Source: Bdellovibrio sp. 22V
GTDB lineage: Bacteria > Bdellovibrionota > Bdellovibrionia > Bdellovibrionales > Bdellovibrionaceae
DNA: 64,000 nucleotides
Assembly: GCF_030169785.1 (NCBI RefSeq)
Contig: NZ_CP125854.1
Location: 3,472,001-3,536,000 of the forward strand
Reading direction: 5' to 3'
Shown here: positions 1-64,000 of the stretch, in pieces
Position numbering within the stretch: position 1 is the stretch's first letter
Layout of the letters: each line of letters begins with the position of its first letter
The notes under the pieces: generated by a model
What the model saw: only the letters and a program-made list of their open reading frames with translations
Databases searched by the model: none
Told to the model about the DNA's origin: nothing
Program-made: the position numbers and the translations under genes

Positions 1-1046
1 TTCAGGCTCTTCGCCAGGCCGGATCCACGCTGAAACCCTTTTTGTACGCCACAGCTTTTGAAAATAATATTTTGCATGCAAACTCGTGGATCGAAGACTC
101 AGCGGTCGATATTGTTTTTGACAGAGGAGTTTACAAACCCTTGAATCATGATCGGCAGTTTTATGGATGGGTGCCTGTAAAAACCGCGTTGGGATCTTCT
201 TTAAATGTTCCCGCCGTGAAAGTTTTTAAACTTCTTAATGATGATTCTTTTTGGACGAAATTATCCAATCTCCATTTCCGCAAGCTTCAGGAGCCGGAAC
301 ACTATGGGCCCGCTTTGGCTTTGGGTGTCGCCGATGTGACATTAGAAGATTTAACGAATGCTTATCGGACACTCGCGAATAACGGTTTCTATTCTGAAAT
401 TTCGTTTGAGAAAAAACCGGCAAAAGTGGAGCTGGGACGGGCGGTGTTCACTTCGCCAGCGGTGCAAGAAGTACGAAAGATTTTATCAGAGAATCAAAAC
501 AGAGCTTTGGGCTTTGGTTTGGAATCTTCATTGGCTCTGGCGGGAACAGCGGTAAAGACCGGAACGAGTAAAGATATGCGTGATAATTGGTGTATCGGAT
601 TCAATGATCGTTTCACTGTGGGTGTTTGGGTCGGAAATTTTTCTGGTGAGCCGATGTGGAATGTTATGGGAATCTCGGGAGCAGCACCTATATGGCGAAA
701 TGTCATGATGTGGCTTCAGGAAAAATACCCTAGCGAAGTCAAGTCGTCGCTGGCTCAAGCTGAATCACCGCCAATAGAGAATCCACAGAAGTATCCACAG
801 GCGCGAATTCTTTATCCGCAAGATGGAATGATTTTGGCGCTCGACCCTGCGATTCCGGCGGTAAATCAAAAAATGCCTTTGATTGCGGAATCTCTTTCAG
901 GAAGAAAAACTTTTTGGAAAATAAATGGCGGAAAATTGATCTCGGCTTCGTCATCCTACCTGTGGACTCCGGCGACCGGGAAACACACCTTTGAGCTCTA
1001 CGAAAATTCAGAACTCAAAGGTCGTGTGCAGGTGCTAGTAAAATAA
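1..1046 (+). CDS. pbpC: Penicillin-binding protein 1C, C-terminal part (runs off left edge)
   Basis: Periplasmic peptidoglycan transpeptidase that cross-links stem peptides. The reading frame is open from the window edge. It shows the active-site serine motif STLK (bases 24-35), the SxN motif as SLN (198-206) and KTGTS (555-569). After the transpeptidase fold come about 80 residues resembling the BiPBP_C domain typical of PBP1C. The glycosyltransferase domain and start codon lie outside the window. The ATG at base 42 is internal, because the STLK motif precedes it. The convergent OsmC gene stops one base away. Confidence 0.9.
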   Translation, partial: QALRQAGSTLKPFLYATAFENNILHANSWIEDSAVDIVFDRGVYKPLNHDRQFYGWVPVKTALGSSLNVPAVKVFKLLNDDSFWTKLSNLHFRKLQEPEHYGPALALGVADVTLEDLTNAYRTLANNGFYSEISFEKKPAKVELGRAVFTSPAVQEVRKILSENQNRALGFGLESSLALAGTAVKTGTSKDMRDNWCIGFNDRFTVGVWVGNFSGEPMWNVMGISGAAPIWRNVMMWLQEKYPSEVKSSLAQAESPPIENPQKYPQARILYPQDGMILALDPAIPAVNQKMPLIAESLSGRKTFWKINGGKLISASSSYLWTPATGKHTFELYENSELKGRVQVLVK

Positions 1047-1047
1047 C

Positions 1048-1455
1048 TTAGATATCGTAGTGAAATACAACGGGCATCTGTAAATCAGGATGCAGGCTGA
1101 GTTTTACGGGACAGTTTAAAGCGATAGTCTCAAGTTTTTTGCGGTAGTCATGCGGCACGCTTTGCGGCAGATGAAGTGCCACTGTGAGTTTCACAATACG
1201 ACGTGGATTCACGCCCATTTCTTTTTCCACGTTCACACGAGAACCTTTTAGCTCAATGCCATCTTTATCGGCAGCAATCGCCATAACCGTCAGCATACAG
1301 CTTCCAGTCGCTGCACCGACAAGATCCGTCGGAGAGAACGCTTCGCCTTTACCGTTATTATCTTTTGGAGCATCCGTACTGATGTGGGCGTTTGATGGAC
1401 CGTGCGTGATTTCGCAGTGTTTTTCGCCTTGATATAAGGCCGTCATTTTTACCAT
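1048..1455 (-). CDS. OsmC/Ohr family protein
   Basis: A small protein of 135 residues of the OsmC family, whose members reduce organic hydroperoxides with a pair of cysteines. Both expected cysteines are visible, one in GSCMLTVM and one in NCPVKLSL. The N-terminal region has the usual PTDLVGAATGSC stretch. The ATG at 1455 is preferred over a TTG five codons earlier because a GAGGAG ribosome-binding site lies eight bases before it. The gene is monocistronic and convergent with pbpC. It is closer to the YhfA-like branch than to classical Ohr. The substrate cannot be told from sequence. Confidence 0.85.
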   Translation of the reverse strand: MVKMTALYQGEKHCEITHGPSNAHISTDAPKDNNGKGEAFSPTDLVGAATGSCMLTVMAIAADKDGIELKGSRVNVEKEMGVNPRRIVKLTVALHLPQSVPHDYRKKLETIALNCPVKLSLHPDLQMPVVFHYDI

Positions 1456-1507
1456 GTTAGAACTCCTCAAAGCTCCAACATGGACTCAAAATTCAGAACC
1501 GTCAATC

Positions 1508-2005
1508 CTAGGAGGACATTTCCTCGATGATTTTACGGAGGCGCATTTCCGACGATTTAGACATATCAGCGTAGATTTTTCTTAGGTGAGTCGAACGAAC
1601 GGGATCGTTTTTAGAAGCCTTCATTTCTCGACCAAACTTAAGTGCGGCACAAACGCTTTCGATCACCAGTTTTCGTTTGGAGTCCTTGGTAATGAAATCA
1701 AAAGCGCCCAGAGAAAGAGCTTCTAGCGCGCGAGAGTGATCGCCATGCGCCGTTAACACAACAAAAGGAGTCATCTGTCCCAAAGAGCGAACGTAAGCTA
1801 AAAACTTAAGACCGTTCATTTGTGGCATTTCGATATCAGACAGAATGGTATCGAACTCTTGGGCTTTTACGTATTGCAGAGCTGCCGCACCGTTTTCGGC
1901 TTCCACGATTTCATCGACAAATTCTTTTAAGAAATGTTTGAGAAGCTCACGAATATCAGAGTCGTCTTCTACGATTAACAGACGGCTTTTTTCTTCTGAA
2001 GGCAT
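1508..2005 (-). CDS. Response regulator, CheY-like receiver with short C-terminal extension
   Basis: Last gene of a three-gene phosphorelay operon. It starts nine bases after the hybrid kinase stops. Residues 8-125 form a receiver domain: the acidic pair EDD near residue 14, the phospho-acceptor aspartate in LSDIEMPQMNG, the threonine in VVLTAHGD and the lysine in FITKDS. The last 40 residues form a charged helix with no DNA-binding or enzymatic domain, so output is probably by protein-protein contact. The likely phosphodonor is the Hpt protein or the kinase encoded upstream. Confidence 0.88.
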   Translation of the reverse strand: MPSEEKSRLLIVEDDSDIRELLKHFLKEFVDEIVEAENGAAALQYVKAQEFDTILSDIEMPQMNGLKFLAYVRSLGQMTPFVVLTAHGDHSRALEALSLGAFDFITKDSKRKLVIESVCAALKFGREMKASKNDPVRSTHLRKIYADMSKSSEMRLRKIIEEMSS

Positions 2006-2014
2006 TCTTCACTC

Positions 2015-5000
2015 CTATAAAGAATAACGATTAATAACACTCATCAAAGTTTCTTTTTTAAACGGTTTGGCGATATGGTCGTCACAACCCGCTTTCAAAG
2101 ACTTCTGCCGATCTTCCGAAAGAGCATGGGCCGTTAAAGCAATGATTGGAATGTGATCTTTGTGAGCATCATGTTCCCACTTGCGGATCGCATCCGTCGC
2201 GGCATACCCATCCATTTCCGGCATTTGCACGTCCATAAAGACGATATCAAACTTGTCTGACTTTATCTTATCAATAGCTTCAAGTCCATTCTGAGCTTCA
2301 ATAATTTCGTAAGGTCCGTTTTTGAGATAATGCGTAAAAAGCGTGCGGTTGTCTTCCGTATCGTCGGCGATCAGGATGCGGATCTTTTTATGAGGGTCGC
2401 GTTGTTTCGGTTTTGCGAAATCCAACTCCGACCCCTGCAGAGCCAATGGCTTGTGCGTAACAGGGTTGTAGATTTGCTCTCTATAAGGAATGGTAAAGAA
2501 GAAAGTCGTGCCAATGCCTTCGCGGCTTTTGAACCAGATTTGTCCGCCCATAAGTTCCACTAAGCTTTTGGAAATGGCGAGGCCGAGCCCTGTGCCGCCG
2601 TAGCGACGAGTGATGGAGCTATCGGCTTGCGAAAACTTTTGGAAAATCAAATGCTGCTTCGAAGTGGGAATTCCCGCTCCGGAATCCGTGACGCTGATCA
2701 TAAGAGTGTCTTTTTTCGACGGATTTTTGCCGATCAAGACGCGAACAAACCCACCGTTCGTGAACTTAATCGAGTTTCCAATGAGATTTATCAGAACCTG
2801 CCGTAACTTATTTGGGTCCCCCATAAGATAAGGAGAAATACCCGGGCTTATTTCAATTGAAAACTCCAATCCTTTTTCCAAGGATCTTGGCTTCATGATA
2901 TCTGTGACGTCATCCATCAAAGACTTGAGATCGAAAGGAATATTTTCGATCGAAACTTCCCCGGCCTCGATTTTGGAAAGATCAAGAATATCGTTGATAA
3001 GAGCCATCAAAACTTCACCCGCTTTACAGAAGATATTCACGTAATATTCCTGATCTTTATCGAGTTTTGTTTCTTTTAATAAATCCGCCATACCCATGAT
3101 CGCATTCATGGGGGTGCGAATTTCATGGCTCATGCGCGCTAAAAATTCGGACTTAGCTTGTGAAGACTTCAAAGCTTCATTCTTCGCTGCAATTAATGAC
3201 TGCTCCGTTCGTCGTAGTTCTGTGATGTCTTGGTTTGTGCCATACATGAATAACGGATTGCCATAATCGTCGTATTCCGTTCGAGCCTGGCAGCGCACCC
3301 AAATGACTTCGTTGGGCTCTCTCTTTCGCATGCGCAAGTCGATATTGAAAGGTTTGATATTTTTGTGAGCATCTTGCAGAGCTTGATCAAAAATCGGTAA
3401 GTCTTCAGGCAAAATCATCGAGCGGAAAAGTTCAAAGTTAGGAACTGTTTTTTCAGGATCCAATCCGAAAATATGGAACTCTTCTTCGGACCAATGCACT
3501 TTTCCGTTTCGGAGGTCCCAGCGGAAAGAGCCCGTTCTGGAAATAGATTGAGATTCTTTAAGAATCTCTTCATTCAGTTTGAGTTCCTTTTCAATTTCTT
3601 TCTTCCAGCGAATATCGCGGCCCACAAAGACTAATATGGGTTGATGGTCGATAGGAGTCGGGATTTGCGCCCACGAAAGTTCAAGAGGAATTCTTTCCCC
3701 AGAAACTTTTTTAAGAACGCCTTCGATGGAAATTGCGGTTTGCTTTTCATCCATACGCACGGGGGCGCGAAGGACCTTTGCGAAGTCGGCCTCGATCCAC
3801 ATTTGTAAATCTGTGCTTTTTAATGCTGAGCTGGCGATTCCCACCATTTCTGCAGCAGCCGGATTAAGGCCGCGAATTTGCAGGTGAGTTTTTCCTTCAG
3901 AATTGACATGCGCTTCAACGATAAAAAATGCTTCGTGCAAAGAGTGAATCGCGTTCTCTAAGAAATCTTTGGAGACTTTCAACTTAAGGTATTCGACGGC
4001 GATATCGTTGTACTTTTCATAGAGTTCATTAAGTTCGTCTTTGGTGTCTTCGACGGGAAGCCTTGTCGAGAAATCAAATTCGCGAAGTCTTTGCATGCCC
4101 AGAGACAATGCCGTCGTCTGCGCCCGAAAGCGGCGATAAAGATAGAATGCGGCGCCTAATGCGAGCGTCGTCAAAAGAACTGCTCCGAAAAGGACATAAG
4201 GAATCGACGTAAAAAGAGGACCATAGACCTCTTGAGTGTTCATCTTGGCGATAAGAATCCACTCGGTATTTCCGATAAGCGTGAATCTGCCGACCGATTT
4301 AAGAGTTTTTACTCCCAGATAATCATTGTCAGTTTCTTCTAAAGAGGGTGCCGACAAATATTTTTTAAGATCTCGTGGTAACAGTGTCAGGTTTAAAGCC
4401 GTGCCGCGATTTTTTAAAATCAATGGCAGACTTCCCTGCTGTGGGGAATGACGGCGAAAAACTTCTGTGAACTTTTCTGGGTCTTCCAAATAAAGACGCG
4501 CGTTGTTTCGCATGATTCCTTGAGTCCCAAAGGCGACCACTTCACCGGTGTTTTTTAAACCAAGACCGGCCCAATTTTTTCCATTGCTTAAAATGTTCTC
4601 CACTCTTTCAAGGGGAATTTCGAAAAGCAATGTTCCAACATAACGGTTTCGGGCAAAAAGGGGAGTCGCCAGGTAGGCCACGGGAATACTCCAAAAATGC
4701 GTCAATGGAGCAAAGTCGAAAAACTGCACCGATCCACTGGAGGCTGTTGTGGACCAGCGAAACGCTTGCGCAAGCCGAGAATTAGCGAAAGCCCCCGAGA
4801 CAAGATTAGAGCCAAAATCCAATCCCTTTTTTGTGGAATAAGCGACGTTCCCCTGCGGATCGACAAGAAGAATATCATTCAACTTCAGTCTTTCGAGCGA
4901 AGGACGTAAAAGACGGTGAATTTCAGTGTGGCTTTTAAAGTAGCGTAAGTTTCCGGGAACTTTACTAAGCTGCGTGATATCTTGAGGACTTTTATTCTGC

Positions 5001-5419
5001 AAGTGGGCGCTTTGTAAAAACTGAGCTTGCAGGAATATGGACAGAGGCGACATCTGCGCTATGGTACGAGAGATTTCACCAGGACTTGTTTCATTGTAAG
5101 TTTGCGATATTAACGAGCGCCAGGCGCTTTCATTTCCGTGAGTGCGCAACCACTCTCGAATTTCCGCGTACTCTGCGGGGTATTTGCCAAGAAAGGCCGT
5201 GAGGCTTGGAAGTTCTGAAGTAACGACGAGGGTGTCGTTGAGGTATTGAAAATCTCTGGTGAGTTCGTGCGCTTTAGCTTTGCGCACTTGAATGAGTGTA
5301 TCGCTGGCACTTTGTTTGAGAGTGGAAGCGGTAATTCTATAACCGATCGAACCTGCAATAATGACAGAGCTTAAAACGAGGACCGCGGTAAAAAGAAAAA
5401 ACCTTTTCCGATGGGTCAT
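2015..5419 (-). CDS. Hybrid sensor histidine kinase (sensor, HAMP, two PAS, HisKA, HATPase, receiver)
   Basis: A membrane sensor kinase of 1134 residues. An N-terminal membrane helix (about 7-28) is followed by a large extracytoplasmic region with Cache-like features and a second helix near 408-430. Then come a HAMP-like linker, two PAS regions (about 485-610 and 630-740) and the HisKA box MSHEIRTPMN with the phospho-histidine near 765. The ATPase domain shows NLIGNSIKFTN, DSGAGIP and GGTGLGLAIS. A C-terminal receiver carries the aspartate in FMDVQMPEMDG near 1061. It lies between the Hpt and response regulator genes with gaps of 5 and 9 bases. Such multistep kinases usually pass phosphate His-Asp-His-Asp. 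The ligand is unknown. Confidence 0.93.
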   Translation of the reverse strand: MTHRKRFFLFTAVLVLSSVIIAGSIGYRITASTLKQSASDTLIQVRKAKAHELTRDFQYLNDTLVVTSELPSLTAFLGKYPAEYAEIREWLRTHGNESAWRSLISQTYNETSPGEISRTIAQMSPLSIFLQAQFLQSAHLQNKSPQDITQLSKVPGNLRYFKSHTEIHRLLRPSLERLKLNDILLVDPQGNVAYSTKKGLDFGSNLVSGAFANSRLAQAFRWSTTASSGSVQFFDFAPLTHFWSIPVAYLATPLFARNRYVGTLLFEIPLERVENILSNGKNWAGLGLKNTGEVVAFGTQGIMRNNARLYLEDPEKFTEVFRRHSPQQGSLPLILKNRGTALNLTLLPRDLKKYLSAPSLEETDNDYLGVKTLKSVGRFTLIGNTEWILIAKMNTQEVYGPLFTSIPYVLFGAVLLTTLALGAAFYLYRRFRAQTTALSLGMQRLREFDFSTRLPVEDTKDELNELYEKYNDIAVEYLKLKVSKDFLENAIHSLHEAFFIVEAHVNSEGKTHLQIRGLNPAAAEMVGIASSALKSTDLQMWIEADFAKVLRAPVRMDEKQTAISIEGVLKKVSGERIPLELSWAQIPTPIDHQPILVFVGRDIRWKKEIEKELKLNEEILKESQSISRTGSFRWDLRNGKVHWSEEEFHIFGLDPEKTVPNFELFRSMILPEDLPIFDQALQDAHKNIKPFNIDLRMRKREPNEVIWVRCQARTEYDDYGNPLFMYGTNQDITELRRTEQSLIAAKNEALKSSQAKSEFLARMSHEIRTPMNAIMGMADLLKETKLDKDQEYYVNIFCKAGEVLMALINDILDLSKIEAGEVSIENIPFDLKSLMDDVTDIMKPRSLEKGLEFSIEISPGISPYLMGDPNKLRQVLINLIGNSIKFTNGGFVRVLIGKNPSKKDTLMISVTDSGAGIPTSKQHLIFQKFSQADSSITRRYGGTGLGLAISKSLVELMGGQIWFKSREGIGTTFFFTIPYREQIYNPVTHKPLALQGSELDFAKPKQRDPHKKIRILIADDTEDNRTLFTHYLKNGPYEIIEAQNGLEAIDKIKSDKFDIVFMDVQMPEMDGYAATDAIRKWEHDAHKDHIPIIALTAHALSEDRQKSLKAGCDDHIAKPFKKETLMSVINRYSL

Positions 5420-5424
5420 AACTC

Positions 5425-5730
5425 CTACATGGAGACGTAATGAATCTCAACATTGAGAAAATGAATTCTCATTTTTTTGACAAGGTCTTTCAGTGGTCCA
5501 CTTTCATTGTTCTTTGCAGATTTTTCCATTTGCGCAGCAAGTTCGCTAAGCTCAGCGAATCCATATCCCGCCGCCGCCCCTTTGATCTTATGTGCAAGAG
5601 CTGCGACCGCAGGGAGGTCGTTTTGCTCCACAAGTTGATCCAAAGACTCGATGTCCTTCTTTCTGTTCTCGACAAATTGAGGAATCAGATCTTGTAGATC
5701 GGCATCGATTTCTACCTTCACTTTTGACAT
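5425..5730 (-). CDS. Hpt domain histidine phosphotransferase
   Basis: A 101-residue stand-alone Hpt protein with the phospho-histidine at residue 47 in AHKIKGAAAGYG. It is the first gene of the phosphorelay operon and should shuttle phosphate between the receiver of the hybrid kinase and the separate response regulator. The ATG at 5730 is chosen because AAGGAGG lies eight bases upstream. A longer frame starting near 5772 exists, but its extra residues would run through that ribosome-binding site. The stop is five bases before the kinase start. Confidence 0.85.
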   Translation of the reverse strand: MSKVKVEIDADLQDLIPQFVENRKKDIESLDQLVEQNDLPAVAALAHKIKGAAAGYGFAELSELAAQMEKSAKNNESGPLKDLVKKMRIHFLNVEIHYVSM

Positions 5731-5856
5731 TTCCATGTCCTCCTTATGCTTGAAAACCTGAGGGCTTTTCAAACCAATTTATCTGAGTTCAGTGTTTATT
5801 GCATACATTTAATAACGAGAGTAAATTCATAGAGATAAATTCCAGGAGAAGGTCTT

Positions 5857-6747
5857 GTGGTGAAGAAAATACTCATCCTTTTTGCCTCACTATCATTGCT
5901 AAGTTGTACTGATTCGAAAGAGTTGGGCAGCAAGGAAAATCCTGTTCGTTTTGCACTGGTGCCTGGGCAAGATTCTGCGGTTCTTATCGAGAATGGAAAG
6001 CTTCTGGAAAAATGGATTTTGCAGCAGACAGGCGTACACACAAAGATGCAAGTGCCTGTGAGTTTTATCGCCGTCGTTGAGGCGTTGGGCTCAAAGCGTG
6101 TCGACGTTGCTATCATCAATACCTTCGGCTATATGCTCGCTCACGAAAAGTACGGAGTGCGTGCGAAACTTATTGGTGTGAATCATGGGCGCTCTGAGTA
6201 TTGGGGTCAAATTATTACTCGCGATGAGAAGATCAAAAGTCTCAAGGATCTTGCCGGTAAAAAATTTGCTTATGTCGATCCAGCGTCAACCTCAGGGTAC
6301 ATTCTCCCTGCAAAACTTTTGAAGGATGAAGGTATCAAACTTGGTGAGGTTATCTTTGCAGGCAAGCATGACAGTGTTGTGACCATGGTGTATCAGGGCC
6401 GAGTCGACGCAGGGGCTACTTATCACACCCCCGAAGAGAACGGCATTCCTCAAGACGCACGCCGTTTAGTAAAAAATCAGTTTCCTGACGTTTTTGAGAA
6501 GGTAAAGATTCTAAAAATGACGGGGTCTATTCCTAGTGATCCGGTCGTTTTTCGCAAAGACTTGCCGCAGGATCTGGAGCAGAAACTGATTTCAGCTTTG
6601 AAAAGCTTCGCGACAACTCCCGAAGGAGCCGTCGCCTTAAAGAATCTGTATCATTTGACGGGTTTTAAAGACTGCAGCGACCAGGATTACGATAAAGCGC
6701 GTAAAATTCTTATCGAAATGGGTCAAAACGTCCATCTTGAAAAATAA
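5857..6747 (+). CDS. Phosphate/phosphonate-type ABC substrate-binding lipoprotein (PhnD-like)
   Basis: Periplasmic solute-binding protein of the PhnD/phosphonate family. The N-terminus is a lipoprotein signal (lipobox LLSC, cysteine at residue 17). Family features include ALVPGQDS at the start of the fold, then VDVAIINTFGYMLA and KKFAYVDPASTSGYILPAKLL. No permease or ATPase gene is adjacent, so it either feeds a transporter encoded elsewhere or works as a sensor. The start is one of two consecutive GTG codons after an AGGAGAAGG ribosome-binding site. The phosphorelay operon diverges upstream, so a link between the binding protein and the sensor kinase is possible but unproven. Confidence 0.82.
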   Translation: MVKKILILFASLSLLSCTDSKELGSKENPVRFALVPGQDSAVLIENGKLLEKWILQQTGVHTKMQVPVSFIAVVEALGSKRVDVAIINTFGYMLAHEKYGVRAKLIGVNHGRSEYWGQIITRDEKIKSLKDLAGKKFAYVDPASTSGYILPAKLLKDEGIKLGEVIFAGKHDSVVTMVYQGRVDAGATYHTPEENGIPQDARRLVKNQFPDVFEKVKILKMTGSIPSDPVVFRKDLPQDLEQKLISALKSFATTPEGAVALKNLYHLTGFKDCSDQDYDKARKILIEMGQNVHLEK

Positions 6748-6812
6748 GCCGTTTTGCTGTCTAATAGCGGTATGAGCCGTGCAACTTCGCATCTTATTCT
6801 AAGATTCTGTTG

Positions 6813-6831
6813 CAGCAGAAAATTTCTGCTG
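6813..6831. repeat. Perfect 9-bp inverted repeat
   Basis: CAGCAGAAA and TTTCTGCTG flank a single base. It lies 65 bases after the PhnD-like gene and 80 before rnk. A T-rich run follows about 10 bases downstream. It may be part of a terminator for the upstream gene or an operator for rnk. Confidence 0.5.
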
Positions 6832-6910
6832 AAGGCCTAGTCTTTTCTTTTTTCGATCCCTTTCAAATTTCTAGATAATTTTACAACTCACTTCTCTTAA
6901 GGAGGATGAT

Positions 6911-7318
6911 ATGACCACAGAACAACCTCGTATTCTTGTTACCGACCAGGATTTTCACCGACTCACGGCACTCGTTTCCCAGGTCGAGGGTCGTTGGGCT
7001 GAAGCATTGGAAGAAGAACTCGGTCGCGCCAACGTAATTTCGCAGAAAGAAATTCCCACGAATGTAGTGACAATGAATTCGCGTGTAAAATTTTTGGATG
7101 AGTCCACAGGCCAGGAAAGTGAAATGACACTGGTGTATCCACAAGATGCAAAACTTGAGGAAGGACGTATTTCTATTCTGGCTCCTGTAGGAATTGCCCT
7201 TCTTGGATTAAGCTCAGGACAGTCTATCGACTGGAAACTTCCTAACGGCAGTATTAAAAAACTGAAAGTGCAAGATGTTGTGTTCCAGCCGGAAGCTGAA
7301 GGCCGCTTCGATCTTTAG
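6911..7318 (+). CDS. rnk: Rnk-type GreA/GreB-like nucleoside diphosphate kinase regulator
   Basis: A 135-residue protein, the usual Rnk length. It has a short N-terminal coiled-coil and a C-terminal GreA/GreB-type FKBP fold (VVTMNSRVKFLDE, then VGIALLGLSSGQSIDW). Rnk proteins bind RNA polymerase near the secondary channel without the long coiled coil of GreA and so can compete with Gre factors. An AAGGAGG ribosome-binding site precedes the ATG. The gene stands alone and its stop overlaps that of the convergent exported protein. Confidence 0.87.
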   Translation: MTTEQPRILVTDQDFHRLTALVSQVEGRWAEALEEELGRANVISQKEIPTNVVTMNSRVKFLDESTGQESEMTLVYPQDAKLEEGRISILAPVGIALLGLSSGQSIDWKLPNGSIKKLKVQDVVFQPEAEGRFDL

Positions 7319-7698
7319 TTTCGAAGTTCGATGCAGATAAGTTTTTTCTTCTCTGCATCTTTCGTGTATGTCGCGCTGAACTCTTTTGCGCCTTGTGTGT
7401 AACTGAGTTGCGCGTCGACACGAAGCTGTGGCGCGTACCATAGTTGCACGTAAGTTTGATTGTCCATCAGCGGAATTTGATAAACTTTTGTCGGCGTACT
7501 TTCAACGACCATAAAATTCTGAATCAGATCAACTTTTCCCAGCTCCATATTCTCTGCAGCGCTGAAATATTTTTTCATTCGCAACGATGAGAATCCGTGA
7601 GGATCACTTTCAAATCGACAGGTGTACACAGAGCTTTCGTCAGCGCCAGCGGTGCACGTGAGCAAAACTAAGATGAAAAGTGGTCTTAAAAGTCGCAT
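7315..7698 (-). CDS. Small exported protein of unknown function
   Basis: 127 residues with a clear signal peptide (LLRPLFILVLLTCTAGA), followed by a small, mostly beta-strand-like region with two further cysteines (YTCRF near the N-terminus, LICIEL near the end) that could form a disulphide. No family recognised. It shares its last bases with rnk on the opposite strand. Confidence 0.7.
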   Translation of the reverse strand: MRLLRPLFILVLLTCTAGADESSVYTCRFESDPHGFSSLRMKKYFSAAENMELGKVDLIQNFMVVESTPTKVYQIPLMDNQTYVQLWYAPQLRVDAQLSYTQGAKEFSATYTKDAEKKKLICIELRN

Positions 7699-7839
7699 AA
7701 GGTCTTATCGAAAAAGGACACCTTGTACTTAACGATTTTCTCCTGGCCTATGGACCAGTTCCGCAGGAGCGGGCGCTCTGCCTCATCGCATTTTGACTCT
7801 GCACCCACCTGGTTCAATGATTAGGGGAGGAGGCTCAGC

Positions 7840-8823
7840 ATGAAAGCCATCGAAATAGAAAAACCCGGCGGTCCCGAAGTTCTTCACTTGCGAGAAAGAC
7901 CTGTTCCCACTCCAAAAGCGGGAGAAGTGTTGATCGAAGTGCATGCTGCGGGAATCAATCGACCAGACTGCGCGCAACGGCAGGGAACTTATCCTCCTCC
8001 GCCAGGAGCTTCCGACATTTTAGGTCTTGAGGTGGCGGGAAAAATTGCCGCCTGTGGCGATGGCGTTAAGCGCTGGAAAAAAGGCGATCACGTGTGCGCC
8101 CTTCTTGCTGGGGGCGGATATGCCGAGATGGTGACAGCTCCTGAAGGACAATGCTTGCCTATTCCCAATGGGTTGGATTTTATTTCTGCGGCTTCTTTAC
8201 CCGAAACGTTTTTCACCGTCTGGACGAATCTTTTTGAAAGCGGTCGTCTTCAGATGGGTGAAACATTATTGGTGCACGGCGGTTCCGGCGGGATTGGTAC
8301 GACAGCCATTCAAATGGCGCACGTGCGTGGAGTTGAAGTTTATACGACAGTCGGAAAAAAAGAAGCGGTGGAGGCCTGTAAAAAACTGGGCGCCGCGCGA
8401 GTCATTTTATATAACGAAGAAGACTTTGTCGCCGCCGTCAAGGAAGCGACAAATGATCGCGGCGTCGATGTGATTTTAGATATGGTGGGCGGAGATTATT
8501 TTGCTCGCAACCTTGAAGCTTTGGCTCCACAAGGGCGTCTTGTACAAATCGCTACTATCAAAGGCACCAAGGTAGAGTTGGACTTGCGTAAGATGATGTT
8601 CAAAAGACTGACTCTGACCGGATCAACTTTGCGGGCGAGATCTGTTGAGGAAAAAAGCCGTATTGCCCACGCACTGGAAAAGAATATCTGGCCTCTGTTG
8701 AATAAAGGACAGCTTAGTCCTGTTATTTATCGTACTTTTCCGCTGGAAAAAGCACGCGAAGCCCACGAACTTATGGAATCCAGCGCGCATACTGGAAAGA
8801 TTGTACTCATCGTTAAATCTTAG
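7840..8823 (+). CDS. NAD(P)H quinone oxidoreductase, PIG3/zeta-crystallin type
   Basis: A 327-residue medium-chain dehydrogenase/reductase without structural zinc. The GroES-like N-terminal half (GEVLIEVHAAGINRPDC) is followed by a Rossmann half with VHGGSGGIGTTAIQMA. The N-terminal pattern PDCAQRQGTYPPPPGASDILGLE is characteristic of the PIG3 group, which reduces quinones with NADPH. A GGGGAGGAGG ribosome-binding site lies just upstream of the ATG. It overlaps the convergent HTH gene by 11 bases. Confidence 0.92.
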   Translation: MKAIEIEKPGGPEVLHLRERPVPTPKAGEVLIEVHAAGINRPDCAQRQGTYPPPPGASDILGLEVAGKIAACGDGVKRWKKGDHVCALLAGGGYAEMVTAPEGQCLPIPNGLDFISAASLPETFFTVWTNLFESGRLQMGETLLVHGGSGGIGTTAIQMAHVRGVEVYTTVGKKEAVEACKKLGAARVILYNEEDFVAAVKEATNDRGVDVILDMVGGDYFARNLEALAPQGRLVQIATIKGTKVELDLRKMMFKRLTLTGSTLRARSVEEKSRIAHALEKNIWPLLNKGQLSPVIYRTFPLEKAREAHELMESSAHTGKIVLIVKS

Positions 8824-9538
8824 AATCGTCAAAAACCCCATAAGGTGTCGCCGCAAAAAGCAGCGTGCAATTTTGTAACTGCGCCGCTGCAGTTGTAAGT
8901 TCCTCGCGTTCCGATTCCTGTACGGCTTCATTCAGAGCGGCCTGAATTTTATCCACGCATTTTTGCAGAGATTCCTTGGAAAGTTTCATTCCGACAAGCC
9001 GGTGAGTCGAGTCGTCTCCAGCCAGGGCTCTTTGCAGAGTCAGTTCGGACCACTCGCGATTGAGCATCTTTGCCAACTTCGTTTTGTCGGACCATTTGAA
9101 TTTGCCGCTGTGGCGGGCGCGATAAGATCCGCGATATGCGACGACGAGATCGAGAGTAACAAGTTTTTCCATCATCTTTTTCACGTCGGCTTTTGACAAC
9201 CGCTGCAATTTTTCGATTTCCACTAATGAGTGCTTCTCGACGGCAAAACGCCAGTACACAGCTAAGAGAGTTCTATTCTTTATCAAGGCCTCTTGCTGAC
9301 GTTCTGTAAACTCCACTTCGGAAATTTGCGCCTTTTCAGAAAAAGCAAAAAGCTGCCCCGGAAGAATTTGCAGAACTTCGCAGATCTGCAAAATGCGACG
9401 AAAAGAAATATCTTTTGCGTTTAGCATCTTTTTGATTCCTGACTCGGTCATGTTTAAGTCTTCAGCGAGCTCGGCGTAGCTGACGTTGCGAGCTTTGAGG
9501 GCTTTTTTAATCGCAGATAGATAAAGGGCATGTTCCAT
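8813..9538 (-). CDS. XRE-type helix-turn-helix regulator with C-terminal effector region
   Basis: About 241 residues. Residues 8-60 form an XRE-type HTH (VSYAELAEDLNMTESGIKKML). The C-terminal region is helical, has a second winged-helix look (SLVEIEKLQRLSKADVKKMM) and resembles the TIGR02147-like regulators common in Bdellovibrio, with low certainty. The ATG at 9538 has GGAG six bases upstream and is preferred over the start eight codons earlier. The gene diverges from pepP over 91 bases, so pepP or the gene itself may be a target. Confidence 0.75.
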   Translation of the reverse strand: MEHALYLSAIKKALKARNVSYAELAEDLNMTESGIKKMLNAKDISFRRILQICEVLQILPGQLFAFSEKAQISEVEFTERQQEALIKNRTLLAVYWRFAVEKHSLVEIEKLQRLSKADVKKMMEKLVTLDLVVAYRGSYRARHSGKFKWSDKTKLAKMLNREWSELTLQRALAGDDSTHRLVGMKLSKESLQKCVDKIQAALNEAVQESEREELTTAAAQLQNCTLLFAATPYGVFDDSKI

Positions 9539-9629
9539 GCTCGTCTCCTTGGCATTTCCCAAAGTACCTTAATAGGGAACCTTGTTGAAATAATAACATA
9601 TCCTGGTTCTTAAAAAGTAGACTTAAATC

Positions 9630-10871
9630 ATGGAAACAAATAAGCACCAGAAACGCAGATTAGAACTTACAAGTCGCTTTTCAAGAACACTTTTTGTGAT
9701 TTCGTCGGGAAGCGAAAACAGAAGATCGCCTTCGATCTCGCATCGCTTTAAGGTCTCTTCAGACTTTTTTTATCTTACAGGTTTGGACCTGGCCGAAGCT
9801 CTGCTCGTCGTTGTAGGAGGCCAATCCTATTTACTGACGAAAGCTTTTGGCAATGTAAACTCTGTTTGGGACGACAACGATTCTCTTGCAAATTCAAAAG
9901 AACTTTTAAACGGATTGCAGATCGCGGCTGTGGAAAAGTTAGAGGAAATCCTGCGCAGTCATCTTAATGATTTTGATCGTATTGCGACGGCATTAGGTCG
10001 CTCGCAGATCGTGGACGATGTTCTTTTGGGATTTGCGGCTTATGGTAAAGCTCGCGCCAGAAAAACCTCGATACCTTTGGCGATTTGTGATTCGAGGTCT
10101 CTAGTAGGAAATCTTCGTCTTAAGAAAGACGCTGATGAAATATCTTTTATGCGCGAGGCGGCCGTACGTTCTTCGCGAGTGCATGAACGACTGATGCGAC
10201 AAAGCTTTGTTGGTAAATCCGAGCGCGAGATTTCTAACTGGATCGAGGCGCAATTTCTGCTCGAAGGAATGCAGTGGACGGCCTATGAAACGATCGTCGG
10301 CGCCGGGGAGCGCAGTACCTTGTTGCACGCTCGGGCTACAGATCGCATCATCCAGAACGACGACATTATCGTGATTGATGCCGGAGGCGAATGGAAAAAT
10401 TATTGTGCTGACATCACAAGAGCTTTGCCAGCGGGAAAACGTTTTACCGCCGAACAAAGAAGAATCTACGAGACGGTCTTAACGGCGCAAAAAAATGTAT
10501 TAAGGGAAATTCGCCCTGGCCAAACTTTGCAGGATTTGCATCAGCTCACTAAAGAAAGTCTTATCGAAGGATTGGCCATCGCTGGTTATAGTCGCGAGAC
10601 GCTTAATGAGGATGTTTCACGATTAATGCCTCATTCCACTTCGCATTGGATTGGACTAGACGTTCACGATCCTGCGCCTTACGTCGGTGATACGGGCGAG
10701 GCATTGCGACTTGAGGAAGGCATGACGTTCACAGTGGAACCTGGGATTTACGACAAAGGCATTGGTGTGAGAATTGAAGACGACGTTCTTGTCACAGCAA
10801 ACGGAGTTGAAATCCTCACTTCTGTGGCAAAAGAAATTCACGAGATAGAAGCTTTACGAGCTGATATCTAA
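9630..10871 (+). CDS. pepP: Xaa-Pro aminopeptidase (M24B, aminopeptidase P)
   Basis: A 413-residue cytoplasmic metallopeptidase that removes N-terminal residues preceding proline. The aminopeptidase P N-domain is followed by the pita-bread fold with dinuclear metal ligands: aspartates in IDAGGEWKNYCADITRALP, histidine in MPHSTSHWIGLDVHD, glutamates in TVEPGIY and RIEDDVLV. The length is typical. Peptide scavenging from prey protein would fit. The next gene begins shortly after, suggesting co-transcription. Confidence 0.94.
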   Translation: METNKHQKRRLELTSRFSRTLFVISSGSENRRSPSISHRFKVSSDFFYLTGLDLAEALLVVVGGQSYLLTKAFGNVNSVWDDNDSLANSKELLNGLQIAAVEKLEEILRSHLNDFDRIATALGRSQIVDDVLLGFAAYGKARARKTSIPLAICDSRSLVGNLRLKKDADEISFMREAAVRSSRVHERLMRQSFVGKSEREISNWIEAQFLLEGMQWTAYETIVGAGERSTLLHARATDRIIQNDDIIVIDAGGEWKNYCADITRALPAGKRFTAEQRRIYETVLTAQKNVLREIRPGQTLQDLHQLTKESLIEGLAIAGYSRETLNEDVSRLMPHSTSHWIGLDVHDPAPYVGDTGEALRLEEGMTFTVEPGIYDKGIGVRIEDDVLVTANGVEILTSVAKEIHEIEALRADI

Positions 10872-10916
10872 GTGCATTTTCAGCCACATCGAGAGATAAT
10901 CACGACCGAGGTGTTT

Positions 10917-11804
10917 ATGCTTTCTGGTGTGGCTCTTTTATCCGGTATCATCGCTGCTTTAGTTTTTGGCAATCCCTGGATGGAGCAAACTCGTAAGTGG
11001 ACCTCGACGCTATTAAGTATTGCCGTCGTTGGTTTGGGTGCGGGAATGGATCTTCATGTTGTGGGTAAAGTGGGTTTGCACGGTTTTGGGTATACTCTTA
11101 CCGGAATTGCCTTTGCCCTTATTGTCGGTATGCTTCTTGGTAAGTTTTTGCGAACGGGGAAAGACACATCTCTTTTGCTGGCTGTGGGCACGGCGATTTG
11201 TGGTGGCAGTGCCATTGCAGCCGTCGCGCCGGTGATGCGTGCGAAGACGCACGAAGTTTCAGTGGCGTTAGGTACTGTTTTTCTTTTAAACGCCTTGGCG
11301 CTGTTTGTGTTTCCTGCCGTCGGTCACGCCTTACATCTTACGGAATCTCAATTTGGTCTTTGGAGTGCCTTAGCGATTCACGATACCAGTTCCGTTGTCG
11401 GAGCGACCATGCAGTATGGTTCTGAGGCTCTGCGTATCGGCACGACTGTGAAACTGGCTCGGGCTCTGTGGATTGTCCCGGTCGCGTTCGTCATCGGTTA
11501 TTTGTATTCCCGCAACAACGGAAGTGAGAGCCAGAAAGTTCAAGGGAAAAAGCCTTGGTTCATCCTCGGATTCATTATCGTAGCGGCTATCGTCACGTGG
11601 TTTCCTTCTTTAAGAGTGTGGGGAGACATGGTGGAAAAAGGCGCTAGATACCTTATGATTTTAACACTCTTTTTGATTGGCAGTTCGTTGAGTAAGGAAA
11701 CTTTGCGAAGCGTGGGCGTAAAACCTTTGTTACAAGGAGCACTCTTGTGGTTCCTCGTGGCCGGAGGCACGCTGTCTGCGATTGTCGCGGGTTGGATATA
11801 CTAG
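10917..11804 (+). CDS. YeiH family (UPF0324) membrane protein, putative sulfate exporter
   Basis: A polytopic membrane protein of about 295 residues with roughly ten hydrophobic helices. Family signatures include AVGTAICGGSAIAAVAPV and WSALAIHDTSSVVGATMQYG. The family is annotated as putative sulfate exporter, without direct biochemistry that I can cite. The ATG at 10917 follows GAGG by five bases. The frame is open back to a GTG immediately after the pepP stop, so the start is uncertain. The AcfC-like binding protein follows nine bases later, which supports an anion-related role. Confidence 0.85.
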   Translation: MLSGVALLSGIIAALVFGNPWMEQTRKWTSTLLSIAVVGLGAGMDLHVVGKVGLHGFGYTLTGIAFALIVGMLLGKFLRTGKDTSLLLAVGTAICGGSAIAAVAPVMRAKTHEVSVALGTVFLLNALALFVFPAVGHALHLTESQFGLWSALAIHDTSSVVGATMQYGSEALRIGTTVKLARALWIVPVAFVIGYLYSRNNGSESQKVQGKKPWFILGFIIVAAIVTWFPSLRVWGDMVEKGARYLMILTLFLIGSSLSKETLRSVGVKPLLQGALLWFLVAGGTLSAIVAGWIY

Positions 11805-11813
11805 GAGTACGGT

Positions 11814-12554
11814 ATGCAAATTTTTAATTTTCTTGTTTCAGGATTTGTTTTTTTTAGCGCCCTCGCCACGCACGCGGCTCTGGATGTTTACGGCCCAGGC
11901 GGCCCGGCTCCGGCGATGATCGCGTGTGGTTCGGCGTTTGAAAAAGAACATAAAATAAAAGTGAATATTCACGCTGGTCCTCTGGAAAAGTGGATTGAAA
12001 AAGCAGGTACCGCAGATCTTTTCTATTCAGGTTCGGAAAACATGATGGATGGATTTGCAGAGAAACTTTCAGTCCTCGATGTAAAAACAATTCAAACTCA
12101 CTACCTTCGCCCTTCGGCGATCTTGGTAAGACCGAAGAATCCAAAGAACATTCAAGGCGTGAAAGATCTTCTGAACCAGCCTTTGCGTATCATGGTTGTT
12201 AATGGCGCGGGTCAAGTCGGCATGTGGGAAGATATTGTGGGCCGTCTTAAAAGCGCCGAGGCCCTAAATCAATTCCGTTCGCGAATCGTTTATGCAGAGA
12301 AAAATACAGGAGATGCAGAAAAGAAATGGAAGGCGGATCCGAGCATTGATGCATGGCTGGTGTTTAACATCTGGGGAACGCGCAATCCGCAGAATGCTGT
12401 TATTGTTGCGACGGAACCTGAACTAACAATTTACCGCTCTATGGGAACGGCCGTATCAAAAAACACAAAACAGCAGGCGAAGGTTCAACAGTTTATCGAG
12501 TTTATTAAATCTCCTGTTTGTCGAAAGCTGTTCGAAAAAGAGGGTTGGTTTTAA
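11814..12554 (+). CDS. AcfC-like periplasmic anion-binding protein
   Basis: 246 residues: a signal peptide (cleavage near ATHAA) then a type II periplasmic binding fold. The opening YGPGGPAPAMIACGSAFE and DLFYSGSENMMDGF match accessory colonisation factor AcfC, a relative of sulfate- and molybdate-binding proteins. An AGGAG site precedes the ATG. It follows the YeiH exporter by nine bases with no ABC permease or ATPase nearby, so it may deliver to a remote transporter or act as a sensor. Confidence 0.8.
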   Translation: MQIFNFLVSGFVFFSALATHAALDVYGPGGPAPAMIACGSAFEKEHKIKVNIHAGPLEKWIEKAGTADLFYSGSENMMDGFAEKLSVLDVKTIQTHYLRPSAILVRPKNPKNIQGVKDLLNQPLRIMVVNGAGQVGMWEDIVGRLKSAEALNQFRSRIVYAEKNTGDAEKKWKADPSIDAWLVFNIWGTRNPQNAVIVATEPELTIYRSMGTAVSKNTKQQAKVQQFIEFIKSPVCRKLFEKEGWF

Positions 12555-12637
12555 AAACCTTGGCTTCTTACAAATTCCGCGGGATTAAATTGCGCCTGCC
12601 AGAGAGCGGTTTAAACTAGAGGGGATTGGAGGCTGCT

Positions 12638-12937
12638 GTGGATATTCAAAACGATAGTACGCACAGACGGTTTAAAACTCTTGTGGATGGCGGCGAAGCT
12701 CACATTCTTTATCATCGTGGACCGCAAAACTCTTACGATCTTTTTGCGACGGAAGTTCCTCCAGAATCGCGAGGGAAAAATATTGCGGATCAACTTGTGC
12801 GTGAGGCTATTAAAGTTGCAAAGTCAGAAAACGTGCAGATTATCGCAACCTGTCCCTACGTGAAGCACTGGTTTGATAAACATCCGGAAGAAAAAGAAAT
12901 TCTACAAAGAAATGAAATAAGAGGCCTAGAACGCTAG
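12638..12937 (+). CDS. Small GNAT acetyltransferase (YjdJ/NATD1-like)
   Basis: About 99 residues forming a minimal GNAT fold: LFATEVPPESRGKNIADQLVREAI contains the acetyl-CoA pyrophosphate-binding loop (R-G-K-N-I-A), and the end IIATCPYVKHWFDKHPE is typical of the YjdJ/NATD1 subfamily. The start is GTG at 12638, five bases after GGAGG; an upstream TTG is less likely. The substrate is unknown. The stop codon lies inside the terminator stem. Confidence 0.85.
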   Translation: MDIQNDSTHRRFKTLVDGGEAHILYHRGPQNSYDLFATEVPPESRGKNIADQLVREAIKVAKSENVQIIATCPYVKHWFDKHPEEKEILQRNEIRGLER

Positions 12938-12947
12938 GCCTTTTTTT
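12922..12947 (+). terminator. Rho-independent terminator after the GNAT gene
   Basis: AGGCCTAG and CTAGGCCT pair around a four-base loop and a run of seven T follows. It overlaps the end of the GNAT coding region and sits between two convergent genes. Confidence 0.88.
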
Positions 12948-12948
12948 A

Positions 12949-14202
12949 TTAGTGTGCGACCAGACTGCCGTCGCTATCAGGAGCTTCAACTTTATTTGGA
13001 ATGCGTCTGCTTCCCAAAACAAGAATCAGAAGGGCTAACGAAGCGGAACCCGCGAATACAACCGTGATCGGAAAGAGCTGTTGCGCTTTCATGACTCCCA
13101 CGGTGATCGAGACAAGGGCGCCAATTCCCATTTGCAAAGAACCCATGAGGGCCGAAGCACTGCCCGCGTTTCTTTCAAACGGGGCCATCGCGAGCGCTGA
13201 CGCGTTCGGATTTGCAAGACCCGCAAAACCCAAGAACACAAAAAGTAAAGCAATCGTACTGATGATTCCCCACCAGTTATTATACGCGCCGAGGGCGAAA
13301 ACAAATCCGGTGAAAGTTAATCCTGCGAGAGAAAAAAGCAGGATTTTTTCGTTGCCGAAACGTTTCAAGAGCAAGATGTTGAGCTGACTTGCTCCGATAA
13401 ATCCTGCCGCCAAGAAACCAAAGATCCAACCGTAAACTTGTTCGCTGACTTTAAAGACTTCCATAAAAATTGTTGGAGAGCCCGCCAGATAGACGAAAAG
13501 TCCTGAGAACGCCATCGAGCCTGCAAACGTATAAGTGTAAAATTGCGGCTCTAAGAAAATGGAGAAATAATTTTTCACAATCGCCACCGGCTGTAGCGGA
13601 TGTGATGGATCTGCTTCACGACCTTGTGGTAAATAAAAGATCGCAAGCAGAAGAATAAGAAGACCGATAATAAACAGAGCGATGAAAATAGACGGCCAAC
13701 CATAAGTGGAAGAAAGAATGCCGCCCGCCGTAGGTGCCAAAAGTGGCGACACACCTAAAATCAAAACCAACAAGGAGAATACCTTCGCACTTTCTTTTGG
13801 AGTAAAGAAGTCGCGAACCATGGCAATAGCGGCAACATTGGCGGCACAGCCTCCCAACGCCTGAATCAGGCGGAAGGCAATGAGATTATCTATCGAGTGC
13901 GAGAACAAACATCCTACCGTCGCGAGCAAATAAAGTCCGAGCCCGAAATACAACGGTTTCTTGCGCCCGAAACGATCCAGAAGCGGACCGTAAAAAAGTT
14001 GGCCGATCGCTAAGCCCACAAAGTAGCTTGAAAGGGACAGCGATACTTGGGCGATATTGGTGTGAAGATCTTCCGCCATTTTTGGAAATGCCGGCAAATA
14101 CATGTCGATAGAAAACGGACTGAGAGCTGTCAATGCACCTAAAATAAGAATGAGAAACGAATGTTTGGGAGAAGATTTTTCCAAGAGAGCTTCCTTATGC
14201 AC
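12949..14202 (-). CDS. Bcr/CflA family multidrug efflux transporter (MFS)
   Basis: An inner-membrane proton antiporter of up to 417 residues with twelve predicted helices. Family features include LTALSPFSIDMYLPAFPKMA at helix 1, FGRKKPLYFGLGLY in the loop after helix 2, and IQALGGCAANVAAIAMVRDF in motif C. The GTG at 14202 lacks a ribosome-binding site. A TTG at 14184 has AAGGAAG five bases before it and may be the true start. The drug range cannot be read from sequence. Confidence 0.9.
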   Translation of the reverse strand: MHKEALLEKSSPKHSFLILILGALTALSPFSIDMYLPAFPKMAEDLHTNIAQVSLSLSSYFVGLAIGQLFYGPLLDRFGRKKPLYFGLGLYLLATVGCLFSHSIDNLIAFRLIQALGGCAANVAAIAMVRDFFTPKESAKVFSLLVLILGVSPLLAPTAGGILSSTYGWPSIFIALFIIGLLILLLAIFYLPQGREADPSHPLQPVAIVKNYFSIFLEPQFYTYTFAGSMAFSGLFVYLAGSPTIFMEVFKVSEQVYGWIFGFLAAGFIGASQLNILLLKRFGNEKILLFSLAGLTFTGFVFALGAYNNWWGIISTIALLFVFLGFAGLANPNASALAMAPFERNAGSASALMGSLQMGIGALVSITVGVMKAQQLFPITVVFAGSASLALLILVLGSRRIPNKVEAPDSDGSLVAH

Positions 14203-14287
14203 GAGCGTGCGAAGAGATTAATGTAACTTTTAAGCGCACATTAAAAAAGAGTCAACCTATTAATAATAAACATAACTATTGTATATT

Positions 14288-14339
14288 CTGTCTAAGAATC
14301 ATTCAGTTAATTCTTAAATGACTATCAAAACTTAGACAG
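14288..14339. repeat. 9-bp inverted repeat in an AT-rich promoter region
   Basis: CTGTCTAAG (14288-14296) and CTTAGACAG (14331-14339) are exact inverted copies 34 bases apart, in the AT-rich gap between the efflux pump and the transglycosylase-like gene. They could be two half sites of an operator. Confidence 0.45.
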
Positions 14340-14385
14340 TATTTTCCACAGTAAAGGTCCAGAAAAACCTGCCGATCCGGTAGGT

Positions 14386-15123
14386 ATGAAAAACGCAATA
14401 CTCAAACTCAGTATCCTTATTGGCTGTATTATGACCTTCCACACAAACGTTGCTTGCTCTATGGGGCAACGCCTACCGGCGAGTGAAGATAATTCTTCAT
14501 CGACGACTCCAAGCACGCCAACGACTCCGGAAGAGCCCAGCGTGCCGAGTAACCCTCCTCCATCTTCAGGTGGCGCGCGCGAAGTAGTTCCACTATGGGA
14601 GAGCAAACATTCACAAGGAAAACTTTGGACCGCACACGTCGATAAAACATTAGATACGCTAGGCGAAGATCTTCTCGATGTGATCCCGGCGGATCGTACG
14701 ACGTTCTGTCCCCGTTACTCGAGCTTGACATATGCTCAGCGCAAAGAATTTTGGACTTACATGCTTTCGGCGATGGTTCGCTTTGAAAGTAATTTCAAAC
14801 CCGAAACATCTTATACTGAATCCTTCAGCGACAGCAGCGGTCGTCGCGTCGTAAGTCGTGGTTTGCTGCAAATCTCTATTGAGAGCGGCAACGCTTACGG
14901 GTGTGGATTCAAGTCGACGAAGGATTTGCACGATCCTTATCAAAACTTAAGCTGCGGTATTCGTATCCTCAATCGCTGGGTGGGAAGAGACGCGCGCATT
15001 GCGGGTAAAGTCGGCACATCTTGGCGTGGCGGCGCTCGATACTGGTCGGTTCTTCGCGCCGGAAACAAGACGTCGTATCAGTCGATTGTGAGCTGGAGTA
15101 AAAATCTTTCTTTCTGTAAGTAA
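14386..15123 (+). CDS. Exported lytic-transglycosylase-like protein
   Basis: 245 residues: a signal peptide ending near ACS (residue 24; the -3 position is not a canonical lipobox, so lipidation is uncertain), a low-complexity Ser/Thr/Pro linker (about 35-65), then an SLT-like lysozyme fold. The likely catalytic glutamate is in MVRFESNFKPETSY, followed by SRGLLQISIESG, as in family 1 transglycosylases. It should cut glycan strands in the periplasm. A predator needs such enzymes for its own wall or the prey wall. Paired cysteines in the domain suggest disulphides. Confidence 0.78.
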   Translation: MKNAILKLSILIGCIMTFHTNVACSMGQRLPASEDNSSSTTPSTPTTPEEPSVPSNPPPSSGGAREVVPLWESKHSQGKLWTAHVDKTLDTLGEDLLDVIPADRTTFCPRYSSLTYAQRKEFWTYMLSAMVRFESNFKPETSYTESFSDSSGRRVVSRGLLQISIESGNAYGCGFKSTKDLHDPYQNLSCGIRILNRWVGRDARIAGKVGTSWRGGARYWSVLRAGNKTSYQSIVSWSKNLSFCK

Positions 15124-15150
15124 TTGATTAACAAAAAGAAATTACAAACA

Positions 15151-15180
15151 AAAGGCTGCCTTTCGGGGCGGCCTTTTTTA
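15151..15180 (+). terminator. Rho-independent terminator
   Basis: AAAGGCTGCC pairs with GGCGGCCTTT around TTTCGG, followed by a T run. It ends the transglycosylase-like transcript 30 bases after its stop. Confidence 0.9.
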
Positions 15181-15226
15181 TTTTACCCGGGTAATATTGA
15201 CATCGCTATTTTACCCGGGTAATATT
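15180..15226 (+). promoter_or_regulatory. Near-consensus sigma-70 promoter with two palindromic operators
   Basis: TTGACA (15197-15202), a 17-base spacer and TAATAT (15220-15225) form an almost perfect promoter for the DUF2239 gene. The 19-base element ATTTTACCCGGGTAATATT occurs twice, at 15180-15198 and 15208-15226, 28 bases apart. Each copy holds the perfect palindrome TTACCCGGGTAA. One copy overlaps the first bases of the -35 box, the other the spacer and -10 box. This is a layout for strong repression. Confidence 0.85.
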
Positions 15227-15249
15227 AAGTGAAATCAAGGAGGCGCAAG

Positions 15250-15825
15250 ATGGTTTTTCAACTCGATAGAGAGTATACAGCCTTTGCAGACGCTCAGAAA
15301 ATTGCAAGCGGTGATCTTCGTGATGTCGTCGTAAAAGTGAAAGAGTTTTTAAAAGACGAATCTAAAGCTACAGTTTTAATTTTTGACGATGTTACCAGCC
15401 AGCAAGTCGAAGTCGATTTGCGTGGCACGGCAGCGACGATTGTGAAAAGAATTGAAGAAAGCTCGCTTCCATCCGACGAAAAAATCGGCGGGCGCGGGCG
15501 ACCTAAGCTCGGCGTGGTTCCGCGTGAAGTAACGCTTCTGCCTCAGCACTGGGAATGGTTGGCAAGTCAGCCTGGAGGCGCTTCCGTAACTCTTAGAAAG
15601 CTTGTCGAGGAAGCCAAGAAAAAGAATGCCGCCAAAGATCAGCTGCGTATGGCACAAGATGCGACTTACAAGTTTATGAATGTGATGGCGGGAAACCTGC
15701 CTTCCTACGAAGAGGCATTGCGGGCGTTATATGCGAAGGACCACGATAAGTTTTCCAAGCTCATAGCGAAATGGCCCAAGGACATTAAACATCATGTGCA
15801 AAAAATTTCAGAAGCTGCGTTTTAG
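15250..15825 (+). CDS. DUF2239 family protein
   Basis: 191 residues. The family signature GRGRPKLGVVPREVTLLPQH is present and followed by HWEWLASQPGGAS. No biochemical role is established that I know of. The stretch from REVTLLP through SVTLRKLVEEAKK looks like a strand followed by two helices, as in ribbon-helix-helix DNA-binding proteins, and GRGRPK resembles an AT-hook core. With the tandem palindromes in its promoter, it may be an autorepressor (inference). The ATG at 15250 follows GGAGG by seven bases. It overlaps the next gene by four bases, tail to tail. Confidence 0.85.
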   Translation: MVFQLDREYTAFADAQKIASGDLRDVVVKVKEFLKDESKATVLIFDDVTSQQVEVDLRGTAATIVKRIEESSLPSDEKIGGRGRPKLGVVPREVTLLPQHWEWLASQPGGASVTLRKLVEEAKKKNAAKDQLRMAQDATYKFMNVMAGNLPSYEEALRALYAKDHDKFSKLIAKWPKDIKHHVQKISEAAF

Positions 15826-16970
15826 TCTTCTGAATTTAAACGCAGTTCTTGAAAACGAATGCGCATTTTTTGAAAGTTCGTTTTTCCTCCTGCACTCGTA
15901 ATATCCGGGTGCAGGGGTTTTGCTTCAACGACAGCTTTGCTTCCGCCAGGCAGATAAGCGCGCAAGCCCGAGCGATCAGAGTTTAATGACATAGATTGAC
16001 GGCTGTCTTGTGAACTCTCTGCTACCGGTGGCGGCTGCACATTTGTCGGCGTCGTTAGTATTCCATGATTCGTCGAGCTTTGCGCAGGTGCAGGCTCTGT
16101 CTCCACTCCTGCGGGCGGAGTTTGCGAAGGAGTTGTAGCTGTTCCTCCGCCTGAAACCGCGGCTCCGTCTGTTTGCTCGTCACAGTCTTTTCCTTCCTTA
16201 ACTGATTTTGCTAAGGAAAGGATGGAGGCGCCGGAAGAAAGCAAAAGAAGACCATAAGTGTGCTGACACATTTTTTCTTTCGAGTGCAGGGATCTTTTGT
16301 CTGAAAGACTCGCTTCTTTTTTTACTTCACCATAGGCCGCTTTCTTTAACGACTCGAGATTTCCGATAAGGCCGGGACAAACGGCTCCGGCGGCGGGATT
16401 GGTGGGCACGCAAGTGGCTCCGGTTGCAACAAGACCTTCTAGGATCTTTTTCATACCGCTCGCTGCAGCCGTGCAGCTCATATTACATTTTTTTCTTAAG
16501 ACACCGCAAGCAGCCGTATATGCTGTTAATCCAGCTTGCGCGACACTCATCGCTTTGGAAAAAGCCTTACATGAGTCGTTGGCGGCGTTGATTCCTGCTA
16601 AAGCAAGATTGATTCCTTGCGCGGCCGTCTGCAGATGTGGACTTGTTTCTTCACGACAAAAATTAGAGGCGCGCACTTGGTCGGCGATGCAGGTTTCTCT
16701 GTTCGTTCGATAAAGCTCCAAACCTGCTTTGATAACAGTGAGTTCGGGGATCGTCATTTTTGCACCGGCGGCTGCGGCGTTTGCAGGAAGTGCAGACATC
16801 TTTGTTACTATGGCCGTGAGATTTGCTTCGACTTCTTCCAGGCCCGTGGGATTTGCTTCTGCAGGAGTGTAGGGTTCAATGGCAGCCGCGGCTGTTCCCG
16901 CAGCCGACTCTGCCATTGTGTTCAATGAGAAAAGCAATGCTAGAGCAAAAGTATAGATCGGCTTTGTCAT
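15822..16970 (-). CDS. Exported alanine-rich protein of unknown function
   Basis: 382 residues with a signal peptide (cleavage near TMAES). The mature part is alanine-rich and helical with eight or more cysteines in its middle third (for example CGVLRKKCNMSC), which suggests disulphide bonds in the periplasm. A hydrophobic segment lies near 230-250 and a Pro/Thr/Gln-rich stretch near 265-320. No family recognised. Similar cysteine-bearing helical exported proteins are common in Bdellovibrio-like genomes (general knowledge, not checked). Confidence 0.75.
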   Translation of the reverse strand: MTKPIYTFALALLFSLNTMAESAAGTAAAAIEPYTPAEANPTGLEEVEANLTAIVTKMSALPANAAAAGAKMTIPELTVIKAGLELYRTNRETCIADQVRASNFCREETSPHLQTAAQGINLALAGINAANDSCKAFSKAMSVAQAGLTAYTAACGVLRKKCNMSCTAAASGMKKILEGLVATGATCVPTNPAAGAVCPGLIGNLESLKKAAYGEVKKEASLSDKRSLHSKEKMCQHTYGLLLLSSGASILSLAKSVKEGKDCDEQTDGAAVSGGGTATTPSQTPPAGVETEPAPAQSSTNHGILTTPTNVQPPPVAESSQDSRQSMSLNSDRSGLRAYLPGGSKAVVEAKPLHPDITSAGGKTNFQKMRIRFQELRLNSED

Positions 16971-17118
16971 TGCGAATTCCCCCTAGTAATTCTATCGGAC
17001 TTCTATTTTCCGAAGATAAGACAAAGCCTGTGCTTTCAGAGGGATTTCTACATATCCTTGGTAATTCGGCGAAAAAACGTCTTCTCACAAAGAGACATTC
17101 ACATTCTTCCGAATCCGC

Positions 17119-17466
17119 TTAGAAGGACTTTCCGTCGACAGCGGTGACTTTGATTTTATCGAGGTCAATGCCATCAAGACAGCGAACGTTGATCGCGCGC
17201 ATTTCTGTTCCGTCGGGAAGAGCTCCTTTGCCAAAAGCGCCGATGCCGCATACTTTACAGAATAAGTGATGAATCATCTTTTTTCCGAATTGATAATCGG
17301 TCAAAGAATCTTCGCCAAAAAGAAGTCTGAAATCTTTCGCCGGAGCGAATGCCAACCAATGGCCTTTTTTAGAGCAAATCGAGCAATTGCACGAAATAAC
17401 ATTATCTAAACTGACTTCAACTTCAAAGCGCACAGCTTGGCAGTGGCATCCACCTGTGTATTTCAT
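17119..17466 (-). CDS. GFA family protein (glutathione-dependent formaldehyde-activating-like, CENP-V fold)
   Basis: 115 residues with the zinc-binding cysteines of the GFA fold: CHC near residue 7, SCNCSICSKKG near 26-34, and FCKVCGIGAFGKG near 70. The family binds zinc, and only a few members act on S-hydroxymethylglutathione, so a formaldehyde role is not assured. It lies between two exported-protein genes with no obvious operon. Confidence 0.88.
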   Translation of the reverse strand: MKYTGGCHCQAVRFEVEVSLDNVISCNCSICSKKGHWLAFAPAKDFRLLFGEDSLTDYQFGKKMIHHLFCKVCGIGAFGKGALPDGTEMRAINVRCLDGIDLDKIKVTAVDGKSF

Positions 17467-17486
17467 AAATATTTTCTCCTAATGCT

Positions 17487-18440
17487 TTAGAAGAATAGCG
17501 TAGCGGTGACAGAAGCTTCTCGCAACAAATAGTAATTGTAGAGAGCGCCCATCATAAAATTTTTGCTTAAAGAATACTGAACTCCGCCAAAATATTCTTC
17601 TTTAATTTCCTGGATCTCAAGAGTTTCGGTTTCATAGTTGTAAGCGGGAGCCGGAGACTCTTCAGTTCTTTTGGCCGCCGTCAAAATAAATTTTCCCATT
17701 GTCAGGCTTGCCGTATAAAGCCGCACAGTCGCCAAGTAAGTTTTATCTTCATCTTCAAGTCGCAAATGAGAATAGTTCAGAATCAAAGACGTTAGATAAA
17801 GTCCCACATTGTAAGTTTGGACGTTATATTTGGTTATCGTCTTTAGATCCCCTGTGTATGTAAGTTGTGTTTCATCTTTGTATGCCGAGAAGCCCGCGGC
17901 GATTGGACCTAATACGCCACTGATGCCTCCCCCGGGATTTACCGCACCGGTGAGTTTATTGTACTTCGCCATCGCTCCCAACTTAAGATTGTAACGTCGA
18001 AGGCCTGTGCCATTTTTTTCGGCCAATTCAAAAGCCGTTGCTAAGGTGAACTTCTGATTCGGATATTTCTTTTGCTCTTTTTTTCTTTCTAACAGATCTT
18101 CGGAAAGTTCAAAGCCGGGAGCGCCAAAAAAAGTTTCTTCACTATTGGAGGGAGAAAGAGACGCGCCCATGCGACCATTCCCTCTGACCAGGGAAAGATC
18201 CGGCTCGACGCTGTGATAGATCGCTTCAAGTCCAAATCCTTTGTCGGTTGGAACCGCCGAAGGATTGATCTTCACTTGCGTTCCCGGAGACGGACTGGCC
18301 GAGGGATCTCTGCGAAAGTGACTGCATTCATTGATAAGATAGCAATCAGTGACGGCCGCAGCGTTCACAGAAAAGAAGTTTGCTCCGACGACAACAGCTG
18401 AAATAAAAATGAAAAATTTGATTTTCGAGGAAGAAGTCAC
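17487..18440 (-). CDS. Probable outer-membrane beta-barrel protein
   Basis: 317 residues with a signal peptide (cleavage near NAAAV). The C-terminal half alternates polar and hydrophobic residues in strands of about ten (NLKLGAMAKYNKL, YNVGLYLTSLILNYSH, MMGALYNYYLL) and ends in phenylalanine (ATLFF), the usual signal for barrel assembly. No named family recognised. Confidence 0.7.
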   Translation of the reverse strand: MTSSSKIKFFIFISAVVVGANFFSVNAAAVTDCYLINECSHFRRDPSASPSPGTQVKINPSAVPTDKGFGLEAIYHSVEPDLSLVRGNGRMGASLSPSNSEETFFGAPGFELSEDLLERKKEQKKYPNQKFTLATAFELAEKNGTGLRRYNLKLGAMAKYNKLTGAVNPGGGISGVLGPIAAGFSAYKDETQLTYTGDLKTITKYNVQTYNVGLYLTSLILNYSHLRLEDEDKTYLATVRLYTASLTMGKFILTAAKRTEESPAPAYNYETETLEIQEIKEEYFGGVQYSLSKNFMMGALYNYYLLREASVTATLFF

Positions 18441-18518
18441 TTGTTCAAGATTACCGATTAATTCTCGGCATGCCTATGACCACACTTCTCCCTCTTTGAA
18501 TCAGGGCCTTGGTAGAGT

Positions 18519-19433
18519 CTATCTGTATCCCGTCGGATCTGCGGGAAGTCCCTTTTCCTGAATCTCCGTGAGATAACGCCAACAATCGGGTCGCGAACCA
18601 TCAATATCGGTGAAGCCGTAGATCTGCGCGATGTGTCCGCTTGATACCGACTGGCCGTTCCAACGAGACTTGTTGGGATCGCCGGCAATAGCAGCCACAG
18701 CTCTTCCGACAAAGCGCGTGGATTCTGAGATGATAAAATGCGGTTCGATCTTAGTGCCTTCTTTCCAGTTTTCTTCCGTCACTTTGTACGCTTCAAGCAT
18801 CATTTCCGAGCGCATCCAACCCGGAGTGATTGAAAGCGCGGTTCCTCCATATTTTTCCAGATCTTTTGCGTGAGCCCAAGCCATGCGGTTTACCGAAGTC
18901 TTTGCAAGATCATAAAATGGATTCAGCCGATAGTGAGTTGAATTGTACTCCATCGTTCCATCCGTGACTTCCACAAGAAGGCCGCCTTTGTTTTCAATTA
19001 AAAGTGGAAGCGCATAGTGGGCAGTAATAAGATGTGTATCAATAGCAAGTCTAAGTAAACGCAGGCCTTTATCGAGAGTGTGCTCCCAAACCGTTTTGTT
19101 CCACTCAAAAAGAGTTTCGCCACCCCAGATGTCGTTAACGAGAATATCAAGGCGTCCTTGTTCGTGGCGAATGCGATCCACGAGCGCCTTTACTTCGTCA
19201 GGAACAAGATGATCGACTTTAATAGCGATCGCTTTCCCGCCGGCGTTGGTAATTAGCTCCGCGGTTTCTTCAATTGTTTCCGGTCTGTTGTATTCGGACT
19301 TACTTTGACGTGTTGTTCGACCTGTCACATAGACGGTGGCGCCCGCGGCTCCTAATTCCAAAGCGATTCCGCGTCCGGCTCCACGGGTCGCTCCTGCGAC
19401 GAGTGCGATTTTGCCTTTAAGAGATAATGCCAT
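18519..19433 (-). CDS. Short-chain dehydrogenase/reductase (DHRS1-like)
   Basis: 304 residues. Nucleotide-binding GATRGAGRGIALELG near residue 13, NDIWGG in place of the usual NNAG, and a Tyr-x3-Lys-like catalytic region in NPFYDLAKTSVNRMAW. The length and the extended C-terminus fit the DHRS1-like branch. The ATG at 19433 follows a G-rich ribosome-binding site; the frame also allows a GTG four codons earlier. The substrate is unknown. It lies near an ECF41 sigma factor and a carboxymuconolactone decarboxylase, and oxidoreductases are known partners of ECF41 loci, but no ECF41 promoter is seen before this gene. Confidence 0.88.
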   Translation of the reverse strand: MALSLKGKIALVAGATRGAGRGIALELGAAGATVYVTGRTTRQSKSEYNRPETIEETAELITNAGGKAIAIKVDHLVPDEVKALVDRIRHEQGRLDILVNDIWGGETLFEWNKTVWEHTLDKGLRLLRLAIDTHLITAHYALPLLIENKGGLLVEVTDGTMEYNSTHYRLNPFYDLAKTSVNRMAWAHAKDLEKYGGTALSITPGWMRSEMMLEAYKVTEENWKEGTKIEPHFIISESTRFVGRAVAAIAGDPNKSRWNGQSVSSGHIAQIYGFTDIDGSRPDCWRYLTEIQEKGLPADPTGYR

Positions 19434-19523
19434 GAATACCCCCACCGAAACATCTGAGCATGGCGATTTTTTTATGTCATTTTATTTCTGCATTGATAGG
19501 ATGTCGAGTTGCGGAGTCTTTAA

Positions 19524-19910
19524 ATGAAAATTGAAAAACAAAACGATAGACAACATAAATTATTAAAATCCCAAAGAACGGGAGAAGAGTTTTCGCTTTC
19601 TTCAGTCATCTCTGAGTCTTTGCAGTCGAATGATTTGTTTTTGTCACATGAAATTATTCGTCCGGGAGCTCGCTCTTCAGGTGCGCATTTTCATAAAGAA
19701 ACCGACGAGATTATTTATATTCTTAAAGGTTCTTTGCTTGCCGTTGAAGGCGAAGACAAAATCCAAGTCAGTGAAGGAGATTGCCTTCTTTTCGAAAGAA
19801 ATTCGGGCCGGCCTCATTATCTAATCAATGAAAGCGAACAAGAAGCGCAAGCACTTCTTGTTCGAAAGAAAATTGATGTGATTGACGTTGTTTACGGCGT
19901 GAATTCTTAG
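19524..19910 (+). CDS. Cupin-domain protein
   Basis: 128 residues forming a single small beta-barrel. Cupin motif 1 is seen in GAHFHKETDEIIYILKG and motif 2 in GDCLLFERNSGRPHYLIN, with histidine and glutamate metal ligands. It may be an isomerase, dioxygenase or binding protein. It ends with a four-base tail-to-tail overlap with the decarboxylase gene. Confidence 0.85.
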   Translation: MKIEKQNDRQHKLLKSQRTGEEFSLSSVISESLQSNDLFLSHEIIRPGARSSGAHFHKETDEIIYILKGSLLAVEGEDKIQVSEGDCLLFERNSGRPHYLINESEQEAQALLVRKKIDVIDVVYGVNS

Positions 19911-20386
19911 TTCAGGCCGGATTTTGTAAGACCTAACATCGCATCCAAAGCTCCGGGAGTCGTGCGGAAAGCAACATTAAGCCGATTCCATGTATTTATA
20001 ATGCCAATCGCGAATGTCAGTTCTGAAAGTTCTTTCTGGGAAAAATGTTTGCTAACACTTTCGAAGATTTCATCAGAGATTCCACGATCTGTAAGTTTCG
20101 TGACAGCCTCTGTCCATTCAAGAGCCGCCCGTTCCTGCTCCGTGAACAAGGGAGAGTCTCTCCACACGGAAATATGATAAACGCGCAGTTCTCTTTCGCC
20201 GCGAAGTTTGGCTTTTTTAACATCCAAATCCAAGCAGAACGCGCAGCCATTTATTTGCGAGGCGCGGTGATGGGCTAAAGCAAGGATTGTTGGACTGAGC
20301 GAGAGTTTATCCAGAGACATGCTCATTTCGGTCAATTTTCTTGTAAGTTCGGGGGCCATTTCTGCGTAATTTAATCTTTGGCTCAT
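19907..20386 (-). CDS. Carboxymuconolactone decarboxylase family protein (AhpD-like)
   Basis: 159 residues, all helical. The redox CxxC is in HRASQINGCAFCLDLDV near residue 49. AhpD-like proteins act as peroxidase partners or decarboxylases, and this gene type is the classical target of ECF41 sigma factors. It diverges from such a factor here, with a matching promoter on its own strand. An AAGGAG site lies just before the ATG. Confidence 0.9.
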   Translation of the reverse strand: MSQRLNYAEMAPELTRKLTEMSMSLDKLSLSPTILALAHHRASQINGCAFCLDLDVKKAKLRGERELRVYHISVWRDSPLFTEQERAALEWTEAVTKLTDRGISDEIFESVSKHFSQKELSELTFAIGIINTWNRLNVAFRTTPGALDAMLGLTKSGLN

Positions 20387-20408
20387 AAAAAGCTCCTTTT
20401 GCGCTTAA

Positions 20409-20435
20409 GACGAATAAAGAGATTGGATTGTGACA
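20409..20435 (-). promoter_or_regulatory. ECF41-type promoter for the decarboxylase gene
   Basis: On the minus strand TGTCACA (20435-20429), a 16-base spacer, then CGTC (20412-20409). These are the -35 and -10 motifs described for ECF41 sigma factors. The expected start of transcription lies about 15 bases before the ATG. Confidence 0.85.
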
Positions 20436-20455
20436 AAAAAAATATTTTCGTGAAT

Positions 20456-20482
20456 TGTCACAAACGGACGATTAAGATCGTC
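20456..20482 (+). promoter_or_regulatory. ECF41-type promoter for the sigma factor gene
   Basis: TGTCACA (20456-20462), a 16-base spacer and CGTC (20479-20482), the same pattern as the divergent promoter. Transcription would start about one base before the ATG at 20491, so the message may be leaderless. Confidence 0.83.
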
Positions 20483-20490
20483 TTTAAGGT

Positions 20491-21429
20491 ATGGGAACTC
20501 AAAATAGTTATATTCAAGAATGGGAACGTCTCTTTGCGGAACATAGATCTTATTTGATCTCGTTTGCTTTTAGAATGACGGGGAGCTTATCTGAGGCAGA
20601 GGACATCGTACAGGATGTTTTCATTGAGTGCGCGGAAGTGAACCCTACCTCTATACAGAATCCTAAGTCGTGGCTGACAAAGGTATGCTCCAACAGAGCG
20701 CTGGATCATTTGAAGCTCGCTTATAAGAAGCGTGAGACTTATCCGGGCACTTGGCTTCCCGATGCCGTTCCTGACAGCTTTCAAATCTGGGGCAATCTGG
20801 CGAACAATGATTCTCCGGATAAAAATATTCTTCTGTCCCAGAGTTTGACGACGTCGTTTTTACTTTTAATTGAAAAACTCACTCCTGAAGAGCGCGTTGT
20901 ATATCTTTTAAATGAGGTTTTTGAATATCCTTTTAAAGATATCGCGGAAGTTCTTAAAAAATCCGAAGAAGCCTGTCGCAAGATCGCTGAAAGAGCGCGC
21001 AAGGCCGTTCTTTCGGGAAGATCTAAATTTGTGCCACAACCAGTGGGTGCCGAAAAAGTGATCGCACAGTTTTTTGATCTAGCAAAACAGGGAAATAGCG
21101 CCGGTTTGATGGACCTTCTTGCCGAAGGCTCTGAGTTCTGGTCTGACGGCGGAGGAAAAGTTGCCGCAGTAAGAGATGTCGTTACAGATACGGCGCGCAT
21201 TGCCGAATTCTTCAAAGGAGTTTGGACTTCTAAGTTCTTTAAAGGCGATGACTATAAGGTGGAGTATCAGATGGTGAACCTCTTGCCGGGCGTGGTTATT
21301 TCCAGAAAATCTGAAGACGGCTGGGTCTTTGAAACAATTATGTCTTTTGAAATTCAAGATGGAAAGATCGTCCGCATTTACTCGCAGAGAAATCCCGACA
21401 AACTGAATGTTTTAACAAAGATTCAGTAG
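20491..21429 (+). CDS. ECF41-type RNA polymerase sigma factor with SnoaL-like C-terminal domain
   Basis: 312 residues. The sigma-2 region (FAFRMTGSLSEAEDIVQDVF) and sigma-4 region (LNEVFEYPFKDIAEVLKKS) are followed by an NTF2/SnoaL-like extension of about 100 residues. The linker WLPDAVP and the DGGGK motif (near 217) are the signatures of ECF41, where the extension replaces a separate anti-sigma factor and tunes activity. Both its own gene and the divergent decarboxylase gene carry ECF41 promoters, so it is probably autoregulated. The inducing signal is unknown. Confidence 0.93.
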   Translation: MGTQNSYIQEWERLFAEHRSYLISFAFRMTGSLSEAEDIVQDVFIECAEVNPTSIQNPKSWLTKVCSNRALDHLKLAYKKRETYPGTWLPDAVPDSFQIWGNLANNDSPDKNILLSQSLTTSFLLLIEKLTPEERVVYLLNEVFEYPFKDIAEVLKKSEEACRKIAERARKAVLSGRSKFVPQPVGAEKVIAQFFDLAKQGNSAGLMDLLAEGSEFWSDGGGKVAAVRDVVTDTARIAEFFKGVWTSKFFKGDDYKVEYQMVNLLPGVVISRKSEDGWVFETIMSFEIQDGKIVRIYSQRNPDKLNVLTKIQ

Positions 21430-21506
21430 TTGATTCCTAATATCGCGAGAGGGCCATTGTTTTTTGCTTGTTTAGGTTTATGATAAGTCTGACTGGAGAC
21501 TTAAAA

Positions 21507-22157
21507 ATGACCACTGCAAAATTCATGGCTTCGCTCTTTTTAGTTATTGCCTCTCTTGTGTTTTCTTTAAACGCCTGGGGAGCCAGTTTTGACAAAGACG
21601 AAGGGATTTCCAAAGAAAAACTCGTCGAATCCATTCAAAAGAATACGAGCTTGAGTGCGGAACAAATCGAAACGCTTGTTCAAACTCTGCAACAGCAATT
21701 TAACGTCAGACCTGACCAGAAAATTCCTATCCAAGGTTATCTTTACTCGGACGGAATGAATGGCGCATTGTTGTTTGACCACGACACCTGGTATTTCGAT
21801 GCGGCCTTGCGTATGCCGGGTTCGAACGAAGTCGTGCGCATTCCCGAACTGTTCCTTTGTGATTTTCATAATGGCGGATTTAAGTTCGAGATCGCATATA
21901 AATGGATGTTTACCTTTATTCCGAATGGTGTGAGCGTCGACGAATTGCATGGCGGCATCTACGGCAGAGGAGTAGGTTTAGTAGCGGATGCCCTCTTGGG
22001 TCTTGAAGGTTCTTGGCTTCCGGCAAAGAACAGAGCTCACGATATTTTTCACGTCGCAATCAAAGTGGGTTTTGGTGGCGGACTTATTTTCCCGAAAATG
22101 GAATTCAAACTCCGTCAAATCAATAACGGTGCAAAGACCGCATCAATCTTAAAATAA
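21507..22157 (+). CDS. Exported protein of unknown function
   Basis: 216 residues with a signal peptide (ASLFLVIASLVFSLNAWGAS). A short helical segment (about 30-60) is followed by mainly beta structure with glycine-rich turns (GGIYGRGVGL, VGFGGGLIF). The ATG at 21507 has GGAG upstream and gives a sensible signal peptide; the frame extends 13 codons further. No family recognised. The DJ-1-like gene follows 16 bases later and may be co-transcribed. Confidence 0.75.
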   Translation: MTTAKFMASLFLVIASLVFSLNAWGASFDKDEGISKEKLVESIQKNTSLSAEQIETLVQTLQQQFNVRPDQKIPIQGYLYSDGMNGALLFDHDTWYFDAALRMPGSNEVVRIPELFLCDFHNGGFKFEIAYKWMFTFIPNGVSVDELHGGIYGRGVGLVADALLGLEGSWLPAKNRAHDIFHVAIKVGFGGGLIFPKMEFKLRQINNGAKTASILK

Positions 22158-22173
22158 AAATTTCGAGGTAAGT

Positions 22174-22767
22174 ATGTCTAAAAAACTTGTCATCTATTTG
22201 CCTGAAGGTTTCGCAGATTGGGAAGGCTCCTTTCTTATGCCGGAACTCGTGCAGAATAAGAAATCTTTTGTGACTGTTTCAGAAACTGGAAATGACGTTC
22301 TGTCTATCGGCCGCCTCAAGGTGAAACCAGAGGCGGCTCTTTCTTCTATTTCGATAGATGAAATTGAAGGGCTCGTCCTTATTGGCAGTGACACTTGGTC
22401 AGATTCTTCGCAGAACCAGAAGGTTTTGAAATTAGCAGGAGATCTTTTAAAAAAAGGGACTCTGGTTGCGGCGATTTGCGGCGCTACGGTCGCAATGGCC
22501 AGAGAAGGTCTGTTGAATGAAAGAAATCACACAAGCAACTTCTTACCTTTGTTGAAACAATTGGTTCCTGCTTATCGTGGTGAAAAAAATTATAAGAACG
22601 ACCTTGCTGTGACGGATGGAAATCTTATCACCGCTTCCGGCGTGGGCGCGCTTGAATTTACAATGCACCTCATGCGGGCGTTGAATATTTATACGGAAGA
22701 AAAACGCCAGCAGTGGTTTGCTCTCTATAAAAATGGAGTTCATCCACCGATGGAATTTTGGTCTTAA
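22174..22767 (+). CDS. DJ-1/PfpI family protein
   Basis: 197 residues of the class I amidotransferase-like fold. The nucleophile cysteine sits in the elbow VAAICGATVAMA near residue 100 and the acidic residue in the first loop (GFADWEGSF) matches the family. Members include chaperones, glyoxalases and proteases; sequence alone does not separate them. A GAGGTAA site precedes the ATG. Tail-to-tail four-base overlap with the arsC-like gene. Confidence 0.87.
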   Translation: MSKKLVIYLPEGFADWEGSFLMPELVQNKKSFVTVSETGNDVLSIGRLKVKPEAALSSISIDEIEGLVLIGSDTWSDSSQNQKVLKLAGDLLKKGTLVAAICGATVAMAREGLLNERNHTSNFLPLLKQLVPAYRGEKNYKNDLAVTDGNLITASGVGALEFTMHLMRALNIYTEEKRQQWFALYKNGVHPPMEFWS

Positions 22768-23117
22768 TCTTTCAGTAGAATTGTTAAAATATTTTCTGTC
22801 GGCCGACCGATCACCGCTCGGCCATTACCTTGCAGAATGGGTCTTTCCATCAAGCGCGGATACTTTTCTAAGTGAGCAATAACTTCACCGACGGAATTCA
22901 CATCAAAAGGCGTTTGAATATAGTCATCTTCTTTAGTGCGAACCAAAGAAGAAACCGGCGTGGTGAGCTGATTGGCAAGCTCTTGCAACTCTGCCCTTGA
23001 AAGAGGTGTCTTTAAATATTCCACAACCTTAAAATCAACGCCTTTTTCTTTTAAAAGAGCGAAGGCTTCACGACTCTTACTGCAATTCGGGTTGTGATAA
23101 AACGTCCAAGCAGACAT
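22764..23117 (-). CDS. ArsC/Spx family glutaredoxin-like arsenate reductase
   Basis: 117 residues. The single active cysteine is in YHNPNCSKSREA near residue 12, and the arsenate-binding arginines are seen in SLVRTKE, PRLMERPIL and GRAVIGRPTE. This is the glutathione/glutaredoxin-coupled type. No ars operon is nearby, so a general redox role is equally possible. The ATG at 23117 follows AGAGG; the frame continues 17 codons upstream without a better start. Confidence 0.9.
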   Translation of the reverse strand: MSAWTFYHNPNCSKSREAFALLKEKGVDFKVVEYLKTPLSRAELQELANQLTTPVSSLVRTKEDDYIQTPFDVNSVGEVIAHLEKYPRLMERPILQGNGRAVIGRPTENILTILLKD

Positions 23118-23330
23118 AACACCTCTTTTATCTTGCTTCACCGGCGTGATTATAAACGATTCTTCCATTATTTCGAACAGGTAATTGAGCTGCTTACCGG
23201 CGCATTTTTGGTTTCAGTGTTTAAAGTTTAGCCAGTTGTCATTCGTCAAGCCGCTTTGAAAGGCCTTTGAGGGTGGCTCGTTTTTCGCTAAGTAGGCGAG
23301 TGATTTGCCAACTCTATTGAAAGGTTTTTT

Positions 23331-23888
23331 ATGAAGAAGACGTTAGCGGCTCTTTTTTCTTTGATGATGCTCGGTAATATTGCGCAAGCAGCTCCTTATT
23401 ATACGGGTGTGGGGTGTAACGAAGACGGAACTCGATGTACTTTCGGTAAGCCATCGGGACGTGTTTTGAACTGGAGTAAAAAAGGCACGGTTCAAGAGTT
23501 GGGTGAGCGCTGTGAAAAGTTCATCAACAATATCGAAAGCCGTAAAAATGAAATTGCAAAAAGCCAGAAAGTAGATTTGAAATACAAAAACTTCACTTAT
23601 AGCTGGTCCAGCGAGATCGAAGCGAATGGACAAGCAAAAATTATTTGCCGTGTCGAGCTTCACTCCGAGATTCCAACTGTAAAGTTTGACTCGAAAATCG
23701 TAAAAAAATTCTTCTGGGTATGTGAAAACAAAGACAGCGCTGGCATCTGTGCTCATTACTTTAACGAGTGTGAAGCAGCACGCGATGAAGCGTTACGCAG
23801 CAGCGACGTTCTTGATGCAACAATCTATACAGGTGCCTCTTTGTTGCAAGGTCAGCTTTGCGAAATCGTGACTGTAAAGTTTAAATAG
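23331..23888 (+). CDS. Small exported cysteine-containing protein
   Basis: 185 residues with a signal peptide (cleavage after IAQAA). Eight or so cysteines are spread over the mature part (GVGCNEDGTRCTFG, ERCEKF, ICRVE, WVCENK, GICAHYFNECEA, QLCEIV), so it is probably disulphide-bonded in the periplasm or outside. No family recognised. Confidence 0.75.
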   Translation: MKKTLAALFSLMMLGNIAQAAPYYTGVGCNEDGTRCTFGKPSGRVLNWSKKGTVQELGERCEKFINNIESRKNEIAKSQKVDLKYKNFTYSWSSEIEANGQAKIICRVELHSEIPTVKFDSKIVKKFFWVCENKDSAGICAHYFNECEAARDEALRSSDVLDATIYTGASLLQGQLCEIVTVKFK

Positions 23889-23921
23889 TTTCTAAATTAT
23901 TTCTCTCTCTTCTCTCTTAAA

Positions 23922-23947
23922 GCTCGGTATTACCACCGGGCTTTTTT
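23922..23947 (+). terminator. Rho-independent terminator
   Basis: AGCTCGG pairs with CCGGGCT around an eight-base loop, followed by TTTTT. It lies 35 bases after the exported-protein stop. Confidence 0.85.
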
Positions 23948-23950
23948 GTT

Positions 23951-24018
23951 TTTAACGCTAGGAACATGGCGCACTTTCTTTTGGTACTGCCCTGTAAATT
24001 GAGTCCTAGCGTTAAAAT
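23951..24018. repeat. Perfect 14-bp inverted repeat with 40-base interior
   Basis: TTTTAACGCTAGGA (23951-23964) and TCCTAGCGTTAAAA (24005-24018) are exact inverted copies separated by 40 bases. It stands outside any gene, just after a terminator. It could be a small mobile or palindromic repeat unit, or a structured RNA. Confidence 0.7.
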
Positions 24019-24309
24019 TTTCAAAAAATCCGGTGTTTCGGTCATTTTTTAATGGTGGTTTAAACACTCTAATGCCTCTATCTGACGATTTAAATTGGTT
24101 CAAGTGATACGCGCAAAAGAGGAGGGGGGCTTCGGCGCCTACAGAAGGACGTTGGCGATTTTTTAAGAATATAATTTAAGGATATCTGGAGCAACACGAC
24201 GACTTTTTGTGCAGACGAAATCCACGGATCTTAAAGCGACTTTATTGCCTTTTTTTATGAACGATTTCGCTTATAGTGCAATCAGAACCCGAGTCAAAAA
24301 GGAGGAAGA
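24019..24309. other. Gene-free stretch before the pentapeptide gene
   Basis: No open frame with a ribosome-binding site was found. A G-rich segment near 24120-24135 (GAGGAGGGGGGCTTCGGCGCC) could fold, and a T run follows near 24161-24166, which hints at a small RNA with its own terminator. This is weak. The pentapeptide promoter must lie in the right part. Confidence 0.35.
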
Positions 24310-24870
24310 GTGGAATACGTCGTAGTATCGGAGGACAATTTGCCGGCGCTCCTCGAAGAGCAAAGAACGGAACTTTCCGGCTTTGACTTCCAAGAAATTA
24401 ACTTAACGGAAGCCAATCTGAAATCTGCAGTTTTTGTGGATTGTAAATTCACGAAATGCAATCTTGCGAATGTCTCTCTTTTAAATGTAGTCCTTCGTGG
24501 AGTTCTTTTCGAAAACAGCAACTTGATGGGTGTTAATTGGGCCGACGTGCGAAAAAATGGGGACTATCATTTTTCAGGATGTAAACTGGACTATGGCTGT
24601 TTTCAGTCGATGGACTTGCGCGGAATGAAATTTGAAAACTGCTCTGTCAGAGAAGCAGACTTTTCCGGAGCTAATCTTTCTAAAGCGAACTTTGGTGGAA
24701 GTCTCCTTTCTGGAACTTCATTTGCCAACGCAAACCTGGAAAAGGCGGACTTCAGAGGTGCTAAGAGTTATTTTATAGATCCCAAGTTCGTGAAGCTAAA
24801 AGAAGCCAAATTTTCCTTCCCAGAAGCGCTCGTCTTGATTCAGGCTTTAGGAGTTGAAGTAGAGATGTAA
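24310..24870 (+). CDS. Pentapeptide-repeat protein
   Basis: 186 residues with tandem A(D/N)LXX-type repeats forming a right-handed quadrilateral beta-helix, for example LTEANLKSAVF, NSNLMGVNW, EADFSGANLSKANFGGSLL and NANLEKADFRGA. The size and interruption resemble Qnr/McbG-type proteins that mimic DNA and shield gyrase, but that function cannot be assigned. The start is GTG, four bases after AAGGAGG. The 3' end overlaps the DUF488 gene by 31 bases on the other strand. Confidence 0.88.
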   Translation: MEYVVVSEDNLPALLEEQRTELSGFDFQEINLTEANLKSAVFVDCKFTKCNLANVSLLNVVLRGVLFENSNLMGVNWADVRKNGDYHFSGCKLDYGCFQSMDLRGMKFENCSVREADFSGANLSKANFGGSLLSGTSFANANLEKADFRGAKSYFIDPKFVKLKEAKFSFPEALVLIQALGVEVEM

Positions 24871-25388
24871 TGTGAGGTAACCGCTGGATAAATCACCTCT
24901 TGAGGCGATTGGATGTAAGCTCCCTCTGTCAGTCGCGCAACCTCTACACGGTTCGGCCCCATGAGATGAAATACGTTTTCCCCGTGTGCTAAAAGATAGT
25001 CGGCTATAATTCGGCGGTGACATCGCCACCATACGGCCTCGGAGCACATAATAGCACAACGTTTTTTTCGGCCCAATTTAATCAGGGTTTCCATTCCAAG
25101 AAGAAATTCCTTTGAAAGAGCATAGTCCGCATAGTTGTGAAAGCTTCGGTTTTCCCAAAAACCGTTTAGATCGGTAGGGACGCTTTTAGGTTTGCTGCGC
25201 AGACCACCTAATTCCGCAATTTGATGGTAGTCGATTTTATAAGGTGCCAAGTTCTTGGGAAGAACGTCTTTGTTGTATTGAGGATTTGTGCGCGATCTTG
25301 GAACTCTACGAACATCGACGACGATTTCTACGCCTCCCGCTTTGAGAAGCTCCACAAATTCCTCAATAGTCCGAGTCGAGTGGCCCAC
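24840..25388 (-). CDS. DUF488 family protein
   Basis: About 182 residues. Family features: IGH-like start VGHSTRTIEEFVELL, then VVDVRRVPRSR and the cysteine-bearing MCSEAVWWRCHRRIIADYL. No function is established. The frame runs upstream without a good ATG or SD; the homologous start would be a CTG at 25400 (LPFFTVGHS), so translation is probably coupled to the DUF2945 gene that ends 17 bases earlier. These two families often occur together. Confidence 0.87.
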   Translation of the reverse strand: MGHSTRTIEEFVELLKAGGVEIVVDVRRVPRSRTNPQYNKDVLPKNLAPYKIDYHQIAELGGLRSKPKSVPTDLNGFWENRSFHNYADYALSKEFLLGMETLIKLGRKKRCAIMCSEAVWWRCHRRIIADYLLAHGENVFHLMGPNRVEVARLTEGAYIQSPQEVIYPAVTSHYISTSTPKA

Positions 25389-25405
25389 CGTAAAAAACGG
25401 CAGGC

Positions 25406-25630
25406 TCAGTGCTTTCGCTTGTCACGGGCCTTTCGTAAAGCGCGGCCTTTGTGAGCGGCAATGTGATCTGTCTTGTCGCTTTTGATTTCGTATTGCGGGT
25501 CTTCTTTGGTGGCGTGGTGTTTATAACCTTTGTATTTAAAATCTTTTGAATGGACGTCAATGATTTTACCGCTGACACGGCCCGCTTCGGAATTCCATGT
25601 GACATGGTCACCCACTTTGAATTTAGACAT
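25406..25630 (-). CDS. DUF2945 (hypervirulence-associated TUDOR-domain) protein
   Basis: 74 residues: the family opening FKVGDHVTWNSEAGRVSG, then IIDVHSKDF, EDPQYEIKSDKT and HIAAHKGRAL, with a strongly basic tail. It is a small beta-barrel that probably binds nucleic acid or protein. It is the upstream member of a pair with DUF488. Confidence 0.9.
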   Translation of the reverse strand: MSKFKVGDHVTWNSEAGRVSGKIIDVHSKDFKYKGYKHHATKEDPQYEIKSDKTDHIAAHKGRALRKARDKRKH

Positions 25631-25733
25631 TTCTGCCTCCGGCTCAAGATTAAACGGATGCGTTTATCGTCTCCTATTATATAGCTTTTAGAGGAGCTTT
25701 TGATTCCGACCGGCAAGAAATGTCGAAGAACAA

Positions 25734-27077
25734 TTAAGCAGGAGTATTCTTTAAGATGAACTCAGAGCGAAGGTGGACTCCCTTTTCGTCAAGGTTTAGC
25801 AATGAATCCCCAGTTAAAGAGCGCACATTCTCATTGAGACTTCGGACTAACATTCGGAGCCGGTCAAAGGTGCTCGATCCGTCTGAAAAGCCGTAAAGCT
25901 TGTTGCATAACTCTTCCGAGGTCCATGAAGAACGTGAGCAAAAGATCTCGAGCATGTGAACTTGTTTCGGACTGCGCTTCAGATCCAAGCTTCGTGATTT
26001 GAAGTGAAGAGTCTTTTCCAAAATATTGAGGAACAGATGTCCTTCTTGGGCTCGAGGCAAGCGACGTTGCCAAAACTTTTGTGATGCCGAAGGAATACTT
26101 TCGAGAAGCAGAGTGAATTGCATTCTGCAAAAAGCAGCTACGTCCTTGTCAGAAGACCGAGAGCCATGACTGAGAATGCGCAAAACATCCAGTGGTGAGC
26201 GGGAAGCTTTGAGATGGTAAAGGTCCGGCAAGGGCAAAGGTTTGTCTTGAAGCGTATTTTCGTAAATAATAGAGATCTCTTTTTCAAAAAAGAATTGAGG
26301 CGGTGGCACGAGCTCAGAAGGGATATGAATCTCTTTGCTTGCAGAGGAATTGATCATCAAAAGAACATCAAGGAAATCATAGTAAGAAAGACTCTTTTCC
26401 TGCTGGTCAAAGTCTGGGTTCAATAAGATCTGCTTTAAGCGGATTTCTGCGCCTTTGTGACCAAGAAGATATAGATCTGCAAGAAGAAGTGCATGCTCTT
26501 GCTCAAACTTGGAAAATCGCGATGTCTTTTCCGCCTTGGAATAAAAAATTTCGCTATAAAGACTGGCCACTTTTTCATGGCCACCCAGTGTGGCGTAGCA
26601 CCGCAAAAGGTGGGCTTTCGTGCTGAGTTCTCTTTCGGAACTCCAATCCGTTTTTAAAAGATCCGAATACAACTGAATGGAAAGCGCAAGGTCACCTTGT
26701 TCTTCAAGTAGCTTAGCAAGATTGCTGGTCGCCCAAAAGCGAGATTCATCAGAGAGTTTTGGTAGTACGGCAAAATACTCGTTCTTAAAGTGTTCTAAGG
26801 CTTTTAGATACTGAGGCCCTGAATCCAAGTAATAAAGGTAGACGGTGATGTCTCCTGTTAAACGAATATTAGGCCCAAAATCGGTTTTCGTTTTACGCGC
26901 ACATTCTAAAGCCTTTTTGTAATCTCCTTCGTAAAAATAAATCTGAGATTGAAAGTGTCCTAAAGTTCTTTTCTCTGCGATTGTTTGAGGCGCAACAGAG
27001 GAAAGCAGCTCCTTGGCGTCAGAGTAATGCCCGTTCTCTGTAAGAGATTTGAATTTCAGAGCCCAATCATTTTCCAT
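25734..27077 (-). CDS. TPR-like helical protein with C-terminal winged-helix-like domain
   Basis: 447 residues. The N-terminal two thirds is helical hairpins resembling tetratricopeptide repeats (YYEGDYKKALECARKTK, LLEEQGDLALSIQLYSDLLK). The last 80 residues (SPKQVHMLEIFCSRSSWTSEELCNKLYG and following) look like an OmpR/BTAD-type winged helix used by some transcription regulators. The order is reversed compared with SARP-type regulators. The ATG at 27077 has GGGAG seven bases upstream and overlaps the upstream gene by 11 bases, so the two are coupled. The function is not established. Confidence 0.68.
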   Translation of the reverse strand: MENDWALKFKSLTENGHYSDAKELLSSVAPQTIAEKRTLGHFQSQIYFYEGDYKKALECARKTKTDFGPNIRLTGDITVYLYYLDSGPQYLKALEHFKNEYFAVLPKLSDESRFWATSNLAKLLEEQGDLALSIQLYSDLLKTDWSSERELSTKAHLLRCYATLGGHEKVASLYSEIFYSKAEKTSRFSKFEQEHALLLADLYLLGHKGAEIRLKQILLNPDFDQQEKSLSYYDFLDVLLMINSSASKEIHIPSELVPPPQFFFEKEISIIYENTLQDKPLPLPDLYHLKASRSPLDVLRILSHGSRSSDKDVAAFCRMQFTLLLESIPSASQKFWQRRLPRAQEGHLFLNILEKTLHFKSRSLDLKRSPKQVHMLEIFCSRSSWTSEELCNKLYGFSDGSSTFDRLRMLVRSLNENVRSLTGDSLLNLDEKGVHLRSEFILKNTPA

Positions 27078-28317
27078 TTTGGACTCCCTTAAGCTTATTC
27101 TGAATTTCTTCAACACTCTCAAGCTTGATATTTTTTGATCCCTTCAGCTCACGATAAAAATCCCACTTTGTTCTTAAGTCTTTCTGAAGATCCAGCTGAG
27201 TTTTTGGCTCCCACTTTTCCATGGAAGCTTTGCTTCCGGGTTTAATCGGCGGGCGAGGGCCATGATTTAAAGTGATGCCGTCAGAGCCATATTCTGGAAT
27301 CAGCGAAAACTCACAAAGTGAAGTATTTATTTGCTCCGATTGAATTCTTGTCTTTAAGAAAAGCTCTAGATCCTTTTGTGTTCTTTCAATGATTTTTTCA
27401 CGGGACGTAAGAGGACGGGGACCTTTGTCTTTCGTGCTGAAGTCCCTCGAGGCCGTCCATCTGTAGTTCAAGTAAGCATCGTCTTTCATTAAGATTTCGG
27501 AGATATAGTCTACGACCAGAACGCCGCAACTTTTCTGGTCTCGTACTTGTTCAAGCCGAGCAAACCAATTGTGCTCCAAGAGTATTCGCGATTCTTGAGA
27601 GAGCTCAGAGAAAAAAAGCATTTCTTGGCGATAGCTTCGCAGAACACTAAGCGCCTCACTGAGAAAAGGATTGTTCCAGGCTGGCCATAACGTGAGCAAG
27701 TCGACATTGAGTTGATCCACGGCTATTCTATGGTCTTTTAAAATGCCAATGACGTTCGTGGGATTCTTGCGGTCAAAGTATATCGTCATTTCATGCAGAA
27801 GAAGAGCCGCTAGCAAATCTTCCGAATAGACGAGCTTTACTGGCAGGCGAACAATAGTTTGATTTCCCAAATAGGTATAGCTTGATATGTCTTCGTTATA
27901 AGAAACGATTTTAAGAAAATGTTGGCGTGGTTGAGCGTGGACTCTTTGAGACATCATTCTGCGATGATGTTCGCGGTACTGCTTTTCCTCAAGCGATAAG
28001 GACTCATCCTGTTTCTGTGGCACTATTCTTTTCGCATTTTCGCAAAGCTGACGGGCTTTTTGTGCAGTTAATCCTTTGAGTTCAAAATGTTTATGAAAGT
28101 AGCTTTCTCTGCAATCTTCGAATGACGCCAGAATGCTCTGACCGGCTTCCGATTGGAAAATTTGAAGATAGGCCCTTTCAAGCACCTGATAGAGCTGCGG
28201 GTCGGCGGCATATTCTAAATCTGGCATATCTCTTCGTGGGATAGCATACGGATTTGCACGGGCTTCGACCGAAGACAATGCCGAAAGAAATAAAATAGTA
28301 AGCATTAAAATACGCAC
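27067..28317 (-). CDS. Exported protein of unknown function
   Basis: About 416 residues with a signal peptide (ILMLTILFLSALSSVEARA). Mostly helical and charged. The segment LLLHEMTIYFDRK resembles a metalloprotease helix but lacks the second histidine of HExxH. The GTG at 28317 follows GAGG by five bases; another GTG lies two codons earlier. It is co-transcribed with the TPR-like gene. Confidence 0.7.
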   Translation of the reverse strand: MRILMLTILFLSALSSVEARANPYAIPRRDMPDLEYAADPQLYQVLERAYLQIFQSEAGQSILASFEDCRESYFHKHFELKGLTAQKARQLCENAKRIVPQKQDESLSLEEKQYREHHRRMMSQRVHAQPRQHFLKIVSYNEDISSYTYLGNQTIVRLPVKLVYSEDLLAALLLHEMTIYFDRKNPTNVIGILKDHRIAVDQLNVDLLTLWPAWNNPFLSEALSVLRSYRQEMLFFSELSQESRILLEHNWFARLEQVRDQKSCGVLVVDYISEILMKDDAYLNYRWTASRDFSTKDKGPRPLTSREKIIERTQKDLELFLKTRIQSEQINTSLCEFSLIPEYGSDGITLNHGPRPPIKPGSKASMEKWEPKTQLDLQKDLRTKWDFYRELKGSKNIKLESVEEIQNKLKGVQNGK

Positions 28318-28478
28318 TGACACCTCGTATGTTATCTAAGCAACTCACATACCTGAAACCGAGGAAGGGAGTCTTACTTTGAGACTCCCTAAAGTTTTAT
28401 AGAGGGCTTTAATAAGGGCATATGGGCGAGAGCAAAAATTTGTTTACAGTCGCCTATACATTGATCGGCGGGATAATA

Positions 28479-29258
28479 CTATTTTCCCCAGCGAAGAGAC
28501 TGTTCACATTGACGGATTCCATCGCAACCGTTGAGGAACTCTTCACTTGTTTGCGCAGACCCATAAAGGTCTATCTCCGACTTTAAGATGTTCATTTTGC
28601 GTGTCTTGCCATTGAGTTCGAAAGCGACAACTAATGTTTCTTGAGTCGGATTGATTTCAAGAATTTTTACTCTGAAAGGGATCACCGAAGTCTGGACTTG
28701 TGTGTTTGTATCAGCTAACAAACCCTCCACTAAATCCGCCTCCGACAGACTGAGAGCTCCGTCACCAAATTTAGATCCAAGAAGAAATCGGTAAGCTTCA
28801 GCTTTGGCCGCTTTCTGGCGAATGGCTGCTTCGACAGCGTTCGTTGCTTGTGGCAAAGCTCTCCAGATCATTTGTTGTTGTCTGAAGCTTTTAGAAAGAG
28901 CCTGTTGTTGTTCCACAGAGGCATCTTTATAAAGCTCTGAGTTGAGTGTGGCTTCGTAATTAATATCCGTTACTTGCAAAACGACGTTGGGATTGAAAAT
29001 GATTTGTCCTACATGATAGCCGTATTTTTCTCTCGGCTGAACTCTAATGGGACCAACGCTCGTCGCGGTCATTGTGCCGTTGGTTTCTCGTAAAAGGACC
29101 ATATCTCTGTTGCGATCAACCTTTACAACTTTTTGCTTCCAAGGATATGCGATATCGCCGACACAAACTTTTTCGTTATAGTCATTCATAAGGCAATCAG
29201 CTTTTGCCAAAGCGGGGCCAGCAAGTACAAGTAGTACAGAAGCTAAAATAGTTTTCAT
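28479..29258 (-). CDS. Exported protein of unknown function, beta-rich
   Basis: 259 residues with a signal peptide (SVLLVLAGPALAKA). The first part contains short strands (VCVGDIAYPWKQKVVKVDRN, PIRVQPREKYGYHVGQIIF) that look like a small repeated beta module; a helical stretch follows (about 120-180). The ATG at 29258 has AAGGAG upstream and gives the signal peptide. The frame is open 56 codons further, but those residues have no signal. Confidence 0.7.
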   Translation of the reverse strand: MKTILASVLLVLAGPALAKADCLMNDYNEKVCVGDIAYPWKQKVVKVDRNRDMVLLRETNGTMTATSVGPIRVQPREKYGYHVGQIIFNPNVVLQVTDINYEATLNSELYKDASVEQQQALSKSFRQQQMIWRALPQATNAVEAAIRQKAAKAEAYRFLLGSKFGDGALSLSEADLVEGLLADTNTQVQTSVIPFRVKILEINPTQETLVVAFELNGKTRKMNILKSEIDLYGSAQTSEEFLNGCDGIRQCEQSLRWGK

Positions 29259-29447
29259 AAAAAATCTCCTTGTTTGATGAACCCATTTTTGCAAAATCAA
29301 CGAAGCTTTCACATGAAGTTCTCCGAATTTCAAGGGGTGCCCTTTTTGACACCTTTTATGATTTCGTAAAAAAGTTCGACATACAGAAATCACGCCAGCC
29401 TTTTTATTCTTATTGAAGGGGAGCAATAACTGTACCTGTGGAGTTGT

Positions 29448-30986
29448 TTATTGGGCGTATTGAATAACGATCGTATCACGACCTGCTGAGTTGCCTCTGC
29501 TATGGAAGGTGCAGGAGCTAAAACTTTGCGAGAAATACTGGGTGGCAACGGTGTAAGTAACGCCCGCAGTGACATAGAACGTATCAACCATAGGAGGGTA
29601 AACGGCTTCTCCATTTTGATAACGATGCACCCCTGTAATAAAGGCGTGATTGCCTTGGTTGCCTGTGACTCCATTGACTGTGAAGCGAAAGCCGAGGTTG
29701 CCGGCCGCGCAAGAGAAAATATAAGGGGCTATTTTATAATATGTCATTAAAACCAATCCTGTCGTCGGAGCTGTCCAAGTGCGGGTCGACATTGTTACAT
29801 AGCTCGGAGCCGACGATGTCGTAATCGTCGTAACATCATCAAAGTTAATGACCTTAGGAAGTGCGCTTGCCGTCGCTGCTGTCGTTTGCACAGAGCCATC
29901 AGGAAATTTGAAACCGCCTGTCGTTGATTCAACTTGTCCAGCCACGGTCAAAGCAGAACTTGGTGCGAGAGTCAGAATTCCTACTTTACCATCCGCGGTT
30001 ACCGTCATTCGAGGATTGCCGTTCGTGACGAAATTCACTGAGAAATTGTCGGTGGTTCCAAAAACGGCATTGGCAGAAAAACTATTTCCTCCGTTGGCGA
30101 ACATCCCTAAAGACGAAACATTCGTACAACCCATGACACCTAATGGATCAAAGCTGATAAGCTGGCCGACTCCACAATTAAAAGTTGTTACCGCCGAGCC
30201 GCTCGCATCACTCGCCAGCAGACGATTTGGAGTCAGAGAAGTGACGCCGGTACCTCCTTTGGTAACAGGCACCGTTGGGAGTTGTGATGTAGAGATAGAA
30301 GAGGAACTGTCGAGCTTGTTGTTAAAAACGGTCCAGTCCGATGAAGTAAGTAAACCCGTTGACGAGCTGCTCGCGGCAGACGACGTCGCACAAATCAGAG
30401 CGACGCCATTCCAAGAAAGGTACTGATTGCTTGCACAAGTAGGCAAGCCGGCTTTCAGTAAAAAATCAGAAGCGACATTGGTTCCCAGTTTCTGCGCGGA
30501 AAGTGCGTAACCAGAGAACGGCACCGAGCGGATAAGATTATCTGGAGAGATAGTTCGCCAGCCACTGCCATCATGGAATTGCACACGCAAAACACGATTG
30601 TCCGTGTTAAGCGGAGTAAATGTGCTGGTGCCGTTGGCGCAGTTGTAACCAAGACAGGCGCCGCAAGTGTAATTCGTTGAGTTGTTGAAGGCATCAAGGA
30701 CAGTGAAACTTCCACTCAAGGGAAAATTGACAAGACCCAATCCGATCGGAACATCAAAGACACCATTTGAGTTTGTCATATTAATGCCGGTGACTTGTTC
30801 TTGATAAATCACGCATTGGCCTGAGGGATCCGTAACTTGAAAAATGAAGCTGACGTTGGAATGCTCTAGAGGAGTTCCATCAGATCGAAGGATACGCCCT
30901 TGGTAGGTGAGTGTCGTTGGCGCTCCGTTCGCCTCTGTCCCAAAATAAGACAGAGCTATGAATACAAGAAACGCTCCGAAATTCAT
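29448..30986 (-). CDS. Exported fibre-like protein with tail-fibre repeats (MAT-like candidate)
   Basis: 512 residues with a signal peptide. The N-terminal domain (LTYQGRILRSDGTPLEHSNV) is common in large surface proteins of Bdellovibrio. Then come tail-fibre-type repeats (VTKGGTGVTSLTPNRLLASD and KVGILTLAPSSALTVAGQVE, FKFPDGSVQTTAA) and a separate C-terminal domain of about 130 residues, C1q/TNF-like in look (RTWTAPTTGLVLMTYY). This layout matches the mosaic adhesive trimer proteins reported for Bdellovibrio, which bind prey surfaces. The match is by pattern only. The gene stands alone. Confidence 0.72.
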   Translation of the reverse strand: MNFGAFLVFIALSYFGTEANGAPTTLTYQGRILRSDGTPLEHSNVSFIFQVTDPSGQCVIYQEQVTGINMTNSNGVFDVPIGLGLVNFPLSGSFTVLDAFNNSTNYTCGACLGYNCANGTSTFTPLNTDNRVLRVQFHDGSGWRTISPDNLIRSVPFSGYALSAQKLGTNVASDFLLKAGLPTCASNQYLSWNGVALICATSSAASSSSTGLLTSSDWTVFNNKLDSSSSISTSQLPTVPVTKGGTGVTSLTPNRLLASDASGSAVTTFNCGVGQLISFDPLGVMGCTNVSSLGMFANGGNSFSANAVFGTTDNFSVNFVTNGNPRMTVTADGKVGILTLAPSSALTVAGQVESTTGGFKFPDGSVQTTAATASALPKVINFDDVTTITTSSAPSYVTMSTRTWTAPTTGLVLMTYYKIAPYIFSCAAGNLGFRFTVNGVTGNQGNHAFITGVHRYQNGEAVYPPMVDTFYVTAGVTYTVATQYFSQSFSSCTFHSRGNSAGRDTIVIQYAQ

Positions 30987-31084
30987 GAACTACTTCTCGG
31001 ATTTTTCGCTAAATTCTTAAATTGGGTTGATTCACTTTGCGACAGGCGGATGCAGAGAACTTGAGAAACGCCGATAATATTGCA

Positions 31085-31873
31085 ATGAAATGGCATTTAT
31101 ACCTTCTCATTACGGGGACTCTCATCTTTGGCCATGGTTGTGGTGGCGGGAGTTCGTCATCAAGTGGCGGTGAGGCGGCGCAGATCTCTTTCGTCCGCTC
31201 TGTCTTTTCTGATGCGGTTACAGATTTTTCGATCCAGGTTTTTTATGAAACCGGAGCCGAGCCCTATGTCGGCAATATTGGACTGACCGCGAATCAAACC
31301 TGGGACATCACCAAGTCGAGTTACTCGGCACTGTTCAGTACACATACGGGACGTACGATCACTGTACCGACAACGTTAGCGCAAATGACATCGATAGGAA
31401 CGCAGAACCAAAGTTCTTGGAGTTCAAGTCAGCTTATTAGTCTTGGGTCTACTTACGCGCCATCATCGAGCGCGACACAAAGCAAAGTTGCTGTGATTTT
31501 TGTTAAGGGTCTTTATGATGGCAACGCCAATATTCTTGGCGTGCATTTCACCGGGTATCCTTTTGTCTTTGTCTTCAAGGATGTTGTGACTTCGGTGGGT
31601 GGAGATCCCGTGAGTCAGCGCTATGTTGAGCAAGGCACTGTCGTTCATGAAGTGGGACATGCGATTGGTTTGGTGAACCTCGGCTTGCCTATGGCGACAG
31701 ATCATGAGGACCAGAGTCACGTGCATCACACGACGGATTCAGATTGTGTGATGTATTGGGCGGTCGCTTCGAAATCCAATGTTCTAACTTCCATTGCGGA
31801 TTTTATTACGGGCAATCAGTTGAACTTGTTTGGTAGCAAAGCGCTCAGTGATGGGCGGGGGTATCATCCTTAG
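31085..31873 (+). CDS. Metzincin-like zinc metalloprotease lipoprotein
   Basis: 262 residues. Signal peptide with a possible lipidated cysteine at residue 19 (FGHGCGGG), then a serine-rich linker. The zinc helix is VVHEVGHAIGLVN near residue 188: HExxHxxG is intact, but position 11 is Asn rather than His or Asp. A further histidine (ATDHEDQ) and a Met-turn-like CVMYW follow, so the third ligand is probably displaced, as in some bacterial membrane metalloproteases. The ATG at 31085 is chosen because it begins the signal peptide; the frame opens earlier. Confidence 0.75.
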   Translation: MKWHLYLLITGTLIFGHGCGGGSSSSSGGEAAQISFVRSVFSDAVTDFSIQVFYETGAEPYVGNIGLTANQTWDITKSSYSALFSTHTGRTITVPTTLAQMTSIGTQNQSSWSSSQLISLGSTYAPSSSATQSKVAVIFVKGLYDGNANILGVHFTGYPFVFVFKDVVTSVGGDPVSQRYVEQGTVVHEVGHAIGLVNLGLPMATDHEDQSHVHHTTDSDCVMYWAVASKSNVLTSIADFITGNQLNLFGSKALSDGRGYHP

Positions 31874-31883
31874 TTTTTTTTGG

Positions 31884-31895
31884 AAATGGCGGACA
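31884..31895. repeat. Left attachment repeat (att core)
   Basis: AAATGGCGGACA, identical to 51522-51533. Beyond the core the two ends resemble each other only with gaps (both reach CGAAC). It lies 11 bases after the metalloprotease stop. Confidence 0.8.
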
Positions 31896-31994
31896 CAAAT
31901 AGAGGATTATCGAACCAGTTGTGCTGCGTATCAGATGAACTGAGGCTCTCGCCACTCTGAGCATCGCCACGATTCGCGCTTTTGAATTGGGTTT

Positions 31995-32639
31995 CTATTC
32001 TAGGTTCTTCCAGTACTGTCGCAGTGCTTTGGATTCATTTAAAATCAACTTAAGCGTGATGACAAAAGCCTCTAGACCGTTCTCATAAGCTGACTCAATC
32101 GATGTGGAATGTTTTCCCGATATGAGTTCACGAGCCCAAAGCTTGATTTCATTTATCTGGGAGTTCGCGCGTTCCAAGTAATTGAGAATTTTCACCAGTG
32201 ATTTTTGTTCTTCGCCACCGAGTAAGCTAATAAGTGATGGCGTTGCCGATAAATACGGAAGCTTCAGTGTCTGTAAGTTATGCACATTGCCCTTATTTTT
32301 AATCTTCAACATTTTGCGATGTGCCGCAAACTGATCTGCATTAAAACAAAGTATTTCATCTAAATTTTTGATGTACTTCTCTCTGTTGACGGGAATTTCA
32401 AATTCCGACAACAGTTCACGACAAAAAACTAAGTCTTCACGGCTAATCTTATAGCTTCCCATTTGGATTTGAATAAACGTTGCAGCAAAAGTAATGCAAC
32501 TTTCATTGAGTTCAACCTGAGTGGCTTCCCTATAGCGATCCTCTTCACCGCTTCTTTTGAAATATTCAATTGCAATACCACTAATTATTCCAAGAACCCA
32601 ACCAATTGATACACTTCCTATAGAGCTTTCACTACCCAT
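31995..32639 (-). CDS. Island protein with one N-terminal membrane helix
   Basis: 214 residues. A single hydrophobic helix (VSIGWVLGIISGIAIEYF) anchors a mostly helical cytoplasmic region. No family recognised. The ATG at 32639 follows GGAGAAGG by four bases; an earlier ATG lies inside weaker context. It is the leftmost gene of the island. Confidence 0.65.
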   Translation of the reverse strand: MGSESSIGSVSIGWVLGIISGIAIEYFKRSGEEDRYREATQVELNESCITFAATFIQIQMGSYKISREDLVFCRELLSEFEIPVNREKYIKNLDEILCFNADQFAAHRKMLKIKNKGNVHNLQTLKLPYLSATPSLISLLGGEEQKSLVKILNYLERANSQINEIKLWARELISGKHSTSIESAYENGLEAFVITLKLILNESKALRQYWKNLE

Positions 32640-32740
32640 CGCGCCTTCTCCCGAGAACATTTTTTCTAGGCACTACGAAACTACCACCGAATTTTACAAA
32701 AAAATTTCGTGCTGACCTAGCCACATCATCAACGCAAAAA

Positions 32741-32938
32741 TTACTTTCTTTGGCGACCCTTTTCCAATTGCTCCGCAGCAGAATCCAACACATCAGCCAC
32801 GAGATCCGTCAAGGTCATTCCGGATTCTTTTGCTAGCTTATCGTAGTAAGACAGCAAATCCTCAGGAAGTCTGAACGAACAGTTCTTCTTTGTTTTCGTA
32901 AAAAATCTCTTACGGGGTGGTTTATATTTTACTTTCAT
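32741..32938 (-). CDS. Ribbon-helix-helix (CopG-like) regulator
   Basis: 65 residues: a basic N-terminal arm, a beta strand CSFRLPEDL, then two helices (LSYYDKLAKESG and TLTDLVADVLDSAAEQL). This is the dimeric MetJ/Arc fold. No toxin gene lies beside it in operon; it diverges from the resolvase gene across a 77-base gap with a dyad, so it may control that gene and itself. Confidence 0.82.
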   Translation of the reverse strand: MKVKYKPPRKRFFTKTKKNCSFRLPEDLLSYYDKLAKESGMTLTDLVADVLDSAAEQLEKGRQRK

Positions 32939-32965
32939 CGCTTCTCCAATGACTCAATTTGAGCA

Positions 32966-32984
32966 TGTATTATATTGTAATACA
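32966..32984. promoter_or_regulatory. Dyad between the RHH regulator and resolvase genes
   Basis: TGTATTA and TAATACA flank five bases, centred in the divergent promoter region. This is a candidate operator for the RHH protein. Confidence 0.6.
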
Positions 32985-33015
32985 ATGTCATTGTGCGCCG
33001 TGGTATAACTAAGTA

Positions 33016-33636
33016 ATGGAAAAGAAAAAGGTAATTCTATACGCAAGAGTATCCTTAATAGATCTTAATCTTCAAAATCAACTGCTTCCTTTGCGTAGAC
33101 AGTGTGAACTTCGGGACTATCAGATTGTGGGAGAGTTTGCGGATCATGGTTCCGGAAAGATCGCGGATAGACCACAGCTGAGAAAAGCCTTAGCTGCCAT
33201 GAAATCTCTGAATGCCGACGTGTTAATGGTCGCAGCGCTGGATCGCTTAGGTAGATCTTTAAGTCACATCATTAAGTTGGTAGACAATTTGCGCAAGGAC
33301 GGCAAAGGCATTTTCATCGTTCGCGAAAATTTGGATTTATCTGGAAAGAATCCCCAGAGTGAACTTCTTTTGCATATCTTTAGCGCTTTGGCGGAGTTTG
33401 AGGCATCACTAATTTCAGAGAGGACCAAGGTCGCTCTTGCCGTCGCAAAGTTGCAAGGCAAGACGTTGGGAAGACCGTCAAAAGTAAATCCTGAAATTGA
33501 GAAACAAGTCCTGGAGCTATTTAGCAAAGGCACACCAATTCGTGAAATTTCAAGACGCGTAACTACGGTCAGCAGGTCTACTGTACAAGCCATCATTAAG
33601 CGAAATAAGCGATCCTGCAAGATAAGAGAAACGTAA
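33016..33636 (+). CDS. Small serine recombinase (resolvase/invertase family)
   Basis: 206 residues. The catalytic serine lies in ILYARVSLIDLN near residue 13, and the arginine cluster in AALDRLGRSLSHII follows. A C-terminal HTH (GTPIREISRRVTTVSRSTVQAII) binds DNA. Such enzymes resolve plasmid or transposon multimers or invert segments. It is near the left end, opposite the large serine recombinase. No inverted or direct res-type repeat is obvious next to it. Confidence 0.9.
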   Translation: MEKKKVILYARVSLIDLNLQNQLLPLRRQCELRDYQIVGEFADHGSGKIADRPQLRKALAAMKSLNADVLMVAALDRLGRSLSHIIKLVDNLRKDGKGIFIVRENLDLSGKNPQSELLLHIFSALAEFEASLISERTKVALAVAKLQGKTLGRPSKVNPEIEKQVLELFSKGTPIREISRRVTTVSRSTVQAIIKRNKRSCKIRET

Positions 33637-33716
33637 CTATGGACATTAACGAGAATCATGTCCGTAATTAGAGAATTGTTTGGACCTTCGCGGACATCAT
33701 ACCGATTAATCTATGT

Positions 33717-34055
33717 ATGAAAAGAAAGAGAATCAGCACAGGAAATATCTTTGCCGCAAACCTAAAGAAGGTTCTGAAAGAACGTGGATTATCTGCCCGT
33801 GCTGGAGCTGAGATAGCAGGGGTTCCGAGTAGCACGTTCAACATGTGGACTTCCGGGAGTGTTCCTGAAAATCACGAAGCTGTTTACCGTTTTGCCAAGG
33901 GTGTAGGTGTAAGCTTTCAGTGGTTGTTAATAGGAAAGGAAGAGCCCCCACCCACGATTAGCATTACTGACTTGTACGATGTAAGTGCAGAACCGGATCT
34001 TTCGGGAATTTTTCTGATCGAAGCGAAGAGGTTAAAACCGAAAGCAAAAAAGTAA
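33717..34055 (+). CDS. XRE/CI-like helix-turn-helix protein
   Basis: 112 residues. The HTH spans about 12-66 (LKKVLKERGLSARAGAEIAG, then VPSSTFNMWTSGSVPENHEA). FQWLLIGKEEPPP is typical of phage-repressor-like proteins, where the HTH is followed by a short linker. No LexA-type peptidase domain follows. It probably regulates island genes. Confidence 0.8.
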   Translation: MKRKRISTGNIFAANLKKVLKERGLSARAGAEIAGVPSSTFNMWTSGSVPENHEAVYRFAKGVGVSFQWLLIGKEEPPPTISITDLYDVSAEPDLSGIFLIEAKRLKPKAKK

Positions 34056-34072
34056 TTTGTTCAGGAGGATTT

Positions 34073-34255
34073 ATGGGTAAGAAAGAAATTAAAGATAGTC
34101 TTGGCCGTGTTCTCTACTTTTTGGATGAAAAATCTGACCGCGTAAACGTATTAAACAAGCTGGGAATCATTGTTGGATATATTAAAGGTGGAAACACCTA
34201 CAATATTCATGGTTCTTTAGTCGCGAAGGGCGAAGCCCCTGGGGAATTGCTTTAG
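34073..34255 (+). CDS. Small island protein of unknown function
   Basis: 60 residues, beta-rich, with a glycine turn pattern (DSLGRVLYFLD, GIIVGYIKGGNTYNIHG). CAGGAGG lies five bases before the ATG. It is 17 bases after the XRE gene and probably co-transcribed with it. No family recognised. Confidence 0.6.
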   Translation: MGKKEIKDSLGRVLYFLDEKSDRVNVLNKLGIIVGYIKGGNTYNIHGSLVAKGEAPGELL

Positions 34256-34293
34256 ACTTCTCCCCTTTCTTTCTCTTAAAAATGGAGGTTCCA

Positions 34294-35055
34294 ATGAGGT
34301 CCGTTACTAACGTCGGCATGGCATCTTTTGTTCTTTCAGTGGTCTTAATCAGTGGTTGTTCTTCTCCACCAAAGAGAAGTGTTTGGAGTGATAAAAACAT
34401 GCGTGTTTTTATAGACCCGGACTCAGTCAGTTCGCAGGATTACGTTGAAATCTCAAATGAATTAGTTAAATCCGGAAGATTCATGGTGATTGATCGAGCA
34501 CAAGGCTTCCGCGCCGTTCAACGTGAACAAGAGCGTCTTCATCGTGTTCAAGCTGATAGATTTGAAAACAAAGAAAAATACGCAATATGGGGAAAAATGT
34601 TTGGGGTTGGTGCTATCGTCGTGGGCCATAGTCAGTGCTATCGGAGAAAACCTTGGATCAGTTTTTCTTCTGCACCCTATCTGAATAGTTGCAGTCAATA
34701 CTTGAGCCTTATCGACTCTAACACCGGTGAGGTGATCCTTTCCGTGGACGGGAAAGATGAGCAGCCTGCACCGGGAAACAATTGGGGTTCAGAAAGTTTC
34801 ACACCACCACAGAATTGGGCAAATATTGTAGACAAGTTTGTTAATTCTTACCCTGAAAACTACAAGCCCGCATATTATTCCGAAAGCATGATGAAATATC
34901 GAGATCAGGCTGAGCAAGAGGCCCTTAAGCAAAAGGAATTTTTGCTACAGAAAAATCAAAACCGAACTCCGGCAAATAATCTTCAAGAATCACAGCAGCG
35001 CGATCTAATGTTCATGAACGAAGCAGTTCAACAACAGAATGCTAATGGTCTATAA
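34294..35055 (+). CDS. CsgG/LpoB-like lipoprotein
   Basis: 253 residues with a lipobox (LISGC, cysteine near 22). The region EISNELVKSGRFMVIDRAQG followed by a glutamine-rich helix matches the start of CsgG-type and LpoB-type domains. The C-terminus is Gln/Asn-rich. It lacks other curli genes, so curli secretion is unlikely. The ATG at 34294 follows GGAGG by five bases. It probably forms an operon with the next gene, which begins 10 bases after its stop. Confidence 0.68.
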   Translation: MRSVTNVGMASFVLSVVLISGCSSPPKRSVWSDKNMRVFIDPDSVSSQDYVEISNELVKSGRFMVIDRAQGFRAVQREQERLHRVQADRFENKEKYAIWGKMFGVGAIVVGHSQCYRRKPWISFSSAPYLNSCSQYLSLIDSNTGEVILSVDGKDEQPAPGNNWGSESFTPPQNWANIVDKFVNSYPENYKPAYYSESMMKYRDQAEQEALKQKEFLLQKNQNRTPANNLQESQQRDLMFMNEAVQQQNANGL

Positions 35056-35065
35056 GAGGTGTATA

Positions 35066-36622
35066 ATGAGTAACTTCAAATCTAAGACCGTTGAGAAAAA
35101 GGAAACAAATCTTTTAGACATTATTACAGCTGGGGCAACTGTGAAGGCTGCCCTAGATGTTAACGATATTAAGTCAGAGATGTCAGAATTAAAAAAAATT
35201 GAGCAAGAACGCTCTTGGGCTGAAGATAGAGAAAGACGTGAAGCTCGGAGACATCGCGAAAAAATGCAGGAAGCACAACATCAGCACCAGCAAATGGTTA
35301 AAGAAGAGATGGAGCGACGAGCCCGATATGAACAGAAGGAAAGGCAAAAAAACCAAAAAGAAAGAGCGGTAATAGAGATTGAAGAAATCCAGAGTCTTGG
35401 GCTTGGAATTCGACATCATCACTATGATGAAGTGAAAGATATCACAATACGAGAAAACATTTCTAGGCAGCTTGCCGCTAAAGCTTTCCGCGAGAATGTG
35501 ATTCAACTTGGGTACGGGCTGCTGCTGCCAGAGGATTTTTGCCCAGCTGAACAAACGTTTGAACGCATTTGTGAACGGTATCCAGAGTTCCCTGACGATA
35601 AAGATTTTCTCTTGGAATATTTTGAAGAGTGTTTCATCAGAGGACTTTCTATTTCCGAATCCTATAGTGAATATACCAGTAAGAAACACGCTGAGCTCCA
35701 GCGACAAAAGGTCCTGCAAGAACGAATGGAGCTTGATGAGAATATGATTGCAGAACGTGCTCAGCTTTTTCCAAAGGTTCTAAATGATATTGATGAGAAA
35801 CTTCAGCACTTTCAAAAAATAGAATCGGATCTATCAAACTTCATCAAGAACCGAGAAAGTAGTCTTTTAAAGAGGTCCGATAACATCCTAATGGCTGCTT
35901 TTCTAGTTCCTCTGCTTTCGGTTGGTTTTCTATTTTTAAACGAGGGGTGGAAGGCTGCGATAGTTTATGGTCTTGTATGTGCCGCACTGTCAGTTTGGTT
36001 TTGGTATAGCCTACTTATTAAAAGTAAATTAGTGGCAGGTTACTTTTATGAAAAGGCTTGGTTTAAAGATGTAAACAGTAAGTTAATTTTTAAGAATCTT
36101 AATGAACCACACTGGGGAGCAAAAGATTTAAAGATGATTGCCCCTGCTGGGTATTACTCCAGTACCGAAGCTTACGATAGTGATCTAAAAAAAATGTTGA
36201 CGGCGCTACGGTCAGCTACTGACAGCGGATTTGTTTTTGCAATTAAATATCTTCTTCCCCAGTCTCCTTACGATGAAAAGTCCCCACATCATGTAATAAT
36301 TAATAACGCGCATCTCTTTTCTAAAGAACGTGCTTTGTACTTACTGAGTATGAGTAATGGCCCGCATGCATCTCTAACTTGTGCGCAAGAGTTTGGGATA
36401 GAAGCAGGATTTTTACATCTTCTAAAAAGGGATCACCCCCGTATTACAGAGGTTTTCGGTAGTCCCGAGGATGCTGATGAAGAGGATGATGTGTTTTATC
36501 GGTTAAAAGAGATCTATGACCAAGTTACAGAAGAATATTCAGTTGTTTTGGCGGATGAACTCTTTTGGATCTATGGACACCATACTTACACTAAGGACAT
36601 GGAAGAAAAACCTCAAAAGTAA
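35066..36622 (+). CDS. Coiled-coil membrane protein of unknown function
   Basis: 518 residues. A long charged coiled coil (about 40-110) is followed by a helical region, a pair of membrane helices (ILMAAFLVPLLSVGFLFL and AIVYGLVCAALSVWFWYSLL, about 270-315) and a C-terminal soluble domain. The ATG at 35066 is chosen because AGAGG precedes it; the frame opens earlier inside the lipoprotein gene. Together with the CsgG-like lipoprotein it may make an envelope-spanning unit (inference). Confidence 0.68.
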   Translation: MSNFKSKTVEKKETNLLDIITAGATVKAALDVNDIKSEMSELKKIEQERSWAEDRERREARRHREKMQEAQHQHQQMVKEEMERRARYEQKERQKNQKERAVIEIEEIQSLGLGIRHHHYDEVKDITIRENISRQLAAKAFRENVIQLGYGLLLPEDFCPAEQTFERICERYPEFPDDKDFLLEYFEECFIRGLSISESYSEYTSKKHAELQRQKVLQERMELDENMIAERAQLFPKVLNDIDEKLQHFQKIESDLSNFIKNRESSLLKRSDNILMAAFLVPLLSVGFLFLNEGWKAAIVYGLVCAALSVWFWYSLLIKSKLVAGYFYEKAWFKDVNSKLIFKNLNEPHWGAKDLKMIAPAGYYSSTEAYDSDLKKMLTALRSATDSGFVFAIKYLLPQSPYDEKSPHHVIINNAHLFSKERALYLLSMSNGPHASLTCAQEFGIEAGFLHLLKRDHPRITEVFGSPEDADEEDDVFYRLKEIYDQVTEEYSVVLADELFWIYGHHTYTKDMEEKPQK

Positions 36623-36734
36623 AAGTCATGGTTTTTAAATACTGAATTAATTTCTAGCCTAGGCTTCACCACAGTACCGCAACACAGTTCTCCCAGGGCT
36701 AACAAACGTCCGTTTTCAAGCCAAAGGAGGTTTG

Positions 36735-37622
36735 ATGTCCGGCGCTAACGAAGTAAGTAAGGAAAGAGCTTTAGGAATGCTCCTAGGTCTCCATTGCGGT
36801 GATAGTCTTGGTTCAACAAAGGAACATCAGGAGCGAGATTGTAATTTTGCCCACAAAGAAATCATTGGTGGCGGAAGCTCCATTCCATGGAGAATAGGTC
36901 AGCCTACCGATGATACCGAACTAGCACTTATCATTTTAAAAAGCCTCCAAAGTCCAACCTTCCTAGACCTAGCAACAGCCCGAGGTTTAATGATTGATTG
37001 GTATCTTAGTGATCCATTTGATATTGGAGACACTGTTCGCGCTGCGATTAAGCGAATGTTAGATGGGGATGAGTTTGGTGGTTTAAGTTCCTCGGATTCT
37101 CAAGGAAATGGATCACTTATTAGAGTAGCACCCCTTGCATTGATGAGAACTACGCATAAGGAACTTATTGAAACTTGTTTTAAACAAAATCTTCTAACTC
37201 ACGGAGATGAGATTACTAAACAGGTTGATGTCGCACTTGTAGAAACCCTGAACCTCGCGATGTCCAAAGACTGTTCACATCAAGAACTCCTACGAACACT
37301 CATGATTTCACTCCATCGTGGCGGAATAAACACCAAGAAAATTTACGAAGATGCAATAGGGAGCTGGAAGGATCTGCCTAATACTGGTTGGGTAATTCAC
37401 ACAATTACTGTGCTCGCTTGGTGTATCGTAAACTGTAAAACCTTTGAGGAAGCATTAATAAAAGCAGTAAATCTGGGTGGAGATGCGGATAGCAATGGTG
37501 CAGTAGTTGGCGCCGTATTTGGAGCACGCTATGGTCTTCGGTCAATACCTTACCGCTGGCTAGGACCATTGGAACTGAAAGATGTTATCACACTTGAAAT
37601 TAATAGACTGTTTGAGAGCTAG
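36735..37622 (+). CDS. ADP-ribosylglycohydrolase (DraG/ARH family)
   Basis: 295 residues. The family magnesium-binding motifs are all present: GMLLGLHCGDSLGS at the start, GQPTDDTELAL near residue 57, GNGSLIRVAPLAL near 125 and LGGDADSNGAVVGA near 255. Such enzymes remove ADP-ribose from protein side chains, nucleic acid bases or small molecules. AAAGGAGG lies four bases before the ATG. A sirtuin lies about 3.3 kb downstream on the same strand. Confidence 0.92.
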   Translation: MSGANEVSKERALGMLLGLHCGDSLGSTKEHQERDCNFAHKEIIGGGSSIPWRIGQPTDDTELALIILKSLQSPTFLDLATARGLMIDWYLSDPFDIGDTVRAAIKRMLDGDEFGGLSSSDSQGNGSLIRVAPLALMRTTHKELIETCFKQNLLTHGDEITKQVDVALVETLNLAMSKDCSHQELLRTLMISLHRGGINTKKIYEDAIGSWKDLPNTGWVIHTITVLAWCIVNCKTFEEALIKAVNLGGDADSNGAVVGAVFGARYGLRSIPYRWLGPLELKDVITLEINRLFES

Positions 37623-37664
37623 TTTGTCGAAATAATCTTAAAGAGAAGAGCGAAGGAGTACGCG

Positions 37665-38459
37665 ATGCAAACAATTGTTCGTAACTACCTAAATACGATT
37701 GAAGTATTGTGTCTTCTACACATGGAGTATCTTAGGTCTGGACCTATTGCGATAGAGATCCATTGCGAAAACCCAAAAGAATCTTGGATCTTGCAAAGAC
37801 TAGAAGACTCTTCAGTTATTTCGGTGGTGGTGCACCTTGCAACAATTGTACAATCCTTCGTTAGTTCTCCACAGATTTTCAAGGACCTTTTTATCACGGA
37901 AAAGCAGACTGATGATAATATTTTCCCAAGAATTATAGAGAAGTACTATCTTGGGCAGGTTAGTGGTTTAGGTGTGCAGGGTTGTGCACACGCAGCAGCT
38001 TGGGCCATTCCCTACCCTGAGCGTCCGACTCTTGCAGAGATTGATAAGGTTACTCTTGGTCTTAAGCAACTCTGGTATAACAACTGTCCTGACATAGAGA
38101 AGGTTGAACCAGACAAAAACTTTATCGCACGAACACAAGATGGAATCAGGGAATCACTTAGCGCAAAAACGCTGGTAGGTCGAACACTTCTTCTGTCTGA
38201 TGAAGATTTAAAACTAGTAGTAGGCAAAAGTCCCTTTAACGTGATTTCCCTTTTTTTAGCAAACTTAAACCGAGATGATGAAGTTGAATTTGCTCTCTTT
38301 CAAAGAGTCTGGATGTTGCTTCCTGAACCGAATCAGATTGATGTCGCACTAGATAGACAAAAAGTTTCTGGTTCTCGAGGTGACGCTTTAAAATCTTGGG
38401 AGAATGTCATGTTAGACCATGGGTTAATACGAAGAACCTCTAAGCGTAAGGTAGGCTAA
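37665..38459 (+). CDS. Island protein of unknown function, helical
   Basis: 264 residues, largely helical, no signal peptide and no recognised motif. It follows the ADP-ribosylglycohydrolase by 42 bases with a GAAGGAG site, so the pair is probably co-transcribed; a partner, substrate or immunity role is possible but unproven. Confidence 0.6.
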   Translation: MQTIVRNYLNTIEVLCLLHMEYLRSGPIAIEIHCENPKESWILQRLEDSSVISVVVHLATIVQSFVSSPQIFKDLFITEKQTDDNIFPRIIEKYYLGQVSGLGVQGCAHAAAWAIPYPERPTLAEIDKVTLGLKQLWYNNCPDIEKVEPDKNFIARTQDGIRESLSAKTLVGRTLLLSDEDLKLVVGKSPFNVISLFLANLNRDDEVEFALFQRVWMLLPEPNQIDVALDRQKVSGSRGDALKSWENVMLDHGLIRRTSKRKVG

Positions 38460-38508
38460 CTGAGACTCCTGTGCATAAGACCCATAACACAGATCAAGGA
38501 AACTGGTG

Positions 38509-38781
38509 ATGAAAATGTCTTCTAAAAAACGTTTTGAAAACAGAAATCAAGTTCTGACAACAGAATGGTCTTGCCAAGCGAGTAAGGAGCAATACGCAAA
38601 AGGTTTTTCTGATTGGTCTAAAGAAGAAAGGGAGAAATATGCAGACAGAGACTGCGTAAGCTGCAAATACTTTCTTCCATTCAACACAAACTGGGGGCTT
38701 TGCAACAATCCCAAAAGTAGTATTTATCTTCAAACAATTTTTGAGCACTTCAAGTGCGTGATGTTTCAACGTCATGAATAG
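38509..38781 (+). CDS. Small cysteine-rich protein, DUF3027-like
   Basis: About 90 residues. The pattern CVSCKYFLPFNTNWGLCNNP, then a final cysteine in FEHFKCVMF, resembles DUF3027 and probably binds a metal. The start is the ATG at 38509, eight bases after AAGGA; an adjacent GTG is also possible. The function is unknown. Confidence 0.6.
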   Translation: MKMSSKKRFENRNQVLTTEWSCQASKEQYAKGFSDWSKEEREKYADRDCVSCKYFLPFNTNWGLCNNPKSSIYLQTIFEHFKCVMFQRHE

Positions 38782-38851
38782 TATCTAAAAAATCGATGGA
38801 TTTATTTTTTTGAATTTGTTTCAACTGATCATCTTTTTAAAGAAGGATTTA

Positions 38852-39427
38852 ATGATGAAAACCATAATTCGGAAAGATCAACACGGTTGCACTTATGGTT
38901 TTAAAGTTTCAGATGACGATGATTATATTTACGAGGACCACGTTGTGTGCCAAGCTCACTTCTGGCTTCCTCAGGGTCGTATTAATCCAATAGCGATGGA
39001 GCCCTCGCCACCCTTTCTCCCCAGAGTTCTGAACGGGAAAATACTTGATTTTTTTAAAGAGCCAATCCCTTTTGCTGTACCGGCTATCTTAGAGATCGGG
39101 GACCGAGGATTTGTTTTTGCGGAGGTTGTGGATATTGATGGGAAAAGATCGTTTTGCATAGACGGAAAACTTATTATTCCAACGGATTGGGGTAAACGGC
39201 AGTTCTTTCTTCACCTTTTAAATTTGTTGGAATCAGGACACGCTTTAGATCAAGGCAGGAATTTTGGTCTTTATTTTGAAGATAAGGAAGATTCCGAAGA
39301 CTTAGTCCTTAAATGTAAGACCTACGGTACCTATGAAACCATAGGTAATTTCCCAAAAGACTACTTGGTGCCAATACCTGCTTTTCTAGAAATGTGTTTT
39401 TCGGGTCCTTTATACGACTTCGGCTGA
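38852..39427 (+). CDS. Island protein of unknown function
   Basis: About 191 residues, with a strongly acidic patch (SDDDDYIYEDH) near the N-terminus and several aromatic beta strands. No signal or motif. The start at 38852 (or the next ATG) follows AAGGA by four to seven bases. Same strand as its neighbours. Confidence 0.55.
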   Translation: MMKTIIRKDQHGCTYGFKVSDDDDYIYEDHVVCQAHFWLPQGRINPIAMEPSPPFLPRVLNGKILDFFKEPIPFAVPAILEIGDRGFVFAEVVDIDGKRSFCIDGKLIIPTDWGKRQFFLHLLNLLESGHALDQGRNFGLYFEDKEDSEDLVLKCKTYGTYETIGNFPKDYLVPIPAFLEMCFSGPLYDFG

Positions 39428-39500
39428 AGACCTTAATCTAATACGTAACTTTAATGAGTGGCGCCACAGAAGACGCTAGCCAAAGGATAGAAAGGTTTTT

Positions 39501-40538
39501 GTGAAATTTAATACTAATCCACGACTAATCGTACTCGATGGCTACACAGTTCAATTAGAAAGAGATTTGGGGAAAGCCATTGCTTCCGATTTTAGTGATT
39601 ATGTGATTGCAAAGATGACTTTGAGTAGACATGACCTCATTGCTGCGAACTTAGTTGATCAGCATAGTGGAAAGAATTTATTTATTTTAAGTAGTGATCA
39701 AGGTGCTAGCTGGAAGACATTCTATGAAACTCAAAGAGGTACAATTTTCTTGTATGCTGCTGATGATTATATCTTCATATTCAAGAGTAATGAAGACGGT
39801 TGGCTGGTAACTACTTACCATAGCAGACATCGTCACTTCGGTGAAATTTCTATCAATTTGCCACGCTTTGTGTTTCCGATATCATTTTCCTTTAAAAAGG
39901 ACAGTTTGTTCGTCAATTTCTCAAGTGCGAACAAAGCTGCCTTGTCGTTCTTGGTAAAAATCAAAAGTGATGTGATAAGTGTAATCGACCACACTCGTCA
40001 TTTTTCCCGTTTTGTGGAGGGAGGTCGGTCACTAATTGTATCGTCAGTAAGCCATTTGGATCGCGAAGTTTATGATTGGAATTTAAAGAAATCTCTTTAT
40101 CGCTATCGAGTTGAAAAAGATTCTTCTTCTAATGTTTGCCAATCACTTCTTTGTAGGGATAGTAAACTCTTGATTTTGCAACTTCAGTATTCTCGAGAGA
40201 AGAACACTGTACTCAAAACTCAACTGATTGATCTTTTCGAGCAGAGTTTGCTATCCGAAAACAGTAATGATCTTCAAGACCAAAAATTTAAAGGCCTGGT
40301 AAAGAGCTGGTACGACGAGGATCAAGGTAGGATTTTTTTTATACTTGATCAAGCTTTGTCACACGATCATGCGGAAATGTACAATTCCACTGGATTTTCG
40401 CAACTAAATATAGTGAGTTTTGATCCAAATAATCTCCATAACAGTTTCAGAACCGATGCCACGTTCGGCTTGGATTGCACCCGTCTCTGGTGGCCGGAGG
40501 TTGCAGTAGAGGGCAAATCATTAAGTCTCCTTGTTTGA
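39501..40538 (+). CDS. Predicted beta-propeller-like island protein
   Basis: 345 residues, predominantly beta. An Asp-box-like motif (SSDQGASWKTF) near residue 65 suggests a BNR/propeller blade, and repeated strand patterns follow. No signal peptide. The start is GTG, with AAAGG five bases before. The partner and function are unknown. Confidence 0.55.
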   Translation: MKFNTNPRLIVLDGYTVQLERDLGKAIASDFSDYVIAKMTLSRHDLIAANLVDQHSGKNLFILSSDQGASWKTFYETQRGTIFLYAADDYIFIFKSNEDGWLVTTYHSRHRHFGEISINLPRFVFPISFSFKKDSLFVNFSSANKAALSFLVKIKSDVISVIDHTRHFSRFVEGGRSLIVSSVSHLDREVYDWNLKKSLYRYRVEKDSSSNVCQSLLCRDSKLLILQLQYSREKNTVLKTQLIDLFEQSLLSENSNDLQDQKFKGLVKSWYDEDQGRIFFILDQALSHDHAEMYNSTGFSQLNIVSFDPNNLHNSFRTDATFGLDCTRLWWPEVAVEGKSLSLLV

Positions 40539-40733
40539 TCTTCAACTGGTCAACCTTGTAGTTCGTTAATGAAAGTTCCACTTTGTAACCCGCTTCTTGT
40601 TTTCATTTGAGGATATGATTGAAGGCATAATCTTATGAAAAGAGAAAATCATAGATTTTCAAAAGTTTTAATCGGATTAATGCGCGGAGGAGCTTCATGC
40701 TTACGTGCGTGACTACTAAGATGGGAGTTTGTT

Positions 40734-40883
40734 GTGAGATTAAACAAGAGGTCCTTAATCAAGAAAAAAATTAGAAGGAATCGGAAAAAGATTTTCGTTA
40801 AGTTTGTTCCTGTTGATTATCTTGCAAATCTTCTGTGCCCCAACGGCGTCGAGGATGATCAAGTTCACTTAAAAATTCATTAG
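40734..40883 (+). CDS. Small basic protein (49 residues)
   Basis: A GTG start six bases after GGGAG opens a 49-codon frame whose first 23 residues are very rich in Lys and Arg (KRSLIKKKIRRNRKKIF). It ends within the ribosome-binding site of the sirtuin gene, eight bases before its start, which suggests coupling. A rival 25-codon frame (40697-40774, after GGAGGAG) overlaps it. No homology can be judged. Confidence 0.4.
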   Translation: MRLNKRSLIKKKIRRNRKKIFVKFVPVDYLANLLCPNGVEDDQVHLKIH

Positions 40884-40891
40884 AGGCATTT

Positions 40892-41605
40892 GTGTCCAAG
40901 AACATCGTAATACTTACTGGCTCAGGAGTTTCGGCAGAGTCCGGGATACGGACTTTTAGGGATCAAAACGGACTTTGGGAAGACTACAAAATTGAAGACG
41001 TGGCGTCTCCTAAAGGTTTCGCGAAAGATCCAGAGCTTGTTCATAGATTTTATAACTTACGCAGACGGCAGCTTAAAGATCCAAGCGTGCAACCCAACGC
41101 TGCCCACATTGCTTTGGCAAGGTTAGAAAGAGAATGGCCAGGACCATTTCAGATTATCACACAGAACGTAGATGATTTACACGAGCGTGCGGGGTCAAAA
41201 AAAGTCCTTCACATGCATGGTCAGCTTGATCGCGTTATTTGCAAATCCTGCAATGAAAGAATGTACTGGATAAACGATCTTAGCTCAAAGGACGCGTGTA
41301 AATTTTGTGGACGTTGTGGATTTCTGAGACCAGATGTAATTTGGTTTGGTGAAACTCCGTACTTTCTCGAATTGATTCAACAGCTCGTGAGAGATGCAGA
41401 TGCCTTTGTCTCAGTTGGCACGAGTGGAATTGTATACCCAGCAGCGGGATTGGTGAAATTGGCACACGATGCCTTCAAGATTGAAGTTAACACCCAGAAG
41501 ACGAATGTATCAAAGTCCTTTGACAAACGTTACGTCGGACCAGCTACTCAGGAGGTCCCCAACATGGTGGAGTACCTTTTAAGAAATTTGGGCGCAAGAT
41601 GCTGA
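40892..41605 (+). CDS. cobB: Sir2 family NAD-dependent protein deacylase (CobB-like)
   Basis: 237 residues. NAD-binding VILTGSGVSAESGIRTFRDQNGLWE, QNVDDLH, catalytic histidine in VLHMHGQLD, and a zinc knuckle with two Cys-x2-Cys pairs (CKSC, CKFC). The motif FYNLRRRQ keeps the Tyr-x2-Arg typical of sirtuins that remove succinyl or malonyl groups (class III). The start is GTG after AGAGG. It is a complete stand-alone sirtuin, unlike defence Sir2 proteins, which carry extra domains. Confidence 0.92.
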   Translation: MSKNIVILTGSGVSAESGIRTFRDQNGLWEDYKIEDVASPKGFAKDPELVHRFYNLRRRQLKDPSVQPNAAHIALARLEREWPGPFQIITQNVDDLHERAGSKKVLHMHGQLDRVICKSCNERMYWINDLSSKDACKFCGRCGFLRPDVIWFGETPYFLELIQQLVRDADAFVSVGTSGIVYPAAGLVKLAHDAFKIEVNTQKTNVSKSFDKRYVGPATQEVPNMVEYLLRNLGARC

Positions 41606-41625
41606 AAGCAACGTGCCAGAAGTTT

Positions 41626-42786
41626 CTAAATTTCGTTAATTGTGTCGATACAATAAATTTTGACCTTTCTGTTGGTAACAGATTCTAAAATCGGATGAAA
41701 GGACTGAGGTGCAAATACAAAGGAGATTTCTTCCAACTTAAAATGAAGATCTTCAGGCACTCGCCACTCCCGCTCGTGTTGATAATCGTAACGTGGTGGC
41801 GCGATCAAATTTACATAAGGAATGATTTGAACTGGCAACGAGTTTCGTACTTGTTGAATAAAAGCTTCGTGAATATGAATAACGGGTGATGCGTTAGCGT
41901 ACTTAATAAGGTTAAATTTCGAGAAAGCTATTCCAAATTCAGAATATTCTTTGGAATGTTCACGAAGAGCTGTAAGTCTACCCTCCGTAAAACAAACCGC
42001 TTTCGAAGCGGCTGTTCTTTCTCTGTCTGCTGTATAGGAGCTAAAGTAACCGGTTGGAGCCGCGACTAACTTTCGATCCGTTAGAATTTTTATTAGTTGG
42101 TTGCAACAATCGCGATCAGACATCGTTTCTCGTTTACGAACGAAGTGACTTAAATAGAATGAACTGTCTTGTCTACGACGGCCCTCGAGAGGAGTTAGCA
42201 CTGACACTTGATAAAACCAAGCAGCAGGCTGAGCCTCTTCCGCACTCAGGACGGTGTCCTGCGCCACCATAGAATCGTAATCTTCTGGTTCAACGAATCT
42301 TTCTTCCTGACCATTAAAACATGACCAACAGATATCTCCAAAAATTTCTACGAACTCGCGACCGCCATTCACGAAATGACTCATTTTGTGTTTGAGACCG
42401 CAGCCATCACAAGTATGAAAATCACTAGTCTCTTCTTCGCAACCCCAACCGCATTCTTGGCAGTGTTCCAGGCATTCTTGATGAGCCAATTGATCACACG
42501 AGTCACCTCGTGCGTTTGTACCACTACATTTAATGAATACTTCTTCTTCAATCTCCTCATCAGTGACAAAGTCGCTACAAACGGGACATCGCCGTGGATT
42601 TTTTTTTGAAGGTACGTCGTTGGCCCAATCTACATAAGTGCAGTTTCCGCATGATGTTGCAGTCAACTCTGGATCATATTTGTGAGCATGTAATTCTACT
42701 TCAAAGTCACATCCAGGACAGCTTATGTAGCCACCAGTAGGTTCCAACTCACCAGTAGATATCATATGTTCAATCGTTCGACTCAT
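41626..42786 (-). CDS. Zinc-ribbon protein with C-terminal AbiGi-like domain
   Basis: 386 residues. The N-terminal 160 residues hold at least eight Cys pairs (CPGC, CGNC, CPVC, CQECGWGC, CDGC, CWSC and others), suggesting tandem zinc ribbons. The C-terminal half (AVCFTEGRLTALREH, EFGIAFSKFNLIKY, YQHEREWRVPEDL) resembles AbiGi, the antitoxin-like member of abortive infection system AbiG. The AbiGi call is by pattern only. The upstream gene on the same strand also combines another domain with zinc ribbons, so the two probably act together. Confidence 0.6.
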   Translation of the reverse strand: MSRTIEHMISTGELEPTGGYISCPGCDFEVELHAHKYDPELTATSCGNCTYVDWANDVPSKKNPRRCPVCSDFVTDEEIEEEVFIKCSGTNARGDSCDQLAHQECLEHCQECGWGCEEETSDFHTCDGCGLKHKMSHFVNGGREFVEIFGDICWSCFNGQEERFVEPEDYDSMVAQDTVLSAEEAQPAAWFYQVSVLTPLEGRRRQDSSFYLSHFVRKRETMSDRDCCNQLIKILTDRKLVAAPTGYFSSYTADRERTAASKAVCFTEGRLTALREHSKEYSEFGIAFSKFNLIKYANASPVIHIHEAFIQQVRNSLPVQIIPYVNLIAPPRYDYQHEREWRVPEDLHFKLEEISFVFAPQSFHPILESVTNRKVKIYCIDTINEI

Positions 42787-42864
42787 ACAGTCTCTCATAT
42801 CTAAGTAAACGTTTACAACTAACTCAAAAAACTTAGAGAAAGAGTAGTTGTCTCGTAAATTTGA

Positions 42865-43878
42865 CTAAAAATTTATTACACACTCTGCACAAACATTTTC
42901 GTCATAACCAGGCGGTCCATAATGTTTTTCATTGCTTGTATAATAGGTATCACAAAGACAGCAGCGCCATAAATTTTGAACAGTGAAACACTTCAAACAG
43001 AGTCCCAGCTCATCACCTACTTCCGCGCTCAAGTCGGCAATTTCAGATGAATTACAAGACCCGTCGTTACTCACGTGTCGACAAACATTATCTTGCCCAA
43101 GTGATACGGCAACGAAATTGATTCTGCAATCTATGCATGTTGCAAAACCTTGATGCGAGATAACGTTTGGAGTTTCGCACAGAAGGCACTCGCGGTAAAT
43201 TATCGAACCTTGAACCGTATCTTTGTCGCAAACCAGACAATGAAGCAGGTCAGACCTCCTGCTTAAGAACGCAAAGTTGTTAAAACATGTAGGGCATGTT
43301 TTCGGTTCGCTATAGAATTTATCTGGATCCTGAAGCATTCTTGATGGTTCTGTTGATGCATCGAAAATTTTTTGACGAAGTTCGATACTAAAATTTGTAC
43401 TGTAACGTTCAGGATCGATAGCCTTCGCTAATTTGATGATTACCTTGTGGAAGAAAGGAGCAAGAATAAGAGAAACGTAACCTTTGGTAATTGGACCAGC
43501 GCCGTGTTCGTACTTGTTACGCTCTTCTCGCATTTTATCGATGATTCCCCGATTATTTTTAAGAAACTCAAAGTTCGGATTTCCTTTTTCAAGCACGTAT
43601 AACAATTCAGGTAATTCACCAGCTGATTTTGTTGGGAGCGCATCGAAACTATTTTTTTCCCCCCAGCTCTCAGTAATCTTTTTTGTATCCTTAAGCAAAA
43701 GAAGGTTACTGTGCCTTGCTATCTGAGACTTTAAAAGAAGTTCGAAGCAATTGAAAAACTGAGCTATCGCCGCATCTCTAAAAGGTTCGAGATGCGGCGA
43801 AGTAAGAATTTCGAAAGCGAGCTTTGCTGAACTGATTCCCTTTTCGTAGTACGCCGTACTCAAATCTAAATTCCTCAT
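42865..43878 (-). CDS. HEPN-like protein with C-terminal zinc ribbons
   Basis: 337 residues. The helical N-terminal half carries RNKYEH (R120 to H125), the R-x4-H signature of HEPN ribonucleases, in the context MREERNKYEHG. The C-terminal 140 residues contain five or more Cys-x2-Cys pairs (CPTC, CLVC, CLLC, CIDC, CCLC, CAEC). The ATG at 43878 follows GGGGGAG closely. The stop is 78 bases before the AbiGi-like start. An RNase toxin role is inferred. Confidence 0.58.
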   Translation of the reverse strand: MRNLDLSTAYYEKGISSAKLAFEILTSPHLEPFRDAAIAQFFNCFELLLKSQIARHSNLLLLKDTKKITESWGEKNSFDALPTKSAGELPELLYVLEKGNPNFEFLKNNRGIIDKMREERNKYEHGAGPITKGYVSLILAPFFHKVIIKLAKAIDPERYSTNFSIELRQKIFDASTEPSRMLQDPDKFYSEPKTCPTCFNNFAFLSRRSDLLHCLVCDKDTVQGSIIYRECLLCETPNVISHQGFATCIDCRINFVAVSLGQDNVCRHVSNDGSCNSSEIADLSAEVGDELGLCLKCFTVQNLWRCCLCDTYYTSNEKHYGPPGYDENVCAECVINF

Positions 43879-44014
43879 GATCTCCCCCAGCAAACAAGAC
43901 TAAGTTTTTTCCATCAAACGAAGAAGAGCATTAAATAAACAAAACGCGATGCGCCATAATCCGTCTTTTTAGTTGCACTCAGAAACGCAATTTCGTTTCA
44001 TGTAAGCAGGACTT

Positions 44015-44040
44015 AGCTAACGATAGCTAACACAAGCTAA
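44015..44040. repeat. Three AGCTAA hexamers with 10-bp spacing
   Basis: AGCTAA begins at 44015, 44025 and 44035, one helical turn apart, 34 bases before the XRE gene and 137 bases upstream of the divergent HEPN-like gene. This looks like an operator array. Confidence 0.7.
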
Positions 44041-44073
44041 AGGACAGACTAAGACGAAAAAAAGGATGCAACA

Positions 44074-44451
44074 ATGGACAACGTTTTACCGCTAGAGACT
44101 TTTGCAAACTGCATAAAGAACTTGAGGATTGGAGCAAAGAAAACAATGGGACAAGTAGCACGTGAACTGGGCATCACGGTCGTTTACTACAGTGAGGTTG
44201 AGTCCGGGAAGAAACCACCGTTTCCAGTCGGCAAAGTTAGTTTAGCAAAACTTGCTGAAACACTTGGTGTAGAGGAAGAACTACTCAGAGTAACCGCCGA
44301 TGCTGACCGAGAGAAAAGAAATTTTGCAAAGATGTTCGACTGTGAACCTCAATACATTGATGTGGCGGTCGCATTTGGACGAAGACTTTCAAACAAACAA
44401 CTTAACGAACAGCAAATGCGAAAGATTCGCGACATTTTGAATGAGGGGTAA
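44074..44451 (+). CDS. XRE family regulator paired with ImmA-like protease
   Basis: 125 residues. HTH at about 12-66 (MGQVARELGITVVYYSEVESGKK), followed by a helical region (about 80-125). The gene stops one base before the ATG of an ImmA/IrrE protease gene, the layout of ImmR/ImmA and DdrO/IrrE pairs in which the protease cuts the repressor. The AGCTAA array upstream is its likely binding site. Confidence 0.85.
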   Translation: MDNVLPLETFANCIKNLRIGAKKTMGQVARELGITVVYYSEVESGKKPPFPVGKVSLAKLAETLGVEEELLRVTADADREKRNFAKMFDCEPQYIDVAVAFGRRLSNKQLNEQQMRKIRDILNEG

Positions 44452-44452
44452 C

Positions 44453-45040
44453 ATGGACTATTCAGAAATTTCAGTGCCAGTAGTTCGCGGGCTTTCAACG
44501 AAGGAGATTGAGCAACACGCACTGGAGTTCTTAATGCTTACAGCACCGGAGTGTCTAGACACTCCGATGCCAGTACCTGTTCTTGAGATCTTCGAGAACA
44601 TGCTGGACCGATTTGGCTACACACCTGCCATCGGCAAAAATGTTAAAGGTTTAGGTGGCGTAACAGATGTGACCAACAGAGAAATCGAGCTCCCGTTAGC
44701 TTCTTATAACCGCCTTGAGAAAGGTGATCCGCAGGGGCGCTTTACGGCAGCTCATGAGTTTGGTCACATGATCCTGCATGGACAAAGCAATGCGGTTGGG
44801 GGTAAGTATCCTTCCCGCGAAAACGTGACGTTTGCGAGGCGTTCACAGTTACGGGCTTTTGAGGATCCCGAGTGGCAGGCAAACACATTTGCGGCGGCTG
44901 TGCTAATGCCGTATCCAATGATGAAACAGCTCTTTAAAACAGGAAAGATGGATGTTCAAACAGTAATTGAAGCATTCAAAGTTTCAAAAACCGCGGCGGA
45001 AATCCGCGTGAAGAAGTTAACTGAAGATTTTAGAAAATAA
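44453..45040 (+). CDS. ImmA/IrrE family metallo-endopeptidase
   Basis: 195 residues. Zinc helix FTAAHEFGHMILHG near residue 100 and the second helix EWQANTFAAAVLMP near 142, as in M78 peptidases. Such proteases sense stress and cleave the partner HTH repressor to switch on an element or a stress regulon. ATG at 44453 with GAGGGG five bases upstream. A terminator follows at once, so the unit is two genes. Confidence 0.9.
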   Translation: MDYSEISVPVVRGLSTKEIEQHALEFLMLTAPECLDTPMPVPVLEIFENMLDRFGYTPAIGKNVKGLGGVTDVTNREIELPLASYNRLEKGDPQGRFTAAHEFGHMILHGQSNAVGGKYPSRENVTFARRSQLRAFEDPEWQANTFAAAVLMPYPMMKQLFKTGKMDVQTVIEAFKVSKTAAEIRVKKLTEDFRK

Positions 45041-45044
45041 AAAA

Positions 45045-45073
45045 GGCAGCTTTGCGAGAGCTGCCGATTTTTT
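45045..45073 (+). terminator. Rho-independent terminator after immA
   Basis: GGCAGC and GCTGCC pair around a nine-base loop; a run of six T follows at 45068. Confidence 0.88.
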
Positions 45074-45196
45074 GTCGGGATCAGGGATCGACCCAGACTA
45101 GAGTTACCTCTTTTTGTTCTGCCAGTTCGTGTAAGGCAAAGCAAGAAGTTCTTTTCTGGTCGAGCCCCTCTCCCGTCAGGGAAGGAGGTATTTTTC

Positions 45197-45352
45197 ATGA
45201 AGACATGTCCAAAGTGTAACCAATCGGTTGATCGTGACTGTCCGTTGGGTATGAAACGCATTTTTGCGCCAAGTATTACCAAGAACGGCAAGACGATTTA
45301 CCCAGCGAATAAAAGTTGCTTTGTGTTCTGTGTACCACACCACAAAGCTTAA
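45197..45352 (+). CDS. Small zinc-ribbon-like protein (51 residues)
   Basis: The ATG at 45197 follows AAGGAGG by eight bases. The product begins MKTCPKCNQSVDRDCPLG and ends with CFVFCVPHHKA, giving Cys-x2-Cys, further cysteines and a His pair that could bind zinc. It lies between the ImmA terminator and the DUF2188 gene on the same strand. Confidence 0.65.
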   Translation: MKTCPKCNQSVDRDCPLGMKRIFAPSITKNGKTIYPANKSCFVFCVPHHKA

Positions 45353-45430
45353 TTGCTTCAGGCGGAGCACGAACACCGCCTGAAACATACAAAGTTAAAA
45401 CACATTTATAGATCAGAAAGGTTAACTAAA

Positions 45431-45649
45431 ATGGCAAACAACAACAAACACGTAGTAAAGTCGGGAAATGGCTGGGCCGTGAAAACCGCGGGCTATACTG
45501 TAACAATTCAACGAACGCAGAAGGCAGCAATCACTACGGCCACGAATATGGCGAGATGTGATCGTAGCGAGGTCGTAATTCACGGACGAGATGGAAAGAT
45601 CCGAGAAAAGAACAGCTACGGGCATGATCCTCGTAAGACTAAAGGTTAA
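45431..45649 (+). CDS. DUF2188 family protein
   Basis: 72 residues: NKHVVKSGNGWAVKTAGY, QRTQKAAITTATNMA and VVIHGRDGKIREKNSYGHDP match DUF2188, a small fold of unknown function often found on plasmids and prophages. The ATG at 45431 follows AAAGG; the open frame extends earlier through the small zinc-ribbon gene's stop, which is not translated in this frame. Confidence 0.87.
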   Translation: MANNNKHVVKSGNGWAVKTAGYTVTIQRTQKAAITTATNMARCDRSEVVIHGRDGKIREKNSYGHDPRKTKG

Positions 45650-45660
45650 TGATCGTGCTA

Positions 45661-45697
45661 TACCCTGCACGGCTCACATTCTGCGTTGCGCAGGGTA
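45661..45697 (+). terminator. Hairpin after the DUF2188 gene, possible weak terminator
   Basis: TACCCTGC and GCAGGGTA are exact inverted copies with a 21-base loop, followed by AATTTT. The T run is short, so termination is uncertain. Confidence 0.5.
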
Positions 45698-45752
45698 AAT
45701 TTTATGTAAATTCATCCCAATCTAGTGCATATGAAATGACGGATGAATCACC

Positions 45753-46325
45753 ATGCATAATAGTACTTTATTTGAAACGATTATCGAAAGTGTGACTCGT
45801 AACGAGAACCTTGAAGTGCATACCAAGGTTTATCTGGAACGTGCTTTGACTTACTTTCGAAATCAGTGTCTTTGCGATGCAGACCGAAAAGATTCTAAAG
45901 AGAAAATTCTTGAAGCATGGTTAGAATTTGAGCGCACTACCAAAGGTGCGAAAGCGTTAGCGTCATTTCGTAATGACGTACATTTTTGGGCAAGAGTAGA
46001 ATCTTCAATTGGGGTTAAACGACCCAACCCTATGGCTACACCAGCATCTATACGGAGAATTAAAGTTGAAGACTTTTTTCGCGATATAAGCAAAGACGTT
46101 TCTACCATGGATCATTCAACCACCAAGCTTGTTCTGATGTTCGCGCTCTGGCTTCTTGAGAGCGAGGCGACTAAAGCTGCATCTTTTAGAAATCGACCTC
46201 GTTGTGAAAGGGCCTACAGAACCATTTACCCAGTGCTAAAGCGGCACGGCCTTTTGCAAAAATATCAAAACGACAAAAACCTAAAGCGGGATCTACAATA
46301 CTTTTTGAATGGTCAGTTAATCTAA
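45753..46325 (+). CDS. Island protein of unknown function, helical
   Basis: 190 residues, helical, moderately basic, with no signal or recognised motif. It stands alone between the hairpin after DUF2188 and a small downstream frame. Confidence 0.55.
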   Translation: MHNSTLFETIIESVTRNENLEVHTKVYLERALTYFRNQCLCDADRKDSKEKILEAWLEFERTTKGAKALASFRNDVHFWARVESSIGVKRPNPMATPASIRRIKVEDFFRDISKDVSTMDHSTTKLVLMFALWLLESEATKAASFRNRPRCERAYRTIYPVLKRHGLLQKYQNDKNLKRDLQYFLNGQLI

Positions 46326-46406
46326 TCCGAATATCGTCCACCGTTAAGTTTGTATTCGCGGGTAACGAGTGATGTTTCTTGCTAGATCCAATGGCTTGGA
46401 GGAACA

Positions 46407-46556
46407 ATGACGCTGGAGCAGATTTTGATTTGTATGTTTCACGCCTTGGAAAGTGGCGATCTTAAAACTTACACCTTACTGAGACCCAGAGCGCTCGAAT
46501 TGGTAGCTGCGCATGAAATCAGGGAGCTAGAAAAAAATCACCTTCCGTTGCAGTAA
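46407..46556 (+). CDS. Small helical protein (49 residues)
   Basis: GGAGG lies four bases before the ATG. The product (beginning MTLEQILICMFHALESGDLK) looks like two or three amphipathic helices with no known motif. The good ribosome-binding site is the main support. Confidence 0.5.
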   Translation: MTLEQILICMFHALESGDLKTYTLLRPRALELVAAHEIRELEKNHLPLQ

Positions 46557-46652
46557 AAGGTAATTATGATATTTCAGAGATCTTTTGGGAATTCGTGATA
46601 CAACTCAAGGCTTGTCTTTTACCGTGAGTGAAAAAATTTGTTGGTTTATTAG

Positions 46653-46700
46653 TTGGGACTATAGCGCTGTCGTAACTTCACGTTAAGCGCTATAGCCCAA
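46653..46700. repeat. Long dyad near the Rep-like gene
   Basis: The arms TTGGGACTATAGCGCT (46653-46668) and AGCGCTATAGCCCAA (46686-46700) pair over 15 bases with one bulged A and a 17-base loop. It lies 60 bases beyond the stop of the Rep-like gene. No T run follows on either strand at the right distance, so it is more likely an origin, a transfer site or an RNA element than a terminator. Confidence 0.6.
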
Positions 46701-46760
46701 TTGAACATGTCGATGGCTTTAAAATCATTTTAGGTTTTTTTAGCCATGCTTATAACCTTT

Positions 46761-47849
46761 CTATTCATCTTCTCCATAGTTTGTTGGATTGTTCTTTAAA
46801 ATTGCTCGATATGCTGGAGCAAGTTCATATTGGAATTTTTTAATTCTTCCTTTGATTAGGATTCCAGCCTTAACAAGTTTGTTCGCGGCAATGTAAGCGC
46901 CCTTATCCTTTTGGGAGTCAAACCTAGTCTTGCCGCCAGCCGCGATAAGCATTTCTACGATTTTTTTCGCCTGTCTGGGGATCACTTTAGCAATGGCATC
47001 GAACACGTTTACATAAGTCAGTCGGTTCTCTCTGGTATCTGTAGCGCCGTAAGAATTTCCAATCTTATTGGCAATTTCATTATACTTCAAAAGCAGCTCA
47101 GTGGCGGAACCAGGTTGATTCTTCAAATCCCAATAATTTGCGGATTCTGAATCAAATCTAATTTCAACTCTGATTGCGTCAGTTTGTTTTCTGTAGATAC
47201 TCAAGCGGGACACCCCTGCCGCAGGAGTATATGCTCCGCGCATTTGCTTCGTAACATCACCATAAGTCACAGTTGGATTTTCATTTTTGATTTTATCCAC
47301 TAGAACCTTTAATGCACCTTCTGCGTTTCTAAATACTTGGTGATGGCTTGCAAACTCAAGGTGAGTGAACTTTAAGGCAATAGAAGTGCGAAGCCCAAGT
47401 TTCGCCAAAAGATCTTCTAGAATGTTGTTATATCGGTCCACCAGAAGAGCAATCTGGCTAATTTGATAATTAAGAGTTGCAGGTGAATACAGATTAAAGT
47501 CAAAGTATGAATTGTATTTTTGATCTAAAGTGTGTGGAGGCATCTCCATAAAATCCGGTTCAAAATGGGCCCTAGAATCGATGATTGCATTTTTTTCGAT
47601 AATAAAAGAGATTCTGAAAACACTGCCGAAGTTTTCACAAAACGCATAGACTCGTCCATTAGTTGAGTCTCTCTTAGGTACTGACGGTTTTCTCCACTTC
47701 AAGGCAATCCCGTATTGATTCCATAGGAAATCTTTAACTTCCACATAACGGAACTTTGGAATCTTTGGGCTAGTGCCTATCCAAATCTTATAAGCATCAA
47801 TAACTGTTGTTGAGTTATTCCAAAAGTTGGAAGAAATGGTGTTTTTCAT
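46761..47849 (-). CDS. Replication-initiator-like protein (possible phage/plasmid gene II/X relative)
   Basis: 362 residues, basic, without signal. A central region (SIALKFTHLEFASHHQVF, then DAIRVEIRFDSESANYW) resembles the folded core of phage/plasmid replication initiators of the gene II/X group, and a C-terminal winged-helix-like region (GAYIAANKLVKAGILIKGRIKKF) could bind origin DNA. The call is tentative. GGAGG lies ten bases before the ATG, and the ParB-like gene ends two bases before it, so the two form an operon. Confidence 0.45.
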   Translation of the reverse strand: MKNTISSNFWNNSTTVIDAYKIWIGTSPKIPKFRYVEVKDFLWNQYGIALKWRKPSVPKRDSTNGRVYAFCENFGSVFRISFIIEKNAIIDSRAHFEPDFMEMPPHTLDQKYNSYFDFNLYSPATLNYQISQIALLVDRYNNILEDLLAKLGLRTSIALKFTHLEFASHHQVFRNAEGALKVLVDKIKNENPTVTYGDVTKQMRGAYTPAAGVSRLSIYRKQTDAIRVEIRFDSESANYWDLKNQPGSATELLLKYNEIANKIGNSYGATDTRENRLTYVNVFDAIAKVIPRQAKKIVEMLIAAGGKTRFDSQKDKGAYIAANKLVKAGILIKGRIKKFQYELAPAYRAILKNNPTNYGEDE

Positions 47850-47851
47850 AA

Positions 47852-48616
47852 TTACTGATCCTCCGTTTCTGTAGAAATGGTTGAGCACAGCTTTACCTCG
47901 TGTGCCAGATGCGATCCCAAAATAAAGAAAATGAAATCATTCACTTGGTCGTATTTGAGTAACTCAATAGCTTCACTTTGTGATAACGCTTGAACATCAT
48001 CGCCATTTTTGAAAAAGTATCTCTTCATTTCGTTTTCCTGCGCCTCCGGTTGAGCCTCTTTCTGATGAAGACAAAACAATGTCTCTTGTCGAAAGGTATT
48101 CTCTTCGGTGTGCAACTGAGGTTGTCCATTTTGGACGGGCAGAACTTTGATACTTTGAGATTCTGGCTCAAATTCGTTTTGTTTACGATCTCCCAAATAC
48201 TTTAGTACAGTGCTAGGACTTAAACCAAATTTTCTGGCTAATTCACGAGCAGAGTGGTCGCCGTTAAGGAACTCCTTTTTGTATAAAAGAAGGGCTTGAA
48301 CTTTCTCTGAGGTGCTTAGTGGAAGACCGAGCCTCAGATTCATGTTAATTGCTGTTTCAAAACATTCTGCAGAAGTCTTCGCGGAAGAAACCGTATATGG
48401 AATAGAGTTGCGCCCCAGTTCTTTGTAAGCCTCAAGTCTGTGACGTCCATCTAATAATTCATTCTTATCATTTAGAAGGATTGGGCCTAAGTCTACTCCT
48501 TCAATTAAGAGTTCCTTTAAGTACTCTTTATGCTTCTGGTTCACATCTCTGATAATGAATCCAGGATTCAGTTTAACATTCTCTGTATTCAAGTTTGAAA
48601 TTTTTATCATAACCAT
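47852..48616 (-). CDS. ParB/Spo0J-like DNA-binding protein
   Basis: 254 residues. The ParB N-terminal nuclease-like fold (LGPILLNDKNELLDGRHRLEAYKELG) is followed by an HTH (GDHSARELARKFGLSPSTVLKYLG). ParB proteins segregate plasmids with ParA, but no ParA ATPase is present in this island, so this is a ParB-like regulator or a solitary partition protein. AAGGAGA precedes the ATG by four bases. Confidence 0.85.
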   Translation of the reverse strand: MVMIKISNLNTENVKLNPGFIIRDVNQKHKEYLKELLIEGVDLGPILLNDKNELLDGRHRLEAYKELGRNSIPYTVSSAKTSAECFETAINMNLRLGLPLSTSEKVQALLLYKKEFLNGDHSARELARKFGLSPSTVLKYLGDRKQNEFEPESQSIKVLPVQNGQPQLHTEENTFRQETLFCLHQKEAQPEAQENEMKRYFFKNGDDVQALSQSEAIELLKYDQVNDFIFFILGSHLAHEVKLCSTISTETEDQ

Positions 48617-48674
48617 AGTGTCTCCTTTTCAATTGGCTTATAAGTAACCTTTAAAAAATACGAAGGAGGGAAGT

Positions 48675-49706
48675 TTGAATAAAAATTTAAAGAAATTTGA
48701 AGTCTTTCGGTCTTCACCGCTTACTTATGGAAGCCATCTTCGTTGTGCATTGGACAGCATTGTGTTTTCCGAAAGAGATGATTTGGTTGAAAAAGAGTAT
48801 GTTCGGAAGATTGGAAAGCTAGTAACAAAAGGTGAGCTAACTTTTCGGAAAATGTTGGGAGCCTTTATTCAAGCAAAAACCCAGCGAATCAAGAGATCAG
48901 CGAAAGTCCACTGGGACTTTATCAACTCTGAAGATATAAACTCATTTGAGAGTTTGGCTAAACTAATTGCTTGCGGCAATTCCTTTGGTGATCAGGCTCC
49001 CCGTGCTAGCAGACTCCTAAGTTCATTTCTTCATATAGGAGGAAACTTCTGCGTTGTTACTAGTAGCGGCACTCGACTACTTTCACGATCAGAAATAACA
49101 GTTGTACTTGCAAGATTTATTGAGATGTTGGAATTCAGTAACCTAAGAATGTCTAAATTCTTTAATAGCTCTTCCGAGGAGTATGGCAATCGAGGATCCA
49201 CCTCCGACCGCATCCGCAAGAATATTTCCGCTACACTTCTTGTTGATGACACAGCTTTAGATTTTATTAAGGATTTGCAGATTAATGATGCCACAAACGT
49301 TATTCCGCTAGAGGCGTATCGTCTTCGCCATGACTGGCTGCATGGGGATGCGCCCCCGGGACCACTCATACAACTCGAAGCGGTACGTCTTAGCTCAGCA
49401 AAAAAAAATTCAACGAAACTGGAGGAAGAATTCAGTACTCTGAGAAGAAAGTTCCTTCGATCTGGAAGAAGAGAAGAAAACTGCTGCGAGTATGTTTGGA
49501 AGGAAGCTTGTGTCACATACCTTAACATTGCTATGCAAAATTTTGGGGGTGCGCCACAGTACTTTTCATATTGGAAAGCACATCGTGACTCCATTCTTTT
49601 TTTTCATCTCATTGAATTAAGGTCCTTCCGCGAATACCTCCTAAAGAAACAAGGCATGCCTCTTAGCTTGTACTTGCGGTCCAAGATATTCTGGAAAAAT
49701 ATTTGA
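48675..49706 (+). CDS. Island protein of unknown function
   Basis: 343 residues, basic, helical, with no signal or recognised motif. The TTG start follows AAGGAGGG by four bases. It diverges from the ParB-like gene across 58 bases, so it may be controlled by it. Confidence 0.55.
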   Translation: MNKNLKKFEVFRSSPLTYGSHLRCALDSIVFSERDDLVEKEYVRKIGKLVTKGELTFRKMLGAFIQAKTQRIKRSAKVHWDFINSEDINSFESLAKLIACGNSFGDQAPRASRLLSSFLHIGGNFCVVTSSGTRLLSRSEITVVLARFIEMLEFSNLRMSKFFNSSSEEYGNRGSTSDRIRKNISATLLVDDTALDFIKDLQINDATNVIPLEAYRLRHDWLHGDAPPGPLIQLEAVRLSSAKKNSTKLEEEFSTLRRKFLRSGRREENCCEYVWKEACVTYLNIAMQNFGGAPQYFSYWKAHRDSILFFHLIELRSFREYLLKKQGMPLSLYLRSKIFWKNI

Positions 49707-49755
49707 TTCTTAAAGACTTCCGGCCTTCGTAAATTTTTGAATCTATAAAAATTGA

Positions 49756-49935
49756 ATGTATAACGAAGAACGCAACGTGGCCGAAGAAGACAAGAATCAA
49801 ACTGAAGTAACATGTTTCGATTCAGATAAGGATTTTTTGATAAGGGTGGTTTCACTCCTGATAAAATGGAGTAAAGAGTCATACTTGTATTCAGATAATT
49901 GTATTGAATGTAAAGATAAGAGTCTGAAGAAATGA
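49756..49935 (+). CDS. Small protein (59 residues) overlapping the recombinase start
   Basis: A 60-codon frame from the ATG at 49756 ends with TGA inside the ATGA that starts the recombinase. It is acidic at first (EERNVAEEDKNQTEVTC) and has a Cys-x2-Cys pair near its end (CIEC). The four-base overlap suggests translational coupling. No clear ribosome-binding site precedes its ATG. It could be an accessory or directionality protein (inference). Confidence 0.45.
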   Translation: MYNEERNVAEEDKNQTEVTCFDSDKDFLIRVVSLLIKWSKESYLYSDNCIECKDKSLKK

Positions 49936-51554
49936 CAAAATCGAAAGTTTATAAAATTAAAAGACTTGGTGACTTTGATACAACTGTCCCCTTCACTTTA
50001 ATGGAATACCGCGATGGGGCAGAGGCTGTGGGCTTTGTCAGGGTGAGCAGTTCTGGTCAAAAGGATAACAACTCTGAGCTCGTACAAATTGAATCCATCC
50101 AAAGTTATTGCAGGTCCCAAAGGCTTAAGCTTGTCGCGATATTTTGTATTGTTGAGTCAGCTAAGTCATCAGAAGAGAGAAAGATCTTTGCTAAAATCGG
50201 TTCTTGGTGTGAGAGAAATAAGCTCACTCGACGAATTTTTTACAAACCCGATCGTGAATCAAGAAACTTAACAGACATAGAGGCAATGCTTCGAGACGTG
50301 AAAAGCGGTAAATATGAAGTCCACTACTCCCTAGATGGTAAAGTGCTGACGCCTGACATTTCACCCAATGAACTCTTTATGCGTAAGATCATGGGAACAG
50401 TTGATTCTCATTATTCAGTTGAGCTTTCACACAAAGTATCAACTGCGTGTATGTCGAAAGCAAAGACCGGTTGGTTCCCTGGGAGCCGCCCTCCTTTAGG
50501 ATATAGAAATCAGAGGGCGGTTAGTTCAGAAGGATATGAAAAACGTAGAGGCTCAATAATTGTGCCAGACACAAATACGCAAAGATTAAAAATCGTTCAA
50601 ACTGAATTTGAACTCCGATCTCAAGGATATTCCTTTGAAGAAATTCGTGATCGTGTAATTTCTCTTGGCCTCATCGAGCCAAAAAAAATAAAAGAATATC
50701 GCGCAGCTACGATAGCTAGAAGAATATCTAATCCTTTTTATGGTGGATACTTCTCTTGGAATGGAAAGTTATTTAAAGGCAAACATAAACTCATAATTGA
50801 TCCAGAAGTTTATGCTAAAGCTATATCATGTGGCCACACATCTAACCGGGCCTTGAAGACTCAGAGTTTGTTTGGCGGAGGGTGGCTAAAGTGTACATGT
50901 GGAAGTTCTATCACTTTTGAACGGAAGAAGAAAAATTACAGAAATCCCCCAAAAACTGTATTCCACAACCTCTATAGATGCAGCAATGGAAAGGGAGTGC
51001 ACAAAAGCCTTAAAGGACGGTACATTTCCGAAGCTCGACTCCTGGAAGAATTTGCGAAGATAGTCAGGTCAATAAGTATATCTGATGGCTTAGCAACTGA
51101 GATAGCTAATGAGTTGAATGCCTCTACTTCAAAGCTACGATTACAGCAAAAGAAAAAAATCAGAGACCAGCAACTCATACTCGATGCGATTGAACGGCAG
51201 GAGGATGTCGCTTACGAACACTTTACGCAGGGATTAATTTCAGAAAATCTTTTTAAAAGAAAACTTGAACGGCTCAAAGATCAGCGTAGAGAAATCAGCG
51301 CTACAGAAAACGTCAGTGGCGAGCAGGAGACAACTAGTATTACTGCTAAAAAGATTATCGAACTTGCCAACAATGCAGAATCCTTGTGGAAATTGAGGTC
51401 ACCTTCCGAGAAGAAAGAGTTCTTAGAGTTAATACTATCGAACTACTGGTTGGATGGCGTAACCTTATGTTTTGATTTAAAAAAGCCATTCAAAATACTT
51501 GGTGAAATGGCCTCTGATGACAAATGGCGGACAGAAAGAGATTCGAACTCTTGA
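49932..51554 (+). CDS. Large serine recombinase (integrase) ending inside the tRNA gene
   Basis: 540 residues. Resolvase domain with the catalytic serine at about 39 (VGFVRVSSSGQ), a recombinase domain (PPLGYRNQ, RISNPFYGGYF), a zinc ribbon (Cys pair near 320 and another near 350), a coiled coil (about 390-470) and a short C-terminus. The last ten residues (KWRTERDSNS) are encoded by the shared repeat and by tRNA-Ser sequence. The enzyme probably integrates and excises the island at that tRNA. Most serine integrases use protein-coding genes as targets, so a tRNA target is unusual. Confidence 0.92.
   Translation: MTKSKVYKIKRLGDFDTTVPFTLMEYRDGAEAVGFVRVSSSGQKDNNSELVQIESIQSYCRSQRLKLVAIFCIVESAKSSEERKIFAKIGSWCERNKLTRRIFYKPDRESRNLTDIEAMLRDVKSGKYEVHYSLDGKVLTPDISPNELFMRKIMGTVDSHYSVELSHKVSTACMSKAKTGWFPGSRPPLGYRNQRAVSSEGYEKRRGSIIVPDTNTQRLKIVQTEFELRSQGYSFEEIRDRVISLGLIEPKKIKEYRAATIARRISNPFYGGYFSWNGKLFKGKHKLIIDPEVYAKAISCGHTSNRALKTQSLFGGGWLKCTCGSSITFERKKKNYRNPPKTVFHNLYRCSNGKGVHKSLKGRYISEARLLEEFAKIVRSISISDGLATEIANELNASTSKLRLQQKKKIRDQQLILDAIERQEDVAYEHFTQGLISENLFKRKLERLKDQRREISATENVSGEQETTSITAKKIIELANNAESLWKLRSPSEKKEFLELILSNYWLDGVTLCFDLKKPFKILGEMASDDKWRTERDSNS
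51522..51533. repeat. Right attachment repeat (att core)
   Basis: AAATGGCGGACA, identical to the left copy. Nine of its bases are the 3' end of tRNA-Ser, and the whole lies within the recombinase coding region. Confidence 0.8.
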
Positions 51555-51615
51555 TACGCTTTTGACGTATACTCGCGTTCCAGGCGAGCGCCTTCAACCA
51601 CTCGGCCATCTGTCC
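51525..51615 (-). tRNA. tRNA-Ser (GGA)
   Basis: Minus-strand tRNA with acceptor GGACAGA paired to TCTGTCC, discriminator G and an encoded CCA. The anticodon stem CTCGC/GCGAG encloses the loop CTGGAAC, giving anticodon GGA (serine codons UCC and UCU). A long class II variable arm (TATACG...CGTATC) fits serine. The TψC loop contains GTTCGAATC. Its 3' end is the island insertion site and overlaps the recombinase gene by 30 bases. Confidence 0.95.
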
Positions 51616-51761
51616 GTTTTGGAAGATCGATCTTTACCCACTTCAATGGTTGAATTTAAGTGGCTGAACCCTTCGGTACAGGTCGTAAAGAGAAGCCAAG
51701 ATAGCATAGCGCATCGCAACAATGCAAGGGGCGCGGGATATTTTCCCGGCCTTGAGAAGGG

Positions 51762-52262
51762 TTATTCCCCAAAGTACTCATACAAGTCGCTCTGTTGGGC
51801 CTTTGCAGTTTGCGCTGGCAACTGGGCCTTTTTGAGGCGGTTATCAAGAAGGCCCCAATAGATCAGCTGATAAATTAGAAAGATAAAGATGCCGCCGGAG
51901 AGACCCAAGAAAAGGGCGCGACCGTCTTCCCAGACACCCATCGCGAAAAAAAGGATCAAGGGATGCATCATAAACAGAACCGCGTGCAGCCACATCTCTT
52001 CGGCTTTGCAGTATTTTCGGTGAACCCATTCGTCTTTGGTGACGAGGATGCACGACAGGGCGGCAATGACGTAATAAATCTTCTCGGTCGTTGGTGTGCG
52101 TTCGACGAAAGCTAAAAACAAAAGACAGCCAATCATTGAAAGGGTGTCAATCGGATGGCTGATTCTTTCCCACTTGGGCAGTCCTCTTTTTCTGTGAAAG
52201 AAAAACTCATCGAATAAAATTGCGGCTCCTTGAATTGCTGAAACGATAATAAACGCCGTCAT
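51762..52262 (-). CDS. Multi-pass membrane protein linked to the PKS-like gene
   Basis: 166 residues with four or five hydrophobic segments (MTAFIIVSAIQGAAILFDEF, TLSMIGCLLFLAFV, IYYVIAALSCILV, MMHPLILFFAMGVW, FLGLSGGIFIFLIYQLIYWG). Its start codon directly follows the stop of the polyketide-synthase-like gene, so they are co-translated. It may modify or export the lipid made upstream. No family recognised. Confidence 0.7.
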   Translation of the reverse strand: MTAFIIVSAIQGAAILFDEFFFHRKRGLPKWERISHPIDTLSMIGCLLFLAFVERTPTTEKIYYVIAALSCILVTKDEWVHRKYCKAEEMWLHAVLFMMHPLILFFAMGVWEDGRALFLGLSGGIFIFLIYQLIYWGLLDNRLKKAQLPAQTAKAQQSDLYEYFGE

Positions 52263-53372
52263 CTAAATTTTCTCCATCAAACTTCCACACACTGTAAGGC
52301 CTGGTCCGAAGGCATAACTGACAATCGGAGTTCCAGGAAGAACACTGTCGTCATTTAGGATTTGCTCCCACAAATGCGGCAGAGTCGCCGAAGACATGTT
52401 GCCTCTTTTTTTCAGAATGTTACGGCTGCCTTGGACTTGCGAGTCCTGCAATTTCAAATGTTCAGCAACACGATCAATGATTTTGGGACCACCGGGGTGA
52501 ACGGCAAAGACACCGTTGGCGATAATATGAGAAGCATCAAAGCCGCGAGCATTCAGCCATCTGTGCGTGAAGTCGCGAATTTTTGCTCCCACCATCGTCG
52601 GAACGTCCTTGGAAAGAGTCATTTTCATGCCCCAATCAGAAACCATCCACTCCATCGCCGATGTAGTATCAGGAATGAGTTCTTCATAAAGAGACAAAAC
52701 CTTAAATCCTTTTTGGGGTTTTTCCGTTGCCATCGAATACGCAATACATCCGTCGGCAAAAAGACTTTGGATCACCATTTGTTCTAGCGACGGATCTTGA
52801 GGATTCAGATGCAGACTGCAAAGTTCCGTGTGCACAAGATCGACGTTTTTCTTTTTTCCCAGAATGCCTTCATTCGCCAAAAAACCTGAAGCCATGCGAA
52901 GAGCGGGAAATGCTCCATAACATCCCATGTGGTACGAGTGAGTCACCGTGACCGGTTTGGGTGCATTGACAGCGACCATTTGGGCGGCGCTGGGAGAAAT
53001 ATATCCAGTACAACTGACATGAATGATGTCGTCGGGGTAAGGCCGGGACTTGTAAATGTCATTGAAAACGTCACGGACGATTTTGTGAAAGTACTCATGG
53101 CGCCTGTGCATGCTGACACCGCGAGGGCTTTCTTTCACGGGATAAATAATTTGTTTATCCCACTCCATCGACTGTGAATCAGGAAGGAAAAAGCCCCGCG
53201 TTTGGATCTGCGTTTCAGGGCAACCGACGCGGTTAAGAAGTTTTGAATATTCTTCTTCCGAGTAGGTTTGCTCTCGCTGAGCGAGCTTATAGGCAGCGGC
53301 AAGCCACTTCATTCCTTCGGTTTGATTTTTGGTATACGGCGGATTGATTGATAAAAAGTTTTGTAAGTACAT
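52263..53372 (-). CDS. Type III polyketide synthase-like (chalcone/stilbene synthase family) protein
   Basis: 369 residues with a thiolase fold. The catalytic Cys-His-Asn triad is visible: GCYGAFPALRMA, FAVHPGGPKII and RGNMSSATLPHLW. Such enzymes extend acyl-CoA starters with malonyl units to make alkyl pyrones, resorcinols or similar lipids. FabH is the alternative family, but the HPGGPKI and GNMSSAT patterns favour the chalcone-synthase group. It forms a two-gene operon with the membrane protein. The product is unknown. Confidence 0.88.
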   Translation of the reverse strand: MYLQNFLSINPPYTKNQTEGMKWLAAAYKLAQREQTYSEEEYSKLLNRVGCPETQIQTRGFFLPDSQSMEWDKQIIYPVKESPRGVSMHRRHEYFHKIVRDVFNDIYKSRPYPDDIIHVSCTGYISPSAAQMVAVNAPKPVTVTHSYHMGCYGAFPALRMASGFLANEGILGKKKNVDLVHTELCSLHLNPQDPSLEQMVIQSLFADGCIAYSMATEKPQKGFKVLSLYEELIPDTTSAMEWMVSDWGMKMTLSKDVPTMVGAKIRDFTHRWLNARGFDASHIIANGVFAVHPGGPKIIDRVAEHLKLQDSQVQGSRNILKKRGNMSSATLPHLWEQILNDDSVLPGTPIVSYAFGPGLTVCGSLMEKI

Positions 53373-53416
53373 GCACTAAGGCTAGAGACGGCCCTAGTGC
53401 TTGAAAAGATCCAGTG

Positions 53417-54697
53417 TTACGAAACAGGAGGCGACTGTTTCACCTGTGACCGCCATTCTTTATCGACGATCAAACGCGCACCTCTTTTAAATGTAAAGTA
53501 AGCGTAGGCCCATTGCCAAATCACGAAGACTTTATTTTTAAAACCAATCAAATAATAGACGTGAATAAATAACCATAATAACCAGGCAAAAAATCCGCTG
53601 AATTTAAGATTGCGAATTTGTGCGATTGCTTTTCGTCGGCCGATTGTCGCCATTTGGCCTTTATCGAGATAACGGAAACTCGTGCGCGGTTTCGCATTCA
53701 TGTCTTGTAAAATTTCACGAGCGGCATGTTCCCCTTGTTGCATAGCTACCGAAGCAAGACCCGGCAAGGGCGTTCCCTGTTCGGTTAAATAACAAGCTTG
53801 ATCGCCGAGCACAAAAACTTCGGGATGACCTGCGATGCTCAGATCTTTTTCGATAAGCACACGGCCTGCGCGATCCAAAGGAACACCTAAAGTTTTGTTC
53901 AAGCTCGAAGGCTGTACGCCTGCGGCCCAAAGAATCGTCGAAGCTTTGATAACTTCGTGACCAAGAATGACGGAGTCGGATTGCACATCAGTGACACGAG
54001 TGTTTGTCCAGATCTGCACGCCAAGATCTTCCAAACTTCTTGCGGCACTTCGCGAAAGATCGGGAGCAAATGACGCCAGAATACGCGGTCCGGCTTCAAT
54101 CAAGAGCACGCGTGTCTGCGAAGGATCGATGTGGCGGAAGTCACGCATCAACGTGTGACGGCTGATTTCTGCAATCGCGCCGGCGAGTTCCACACCCGTA
54201 GGGCCTGCGCCGACAATCACGAATGTAAGATGTTGTTTTTGTTTTTGCACGTCGGTTTCTTTTTCCGCTAATTCAAAAGCAATCAAAAGACGGCGGCGAA
54301 TTTCTGTCGCTTGTTCTAAAGTTTTCAATCCGGGAGCATTTTCTTCCCACTCGGGATGCGCGAAATAACTGTGCTTGGCTCCGCAGGCAAGAATCAAATA
54401 ATCGTATTCCAGCTCGCGGTCCGAGAGTTTAATTTTGCGTTCGTCTAATTTCACGCCGCTGACGTTGTCGAGCAGCACGGAGATATTTTGATACTTGGAG
54501 AGAATCCCGCGAATAGGACCGGAAATTTCAGCAGGTGAAAGTCCCGCCGTAGCGACTTGATAGAGAAGAGGTTGAAACAGGTGGTAATTTCTGCGATCAA
54601 CGACAGTCACAGAAATATTTTCTTTATTGCCGAGGGCACGAGCCGCCTTCAGGCCTGCGAAACCACCACCGACAATGACGACTTTTTTTGCTGACAT
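53417..54697 (-). CDS. ndh: Type II NADH:quinone oxidoreductase (NDH-2)
   Basis: 426 residues. FAD-binding VVIVGGGFAGLKAARALG, NADH-binding VIVGAGPTGVELAGAIAE, and STILWAAGVQPS between them. The C-terminal amphipathic region (FAWLLWLFIHVYYLIGF) attaches the enzyme to the inner face of the membrane. It passes electrons from NADH to quinone without pumping protons. It stands alone between two other genes of the same strand. Confidence 0.93.
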   Translation of the reverse strand: MSAKKVVIVGGGFAGLKAARALGNKENISVTVVDRRNYHLFQPLLYQVATAGLSPAEISGPIRGILSKYQNISVLLDNVSGVKLDERKIKLSDRELEYDYLILACGAKHSYFAHPEWEENAPGLKTLEQATEIRRRLLIAFELAEKETDVQKQKQHLTFVIVGAGPTGVELAGAIAEISRHTLMRDFRHIDPSQTRVLLIEAGPRILASFAPDLSRSAARSLEDLGVQIWTNTRVTDVQSDSVILGHEVIKASTILWAAGVQPSSLNKTLGVPLDRAGRVLIEKDLSIAGHPEVFVLGDQACYLTEQGTPLPGLASVAMQQGEHAAREILQDMNAKPRTSFRYLDKGQMATIGRRKAIAQIRNLKFSGFFAWLLWLFIHVYYLIGFKNKVFVIWQWAYAYFTFKRGARLIVDKEWRSQVKQSPPVS

Positions 54698-54739
54698 AAA
54701 AAACCTCGATTGCGTTTCGAGGCTGATACTAACACCGAC

Positions 54740-54771
54740 GCTTCAGGAAGGAAAAACAATCTTCCTGAAGC
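54740..54771. repeat. 11-bp hairpin between ndh and ampG
   Basis: GCTTCAGGAAG (54740-54750) and CTTCCTGAAGC (54761-54771) are exact inverted copies with a ten-base loop. It lies just after the ampG stop on the minus strand. No strong T run follows, so it may stabilise or weakly end the ampG message. Confidence 0.65.
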
Positions 54772-54780
54772 TGATTGTTG

Positions 54781-56112
54781 TTATTTAACGACAGGGCGAT
54801 TGCTTCGCACAAGCAAGATACACAATAGAAGCGCGGGTATTCCCACAAGAGCGGTGCTTAGGAAGAATAAAGCGTACCCTTCCATAAGGGAGCGGCCCTC
54901 AGAAAAACTCTGCACCATGACACCCGAGAAGCCTTTTAAAACTTTCCCTAACAAAGCATAGAATGAACTTAGGAGCGCATATTGTGTCGCCGTGTAGCCA
55001 AATGTTGTTAAGCTCGACATGTAACCAACAAGCGCTGTTCCCGCAAAGCCCGAAGCAAAGTTATCGATAATCATCGCCATCGTGAACACTTCATTGCTTG
55101 GCCCCACCATCGCAAGGAAAGAAAAACCAAGATTGGAAGCGGGACCGATGATCGCGCCCACCATCAACGTTGTGATAAATCCAAAACGCACGGCTGCAAG
55201 TCCTCCGGCGGCAACACCGACGACGGAAGCAATAAGACCAATGGATCCGCGCACAGCGCCGACAGTTTCTTTGGTGATACCAATGTCGGCGTAAAATGGA
55301 TTTGCCATCGGCCCCATCATGAAATCTGAAAGACGATACAGGCTGACCGCAGCAAGAATAAGAAGAGCTTTGTTGCCGTGCTGTTTAAAGAATGCGATGA
55401 AAGGCCCGACGACCGCATCAAACAATCCGCGCAAGTTCCACATCGTTCCCATTTGCTGACTTGTGATATTTCTGCCGGGTTCAACTGCAAGCAAAGTCGC
55501 GACAAGACCGACGGCCATCAAAGCGCCCATGACAGTGTATGAAACGGCCCAACCGACGGAAGCGGCAACAATTAAAATCAAAGCATCGGTGACAAGAAGG
55601 GACGCGCGATACCCCAGTTGATAGGCGGAGGAAAGCAAAGCCATGTCTTCGCTGGCATCGGAAACCTCAATCCTCCAGGCATCGACAACAATATCCTGAG
55701 TTGCCGAAGCAAAAGCAGCCAGCGCGGCGAGTCCTGTAAAGATCATCAAACCACCTTCTGGTTTGATGGCCGCCATTCCGAAAAGACCCACAGCAATTAA
55801 AATTTGCGAGACAATCATCCAACCGCGACGACGGCCGAGCCATTTTCCAATCAGTGGCGCGTTGGCTTTATCAATCAACGGTGCCCACAAAAATTTTAAA
55901 GAGTAGGCAAGGCCCACCCAAGACAGAAATCCAATCGTCGCAAGGGTGATTCCACTTTCACGCAGCCAAAACCCCAAAGTGTTTCCAACAAGCATGAAGG
56001 GAAGGCCGGAAGAAAAGCCTAAGGCCAGCATGATGGCGACCTTAGGACGAGTCACGGCGCGAAGAGTTTGCATCCAAGAAGGCTTCGAAGATTTTTTTGT
56101 CGTTGCGGTCAC
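54781..56112 (-). CDS. ampG: AmpG family muropeptide permease (MFS)
   Basis: 443 residues with twelve or more membrane helices. Family stretch ALGFSSGLPFMLVGNTLGFW, SWVGLAYSLKFLWAPLID and FASATQDIVVDAWRIE. AmpG imports GlcNAc-anhydroMurNAc peptides for cell-wall recycling. The GTG start shares its first base with the stop of the adenosine deaminase gene, so translation is coupled. For a predator the pair suits uptake and use of prey wall and nucleoside fragments (inference). Confidence 0.92.
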   Translation of the reverse strand: MTATTKKSSKPSWMQTLRAVTRPKVAIMLALGFSSGLPFMLVGNTLGFWLRESGITLATIGFLSWVGLAYSLKFLWAPLIDKANAPLIGKWLGRRRGWMIVSQILIAVGLFGMAAIKPEGGLMIFTGLAALAAFASATQDIVVDAWRIEVSDASEDMALLSSAYQLGYRASLLVTDALILIVAASVGWAVSYTVMGALMAVGLVATLLAVEPGRNITSQQMGTMWNLRGLFDAVVGPFIAFFKQHGNKALLILAAVSLYRLSDFMMGPMANPFYADIGITKETVGAVRGSIGLIASVVGVAAGGLAAVRFGFITTLMVGAIIGPASNLGFSFLAMVGPSNEVFTMAMIIDNFASGFAGTALVGYMSSLTTFGYTATQYALLSSFYALLGKVLKGFSGVMVQSFSEGRSLMEGYALFFLSTALVGIPALLLCILLVRSNRPVVK

Positions 56113-57749
56113 TAGTTGTTCTTTCTAATTTTTTTTCTCATCTTCCAAAGAAGGTGACTGATGTACGGTCGACGCGTTTCTCCGGTTGTTACCATAAGAA
56201 GTTTTGTGATTTTTAAGTTCACAGCGTCGGTATAAAGCAAAATAAGCATTTCGTAAATAAAGTTGGTGTTCAGAGTAACATAGTTATCCGTGCCGACTCC
56301 CAGTTGAACGCCTTTTTTCTCCCACCACGAAAATGGATGGTCTTTGTAATCTTCAAATTTCCCCGTAAGTTTATTATTCGAGGAAGGAAGAGAAACAAGT
56401 GTCACGCCTTTTTGAATCATGCGATTAAGCACGTCATGTTGATAGTGTTCAACTTCGCGCGCGGTGTGGAACTTCGCCTTTACGAAAAGAATGTCTTCAT
56501 CCGGGGTTAAAGCGACACCTTTAAGAATTTTCTCTAGAACCGAACGGTTGAATCCCCAATCCAGTTCATTCAACTCCCGATACAAAGGATCTCTGTCCGT
56601 GATCGGCATGTTTTGCTGATTTTTTCTGTGAATCTCCTGGTAGATCTGATGGAAGTACTTATTGGGATTAATTCCCAAACTGATTCCATGCTCCAAGGTG
56701 TCGATGTGCCAAATATTCATGGCATTGTCGACAGCTTGGATGCCTTTTTTCAGTGTGTGCCAAGTCTCCCCATGATGCGATCGGATTTTGAAACCGCGGT
56801 ATTGCAGCTTACGGAAGCCAGCTTGCATTTCGTTGAAATGCTCTTTGCGATAAAGGTCTCTTTCATCGCCCACAGTATCGACATCGGTCATGTGCTCAAT
56901 CAAGAATGGATACTTGTCGAGCATGCGCACGATCTCGTTGATCTGCTCCATGAAATGTTCTTGGCGATTGGGATACTTTTCTGCATCGAAGTGGTTGGCT
57001 TCTTTCCTGAACGAAGGGGAGAGAATAAAATGAAAGTGCGGATTTTTTTCCTGGAACTTTCTAAAGCCGTCGTACAAACCCAGAACGACATCTTCCGACG
57101 TCACGTCATCAATGCCCGGAATTTGCTCTGAAGAACTTGACGTTGAACGCGACAGCGAAAATTTCAGACGAATGCTACCCACGTTGTACTTGTGGAAAAG
57201 TTCGCTGGCCATGTGGTAAGCCGCTTCCTCATGGGCTTCGCGAGAAATAAAAATCAATTTCGGAAGATAGAGGATCTTAAGATAGCGAGAGAAACCTTCA
57301 TTCTCTTGCAAGCGAATCAATCTATCGACGTCTTCCACGGAACGAATGGGCAGCGCTTTGTCGCCGTAAACTTCTTTGATTTTCTCTTCGTAAACGTCTT
57401 TATGCGGGCCTTCCAAAAGTTTTTTCAAACGCGGATAAATAAAATCCGCGGTGATGGCTCCGGTCAGATGAATATGCTCTTCATTGTATTTCAGTGGAAA
57501 GTTTTTAAAGAACTCAAACAACGCCGCTGACATCGGATGTTTCAGCAAGGCATTGATAGTGACTTGATTGATCTGAAAACGGTTGAGCAATTCACGAAAC
57601 TCGACAGCCAGCGCGTAAGCTTCGGGATGTCGTTGCTGCAAATCAGAAGACAACAAAAGATCGACCGTGTCGGAAAGGGAAATTCCGTTTGTCTCACTGA
57701 TAATAGTCGTGAGCGCTGAAGTTAATTGACTGTGAACATCCTTATTCAC
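56112..57749 (-). CDS. Adenosine deaminase family protein
   Basis: 545 residues, longer than the usual 330-350. The amidohydrolase barrel motifs are all seen: EEHIHLTGAI near residue 91 (His-x-His), RSHHGETWH, LEHGI, LPSSNNKLTG and GVGTDN. It has an N-terminal extension of about 85 residues. The family includes adenosine and related nucleoside deaminases. GTG start eight bases after GAGGAGG. It is the first gene of a pair with ampG. Confidence 0.87.
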   Translation of the reverse strand: MNKDVHSQLTSALTTIISETNGISLSDTVDLLLSSDLQQRHPEAYALAVEFRELLNRFQINQVTINALLKHPMSAALFEFFKNFPLKYNEEHIHLTGAITADFIYPRLKKLLEGPHKDVYEEKIKEVYGDKALPIRSVEDVDRLIRLQENEGFSRYLKILYLPKLIFISREAHEEAAYHMASELFHKYNVGSIRLKFSLSRSTSSSSEQIPGIDDVTSEDVVLGLYDGFRKFQEKNPHFHFILSPSFRKEANHFDAEKYPNRQEHFMEQINEIVRMLDKYPFLIEHMTDVDTVGDERDLYRKEHFNEMQAGFRKLQYRGFKIRSHHGETWHTLKKGIQAVDNAMNIWHIDTLEHGISLGINPNKYFHQIYQEIHRKNQQNMPITDRDPLYRELNELDWGFNRSVLEKILKGVALTPDEDILFVKAKFHTAREVEHYQHDVLNRMIQKGVTLVSLPSSNNKLTGKFEDYKDHPFSWWEKKGVQLGVGTDNYVTLNTNFIYEMLILLYTDAVNLKITKLLMVTTGETRRPYISHLLWKMRKKIRKNN

Positions 57750-57772
57750 GATGCGATCCTCCTCTAAGGAGG

Positions 57773-58228
57773 TTATCTGGGGATCAGTGGTTTGTACATG
57801 ACTTTATGGGGACCGATATCTTTGATATCGAAGAGAGGTCCGTGATAAAGAAAGCCGAGTTTTTCATAGAAGGGAAACGCTTTAATGCGAGCATTGAACC
57901 ACAAAAGATCGCAACGTTTTTGGCGAAGGTGTTCGACACCATGACGTAAAACTTTTTGGCCAAAACCTTGGCCCTGATATTTGCTGTCTGTGGCCATGCC
58001 GCGCAGGCGATAAGGGTATCCCGAAGAGAAAACGGGATGGGATTCTTGAATGAATGTTCCGACGGAAACAATTTTTCCCGCATGCAAAAGACCAAAGTGA
58101 TAAGTCGTCACCAGATCATCTCCGGGATTTACGCACTCTTCTTCAGACAAGAAGGGTTTCAAAACTTTTTTTCGTAAAGGCAAAGTTTGTTGGGTGGTTA
58201 TTAACTGAACATCGTACTGCAAACTCAT
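57773..58228 (-). CDS. GNAT family acetyltransferase
   Basis: 151 residues of a full GNAT fold: RLRGMATDSKYQGQGFGQKV contains the acetyl-CoA-binding Q/R-x2-G-x-G/A loop, and AFPFYEKLGFLYHG ends it. The start overlaps the stop of the HNH gene by four bases (ATGA), so the two are co-translated. The substrate is unknown. Confidence 0.9.
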   Translation of the reverse strand: MSLQYDVQLITTQQTLPLRKKVLKPFLSEEECVNPGDDLVTTYHFGLLHAGKIVSVGTFIQESHPVFSSGYPYRLRGMATDSKYQGQGFGQKVLRHGVEHLRQKRCDLLWFNARIKAFPFYEKLGFLYHGPLFDIKDIGPHKVMYKPLIPR

Positions 58229-58758
58229 CCTGTGTTAAGCCTTAAGTAGGGCGCCCAATCAGGCGGAACGTGGTCTTCACTAATTTCTAATTCAAGAGTC
58301 GGTAACCAGTTTGGAGCGCGAGGCTCCGTGAGTAAAGGCATATTTGCTGTTCGCGGAGTGCGATTTGCTTTTCTCTGATTGCAGTCTCTGCAGGCAGAGA
58401 CGACATTGGTCCAGTTCTTAGGACCATTTTGAGAAGCGGGAATAACGTGATCGAGAGTTAATTGTTTCGCGGGAAGTTTCGTATTGCAGTACTGGCAGGT
58501 GTAATTATCTCGGATGTAAACGTTTTCCCGACAGAACCGGACAGCATGAGAACTCCGGGGTCGAACATACGTTTTGAGTCGTAAAACGCTCGGCAGTTGG
58601 AACCTTCGATGAACGGACCTAGCAAACGCAGAGTGATATTCCAAAACCTCTACTTTGCCCTGAAACCACAAAACCAAGGCCTTTTGCCAACTTACAACCC
58701 GCATGGGTTCGTAACTAGAGTTGAGCAATAAAGACCTCAGCGAGGACATGTGCATCAT
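58225..58758 (-). CDS. HNH endonuclease
   Basis: 177 residues. A zinc-binding pair (CQYC) and a second pair (CRDCNQRK) frame the HNH motif LTLDHVIPASQNGPKNWTNV. The N-terminal region (LLNSSYEPMRVVSWQKALVL) is typical of a widespread family of stand-alone HNH nucleases with no fixed role. It is the upstream partner of the GNAT gene. Confidence 0.92.
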   Translation of the reverse strand: MMHMSSLRSLLLNSSYEPMRVVSWQKALVLWFQGKVEVLEYHSAFARSVHRRFQLPSVLRLKTYVRPRSSHAVRFCRENVYIRDNYTCQYCNTKLPAKQLTLDHVIPASQNGPKNWTNVVSACRDCNQRKANRTPRTANMPLLTEPRAPNWLPTLELEISEDHVPPDWAPYLRLNTG

Positions 58759-58909
58759 GCTTCCCCCCTCAGGTACTAAACTAATTGTATCTAAGAATAT
58801 CGTTTCATTTCAAGCCCCTCGTTAAATATTCAAAAGAACTGGGCGTTTTCGATTGCTAAAGCCTGTTAATAGTGGGAAAACCGCCTCTATATTGAAAAGG
58901 AGCATCATT

Positions 58910-59386
58910 ATGAGAAGAGTATTGGCATTTAACTATGTATTAAAAGGACCGGACGGCAACGTATTGGATGCTTCTGAGCGCGGACAACCACTTCCATTCT
59001 TGGAAGGTGCGGGACAAATCATTCCGAAACTTGAAGAAGAAATCAAAGACCTTAAAGAGGGCGATAAAAAAACAGTAAAGCTTGCTGCTAAGGATGCTTA
59101 CGGCGAAGTGAAAGACAACATGTTCATGGATGTTCCTAAAGAAGAATTGGCACACCTTCCACAATTGGAAGTGGGCGCGCACCTTCGTTTGGAATTGGGC
59201 AGCGGTGCACATATCGTTCGCGTTTCAAAAATCACAGACACGCATGTCACTCTTGATGGCAATCATCCTCTTGCGGGACAAGATCTTGAATTCAGCATCG
59301 AGATGGCTCTTGTGCGTGAAGCAACGACAGAAGAAATTTTGCACGGCCACCCGCACGGTTTGCACGGGGATGCAGGTCACCACTAA
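58910..59386 (+). CDS. slyD: FKBP-type peptidyl-prolyl isomerase, SlyD-like
   Basis: 158 residues. FKBP domain split by an insert-in-flap: NYVLKGPDGNVLDASERGQP, PFLEGAGQIIPKLEEEIKDL and the flap up to HPLAGQDLEFSIEM. The C-terminus (HGHPHGLHGDAGHH) is histidine-rich and should bind nickel or other metals, as in SlyD. AAAGGAG precedes the ATG; the open frame extends 19 codons upstream. YajQ follows 11 bases later. Confidence 0.93.
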   Translation: MRRVLAFNYVLKGPDGNVLDASERGQPLPFLEGAGQIIPKLEEEIKDLKEGDKKTVKLAAKDAYGEVKDNMFMDVPKEELAHLPQLEVGAHLRLELGSGAHIVRVSKITDTHVTLDGNHPLAGQDLEFSIEMALVREATTEEILHGHPHGLHGDAGHH

Positions 59387-59397
59387 GGAATTCGCAC

Positions 59398-59883
59398 ATG
59401 CCTTCATTTGATATTGTTTCAGAGATTGATCTTCAAGAAGCTGACAACGCCATCAATCAAGCGCGCAAAGAAATTGAAGGGCGCTATGACTTCAAAGGCA
59501 GTAAGGCAGAAATTCAATGGGACAAAAAAGAAATCACTTTGATGGCGGAAGATGATTACAAGATCGAAGCGATGGGTGGAATTTTACAAACGAAACTTCA
59601 TCGCCGCGGCATTGATATCAAGGCCATTAAGTTTGAAAAAGTAGAAGAGGCTGGCGGACGCATGCTTCGCCAAAAGGTCACTTTGGTGCAGGGAATTGAC
59701 CGCGAAGTGGCTAAGGATATTATTAAATTGATTAAGGATTCTAAGTTGAAGGTGCAACCACAAATTGCGGACGATAAGTTGAAGGTGACTTCGAAAAGTA
59801 TCGACGAATTGCAAGAGTGCATCAAACTTGTACGCGGAGGAAACTTCCCGGTTCCCTTACAATATAATAATATGCGCTCTTAA
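59398..59883 (+). CDS. yajQ: YajQ family nucleotide-binding protein
   Basis: 161 residues, the usual length. MPSFDIVSEIDLQEADNAIN, GRYDFKGSKAEI and GGNFPVPLQYNN are characteristic. Some members bind cyclic-di-GMP and act as transcription co-regulators. It is probably co-transcribed with slyD. Confidence 0.95.
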   Translation: MPSFDIVSEIDLQEADNAINQARKEIEGRYDFKGSKAEIQWDKKEITLMAEDDYKIEAMGGILQTKLHRRGIDIKAIKFEKVEEAGGRMLRQKVTLVQGIDREVAKDIIKLIKDSKLKVQPQIADDKLKVTSKSIDELQECIKLVRGGNFPVPLQYNNMRS

Positions 59884-60008
59884 AATTGGGCTTGCGCAGT
59901 TTTTAGGCTGTGCTAGCCTAAATCTAGTTTTAGGTCCCCGTGTGAGTGTTCTCGATTTTATATGGTTCGAAGGCTTCCTCGGGTTTAAAAACCAATAAGG
60001 AGGTCTTT

Positions 60009-60362
60009 GTGGCCAAGAAATTATACGTAGGCAATTTGCCATATTCTGTAGACGATGAAGCTCTACACCAACACTTCGCTCAATTCGGTGCTGTTGATTC
60101 AGCAAAAGTTATCATGGACAGAGAAACGGGCCGTTCTAAAGGTTTCGGTTTCGTAGAAATGGCTGATGACTCTGCTGCTGATGCTGCTATCGAAAAAGCA
60201 AACGGTGCGGATCTTAACGGTCGCGCTTTGAATGTTTCTGAAGCACGTCCTCAAGCTCCTCGCGAGGGTGGTCCTCGTCGTGGTGGTTTCGGTGGCGGTC
60301 GTGGCGACGGTCCTCGTCGTAGCGGTGGCTTCGGCAGCGGTCCTCGCGGTCCACGCAACTAA
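60009..60362 (+). CDS. RRM RNA-binding protein with glycine/arginine-rich tail
   Basis: 117 residues. One RNA-recognition motif with RNP2 (LYVGNL) and RNP1 (KGFGFVEM), followed by about 35 residues rich in Gly, Arg and Pro. Such proteins bind single-stranded RNA and often help at low temperature. The GTG start follows AAGGAGG by five bases; the longer frame from 59946 is ruled out by that site. A terminator follows about 45 bases later. Confidence 0.95.
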   Translation: MAKKLYVGNLPYSVDDEALHQHFAQFGAVDSAKVIMDRETGRSKGFGFVEMADDSAADAAIEKANGADLNGRALNVSEARPQAPREGGPRRGGFGGGRGDGPRRSGGFGSGPRGPRN

Positions 60363-60408
60363 GCATTTCAAAGTTTGACGACGTAAGACTTTCTTTGTCT
60401 TCAACTAT

Positions 60409-60442
60409 AAGGTCTCATAGAAACCCTATGAGACCTTTTTTT
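60409..60442 (+). terminator. Rho-independent terminator overlapping the next start codon
   Basis: AAGGTCTCATAG (60409-60420) pairs over 12 bases with CTATGAGACCTT (60426-60437), followed by a T run to 60442. The ATG at 60428 of the esterase gene lies inside the right arm. Confidence 0.87.
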
Positions 60443-61039
60443 ATTTCCTTTATTCTCTCTCTCGTTCTTGGATTTTCTTCTCACTCATTTGCGCAAAAAA
60501 AATTAGTCGTTCTTGGGGATTCTCTTACGGAAGGATACGGCGTCGCTAAAGAGGCTGCCTTCCCCGCAGTCCTGGAAAAAAAACTGCAGGCGGCAGGAAA
60601 GAAAGAGTGGAGCGTGATCAACGCAGGCGTTAGCGGTTCCACGACAGCTTCAGCAATCAGTCGTATGAAATGGATTTTTAAATCAAAACCTGATGCCGTG
60701 ATCTTGGCGTTAGGAGCCAACGATGGTTTGCGCGGATTGAAAATCGAAGATAGCGAAAAAAATCTTTCCGATGCGATCGCTTATGCACAGAAAGAAAACG
60801 TGCGAGTGATTCTCGGTGGTCTCTATATGCCGCCCAACTATGGTGCCGCCTATACCGATAAGTTTAAAAAAATGTACGAGTCGCTTGCGAAAAAATACAA
60901 AGTGACCTTCATTCCGTTCATCCTTGATAAAGTGGCCGGCAATCCCAAATACAATTTGGCCGATGGTATACATCCCAACGAGGAAGGTCATAAGATCATC
61001 GCCGACAATGTTTTTCAGGCGCTCAAGGGGGAGCTGTGA
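60428..61039 (+). CDS. tesA: SGNH/GDSL arylesterase/lysophospholipase (TesA-like)
   Basis: 203 residues. Signal peptide (FFISFILSLVLGFSSHSFA), then the four SGNH blocks: VVLGDSLTEGYG, INAGVSGST, LGANDGLRG and DGIHPN. It is a periplasmic esterase/thioesterase. The ATG at 60428 gives a normal signal peptide but has no ribosome-binding site and sits in a terminator stem; a TTG at 60395 is the only upstream choice. The stop overlaps the next start by four bases. In Escherichia coli tesA also neighbours ybbA-ybbP. Confidence 0.92.
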   Translation: MRPFFISFILSLVLGFSSHSFAQKKLVVLGDSLTEGYGVAKEAAFPAVLEKKLQAAGKKEWSVINAGVSGSTTASAISRMKWIFKSKPDAVILALGANDGLRGLKIEDSEKNLSDAIAYAQKENVRVILGGLYMPPNYGAAYTDKFKKMYESLAKKYKVTFIPFILDKVAGNPKYNLADGIHPNEEGHKIIADNVFQALKGEL

Positions 61040-61701
61040 GTTTGGTTCTTAAAGATGTGCGAAAGGGTTTTCGCCAGGGTGAAACAGAAATTCAAGTTTT
61101 GAAAGGCTTGGATGTAACAATTGAACCAGGACAGGTCGTATCTGTCGTTGGGCAATCCGGAAGCGGGAAATCCACATTGCTGTCTTTGTTGGCTGGCTTA
61201 GAGAAGGCCGACGGTGGGGAAATCTTGGTGGATAAAGTGGATTTAGTTCCCCTTACTGAACAACAAATGACATTGTTTCGTGCGCAGAACATCGCGGTTG
61301 TTTTTCAGCAGTACCATCTTATTGCGCATCTTACGGCTTTAGAAAACGTGATGCTTGCTCTTGAAATTTTAAAAATGGAAAACGCGAAAGAACGTGCGGA
61401 ACAAGCTTTAACGGAGCTAGGGCTTTCGCATCGCCTGCATCACTTTCCCAGCCAGTTAAGCGGTGGTGAATGTCAGCGCGTGGCTATTGCGCGGGCTTTG
61501 GTGGTGAAACCCAAAATACTTTTAGCAGATGAACCCAGTGGAAATTTGGACACGCATACGGGCGACAAAGTGATGGACGTTTTCTTCGATATTGTTCGTA
61601 AACATAAAATCACGACGATTCTTGTCACGCACAGTGAAGCCTTGGCGAAAAGATGCGAACGAACTTTGCGCCTTCAAGAAGGTCAATTGAGGGAAGTCTA
61701 A
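61036..61701 (+). CDS. ybbA: ABC transporter ATP-binding protein (YbbA/LolD-like)
   Basis: 221 residues. Walker A GQSGSGKST, Q-loop VFQQYHLI, signature LSGGECQRVAIARAL, Walker B ILLADEPSGNLD and the H-loop VTHSEAL. This is the MacB/LolD subfamily that works with FtsX-type permeases. The GTG start overlaps the tesA stop (GTGA), and the permease gene starts one base after its stop. Confidence 0.93.
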   Translation: MSLVLKDVRKGFRQGETEIQVLKGLDVTIEPGQVVSVVGQSGSGKSTLLSLLAGLEKADGGEILVDKVDLVPLTEQQMTLFRAQNIAVVFQQYHLIAHLTALENVMLALEILKMENAKERAEQALTELGLSHRLHHFPSQLSGGECQRVAIARALVVKPKILLADEPSGNLDTHTGDKVMDVFFDIVRKHKITTILVTHSEALAKRCERTLRLQEGQLREV

Positions 61702-61702
61702 A

Positions 61703-64000
61703 ATGCTTTGGCGTCTGGCGATTCGAGAGTTGTGGCGCAGCTGGCGCTTTGGTCTGTTCTTTATTTTCAATTTGAGTTTAGGTTTAACGGGATTTGTTTC
61801 TCTTGAAGCTTTTAATACGGCTTTAGAAACGCAGATCGAGGCGAACGCAAAGAACATTCTTTCCGCCGACATGGCTGTGGCTGCCCGTCGAGAGCTGACC
61901 GAAGAAGAGGTTCAAAATCTCAAGGCGTCTTTGCCTTCCGGAACGCAAGAATCCAAAATGTATGAATTCTTTGCGATGTTGTCCTCGGAAAAAGGATCGC
62001 GGCTGGTTCTTGTTAAAGCTGTCGACGGATCTTATCCCTTTTATGGAGAGCTGGAGTTAAACTCCGGCACCGTTATTCACAATGATAGTGAAAAAGAAAT
62101 TCTTTCCTCCCGCACGGCGTGGATATATCCGGAGCTGAATTCGCAACTGGGTCTTGGGCCCGGAGACGAAATTAAATTAGGCAAGCTGCAGTTAAAAGTC
62201 GCGGATCTCGTTAAAAAAGATGCGACACAAACCTTTAGAGCGGCGACGTTAGCTCCGCGGGTATTTATAAATCGCGAGCTTCTTGGAGAATCAGGACTTA
62301 TTCAGTACGGAAGTACTTTTTCAATGGCGTATCTTCTGAAGTTCCCTGCAGGAATTCAGGAAGATGTTCTGCGTGAAAAACTTTATCAGGCGCTGCCGGA
62401 CCCGCAAATCAATATTGAAACTCCGTCCTCGGCCGGCGAGGATTCGGGCCGTCAGCTTCGTTATCTTTCCGACTATTTGGGTTTGGTCGCGATTGTGGCG
62501 CTTTTTATGTCGGCATTGGGTGCGGCTTATATTTATCGTCTTTTCCTTTCCACCAGAATGAAAGAAATCGCCATCTTGCGCAGCCTAGGTTTGCAAAGTG
62601 GCGAAGCTGTGAGCGTGTACATCATTCAGGCGTCTTTGTTAGGATTGCTTGCAACAATACCAACACTCTTTTTCAGCCACATGGTGTTGCCGCTACTAAG
62701 TAAAATTCTTTCGAACTTTACGCCGTTCGACTTAGAACCGCATGTAAATCTGGAAGCTTTTTTGGTCGCGTTGTTTATGGCGGTCTTTGGCAGTTTCGTA
62801 GTCAGTCTTCCGTTTCTCGTAAAGATTTTCGACCTGAAAGCCGCGAAACTTTTTAGCGAAGAAAAATTTTCTGTCGGCGAAGGCCCGCGACGATTTTGGC
62901 CTTTTCTTCCTAGCGTGATTTTATTTTACTTCCTGGCGGTCTATCAGTCGCACTCGTGGAGAATCGGAAGCTTGTTCACAGGCTCCATGGTCGCGGTGAT
63001 TCTGGCATTGATCCTTGTGGGGTTCCTGACGGTGAAAGCGGCGGGATGGCTTAAAGGTTTTCAGCGCTGGTTTTTGAAGTTCAGCTTTTTAAGTCTGTCG
63101 CGACGAGCGGGGGCAAGTCTTGCGATCTTTGTCGCCTTGGGCCTTGGCGCTTTGCTTATTAATATTTTGCCGCAGCTTAAAAATTCATTGCAGGCGGAAT
63201 TTCAAATTGAAGGACGCTCGAAAATTCCGTCGCTCTTTATGTTTGATATTCAGGACGAACAGCTCCCAGGTGTGGAAAAGGTTCTTGAAAAAAATCAGGT
63301 TCAAGCTTTGGGACTTTCTCCGTTGGTTCGCGCTCGTATTCTCAAGGTTAATGGCCAAGACTATGAGCGCAAGATCGAGTCACAAGGTTTTAAAACCCGC
63401 GAAGAAGAAAGAGAAGCCCGTTTTCGCAACCGTGGTGTGAATCTCTCTTATCGTCACGACTTATCCGGTTCAGAAACTCTTCTTGATGGCCGCCCTTTTT
63501 CCGGGAACTTTGATCCTGATAAGCAGACTCGCGCAGAGCTTTCTGTCGAAGTGCGCTTTGCCGAGCGCATGGGCTTTCACATCGGTGACGTCCTTGTTTT
63601 TGACGTGCAGGGTGTGGAGGTCGAAGGCGAGATTATCAACCTTCGCAAAGTAAAGTGGACCAGCTTTCAGCCTAATTTCTTTATTCTTGTACAAAACGGT
63701 GTTCTTAACGATGCGCCTAAAACTTTCATCGCGGCAATTCCGTTTTTGCATGAAGAAAAGCGGGCCCGTATCCAGAACGAGATCGCACAAGAGTTCTCAA
63801 ATGTTTCTGTTATTGATGTTGTGCGTACGGTGGATGAGGTTTTAAAAACGGCGGAAAAAATGAGCTGGTCGCTGGAACTCATGGCGGGTTTGGCTTTGCT
63901 CACGGGATATATTGTTTTGTTTTCAATCGTGCGCAGCCAGATAAAACTGCGCCGCTGGGAATTGAACATGCTTAAAATCCTGGGGGCTTCCGGCGGGGAA
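61703..64000 (+). CDS. ybbP: FtsX-like permease, YbbP type (runs off right edge)
   Basis: At least 766 residues, open to the window edge. N-terminal membrane helix (FGLFFIFNLSLGLTGF), a periplasmic domain (about 30-240), membrane helices near 250-400, then a second large periplasmic region (about 485-720) and the beginning of the last helix group. FtsX-type motif MKEIAILRSLGLQSGEAVSVY is clear. Its partner ATPase is encoded directly upstream. The tesA-ybbA-ybbP group probably deals with lipid or lipoprotein substrates of the envelope (inference). Confidence 0.9.
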   Translation, partial: MLWRLAIRELWRSWRFGLFFIFNLSLGLTGFVSLEAFNTALETQIEANAKNILSADMAVAARRELTEEEVQNLKASLPSGTQESKMYEFFAMLSSEKGSRLVLVKAVDGSYPFYGELELNSGTVIHNDSEKEILSSRTAWIYPELNSQLGLGPGDEIKLGKLQLKVADLVKKDATQTFRAATLAPRVFINRELLGESGLIQYGSTFSMAYLLKFPAGIQEDVLREKLYQALPDPQINIETPSSAGEDSGRQLRYLSDYLGLVAIVALFMSALGAAYIYRLFLSTRMKEIAILRSLGLQSGEAVSVYIIQASLLGLLATIPTLFFSHMVLPLLSKILSNFTPFDLEPHVNLEAFLVALFMAVFGSFVVSLPFLVKIFDLKAAKLFSEEKFSVGEGPRRFWPFLPSVILFYFLAVYQSHSWRIGSLFTGSMVAVILALILVGFLTVKAAGWLKGFQRWFLKFSFLSLSRRAGASLAIFVALGLGALLINILPQLKNSLQAEFQIEGRSKIPSLFMFDIQDEQLPGVEKVLEKNQVQALGLSPLVRARILKVNGQDYERKIESQGFKTREEEREARFRNRGVNLSYRHDLSGSETLLDGRPFSGNFDPDKQTRAELSVEVRFAERMGFHIGDVLVFDVQGVEVEGEIINLRKVKWTSFQPNFFILVQNGVLNDAPKTFIAAIPFLHEEKRARIQNEIAQEFSNVSVIDVVRTVDEVLKTAEKMSWSLELMAGLALLTGYIVLFSIVRSQIKLRRWELNMLKILGASGGE

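Follow-up and report, generated by a model that had tools for sequence, protein, structure and literature searches.

A twin palindromic operator conserved with DUF2239 genes points to an autorepressor family

A pair of palindromic operator sites lies over the promoter of a DUF2239 gene in Bdellovibrio sp. 22V. The same paired element is coupled to DUF2239 across bacterial phyla and is also used at other genes. The presence of this paired switch at DUF2239 almost everywhere strongly suggests a new repressor family, and we consider it very probable that DUF2239 is a one-component autorepressor that binds the operators. A sequence-only reading of this DNA had proposed autorepression, and the proposal is supported by the conservation of the operator with the gene, from which we infer DNA binding.

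The DUF2239 promoter in the Bdellovibrio window

The window, that is, the whole stretch of 64,000 nucleotides analyzed here, is part of a 3.6-Mb single-contig genome. The features of the DUF2239 locus are listed below.

15150-15177, + strand: intrinsic terminator closing the upstream SLT gene, with a 12-pair stem, a loop of 4 bases and a run of T
15179-15198, + strand: operator 1, TATTTTACCCGGGTAATATT, with the exact 12-bp palindrome TTACCCGGGTAA at 15183-15194; shares the first two bases of the -35
15197-15202, + strand: -35 element, TTGACA (from sequence)
15207-15226, + strand: operator 2, the identical 20-mer TATTTTACCCGGGTAATATT, with the exact palindrome TTACCCGGGTAA at 15211-15222; spans the -10
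15220-15225, + strand: -10 element, TAATAT, 17-bp spacer from the -35
15237-15243, + strand: Shine-Dalgarno sequence, AAGGAGG (from sequence)
15250-15825, + strand: DUF2239 gene (PF09998), 191 aa from the ATG at 15250; proposed autorepressor
15487-15627, + strand: proposed DNA-contacting module, residues 80-126, GRGRPKLGVVPREVTLLPQHWEWLASQPGGASVTLRKLVEEA (from conservation and AlphaFold helices)

The sequence-only reading described a promoter bracketed by a repeated 19-base element with a 12-base palindrome, one copy touching the -35 and the other covering the -10. The coordinates bear out both points, with operator 1 running to 15198 and operator 2 occupying 15207-15226. The full repeat is one base longer than the 19-base element, an identical 20-mer, two copies of which, 28 bp apart, flank the TTGACA-N17-TAATAT promoter (15197-15225). 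Besides this pair, the window contains no further copies of TTACCCGGGTAA at up to two mismatches. Three exact occurrences were found in the whole 3.6-Mb genome, versus approximately 0.2 expected for exact 12-mers, and the third, at 2660834, has a one-mismatch partner 35 bp off and precedes an MFS gene.

The terminator at 15150-15177 insulates the DUF2239 promoter from the upstream SLT gene. Both operator sites probably lie outside the transcript, which makes an RNA element or structure unlikely, and the position of the operators on the promoter argues for repression by blocking polymerase. An alternative start of the DUF2239 gene is possible at an upstream GTG (15229). The earlier remark that no other regulator gene is adjacent holds, as the neighbors are the transglycosylase SLT gene and a gene for an unannotated secreted-looking protein. 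Elsewhere in the window (19907-21429), an AhpD-like gene is divergent from an ECF-type sigma factor gene, and a similar AhpD-like gene also lies beside an Rrf2-MFS-DUF2239 cluster in the relative G005 (L068).

Coupling of the operator to DUF2239 across bacteria

Scanning DUF2239 genes elsewhere recovered the palindrome in the Bdellovibrionales, in Paenibacillaceae-side Bacillota, in Alphaproteobacteria and in a panel of many phyla, and the proposal thus survived the refutation test named in the sequence-only reading. Within the first group, we analyzed 100 genomes from the genus, family and order of the window, 35 of which encode PF09998. Nearly every readable DUF2239 locus bears the twin palindrome, placed either directly upstream of the gene or ~1.3 kb upstream, before an MFS gene with DUF2239 next. 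When the 20-mer was allowed up to three mismatches, 30 genomes had both motif and gene, 5 only DUF2239, 2 only the motif and 63 neither (Fisher p = 5e-18). The matches in the two motif-only genomes are single, weak and unconnected with the DUF2239 system. Among the five DUF2239 genomes lacking a match, one locus is cut at a contig end and one is a fragment; in G030 the sites are just past the mismatch limit, and in G041 and G094 a recognizable operator site was not found, which counts against autorepression by DUF2239.

An MFS orthologue (at least 60% identity) occurs in 15 genomes of the genus, and G020 is the only one of these without DUF2239. The operator is absent at the G020 orthologue. 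G012 and G016 retain DUF2239 and the operator and are missing that MFS orthologue. The operator thus follows DUF2239 and not the exporter, in what is a single natural experiment because G020 represents the loss in one lineage.

DUF2239 occurs in more than ten bacterial phyla. Peptide patterns based on the conserved module of the protein were used to collect a panel of 80 loci, 79 of which entered the motif test. Judged by record titles, the panel covers Pseudomonadota, Bacillota, Acidobacteria, Chlorobi/Ignavibacteria, Chloroflexi, Melainabacteria, Planctomycetes, Verrucomicrobia, Armatimonadetes, an actinobacterium and others, with many metagenome bins and with named isolates of Cohnella, Paenibacillus, Shouchella, Microvirga, Burkholderia-type strains and Geothrix. 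By eye, the twin element can be made out in most of the panel. With a motif model built only from 54 Bdellovibrionales sites, 77 of 79 loci had their best match at -170 to 0 of DUF2239, against 2.2 expected, and 75 of 79 had both best matches there, against 0.07 expected. The two exceptions are bradyrhizobia, in which the twin element lies 1.27 kb upstream, before a DUF1330-like gene.

Because the panel was chosen with peptide patterns, we repeated the test on loci found by HMM. The best match was just upstream of DUF2239 in 16/16 loci on the Paenibacillaceae side and in 21/21 loci from Alphaproteobacteria near Kaistia. We also examined 151 genomes on the Paenibacillaceae side, allowing one mismatch per site. 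A site was present in 15 of the 18 genomes with DUF2239 and in 1 of the ~132 without it (p = 7e-17), and the three missed loci keep only the second site. In the one exception without DUF2239 (L274, ~1380-1640, reverse strand), the operator precedes the remnant of a DUF1330-like gene of which just the final codons are left, in what looks like a regulon that has decayed.

The operator consensus is roughly (A/T)TTT(T/A)A(C/T)CCGG(G/A)TAATATT, with a core of ACCCGGGT and outer arms ATTTT/AATAT. The CCGG core carries ~1.7-1.9 bits per position and the outer-edge positions are near zero. Operator centers are 25-29 bp apart in 66 of 79 loci. Some loci depart from this arrangement. In Glaciimonas soli (L132, 2870-2950), three ACCAAGGT palindromes replace ACCCGGGT before DUF2239; this natural operator-specificity variant is the only clear one seen, and no matching change is obvious in its conserved module, a point against autorepression by DUF2239. 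Two Achromobacter loci (L149, L155) have three sites before DUF2239, not two, at approximately -107 to -51. In three Chlorobi-type loci (L100, L105, L128; approximately -130 to -30) the sites are 53-54 bp apart, about double the usual spacing, which suggests another promoter arrangement.

These distributions also bear on the possibility that the palindromes are recognized by an unlinked factor, for example one of the TetR, MarR or Rrf2 type, with DUF2239 as a mere target. Such a reading would account for the lack of a recognized DNA-binding domain in DUF2239, and G005 does have an Rrf2-type gene directly upstream of its MFS-DUF2239 operon. However, the Rrf2 gene is missing from the neighborhoods of other relatives, no regulator neighbor is shared across phyla, and genomes without DUF2239 hardly ever have the operator, which was not found at the promoter of another regulator either. 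A single unlinked factor would need to have stayed with DUF2239 through more than ten phyla, and we regard this explanation as improbable. Neither neighbor clustering nor tblastn found a regulator gene recurring beside DUF2239 across phyla.

Two specific candidates were rejected. The Bdellovibrio LexA box is TTAC-N3-GTAA; the spacing here is N4, not N3, and the sites occur almost only at DUF2239-linked genes. The Rrf2 protein of G005 was set aside as the regulator since its gene adjoins the operon in G005 only.

The DUF2239 protein and its conserved module

The protein encoded in the window matches PF09998 with 252.3 bits (cut-off 25) over profile positions 2-181 of 182. The best-conserved stretch of the family is at residues 81-125, with 3.66 bits per column versus 2.37 elsewhere, and has the pattern GRP(K/R)LGV..(R/K)E(V/I)(T/S)LLP.HW.WL..Q.GGAS..(L/I)R.L. 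Conservation of the module in the 80-locus panel was partly selected for by the peptide patterns; the HMM-found sets are unaffected, and the invariant columns recur in the HMM-found alignment A1 and in A2. In the deeper AlphaFold model (mean pLDDT 89.9), the N-terminal part is alpha/beta, the GRP arm belongs to a flexible linker, and helices 98-105 and 110-125 are followed by C-terminal helices. The residues that contact DNA would most likely be those of the GRP(K/R)LGV arm and the following strand-helix-helix.

The sequence-only reading likened the segment around REVTLLP to ribbon-helix-helix proteins and recommended structure prediction there. The AlphaFold monomer places two module helices after REVTLLP, at 98-105 and 110-125, but lacks the strand at 91-97. 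The ribbon-helix-helix fold is unconfirmed, with a 2% hhalign probability and no relatives in the PDB. The AT-hook-like GRGRPK that it reported is present in the window protein, and GRP(K/R)LGV is found in all 110 relatives compared, but no more than 28 of the 110 have RGRP, the canonical core of AT-hooks. Overall, the module appears to fit a ribbon-helix-helix or helix-turn-helix element plus a minor-groove arm; that it is a true ribbon-helix-helix has, in our view, slightly less than an even chance.

Searches for known DNA-binding relatives were negative. A Pfam scan of the protein returned only DUF2239 and two sub-threshold unrelated matches, with no TetR_N or MarR HMM match. The module segment did not match any ribbon-helix-helix family in Pfam at E up to 10, and hhalign against RHH_1 gave a probability of 2.1% with an RHH_1 profile that is thin (8 sequences) because RHH_1 is so rare in these genomes. 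AT_hook in Pfam gave no match at E up to 1, where the filter can drop so short a model. PDB sequence searches with DUF2239 found no relatives, and the PDB structures returned by Foldseek and VIA-align for two AlphaFold models were not meaningful matches (best Z 4.6, with the module barely covered). No publications on the family or its palindrome were found in the open literature, with subscription journals mostly outside the coverage of the search.

The failure to find a known DNA-binding fold, and the presence of distinct N- and C-terminal parts outside the module, would agree with DUF2239 being the partner or anti-factor of a DNA binder (a co-repressor, ligand sensor or antitoxin-like protein), so that its coupling to the operator is real but indirect. 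Yet the best-conserved part of the protein combines a basic GRP-type arm with a strand-helix-helix, which is what one would expect for DNA contact, and no conserved partner gene was seen across the neighborhoods of DUF2239. We consider indirect coupling very improbable, and direct binding by DUF2239 is the reading that we retain.

Genes served by the operator, proposed mechanism and comparison with known systems

Since most operator sites lie before DUF2239 itself, the sites away from it matter most. These are at MFS, SnoaL, DUF1330-like and GIY-YIG genes, all in DUF2239-bearing genomes. A twin operator in the genome of the window precedes an MFS transporter gene that is divergent from a VOC-type gene. 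The operator lies before a SnoaL gene in G005, before a DUF1330-like gene in two bradyrhizobia, before a GIY-YIG gene in Kaistia and before a second DUF2239 copy in Microvirga. A relative of the bradyrhizobial DUF1330-like gene is directly behind DUF2239 in Alcaligenes. At the MFS locus of the window's genome (L005, 5831-5885), the twin operators have a spacing of 35 bp instead of 28 and could control the MFS gene, the divergent VOC gene, or both.

Partner genes were traced by targeted tblastn, as neighbor clustering gave mostly spurious overlapping ORFs. MATE exporters are directly behind DUF2239 in 13 of the 80 loci. The best NCBIfam model for the partner MFS protein is the myxochelin exporter MxcK, below the cut-off, and a macrolide-esterase-like hydrolase, also below the cut-off, is a partner mainly in Bacillota. 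Further partners are VOC, SnoaL, DUF1330-like and GIY-YIG-like proteins, the last recognized by eye. A small GIY-YIG-like protein, identified by eye, is encoded next to DUF2239 or behind its operator at L216 (1075-1425), L101, L115, L145, L148, L163, L165 and L172. The partners point to export and detoxification, which makes a small-molecule inducer likely. On the best reading of the sites, efflux and detoxification genes are under the control of the operator along with the DUF2239 gene.

With most sites before DUF2239, co-occurrence would also be expected if a promoter and its gene had always traveled together. The idea that the element is simply a strong promoter moving with the gene by horizontal transfer, its palindromes serving no regulator, can draw on the good -35 and -10 hexamers and on the 24 plasmid records that carry DUF2239, but it is hardly credible given that the CCGG core and palindromic arms outside the hexamers are strongly conserved and neighboring positions are not, that the operators are nearly fixed while DUF2239 proteins elsewhere are 42-66% identical to that of the window, and that unrelated genes are served by the same twin element.

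Under autorepression by DUF2239, a dimer of the protein would bind each palindrome. Operator 1 adjoins the -35 and shares a little of it, and the -10 lies within operator 2, so that bound protein would exclude RNA polymerase; we infer repression and not activation. DUF2239 would thereby shut off its own promoter together with nearby or operator-linked drug-export or detoxification genes. In several lineages its gene shares an operon with an MFS or MATE exporter, as it often does, or adjoins esterase, VOC, SnoaL, DUF1330-like or GIY-YIG genes, and in others some such partner genes have the twin operator at a separate place in the genome. Export or detoxification is probably switched on when a small-molecule or stress signal frees the operators of the repressor; the N-terminal alpha/beta part or the C-terminal helices may be the sensor. 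We would give even odds to the broader proposal that DUF2239 is a new, widespread class of ligand-responsive repressors in more than ten phyla, with a DNA-binding fold so far absent from solved structures, a GRP(K/R)LGV minor-groove arm plus strand-helix-helix, near-universal paired ACCCGGGT operators and control of efflux and detoxification.

If correct, this would assign a function to a family still called an uncharacterized protein conserved in bacteria and would add a new bacterial transcription factor family with a known operator. The operator would be a ready tool for listing regulated genes in any DUF2239-bearing genome. The MFS, MATE, macrolide-esterase-like, VOC and SnoaL partners suggest that cells are inducibly protected from toxic or antibiotic-like compounds, and the identity of the inducer would show what the DUF2239-linked exporters are for. 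It is unusual for a local repressor to have an operator so nearly fixed from one phylum to the next, and the system would be useful as a model of protein-DNA conservation.

Several known systems offer comparisons. AT-hooks and the GRPR arm of Hin recombinase combine a GRP(K/R) arm with AT-rich arms beside the operator core, as in DUF2239, although the canonical RGRP is present in only 28/110 DUF2239 members and minor-groove contact is putative. The strand-like REVTLLP followed by two helices recalls the beta-alpha-alpha order of ribbon-helix-helix repressors (Arc, MetJ, CopG, omega); in contrast to these, the first helix of DUF2239 is about one turn shorter and the module is in the middle of a 190-aa protein, not at its end. 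DUF2239 has no HMM relationship to TetR/MarR-type efflux repressors (TetR-TetA, QacR-QacA, MarR), forms a separate family and has a different predicted architecture, but resembles them in its proposed autoregulation, in its palindromes over the -35 and -10, and in its location beside or in an operon with MFS/MATE exporters and detoxifying enzymes.
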